Assembly (NCBI GenBank): GCA_013696965.1 | Contig: JACCXN010000096.1 | Location: forward strand, 1 to 8,386 | DNA from: Bacteroidota bacterium | GTDB taxonomy: Bacteria > Bacteroidota > Bacteroidia > JACCXN01 | Reading direction: 5' to 3' | Length of the DNA: 8,386 bases | Shown here: positions 1-8,386 of the stretch, one piece after another | Numbering within the stretch: the stretch's first letter is position 1 | How the letters are laid out: the number at the start of each line of letters is the position of its first letter | The notes under the pieces: generated by a model | Told to the model about the DNA's origin: nothing | Database searches by the model: none | What the model saw: only the letters and a program-made list of their open reading frames with translations | Made by a program: the position numbers and the translations under genes

Positions 1-72
1 CCAGTTTACCTTTCTTATAAGGGACTGGCTCGTTTCATACACTCTTTAAAAGTCTATCATCTCTATAAAAGT

Positions 73-102
73 TTTGTTACCTTGTCAAAGAACTTATCTT
101 TG
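73..102 (+). promoter_or_regulatory. Bacteroidota-type promoter ahead of the array
   Basis: TTTG at 73-76 is followed after 18 bases by TATCTTTG at 95-102. This fits the TTTG / TAnnTTTG pattern of the Bacteroidota housekeeping sigma factor, with a spacer one base shorter than usual. Transcription would start near 109 and run right, into the first palindrome and the lipoprotein gene. No open reading frame lies between it and the palindrome. Its position recalls the promoter ahead of an integron cassette array, but that role is inference. Confidence 0.5.
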
Positions 103-137
103 TACCCCGAGGTAACGCAGGACACACCGCCATCATA

Positions 138-264
138 TAACACTGCATACCCTCAAGTGGGGTGCTTGGTGCATTTTGAAAAGTCAATGCTTTCTACTAC
201 CTTTCGTGCCGGTTGACAGAAACGCTGCAAACCAGCCCCACCTGCGGGTATGCAGGAAACGTTA
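138..264 (+). repeat. attC-like palindromic site A
   Basis: This is the first of three homologous 127-129 bp imperfect palindromes. It runs from TAACACT to AACGTTA. The arm at 145-162 pairs with the arm at 236-253 at 16 of 18 positions (GCATACCC with GGGTATGC, GTGGGG with CCCCAC). The outer TAAC pairs with GTTA. Arm sequences differ from sites B and C in a compensating way (GTGGGG/CCCCAC here, GTGGCG/CGCCAC there), so base pairing appears to be conserved. The outline (outer 4-bp box, short spacer, inner stem, large central loop, terminal GTTATGC) matches an integron attC site, and the ends resemble the Vibrio cholerae repeat as I remember it. The 137 bases to its left do not resemble the left arms of sites B and C. 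A MITE or structured RNA is an alternative reading. Confidence 0.65.
176..205 (+). promoter_or_regulatory. Promoter-like pair in the loop of site A
   Basis: TTG at 176-178, a 19-base spacer, then TACCTTTC at 198-205. Positions and spacing equal those in sites B and C, but the last G of TAnnTTTG is C here, so this copy may be weaker. It points right, towards the lipoprotein gene. Confidence 0.4.
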
Positions 265-513
265 TGCGGCAGCCTCTTGGAACGCTATCTCCAAAAGACT
301 TTCTGGCTGTTTTGGCTTTTAGCATTTAAGAAATTTTCTGCAAACTTTCAACACCTGGAGAGGCCATCGCTTCGTGCTTGTTAATTTCCTCACGCACAAA
401 AAATTAAATTTCCCTTACGCAAAATGGCACATTTATTTTTGCCTCATACTCACTAAAAGCCATTCACACATGGCAAAAATAAAAGAGCCATTTCCCAGCC
501 CAAAGTACCTGCA
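262..513 (+). repeat. Conserved right arm of module A
   Basis: This 252-bp non-coding stretch is shared, at reduced identity, with 1878-2120 and 3820-4065. Shared blocks include TTTTCTGCAAA near 333, GCCATCGCTTCGTGCTT near 363 and a closing TACCTGCA at 506-513. It contains the hairpin at 422-493. The gene begins 84 bp after its end. No coding pattern is shared among the three copies beyond short frames created by the repeat itself. Confidence 0.7.
422..493 (+). repeat. Covarying hairpin in right arm A
   Basis: The outer stem AAATGGC (422-428) pairs with GCCATTT (487-493). After 3-base internal loops, the inner stem TTTATTTTTGCC (432-443) pairs perfectly with GGCAAAAATAAA (472-483). The loop is 28 bases. 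The same hairpin with compensatory substitutions recurs at 2031-2101 and 3974-4044. If transcription starts in the palindrome loop, the hairpin lies in the untranslated leader of the following gene. Confidence 0.65.
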
Positions 514-556
514 CTGAATTTTCTGAAGTTCTCTCTTAATAATTATAAATAAATGC

Positions 557-564
557 TATGTTTG
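557..564 (+). promoter_or_regulatory. TAnnTTTG -7 element before the lipoprotein gene
   Basis: TATGTTTG matches the Bacteroidota -7 box and ends 33 bases before the start codon. I see no good TTG/TTTG 19-21 bases upstream, so it is only half of a consensus promoter. The same octamer precedes the TonB-like operon at 2164-2171. Confidence 0.4.
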
Positions 565-597
565 TGTAGTTTAATTTGAAAGCTATTTTTATTTAAA

Positions 598-1518
598 ATG
601 AAAAAATATTTTATAATTATATTGCTTTCTGGCCTTTTGGGATGTCAAGAAGATCAAATTGATGATAGCTCAAAAAGAAATGAAAACTGGGCTTGGTTCA
701 TAAATGAAGATACTGGAAAAGGAAGTTGGTTGCCCATTTCTGATAAAATGATAGTTTCAACTGGAGACTATACATTATTTTTTTCAACAGGGGAAATATT
801 AGAGCAAGGAAAAATAAAAGACAGTTTGAATGTTGATACTGCTCGAGTATTTAATAAATCTGGAGAGCTCTTATATCTCAAAATTTTTAACGATAAAAAT
901 AATACTGGTAAATATTATATTTCTGATGGAGACTTTACTGAATATTATAATAACGGAAAATTATGGTTTGAAGGAGCTGTTGAAAATCATGAGGAAATAG
1001 GACTTTGGACAGAATATGATAAAGACGGAAATATTTTATGGAAAGGTAATTTTTATAATGCTTTTTATTGGAGTTCCAATTATTATTTAAATGGATCTAT
1101 AAAAGACAGCTCATATTTTGAAAATAATAAGCAACAAGGAATTTATAAACTTTGGTATGAAAATGGAAAAATATCACAAATAACAAATTGGAAAGATCAT
1201 TTACAAGATGGGGAACAAATTTATTTTCATGATAATGGACAATTAAGAGGTAAAGAATTTTGGATTTCTGGACAAATTCATGGTCTTAGTATTCATTATC
1301 ATTCAAATGGGAACTTACATTATGAGTCAAATCATTACTATGGTGTTCGCAACGGTTTAAGAAAAGATTTTCATGATAATGGAAATTTGAAGTCTGAAGG
1401 ATATTTTGAAAAAGGGGTTGCGTTTGGAGACTGGCTATGGTACAATTTAAATGGGAAATTATATCAAAGAGATTCTTATAAAAATGGAAAGCTTATAAGT
1501 ATTGAAAAGATTGACTAG
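598..1518 (+). CDS. YwqK/MORN-repeat lipoprotein
   Basis: This 306-residue protein has a lipoprotein signal: K2-K3, a hydrophobic run 4-15, and lipobox L-L-G-C with Cys16. The next residues QEDQ are partly acidic, which in Bacteroidota can favour surface display. From about residue 115 to 300 there are eight repeats with a conserved aromatic-x-x-NG-x-L/I core. The glycines fall at 120, 144, 166, 190, 214, 238, 262 and 286, a near-perfect 24-residue period. Repeats of this kind belong to the MORN_2/YwqK group, often annotated as 'toxin-antitoxin system YwqK family antitoxin'. No partner toxin gene is present, so I do not claim that role; a binding or scaffold function is equally possible. It is the only gene of the proposed cassette 1. 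The ATG follows an A-rich leader without a Shine-Dalgarno site, as is normal in the phylum. The gene is visibly more AT-rich than the arms around it. Confidence 0.88.
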   Translation: MKKYFIIILLSGLLGCQEDQIDDSSKRNENWAWFINEDTGKGSWLPISDKMIVSTGDYTLFFSTGEILEQGKIKDSLNVDTARVFNKSGELLYLKIFNDKNNTGKYYISDGDFTEYYNNGKLWFEGAVENHEEIGLWTEYDKDGNILWKGNFYNAFYWSSNYYLNGSIKDSSYFENNKQQGIYKLWYENGKISQITNWKDHLQDGEQIYFHDNGQLRGKEFWISGQIHGLSIHYHSNGNLHYESNHYYGVRNGLRKDFHDNGNLKSEGYFEKGVAFGDWLWYNLNGKLYQRDSYKNGKLISIEKID

Positions 1519-1539
1519 CCTGTATAAACCGCCTGCACA

Positions 1540-1607
1540 GCCAAAAGCATATTCACAATTCCCACCAGCCAAACACGCAATCCAAAAATTGCAAATAAGC
1601 TTCTGGC
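1540..1607 (+). repeat. Left-arm hairpin of module B
   Basis: The arm at 1540-1560 (GCCAAAAGC ... CACAATT) pairs with the arm at 1587-1607 (AATTGCA ... GCTTCTGGC) at 17 of 21 positions around a 26-base loop. It lies 22 bp past the lipoprotein stop. A T-rich tract starts about 14 bases after the stem, so it could help end transcription, but the spacing is too long for a standard intrinsic terminator. A homologous hairpin is at 3480-3540. Confidence 0.5.
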
Positions 1608-1751
1608 TTTTCCAAAAGAATTTAATTTTTTTTCCTCCCCTCTTTAAAATTAACAAACACCCTCACGCACCGCCCAACTGTTGCTATTCATTGACATTGT
1701 GCTGTTCGCAACTAATCGTGACTTTCTATAAAGGTTGAAAGGCCGACCGCA
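1541..1751 (+). repeat. Conserved left arm of module B
   Basis: This non-coding sequence aligns end to end with 3481-3693. Shared blocks include ATTCACAATTC, AAATAAGCTT, AACACCCTCAC and TTCGCAACTAATCGTGACTT. Nothing similar precedes site A within the window. It fills the space between the lipoprotein stop and palindrome B, together with the hairpin at its start. Confidence 0.65.
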
Positions 1752-1880
1752 TAACACTGCATACCCTCAAGTGGCGGTCTAGGTGCTCTATTGCAACGCC
1801 TTGGATTTCTATTAACTTTGCTGCCCGCGGTTATTGGTTCGGTGCTGTAATCGCCACCTGCGTATATGCAAATAACGTTA
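1752..1880 (+). repeat. attC-like palindromic site B
   Basis: This is the second copy, 129 bp, from TAACACTGCATA to TATGCAAATAACGTTA. The inner arms GCATACCCTCAAGTGGCG and CGCCACCTGCGTATATGC pair at 14 of 18 positions. The left spacer between TAAC and the inner stem is 3 bases (ACT) and the right one about 7, leaving unpaired bases, as in folded attC sites. The left flank CCGCATAAC matches the start of the preceding unit rather than its own right flank. It closes the proposed cassette 1. Confidence 0.65.
1791..1820 (+). promoter_or_regulatory. Promoter in the loop of site B
   Basis: TTG at 1791-1793 is followed by exactly 19 bases and TAACTTTG at 1813-1820, a full match to the Bacteroidota consensus. 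Element sequence and spacing are identical in site C. Transcription would start near 1827 and give a leader of about 390 nt before the TonB-like gene at 2216, including the hairpin at 2031-2101. Confidence 0.55.
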
Positions 1881-2120
1881 GCCGTAAGCATTGCGGGGCG
1901 GTGCGACAGACGAGACAGTCAGCCTTTTTCATTGAGCACCTTTTCTGCAAATTTAGAACGTTCAGGGCAGCCCTTCGCTTCGTGCTTTATTCTTTTCATC
2001 GCCCCGCAAAAAACAAAATTGCCAACGCAAAAATCGCACATTTGCTTTTGCCGCATTCGCTCAAAATTCAACACACAAAGGCAAAAGCAAAAGAGCAATT
2101 TCGCCAGCCTAAATACCTGC
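1878..2120 (+). repeat. Conserved right arm of module B
   Basis: This non-coding arm is homologous to 262-513 and 3820-4065 and ends in ATACCTGC. Besides the conserved hairpin at 2031-2101 it has a copy-specific perfect 9-bp inverted repeat, TGCGGGGCG (1892-1900) with CGCCCCGCA (2000-2008), that brackets the middle of the arm. It is more GC-rich than the genes beside it. Confidence 0.7.
2031..2101 (+). repeat. Covarying hairpin in right arm B
   Basis: The inner stem TTTGCTTTTGCC (2041-2052) pairs perfectly with GGCAAAAGCAAA (2080-2091). The outer stem AAATCGC (2031-2037) pairs with GCAATTT (2095-2101) with one mismatch. Relative to copy A, two adjacent inner base pairs are changed on both sides (TTTAT/ATAAA to TTTGC/GCAAA), which is compensatory change. 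Confidence 0.65.
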
Positions 2121-2163
2121 TTTTTATAAATCATAAAAACTTAATTAAATCTAAAAATATTAG

Positions 2164-2171
2164 TATGTTTG
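2164..2171 (+). promoter_or_regulatory. TAnnTTTG -7 element before the TonB-like operon
   Basis: TATGTTTG ends 44 bases before the ATG at 2216. It is the same octamer as at 557-564 and lies outside the conserved arm. The -33 half is not recognisable in the AT-rich DNA upstream. Confidence 0.4.
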
Positions 2172-2215
2172 TTAAATATTATCAATTCCTTTTTAAATTT
2201 AATTAAACAGAAAAA

Positions 2216-2629
2216 ATGATAAGCAGACTTACTTTTTTGACACTTCTAGTTTGTGTTTTTGTAGGACAAAATTCATTCTCTCAGGAAAAAGCAGAGATAG
2301 ATACCACAGAGATATGGCATGCAGTTGATGTAATGCCCGTATTCCCTGGCAATGAACCTGCATTATTTAAATTTATTAGCAGCAATTTGAAATATCCAGA
2401 AGAAGCTAAAACTAAAAATATCAAAGGAACTGTATTTATTGAATTCGTTATTGATACTGTTGGTAATGTTCGGCCAGAGACAGTTAAAGTAAAAAAATCA
2501 TTACACCCTTTATTGGATGACGAAGCGATTAGAGTGGTCAAGCTTTTACCACAGTGGAAACCTGGTTTTATAACAATATTAAACAAACCGGCAGAAGTCA
2601 ATTACGTGTTACCTTTTCAATTTAAATAA
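2216..2629 (+). CDS. Secreted TonB C-terminal domain protein
   Basis: This 137-residue protein has an N-terminal signal peptide (hydrophobic 4-18, likely cleavage near F-S-Q, residues 21-23). One TonB C-terminal domain covers about residues 41-137. Recognisable blocks are PVFPGNEPALFKFISSNLKY-PEEA (41-64), G-TVFIEFVIDTVGNV (71-85), DDEAIRVVKLLPQWKPG (101-117) and the closing VLPFQFK. True TonB proteins have an uncleaved membrane anchor and a proline-rich periplasmic spacer, and both are missing. It therefore probably does not couple the proton-motive force to transport. Such short TonB-C proteins are common in Bacteroidota and their role is unclear. It is the first gene of the operon in proposed cassette 2. 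No ribosome binding site is seen, and the leader is A-rich. Confidence 0.85.
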   Translation: MISRLTFLTLLVCVFVGQNSFSQEKAEIDTTEIWHAVDVMPVFPGNEPALFKFISSNLKYPEEAKTKNIKGTVFIEFVIDTVGNVRPETVKVKKSLHPLLDDEAIRVVKLLPQWKPGFITILNKPAEVNYVLPFQFK

Positions 2630-2649
2630 TACATACAAGTAATTTTATT

Positions 2650-3438
2650 ATGAAACAGTTTATAGTTATTATATTATTTTGTTTTAGTGGTACATTGACA
2701 TATTCACAACCTCAAGATTCAAAGCCCATTCAGTTTATTTATGGAATAAATCAATTAGATAGTCTTATTCTAGACTTGCAGATGTTTCCTGGGGACGCAA
2801 TGATGGATATTAGTTTTGTTAAAATTCCTTTGGTTTTTACTATTACAGATAGCGGAAAAGTAAAAGACATTAAAATTTCAGGAAATTCAACAGTAAAGCT
2901 TGCAGGTTTTACTGGAAAACCTAGAAATGAAAGACTCATCAAAAAATATTTCGAATCGCAATCTATTGAAATTTGCAAAATGACTGAAGGCTTATGGATT
3001 CCAGCAAAAGAAAATGGGAACCCTATTTCAGACACTATTTCACATACATTTTCATTTTCAGTACAAAGGACTTATAAAAAGGTTTTTACTGGAGGAAATA
3101 ATTTTATAGATTATAATTATGACAATTATGAAGACATAGAGAACTATCCTACGGACAGAATTTATAGGGATATGTCAAAAAACATGACAAATGCACTTTT
3201 AGGAAAAAGGTATCATGCAAACTCTACCAAATATGTTCAAAGGAATCAGTTATTAATTGCGGAAATACTTATTGATATAGCAAAATTAAAATTAGATAAT
3301 AATGTTGATTTGCTTTTTGACCATGGAATTATAAAACAAAAGCTAAACAAATTAAACGAAGCTTGTGACAGTTTTGCAAAAGGTGCTATTTTAGGTGATA
3401 CTGAAGCGGAGCAAATCAAAAATAAGTATTGTAAATAA
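2650..3438 (+). CDS. Secreted protein, divergent TonB-C-like plus repeat-like tail
   Basis: This 262-residue protein starts 20 bp after the TonB-C gene stop and is very likely cotranscribed. It has a signal peptide (about residues 1-19, T-Y-S-Q). Residues 50-140 look like a diverged TonB C-terminal domain: a strand pair FTITDSGKVKDIKISG (63-78), a helix LIKKYFESQSIEICKM, then W116-IPAKENGNPI and a final strand SHTFSFSVQ (131-139). This matches the W-x-PA-x-x-NG-x-P signature of the family. Residues 141-200 match nothing I know. The end (236-261), NEACDSFAKGAILGDTEAEQ and KNKYC, resembles the last TPR/Sel1-like helical hairpin of Bacteroidota proteins that end in a conserved YC. Function is unknown. 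Pairing with another TonB-C protein suggests the two may act together in the periplasm. Confidence 0.8.
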   Translation: MKQFIVIILFCFSGTLTYSQPQDSKPIQFIYGINQLDSLILDLQMFPGDAMMDISFVKIPLVFTITDSGKVKDIKISGNSTVKLAGFTGKPRNERLIKKYFESQSIEICKMTEGLWIPAKENGNPISDTISHTFSFSVQRTYKKVFTGGNNFIDYNYDNYEDIENYPTDRIYRDMSKNMTNALLGKRYHANSTKYVQRNQLLIAEILIDIAKLKLDNNVDLLFDHGIIKQKLNKLNEACDSFAKGAILGDTEAEQIKNKYCK

Positions 3439-3479
3439 GTTGTAAAGAAATTCCGGTACGAAAAGCCTTTCACACAATC

Positions 3480-3540
3480 CAAGCACATTCACAATTCGCT
3501 CAAAATCCAACCCTCAAACCAAAAATTGTAAATAAGCTTG
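3480..3540 (+). repeat. Left-arm hairpin of module C
   Basis: The arm at 3480-3496 (CAAGC ... ACAATT) pairs with 3524-3540 (AATTGT ... GCTTG) with three mismatches in 17. It is the homologue of the hairpin at 1540-1607, with ACAATT/AATTGT strengthened relative to that copy. It lies 41 bp after the operon stop and is followed by T- and C-rich tracts. Confidence 0.5.
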
Positions 3541-3693
3541 TATTTTTCCCATAGAAGAATTTTGTTTTTTTCTCCCCCCTCTTGAAAAGAATAAAACACC
3601 CTCACCCGCAGAATCCCTGTCACTATTCATTAGTGTTGCACTACTATTCGCAACTAATCGTGACTTCCTAGAAAAGTGGGTAATGCCAACGGC
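3481..3693 (+). repeat. Conserved left arm of module C
   Basis: This non-coding arm aligns along its length with 1541-1751. The longest shared run, TTCGCAACTAATCGTGACTT, lies near 3648. With the hairpin it occupies the space between the operon stop and palindrome C. Confidence 0.65.
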
Positions 3694-3822
3694 TAACATT
3701 GCATATTCGCCAGTGGCGGTCTAGGTGCTCTATTGCAAAACCTTTAATTTCTATTAACTTTGCTGCTCACGGTTTTTGGTTCGGTGCAATAATCGCCACC
3801 AGCGTATATGCAAATAACGTTA
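3694..3822 (+). repeat. attC-like palindromic site C
   Basis: This is the third copy, 129 bp, from TAACATTGCATA to TATGCAAATAACGTTA. The inner arms GCATATTCGCCAGTGGCG and CGCCACCAGCGTATATGC pair at 15 of 18 positions. The centre is nearly identical to that of site B, while the arms have drifted together. It closes proposed cassette 2. No fourth copy is visible to the right in either orientation. Confidence 0.65.
3733..3762 (+). promoter_or_regulatory. Promoter in the loop of site C
   Basis: TTG at 3733-3735, a 19-base spacer and TAACTTTG at 3755-3762 fully match the Bacteroidota consensus, as in site B. It points right, but no plus-strand gene follows within the window, so this copy appears orphaned. 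Confidence 0.5.
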
Positions 3823-4065
3823 GCTGTAAGCATAGCGCACCGGTGGGACAGAAGGGACAGTCAGCCTTTTTCATTGAGAAACTTTTGTGCAATTTTCAAC
3901 GCCTCAAGCAAGCCATCGCTTCGTGCTTTGTTTTTTTCCTCCCCGCATAAAAAAATTAAAATCCCAACCGCACAAAATAGCACTTTGCCTTTTGTCACAA
4001 TCACACAATCTAACACACCTTGCCAAAAGTCAAAAAGCTATTTTTACCGCCCCCAAGTACCTGCA
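3820..4065 (+). repeat. Orphan right arm of module C
   Basis: This is a 246-bp homologue of 262-513 and 1878-2120, ending in GTACCTGCA. In the other two copies a plus-strand gene starts 84-95 bp later; here none does. It is probably the 5' end of a third cassette whose gene was lost or never captured, or the edge of the array. Confidence 0.65.
3974..4044 (+). repeat. Covarying hairpin in right arm C
   Basis: The outer stem AAAATAGC (3974-3981) pairs perfectly with GCTATTTT (4037-4044). Copy A has AAATGGC/GCCATTT, a compensated G-C to A-T change. The inner stem TTTGCCTTTTGTCA (3984-3997) pairs with TGCCAAAAGTCAAA (4021-4034) at 12 of 14 positions. Confidence 0.6.
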
Positions 4066-4347
4066 ATATTTAAATAGAGCAGGTTTTATCACATTGAAAA
4101 AAATTGATGCTTTTTGAGGAATGCAAGTGTAACTAAAAGTTAACAACTAATTAAGCCCAGCCCAATAGCTCTAACCAACCTGCATAATCATACCATTTTG
4201 AAGTTACTTTATTTTATCGAGAATTTGAACAGCGTCAGAGTTATGTAATCAACATACTGTCTGTCCTCTACGACCAGAGCCATCAAAATTAAGAGAATTA
4301 CTTCTAAAATTCACACAGTAATTGGATGTCTTTACTATCTATTCTAT
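4066..4347. other. Intergenic DNA at the array/chromosome junction
   Basis: These 282 bp lie between the last conserved arm and the stop codon of the minus-strand protease. There is no convincing gene, terminator hairpin or repeat. The only coding-like pattern is a 30-codon minus-strand stretch at 4249-4338 between two stops, reading ...NYCVNFRSNSLNFDGSGRRG..., which could be a gene remnant. The junction separates the plus-strand array from the minus-strand genes. Confidence 0.5.
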
Positions 4348-6423
4348 TTACTGATAAATTATTTTACTCATTCTCACATTCTCTCCATCTGAAATTTTTA
4401 TAAAATACATCCCTTTGGAATATGAGTTAATATTTATTGAGATATTAAATTCATTTGTCTGTATTTTTTGAAACACAACTTTTCCTAAAGCATCAAGTAC
4501 ATAAATATCAATAAGTTTTGAATTGTGTTGAGGAATGGTTACAGTAAATATGCCGCTGTTGGGATTAGGATAGATACTGAACATATCATTAAGAATAATG
4601 CTATTTCCCTCATCAGTCTTTTTGGAATCACTATTAGTAGTAACCTCACTATTTTCAGTAGGAGTACCTGTACTAAACACAGTTAGTGGATTATCATAAT
4701 CTTCCTCTCCTCCAGAACTTCTTCCATTACCACAACCTCTTAAACATCCTTGAGTGGTTGCCCTGAAATTACTACCTGCAACTGCTCTAAACCCTGGGCC
4801 TAAACGAACTATAGGAGCATTAAAAGTAACTGATGTTCCGGTCTGAACAGTAACATTGTTTGCTGCCTCTATGGTAGTTGTTGCTTCATATACACCATTA
4901 TAAGTTCTTGTACCTGCATTGGAAGGATTAGTGATGGCATTAACATTAGCACTTGTGTGCAAATCATTTGTATTTGAAAAATTCCAACTTACTCTACAAG
5001 GCTCATCTCCACCCATTGCCGATATCCATAAATTAGAGGTACTATTAGGACTTAGCCAATCTCTAAGTCTTGAAGTAGATGAACTACCCTCATCCCATGA
5101 AGCAGCAAAGCGGCCATAATAATCAGGCTCGTCAGAATCATCTCCGCAAAAACTCCATCCTCCCCATAATTGACCTATTACTCTTCCGCTTGCATCATAT
5201 ATGGGTGAACCAGAAGACCCTCGCGCAGTAACTCCAGATTCCCATTCAACTCTCCAAGCTTTAGTTCCCGATACTCCATTTAAAAACCATGTTTGTAAGT
5301 ATTTTGTCCTATCAAGTTTTTTCTCGTAAAAAGAAATCTTTTTTATATCTCCATTTGGATGGTGTATGCCTACTCCAGAATTTGGCCTATCATCCGAATT
5401 GTCAAAACCATTAAAATACGTATTAAAATTACCTGGAGGTCTATCGTTTAATTCTATTAAAGCAAAATCGGAATTAGATCTTTTTGATCTAATTATTGAA
5501 CCTGAAATAGAAAAAGTGGTTGGTGGAGGAGTGGAGGGAACTGAACAATCCTGACTTTGATAGTTAAAAATATATACCCAATCATTTATAGTAAAGCCGG
5601 CATCAGTCGTACCCTCTACACAATGATTGGCTGTAAGAAAATATGGTCGTAAGTCTCTTCTTTCATTTGTAATTAATGAACCCGTACATAAAGCAAGGAG
5701 ATGATCAGAATTATCATCGATCAAAGCAATTAATGCAACACTTCGTCTTTGATTACACCAATTATTACCCTCAGGACATCTAACATTGATATGACAATCC
5801 TCGGAAGTCCCAAAAGTTCCGTCACCATAACCATCAATTATATGATTTCTGGTAAAAACATCTTTATAGGAGTGTATAAATGCCGATAAACTTAATTCAG
5901 GAGTAGAATTCACATTCGGAGGCTCATTATATTCTATTATTATTGATTCTCCAACAATTGGCCCTATAGAAAATCTCTTATTAGCTTTATTATTTATTTC
6001 TGTAAAGGCTCCTAAAATTTGTTTTTTATCACCACTATATGCGTAGAGTTTTGATCCTGTGGGCAAATAAAATGTATCAAATATTAGAAATCCAGAATAT
6101 GAACCAATTGAAGTAAGTTGAAGTCTCCAGATTTTGCTTCCATCAGGTAAAGTCTCCCAACTTCCTGAATTGTTTATTCTGTAATCAATTTTGATTGGAA
6201 CGGCAAAAGTATATCCCTTTGATGCTTCTCTTGCATTGATTGAATCCTTTTTCAATAACTCTTTATTGTTTAAGGATGGTAATATAATTGTTTCAATATT
6301 TCTTGCATCAAGCTGGGTACTATTAGAAATACTTAATGGGATTCCTTTCTCAGAAATTTGCGAATAAGCAAAAACAGTCGTCAGTATTAAACCTGCTCCG
6401 GATATTATTTTTTTTAAATTCAT
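4348..6423 (-). CDS. T9SS-secreted lysyl-endopeptidase-like serine protease
   Basis: This 691-residue protein has a signal peptide (1-21, F-A-Y-S-Q). An N-terminal propeptide-like region at about 70-170 has SWE-LPDGSKIWRL and GFLIFDTFYLPTGSKLYAYS. A chymotrypsin-fold domain spans about 225-470. The catalytic triad is seen as His267 (LTANHC), Asp319 (SNSDFALIEL) and Ser404 (GSSGSP). The CTGSLITN block before the His motif and YGRFAASWD ... LRDWLSP after the Ser motif are typical of lysyl endopeptidase / Achromobacter protease I relatives. Cleavage after lysine is family-based inference. Residues 490-560 form a beta-rich linker ending GPGFRAVAGSNFRA. Residues 615-691 (IYPNPNSGIFTV ... GMYFIKISDG ... 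KIIYQ) are a type A T9SS sorting domain, so the enzyme is probably secreted or attached to the cell surface. The ATG at 6423 lies 2 bp after the upstream lipoprotein gene, implying cotranscription and perhaps translational coupling. Confidence 0.93.
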   Translation of the reverse strand: MNLKKIISGAGLILTTVFAYSQISEKGIPLSISNSTQLDARNIETIILPSLNNKELLKKDSINAREASKGYTFAVPIKIDYRINNSGSWETLPDGSKIWRLQLTSIGSYSGFLIFDTFYLPTGSKLYAYSGDKKQILGAFTEINNKANKRFSIGPIVGESIIIEYNEPPNVNSTPELSLSAFIHSYKDVFTRNHIIDGYGDGTFGTSEDCHINVRCPEGNNWCNQRRSVALIALIDDNSDHLLALCTGSLITNERRDLRPYFLTANHCVEGTTDAGFTINDWVYIFNYQSQDCSVPSTPPPTTFSISGSIIRSKRSNSDFALIELNDRPPGNFNTYFNGFDNSDDRPNSGVGIHHPNGDIKKISFYEKKLDRTKYLQTWFLNGVSGTKAWRVEWESGVTARGSSGSPIYDASGRVIGQLWGGWSFCGDDSDEPDYYGRFAASWDEGSSSTSRLRDWLSPNSTSNLWISAMGGDEPCRVSWNFSNTNDLHTSANVNAITNPSNAGTRTYNGVYEATTTIEAANNVTVQTGTSVTFNAPIVRLGPGFRAVAGSNFRATTQGCLRGCGNGRSSGGEEDYDNPLTVFSTGTPTENSEVTTNSDSKKTDEGNSIILNDMFSIYPNPNSGIFTVTIPQHNSKLIDIYVLDALGKVVFQKIQTNEFNISININSYSKGMYFIKISDGENVRMSKIIYQ

Positions 6424-6425
6424 AA

Positions 6426-6887
6426 TTAATATTTTACCTTAAATTCAATCAAATTATTTGAAGGTGTTTTTGGAATCAAAGCCCAATTTGATATGGGAAA
6501 TATTGCTCTTTCATTTGTTTCCACTAAAGAAATTTTATATAAATATTTTTTTTCTATCTCATGGAAACAAACCTTCTTGATATACTTGTAATTTTTTTTT
6601 CTTTCTGGGTAGGGTTTTAAATATTGTCCTAAAAGAGTCTTCTGAGTAAAATCAATATTTGGAAGCACAACGGCTGAATCAAGATTGAAACTTTTAAATA
6701 TTTCCTGATAAGTAGAATCATCTTGGATTATATATTCAGCATTTGTAAAAGGGATTTGAGGTAGGTTTATATTTTCAAATTCTACGGATGAATATTCTTT
6801 AGAACAAATATTTACTTCATCTTTTCTGCAACTATTATTAAATATTAAAATAATCAACAGAGAATAATATAGTGCCATTTTTTTCAT
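6426..6887 (-). CDS. Surface lipoprotein upstream of the protease, PrcB-like pattern
   Basis: This 153-residue lipoprotein has the lipobox F-N-N-S-C with Cys20. It is followed by R-K-D-E, matching the K-(D/E)2 export signal described in Bacteroidota for lipoproteins flipped to the outer face. The mature part has YIIQDDSTYQEIF (53-65), LPNIDFTQKTLLGQYL near 76-91 and NWALIPKTPSNNLIEFKV at the end. The pattern of a 'question' segment, a P-x-IDF-x-x-x-TLLG core and a late NW-x-L-P-K block recalls a widespread Bacteroidota lipoprotein family and, loosely, PrcB-like domains; I could not test this. The gene ends 2 bp before the protease start, so the two are translated from one transcript. A role as partner, anchor or inhibitor of the protease is inference from this arrangement. 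Confidence 0.8.
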   Translation of the reverse strand: MKKMALYYSLLIILIFNNSCRKDEVNICSKEYSSVEFENINLPQIPFTNAEYIIQDDSTYQEIFKSFNLDSAVVLPNIDFTQKTLLGQYLKPYPERKKNYKYIKKVCFHEIEKKYLYKISLVETNERAIFPISNWALIPKTPSNNLIEFKVKY

Positions 6888-6976
6888 AATTATCTAATTT
6901 TTAATCCTTGGAATTTCAATTTTTTATAAATCTTCTTTATTGACTTTAAATGCCAATATTTAAAAATACACAAGTA

Positions 6977-7030
6977 TTATTTTCTTTCCAATTCTTCTAT
7001 TCTTTCTCTTAGCAATTTATTCTCTTTAAT
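6977..7030 (-). pseudogene. Coiled-coil C-terminus remnant
   Basis: After the stop of the GIGT-repeat gene and three more in-frame stops, the same frame resumes for 17 codons reading IKENKLLRERIEELERK and a stop. This is the ending usual for coiled-coil tails of Bacteroidota tail-fibre-like proteins, and it differs from the tail of the intact gene (ELNFLKIHVEKNQK). There is no start codon or signal, so it cannot be a gene. It is most likely the remains of a paralogous tail left by recombination or decay. Confidence 0.5.
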
Positions 7031-7058
7031 TTAACTGAAAAACATTATTAAGAGAGTT

Positions 7059-7086
7059 CAAACTTATTACTTCTGATTCTTTTCAA
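7059..7086 (-). promoter_or_regulatory. Possible promoter for the lipoprotein-protease operon
   Basis: On the minus strand TTG (7086-7084) is followed after 17 bases by TAAGTTTG (7066-7059), a match to TAnnTTTG with a short spacer. It overlaps the end of the upstream gene and would leave a leader of about 165 nt. No better candidate is seen closer to 6887. Confidence 0.3.
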
Positions 7087-8251
7087 CGTGAATTTTAAGA
7101 AAATTCAATTCTTCAATCAATTTTTGATTTATTTTCTTCAATTCCTCTTGTTCTTTTAGAAGTAATTGTATTTTTTCCTCATGTTGAATTTGATAAAGAC
7201 TTATTTCTTCTATATTTTGCAATAATCCTTCAGCAGTTTCGGTGATTCCCATTCCATTTTCTTGCATGTCGCTGGCAGGCTTAATATAAGGAAGATGTTT
7301 CTTTTCAAGAATAAAAGTTTTTCTTTCTTGCAGTGAAGGCAATTTATAATTGTTGTCGAAAACAAAATCACATCCTGTGGCAGTTACTATAACATCCGTT
7401 GCTCTTATTTGACCATTAACTTGTAATTTTGATTGAGGAGAGTTACATCCAATTCCAACATTGCCATTTACATCTATCATCATTCTAAATCCATACCCAA
7501 TTTCTCCAATACCAAATCTTCCCCCACCTGCATATTGAATCTGAGATTCCCTTACACCACCACTTGTTACAGCCATCAAAGTTAGTCGGGAACCAAGAGT
7601 GCTTGTAAATATATCGATGCTTTGGTTACCCGCTCCTCTAATTTCAAGTTTTGCTCCAGGTATTGATGTTCCAATACCTATATTGCCATTGCTTCCAACA
7701 TGGAATCTTGATCCAGAAATTTGTATATTCCCTCTTACATCAAGGCTCGATTGAGGATTATCAGTTCCAATTCCAACACTTGCAGGACATGAATTTCCTG
7801 TATAAATAACACCAGATTTATATGCCCAAGCAGGAGTAACAAGTGTATATAAAGGATTATCTGGATGGCTTGGAAGCCCTTCCCAGCAATCAGTAGCAAA
7901 CAAACGTGCAATTAATTGATCAGTTGACAGAGGTGATAGTTTTCCATTCGGAGATATTTCAATTAATCTTTTTTCGTTTGGGAGTCCAATAAGTTTATCT
8001 AAAAAAATATCTTTTCTAATTTTTACATCTCCCTCTTTAGTGATCTCCACCCTTGTCGTATCTGCTGTAATAATTGATAAATCAGAATTTGTTTTTAGTC
8101 CTAATTGCTCTGTAGTATTTGAAGAAATGTTTCCGCCCATTTTAAAATGGATTGGAGGCTGTCCTTGCCCTTGGCTAAAAGCATTATAAGTGAAATTTGT
8201 AAATAACAATAACAAAACCACATTAAGTAAAAAGTGTAAATTATTTTTCAT
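7067..8251 (-). CDS. Secreted GIGT-repeat, tail-fibre-like protein with coiled-coil C-terminus
   Basis: This 394-residue protein starts at the ATG at 8251, which is directly followed by a clear signal peptide (MKNNLHFLLNVVLLLLF ... AFSQ). A 32-codon extension to 8347 is possible only from a TTG start and translates tandem repeats and part of a palindrome, so I reject it. The middle has three GIG(T/C)-x-x-P-x-x-x-L-x-(V/I)-x-G motifs (about 160, 192 and 265), the usual signature of Bacteroidota tail-fibre-like or 'cell wall surface anchor' proteins. About residue 293 onward (CDFVFDNNYKLPSLQERKTF, KKHLPYIKPA) is the family's C-terminal domain, here without the full autocleaving S74 peptidase. 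Residues 333-394 form a coiled coil, likely a trimerisation stalk. No T9SS sorting domain is present. The precise role is unknown, and nothing suggests a prophage here. Confidence 0.85.
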   Translation of the reverse strand: MKNNLHFLLNVVLLLLFTNFTYNAFSQGQGQPPIHFKMGGNISSNTTEQLGLKTNSDLSIITADTTRVEITKEGDVKIRKDIFLDKLIGLPNEKRLIEISPNGKLSPLSTDQLIARLFATDCWEGLPSHPDNPLYTLVTPAWAYKSGVIYTGNSCPASVGIGTDNPQSSLDVRGNIQISGSRFHVGSNGNIGIGTSIPGAKLEIRGAGNQSIDIFTSTLGSRLTLMAVTSGGVRESQIQYAGGGRFGIGEIGYGFRMMIDVNGNVGIGCNSPQSKLQVNGQIRATDVIVTATGCDFVFDNNYKLPSLQERKTFILEKKHLPYIKPASDMQENGMGITETAEGLLQNIEEISLYQIQHEEKIQLLLKEQEELKKINQKLIEELNFLKIHVEKNQK

Positions 8252-8267
8252 GGGAATAAATGTAATC

Positions 8268-8339
8268 GGTAAATAGCAATACACAACTTTTGGTAAATAA
8301 GAATACACAGAAAATGGAAACAAGAGTGCACAGCTTTTA
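8268..8339. repeat. Three 24-bp tandem repeats upstream of the GIGT-repeat gene
   Basis: Units start at 8268, 8292 and 8316 with exact 24-bp spacing. The first two share GGTAAATAnnAATACACA. The third is diverged (GGAAACAAGAGTGCACAG). They lie 16 bp or more upstream of the gene start and may be regulatory iterons or simply an expanding minisatellite. The 24-bp period keeps any reading frame open, which explains the spurious upstream extension. Confidence 0.6.
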
Positions 8340-8375
8340 AACTTCAAAGGGGGTACCCCCTTTGAAGTTTAAAAG
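8334..8375. repeat. Perfect 42-bp palindrome
   Basis: The left half CTTTTAAACTTCAAAGGGGG plus T is followed with no spacer by its exact reverse complement; the centre is GGTACC at 8352-8357. It overlaps the third tandem repeat by 6 bp. It has no T-tract immediately outside the stem, so it is not a standard terminator. It could be a protein-binding site, an insertion-sequence end, a bidirectional terminator or an artefact of joining inverted sequence near the window end. Confidence 0.8.
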
Positions 8376-8386
8376 GATATTTGTCG

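Follow-up and report, generated by a model that had tools for sequence, protein, structure and literature searches.

Bacteroidota are considered to be nearly devoid of integrons; in Bacteroidetes proper a single complete one is reported, in Salinibacter ruber M1 (PMC9024848). Three palindromes lying between genes of a Bacteroidota contig, analysed over its whole length of 8,386 nucleotides (hereafter, the window), raise the question of whether such a genome carries an integron-type cassette system and which enzyme would move its cassettes. From the sequence comparisons set out below, the window is very probably part of a chromosomal gene-cassette array, in an integron-type system with a dedicated tyrosine recombinase that is not IntI.

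Sites and cassettes of the window

The sequence-only reading of this locus had described three attC-like palindromes, and all three were confirmed, on the same strand, starting with TAACAYT and ending with AACGTTA. Sites were scored with a covariance model built from 16 site copies (hereafter, the R1 model). The features of the window, all on the forward strand, are as follows.

138-264, +: attC-like site 1, 127 bp; R1 model 113 bits; bottom-strand fold z = -5.0
262-1877, +: putative cassette A, 1616 bp, running between G^TT in site 1 and the G in site 2
334-512, +: leader after site 1, the same as that at 1881-2125; hairpin 422-493
598-1518, +: cassette A gene, 306-aa MORN-repeat protein (PF07661, E 8.9e-25), in the orientation of the site
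1561-1751, +: trailer common to cassettes, directly before site 2
1752-1880, +: attC-like site 2, 129 bp; R1 model 151 bits; closes cassette A
1791-1820, +: promoter-like TTG-N19-TAACTTTG in site 2, the same at 3733-3762 in site 3; a consensus match only
1878-3819, +: putative cassette B, 1942 bp, running between G^TT in site 2 and the G in site 3
1881-2125, +: cassette leader, common to other cassettes of this genome (about 20 copies); hairpin 2031-2101 (inverted repeat)
2216-2629, +: cassette B gene 1, coding for a 137-aa protein with a TonB C-terminal domain (PF03544, E 4.1e-14)
2650-3438, +: cassette B gene 2, ORF for a 262-aa protein
3509-3677, +: the same trailer before site 3 (shared sequence)
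3694-3822, +: attC-like site 3, 129 bp; R1 model 158 bits; closes cassette B
3823-4064, +: the same leader after site 3, opening a further cassette whose closing site lies beyond the contig

The arms of the sites pair at 16-17 of 20 positions without gaps, and the compensatory changes that had been reported between them agree with the covariation found across 80 sites. The accompanying claim of an unpaired large centre failed for sites 1 and 3, whose centres are partly paired in fold predictions. Of the two strands, the bottom one gives the better fold in all three sites; compared with shuffled sequences, z was -5.0 for site 1 and -4.0 for site 3, whereas site 2 by itself, at -0.4, folds no better than they do. 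Each site had also been placed 3' of a gene in the same orientation. This stands for site 2, preceded by the MORN-repeat gene (598-1518), and for site 3, preceded by the ORFs at 2216-2629 and 2650-3438, all on the same strand; the gene preceding site 1 is beyond the window. As the earlier reading had noted, the window holds no recombinase gene. A Pfam search gave no match for the 262-aa protein of cassette B, and an Rfam search returned nothing relevant.

The start of cassette A after site 1, GTTATGCGG, is complementary to CCGCATAAC preceding site 2, and the start of cassette B after site 2, GTTAGCCGT, is complementary to ACGGCTAAC preceding site 3. Folding predictions for the circular forms of the two cassettes gave a single long stem in each case, with the bottom strand folding better. 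Leaders of about 245 nt and trailers of about 190 nt recur in cassettes of this genome and are nearly absent from other genomes, and the leader hairpin arms (for example, GCACATTTGCTTTTGCC...GGCAAAAGCAAAAGAGC) covary between copies (422-493, 2031-2101 and about 20 further ones).

A promoter in every site was considered and rejected as a general feature, since the promoter-like matches were good in 11 of 29 sites of this genome and in 2 of 51 sites of other genomes. At the contig end, a perfect 21-bp inverted repeat with a spacer of 0 (8334-8375) is possibly a terminator or an assembly artefact.

Cassette boundaries, site structure and cassette exchange

Cutting at GTT would place the bases that follow the GTT of one site, in the excised circle, opposite those preceding the AAC of the next site, and we compared these two stretches along the arrays. 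Across 23 cassettes of the window's own genome (hereafter, the source genome), the mean complementary run was 5.7 of about 7 positions against 1.9 when shuffled, and none of 100,000 shuffles reached as high, whereas the two ends of one same site matched at chance level (1.7). A cassette that opens with GTTG, for instance, has a site of its own that opens with CAAC. The rule was repeated on 31 cassettes of named genomes, an independent set absent from the data that yielded it (5.58 of 7 versus 2.80), and about ten consecutive cassettes of Flavobacterium enshiense DK69 obey it. Complementarity of this kind across neighbouring sites is expected of cassettes cut at GTT. By comparison only, the cut would lie within or adjoining CGTT.

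Counted by searches and on individual contigs, the source genome (3.86 Mb) contains about 46 sites according to the R1 model, a covariance model of the kind that the earlier reading had proposed, and 39 by blastn, numbers that set chance aside. Contigs with at least two sites always carry them in a single orientation. Contig ends often fall exactly at a site, which we infer to be an assembly effect of near-identical 127-bp repeats.

Across 80 sites of the source genome and its relatives, 95.3% of pairs are kept, double-changed cells number 354 compared with 107 in shuffles, and the covariation score is 0.56 versus 0.13 with double changes in 17 of 21 pairs, figures that lean towards the structure because the alignment was fitted to the model. 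Sliding the structure along the alignment left only 29-37% paired. As for attC sites, the structure is conserved while the sequence varies. The constant bases are AAC-A at the left and A-A/C-CGTT at the right, which gives an asymmetric loop by GTT, 4 nt against 1 nt, and this conserved loop could set the polarity of the site. The R boxes depart from those of attC, with RYYYAAC in 4 of 73 sites and GTTRRRY in 8 of 74, AAC and GTT alone being conserved. In sites of 126 bp (for example, L092:14366-14491), the unpaired centre resembles three or four imperfect copies of a unit of roughly 20 nt (TGCTTC.TA..ACA.TTTG), to which a protein may bind. A short site of 51 bp that lacks the large centre and resembles short attC sites adjoins an attI and a recombinase (L103:9709-9759).

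Evidence of exchange came from a 1,436-bp cassette encoding a MerT/HMA protein and a second ORF, which is 97-100% identical in six genomes, F. enshiense DK69 and five others (G048, G171, G081, G077 and G097), covering five different families of the class. The match starts and ends at site edges and the flanks are unrelated, at 38-63% identity; a plasmid search with this cassette gave no match. In two copies the sole difference is the base preceding CGTT, either A or C (cassette ends in L132, L216 and L217). The two bases are mixed at both ends, which hints that this position may lie in the exchanged stretch.

The repeated unit is a gene plus a site, one-oriented, bounded by GTT and mobile, as in integrons; neither dispersed copies unrelated to genes nor target duplications of the MITE kind were seen. 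A dispersed structured repeat at gene ends, such as a MITE or an RNA element without site-specific cassette exchange, would fit the spread of sites over many contigs and the conserved flanks in the source genome. It would leave the uniform orientation, the boundary complementarity between neighbouring sites, the attI prediction described below and the whole cassettes common to different genomes with edges at GTT to be accounted for, and we give it almost no weight. A transposon or MITE was rejected as well, with one orientation per contig, edges at the GTT of neighbouring sites, and neither target-site duplications nor free orientation, and a REP-like repeat was rejected on the same grounds as the MITE and IntI integron readings.

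Among 64 cassettes with a median length of 966 bp, 70 ORFs run along the site direction and 13 oppose it, and in other genomes' arrays the distance from GTT to the start of the gene is typically 10-80 nt. The cargo includes a BanI-type restriction enzyme that shares a cassette with its methylase, GmrSD, YhcG/DUF1016, TIR and MerT proteins, secreted proteins and many unknowns.

The recombinase at the array heads

The earlier reading had allowed for either an integrase-less cluster or a distinct cassette system, and had suggested a search for a tyrosine recombinase near site copies. Via partial TIGR02249 matches, two were reached in the source genome, both at heads of site arrays: a 646-aa enzyme on contig C44, with a site 1.5 kb further on where the contig ends, and an enzyme of 375 aa on contig C14, followed by two sites. 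The first option is thereby dropped and the second upheld. The window's contig is joined to neither C44 nor C14 in the assembly.

With the left end of the first site of an array as bait, one attI was predicted at L036:11293 (GTTATAAGC) and another 90 nt beyond the stop codon on C14 (GTTATAGGGC). An attI beside the recombinase gene, as in integrons, was predicted by at least 6 bases after GTT in 21 of 25 recombinase-array loci and was not found by this bait search in the other 4; baits swapped between loci gave 0.5%. Measured from the 3' end of the recombinase gene, most predicted attI sites are 70-210 nt further downstream. Two loci (L093 and L101) have the gene directed away from the array, the arrangement of classical integrons. 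Among 54 sites close to named recombinases, 50 are downstream on the same strand, and many sites are far from any recombinase.

The enzymes differ from IntI in several respects. The spacing from K (KGKKDR) to HxxR (HxLRHS) is 58-59 residues in 13 of 13 array recombinases and 100 in 16 of 16 IntI measured. The additional domain specific to IntI (the I2 region) is missing, profile positions 178-238 being unmatched, and the TIGR02249 scores of 223.6 and 195.9 bits fall below the family cut-off of 265. In a quick unrooted tree the array recombinases form a Bacteroidota clade apart from IntI, with two branching elsewhere. The C44 enzyme has a 340-aa N-terminal extension (L036:9214-10240) with repeats of the WS..(H/K)KCWY kind, of which the C14 enzyme has one copy, weakly similar to DUF5710. 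A structure model of the C14 enzyme (mean pLDDT 88.5) matches XerA and IntI4 and has an extra N-terminal alpha/beta domain. Plasmids of Klebsiella, Aeromonas and Acinetobacter carry relatives with 46-52% identity, one of these relatives being annotated as TnpF.

Several traits are shared with chromosomal (sedentary) IntI integrons: a one-orientation cassette array, a palindromic site closing each cassette, a joint within GTT, an attI next to a tyrosine recombinase, and a cassette cargo of restriction, other defence, metal-related and unknown genes. These shared traits, including single-gene cassettes, would also be expected if an ordinary IntI integron, or a CALIN of one, had entered Bacteroidota and the sites were plain attC moved by IntI, and true IntI is frequent in the phylum's other classes, with 105 positive among 395 genomes. 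Among 295 genomes of the class, however, true IntI occurs in 1 and the sites in 180; the enzymes at array heads lack the insertion and fall outside the IntI clade, and few sites fit the attC boxes. The R1 model found no site beside the two IntI genes examined (L209 and L210), the direct repeat beside the classical IntI of L209 being a weak control only. In 30 IntI-positive genomes there were few site matches, none near IntI in the cases compared. One genome, G322, has both, with IntI at 304 kb and attC-like sites at 2.2-2.5 Mb, and it is the clade recombinase, not IntI, that adjoins two of these sites. We consider it highly unlikely that IntI moves these cassettes. The present system also differs in that attI is usually at the 3' end of the recombinase gene and that the sites, about 126 bp long, have an asymmetric loop of 4:1.

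XerA, XerC and XerD share the catalytic fold and are, besides IntI4 (2a3v), the best sequence and fold matches; unlike them, the enzyme here heads cassette arrays, and no dif-type housekeeping role is implied. Housekeeping XerC/XerD might nevertheless move the cassettes, as in Xer-exploiting elements, the neighbouring recombinase being incidental. That 39% of the genomes in which no clade recombinase was detected still have sites speaks for this, whereas the recombinase stands at the attI end, with a predicted attI adjoining, in at least 21 loci, and recombinase and sites co-occur (p = 1e-13); such a role for XerC/XerD is very improbable. Integrative elements that use host Xer offer a folded single strand as a possible substrate without the I2 helix (PMC4792948), and differ from the present system, which has a dedicated recombinase and multi-cassette arrays. 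Among simple tyrosine recombinases, an "integron-like" subgroup shows incomplete conservation of the insertion (PMC8138268); the accessible portion of that source describes no arrays, attC-like sites or attI for the insertion-less members.

Distribution and proposed mechanism

Across the sample of 295 genomes of the class, which is Bacteroidia judging by the named relatives (site threshold E <= 1e-8), sites were detected in 180 (61%), the recombinase in 156 and classical IntI in 1. Recombinase-positive genomes had sites in 126 of 156 cases, compared with 54 of 139 recombinase-negative ones, a difference for which the p value of 1e-13 is uncorrected for kinship. The 54 genomes with sites and no above-threshold recombinase could reflect loss, assembly gaps or another recombinase. 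A Chryseobacterium plasmid carries the recombinase and five sites. Inside its cassette array lies a group II intron reverse transcriptase (L236:18738-20054); group IIC introns target attC.

In the mechanism that we propose, a cassette would consist of a gene, or a few, and one attC-like site, and the dedicated tyrosine recombinase coded at the array head would act at GTT, both in the attI next to the recombinase gene and where the attC-like site ends in GTT. Cassettes would be inserted, excised as circles and reshuffled, keeping one orientation throughout. The attC-like site would act as a folded bottom strand, with polarity perhaps given by the 4-nt versus 1-nt loop near GTT, and the enzymes on C44 (646 aa) and C14 (375 aa) would be those acting on the sites of the source genome. 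The recombinase carries an N-terminal domain of its own and no IntI-specific insertion.

The boundary test, the predicted attI, the covariation and the same cassette in different genomes support the cassette-array reading, and we conclude from these comparisons that the system probably functions like an integron yet falls outside the IntI definition. We found no earlier description of it in the open-access literature. The arguments are about evenly balanced as to whether this is a second widespread integron-type system, evolved on a Xer-like enzyme that has a DNA-recognition domain of its own and lacks I2, a domain thought to be indispensable for recombining single-stranded attC; its strand-exchange chemistry might differ too, given the flip between A and C before CGTT in otherwise identical cassettes.

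A functionally equivalent system would be present in 61% of the sampled genomes of one class. It carries restriction, other defence and mercury genes, occurs on at least one plasmid and exchanges cassettes between families. The I2 domain and extrahelical bases are regarded as co-evolved (PMC4792948), and the system would be a natural test of the need for the I2 helix in recombining folded sites. Such a test bears on how integrons arose (PMC4792948; abstract of PMC7790495).
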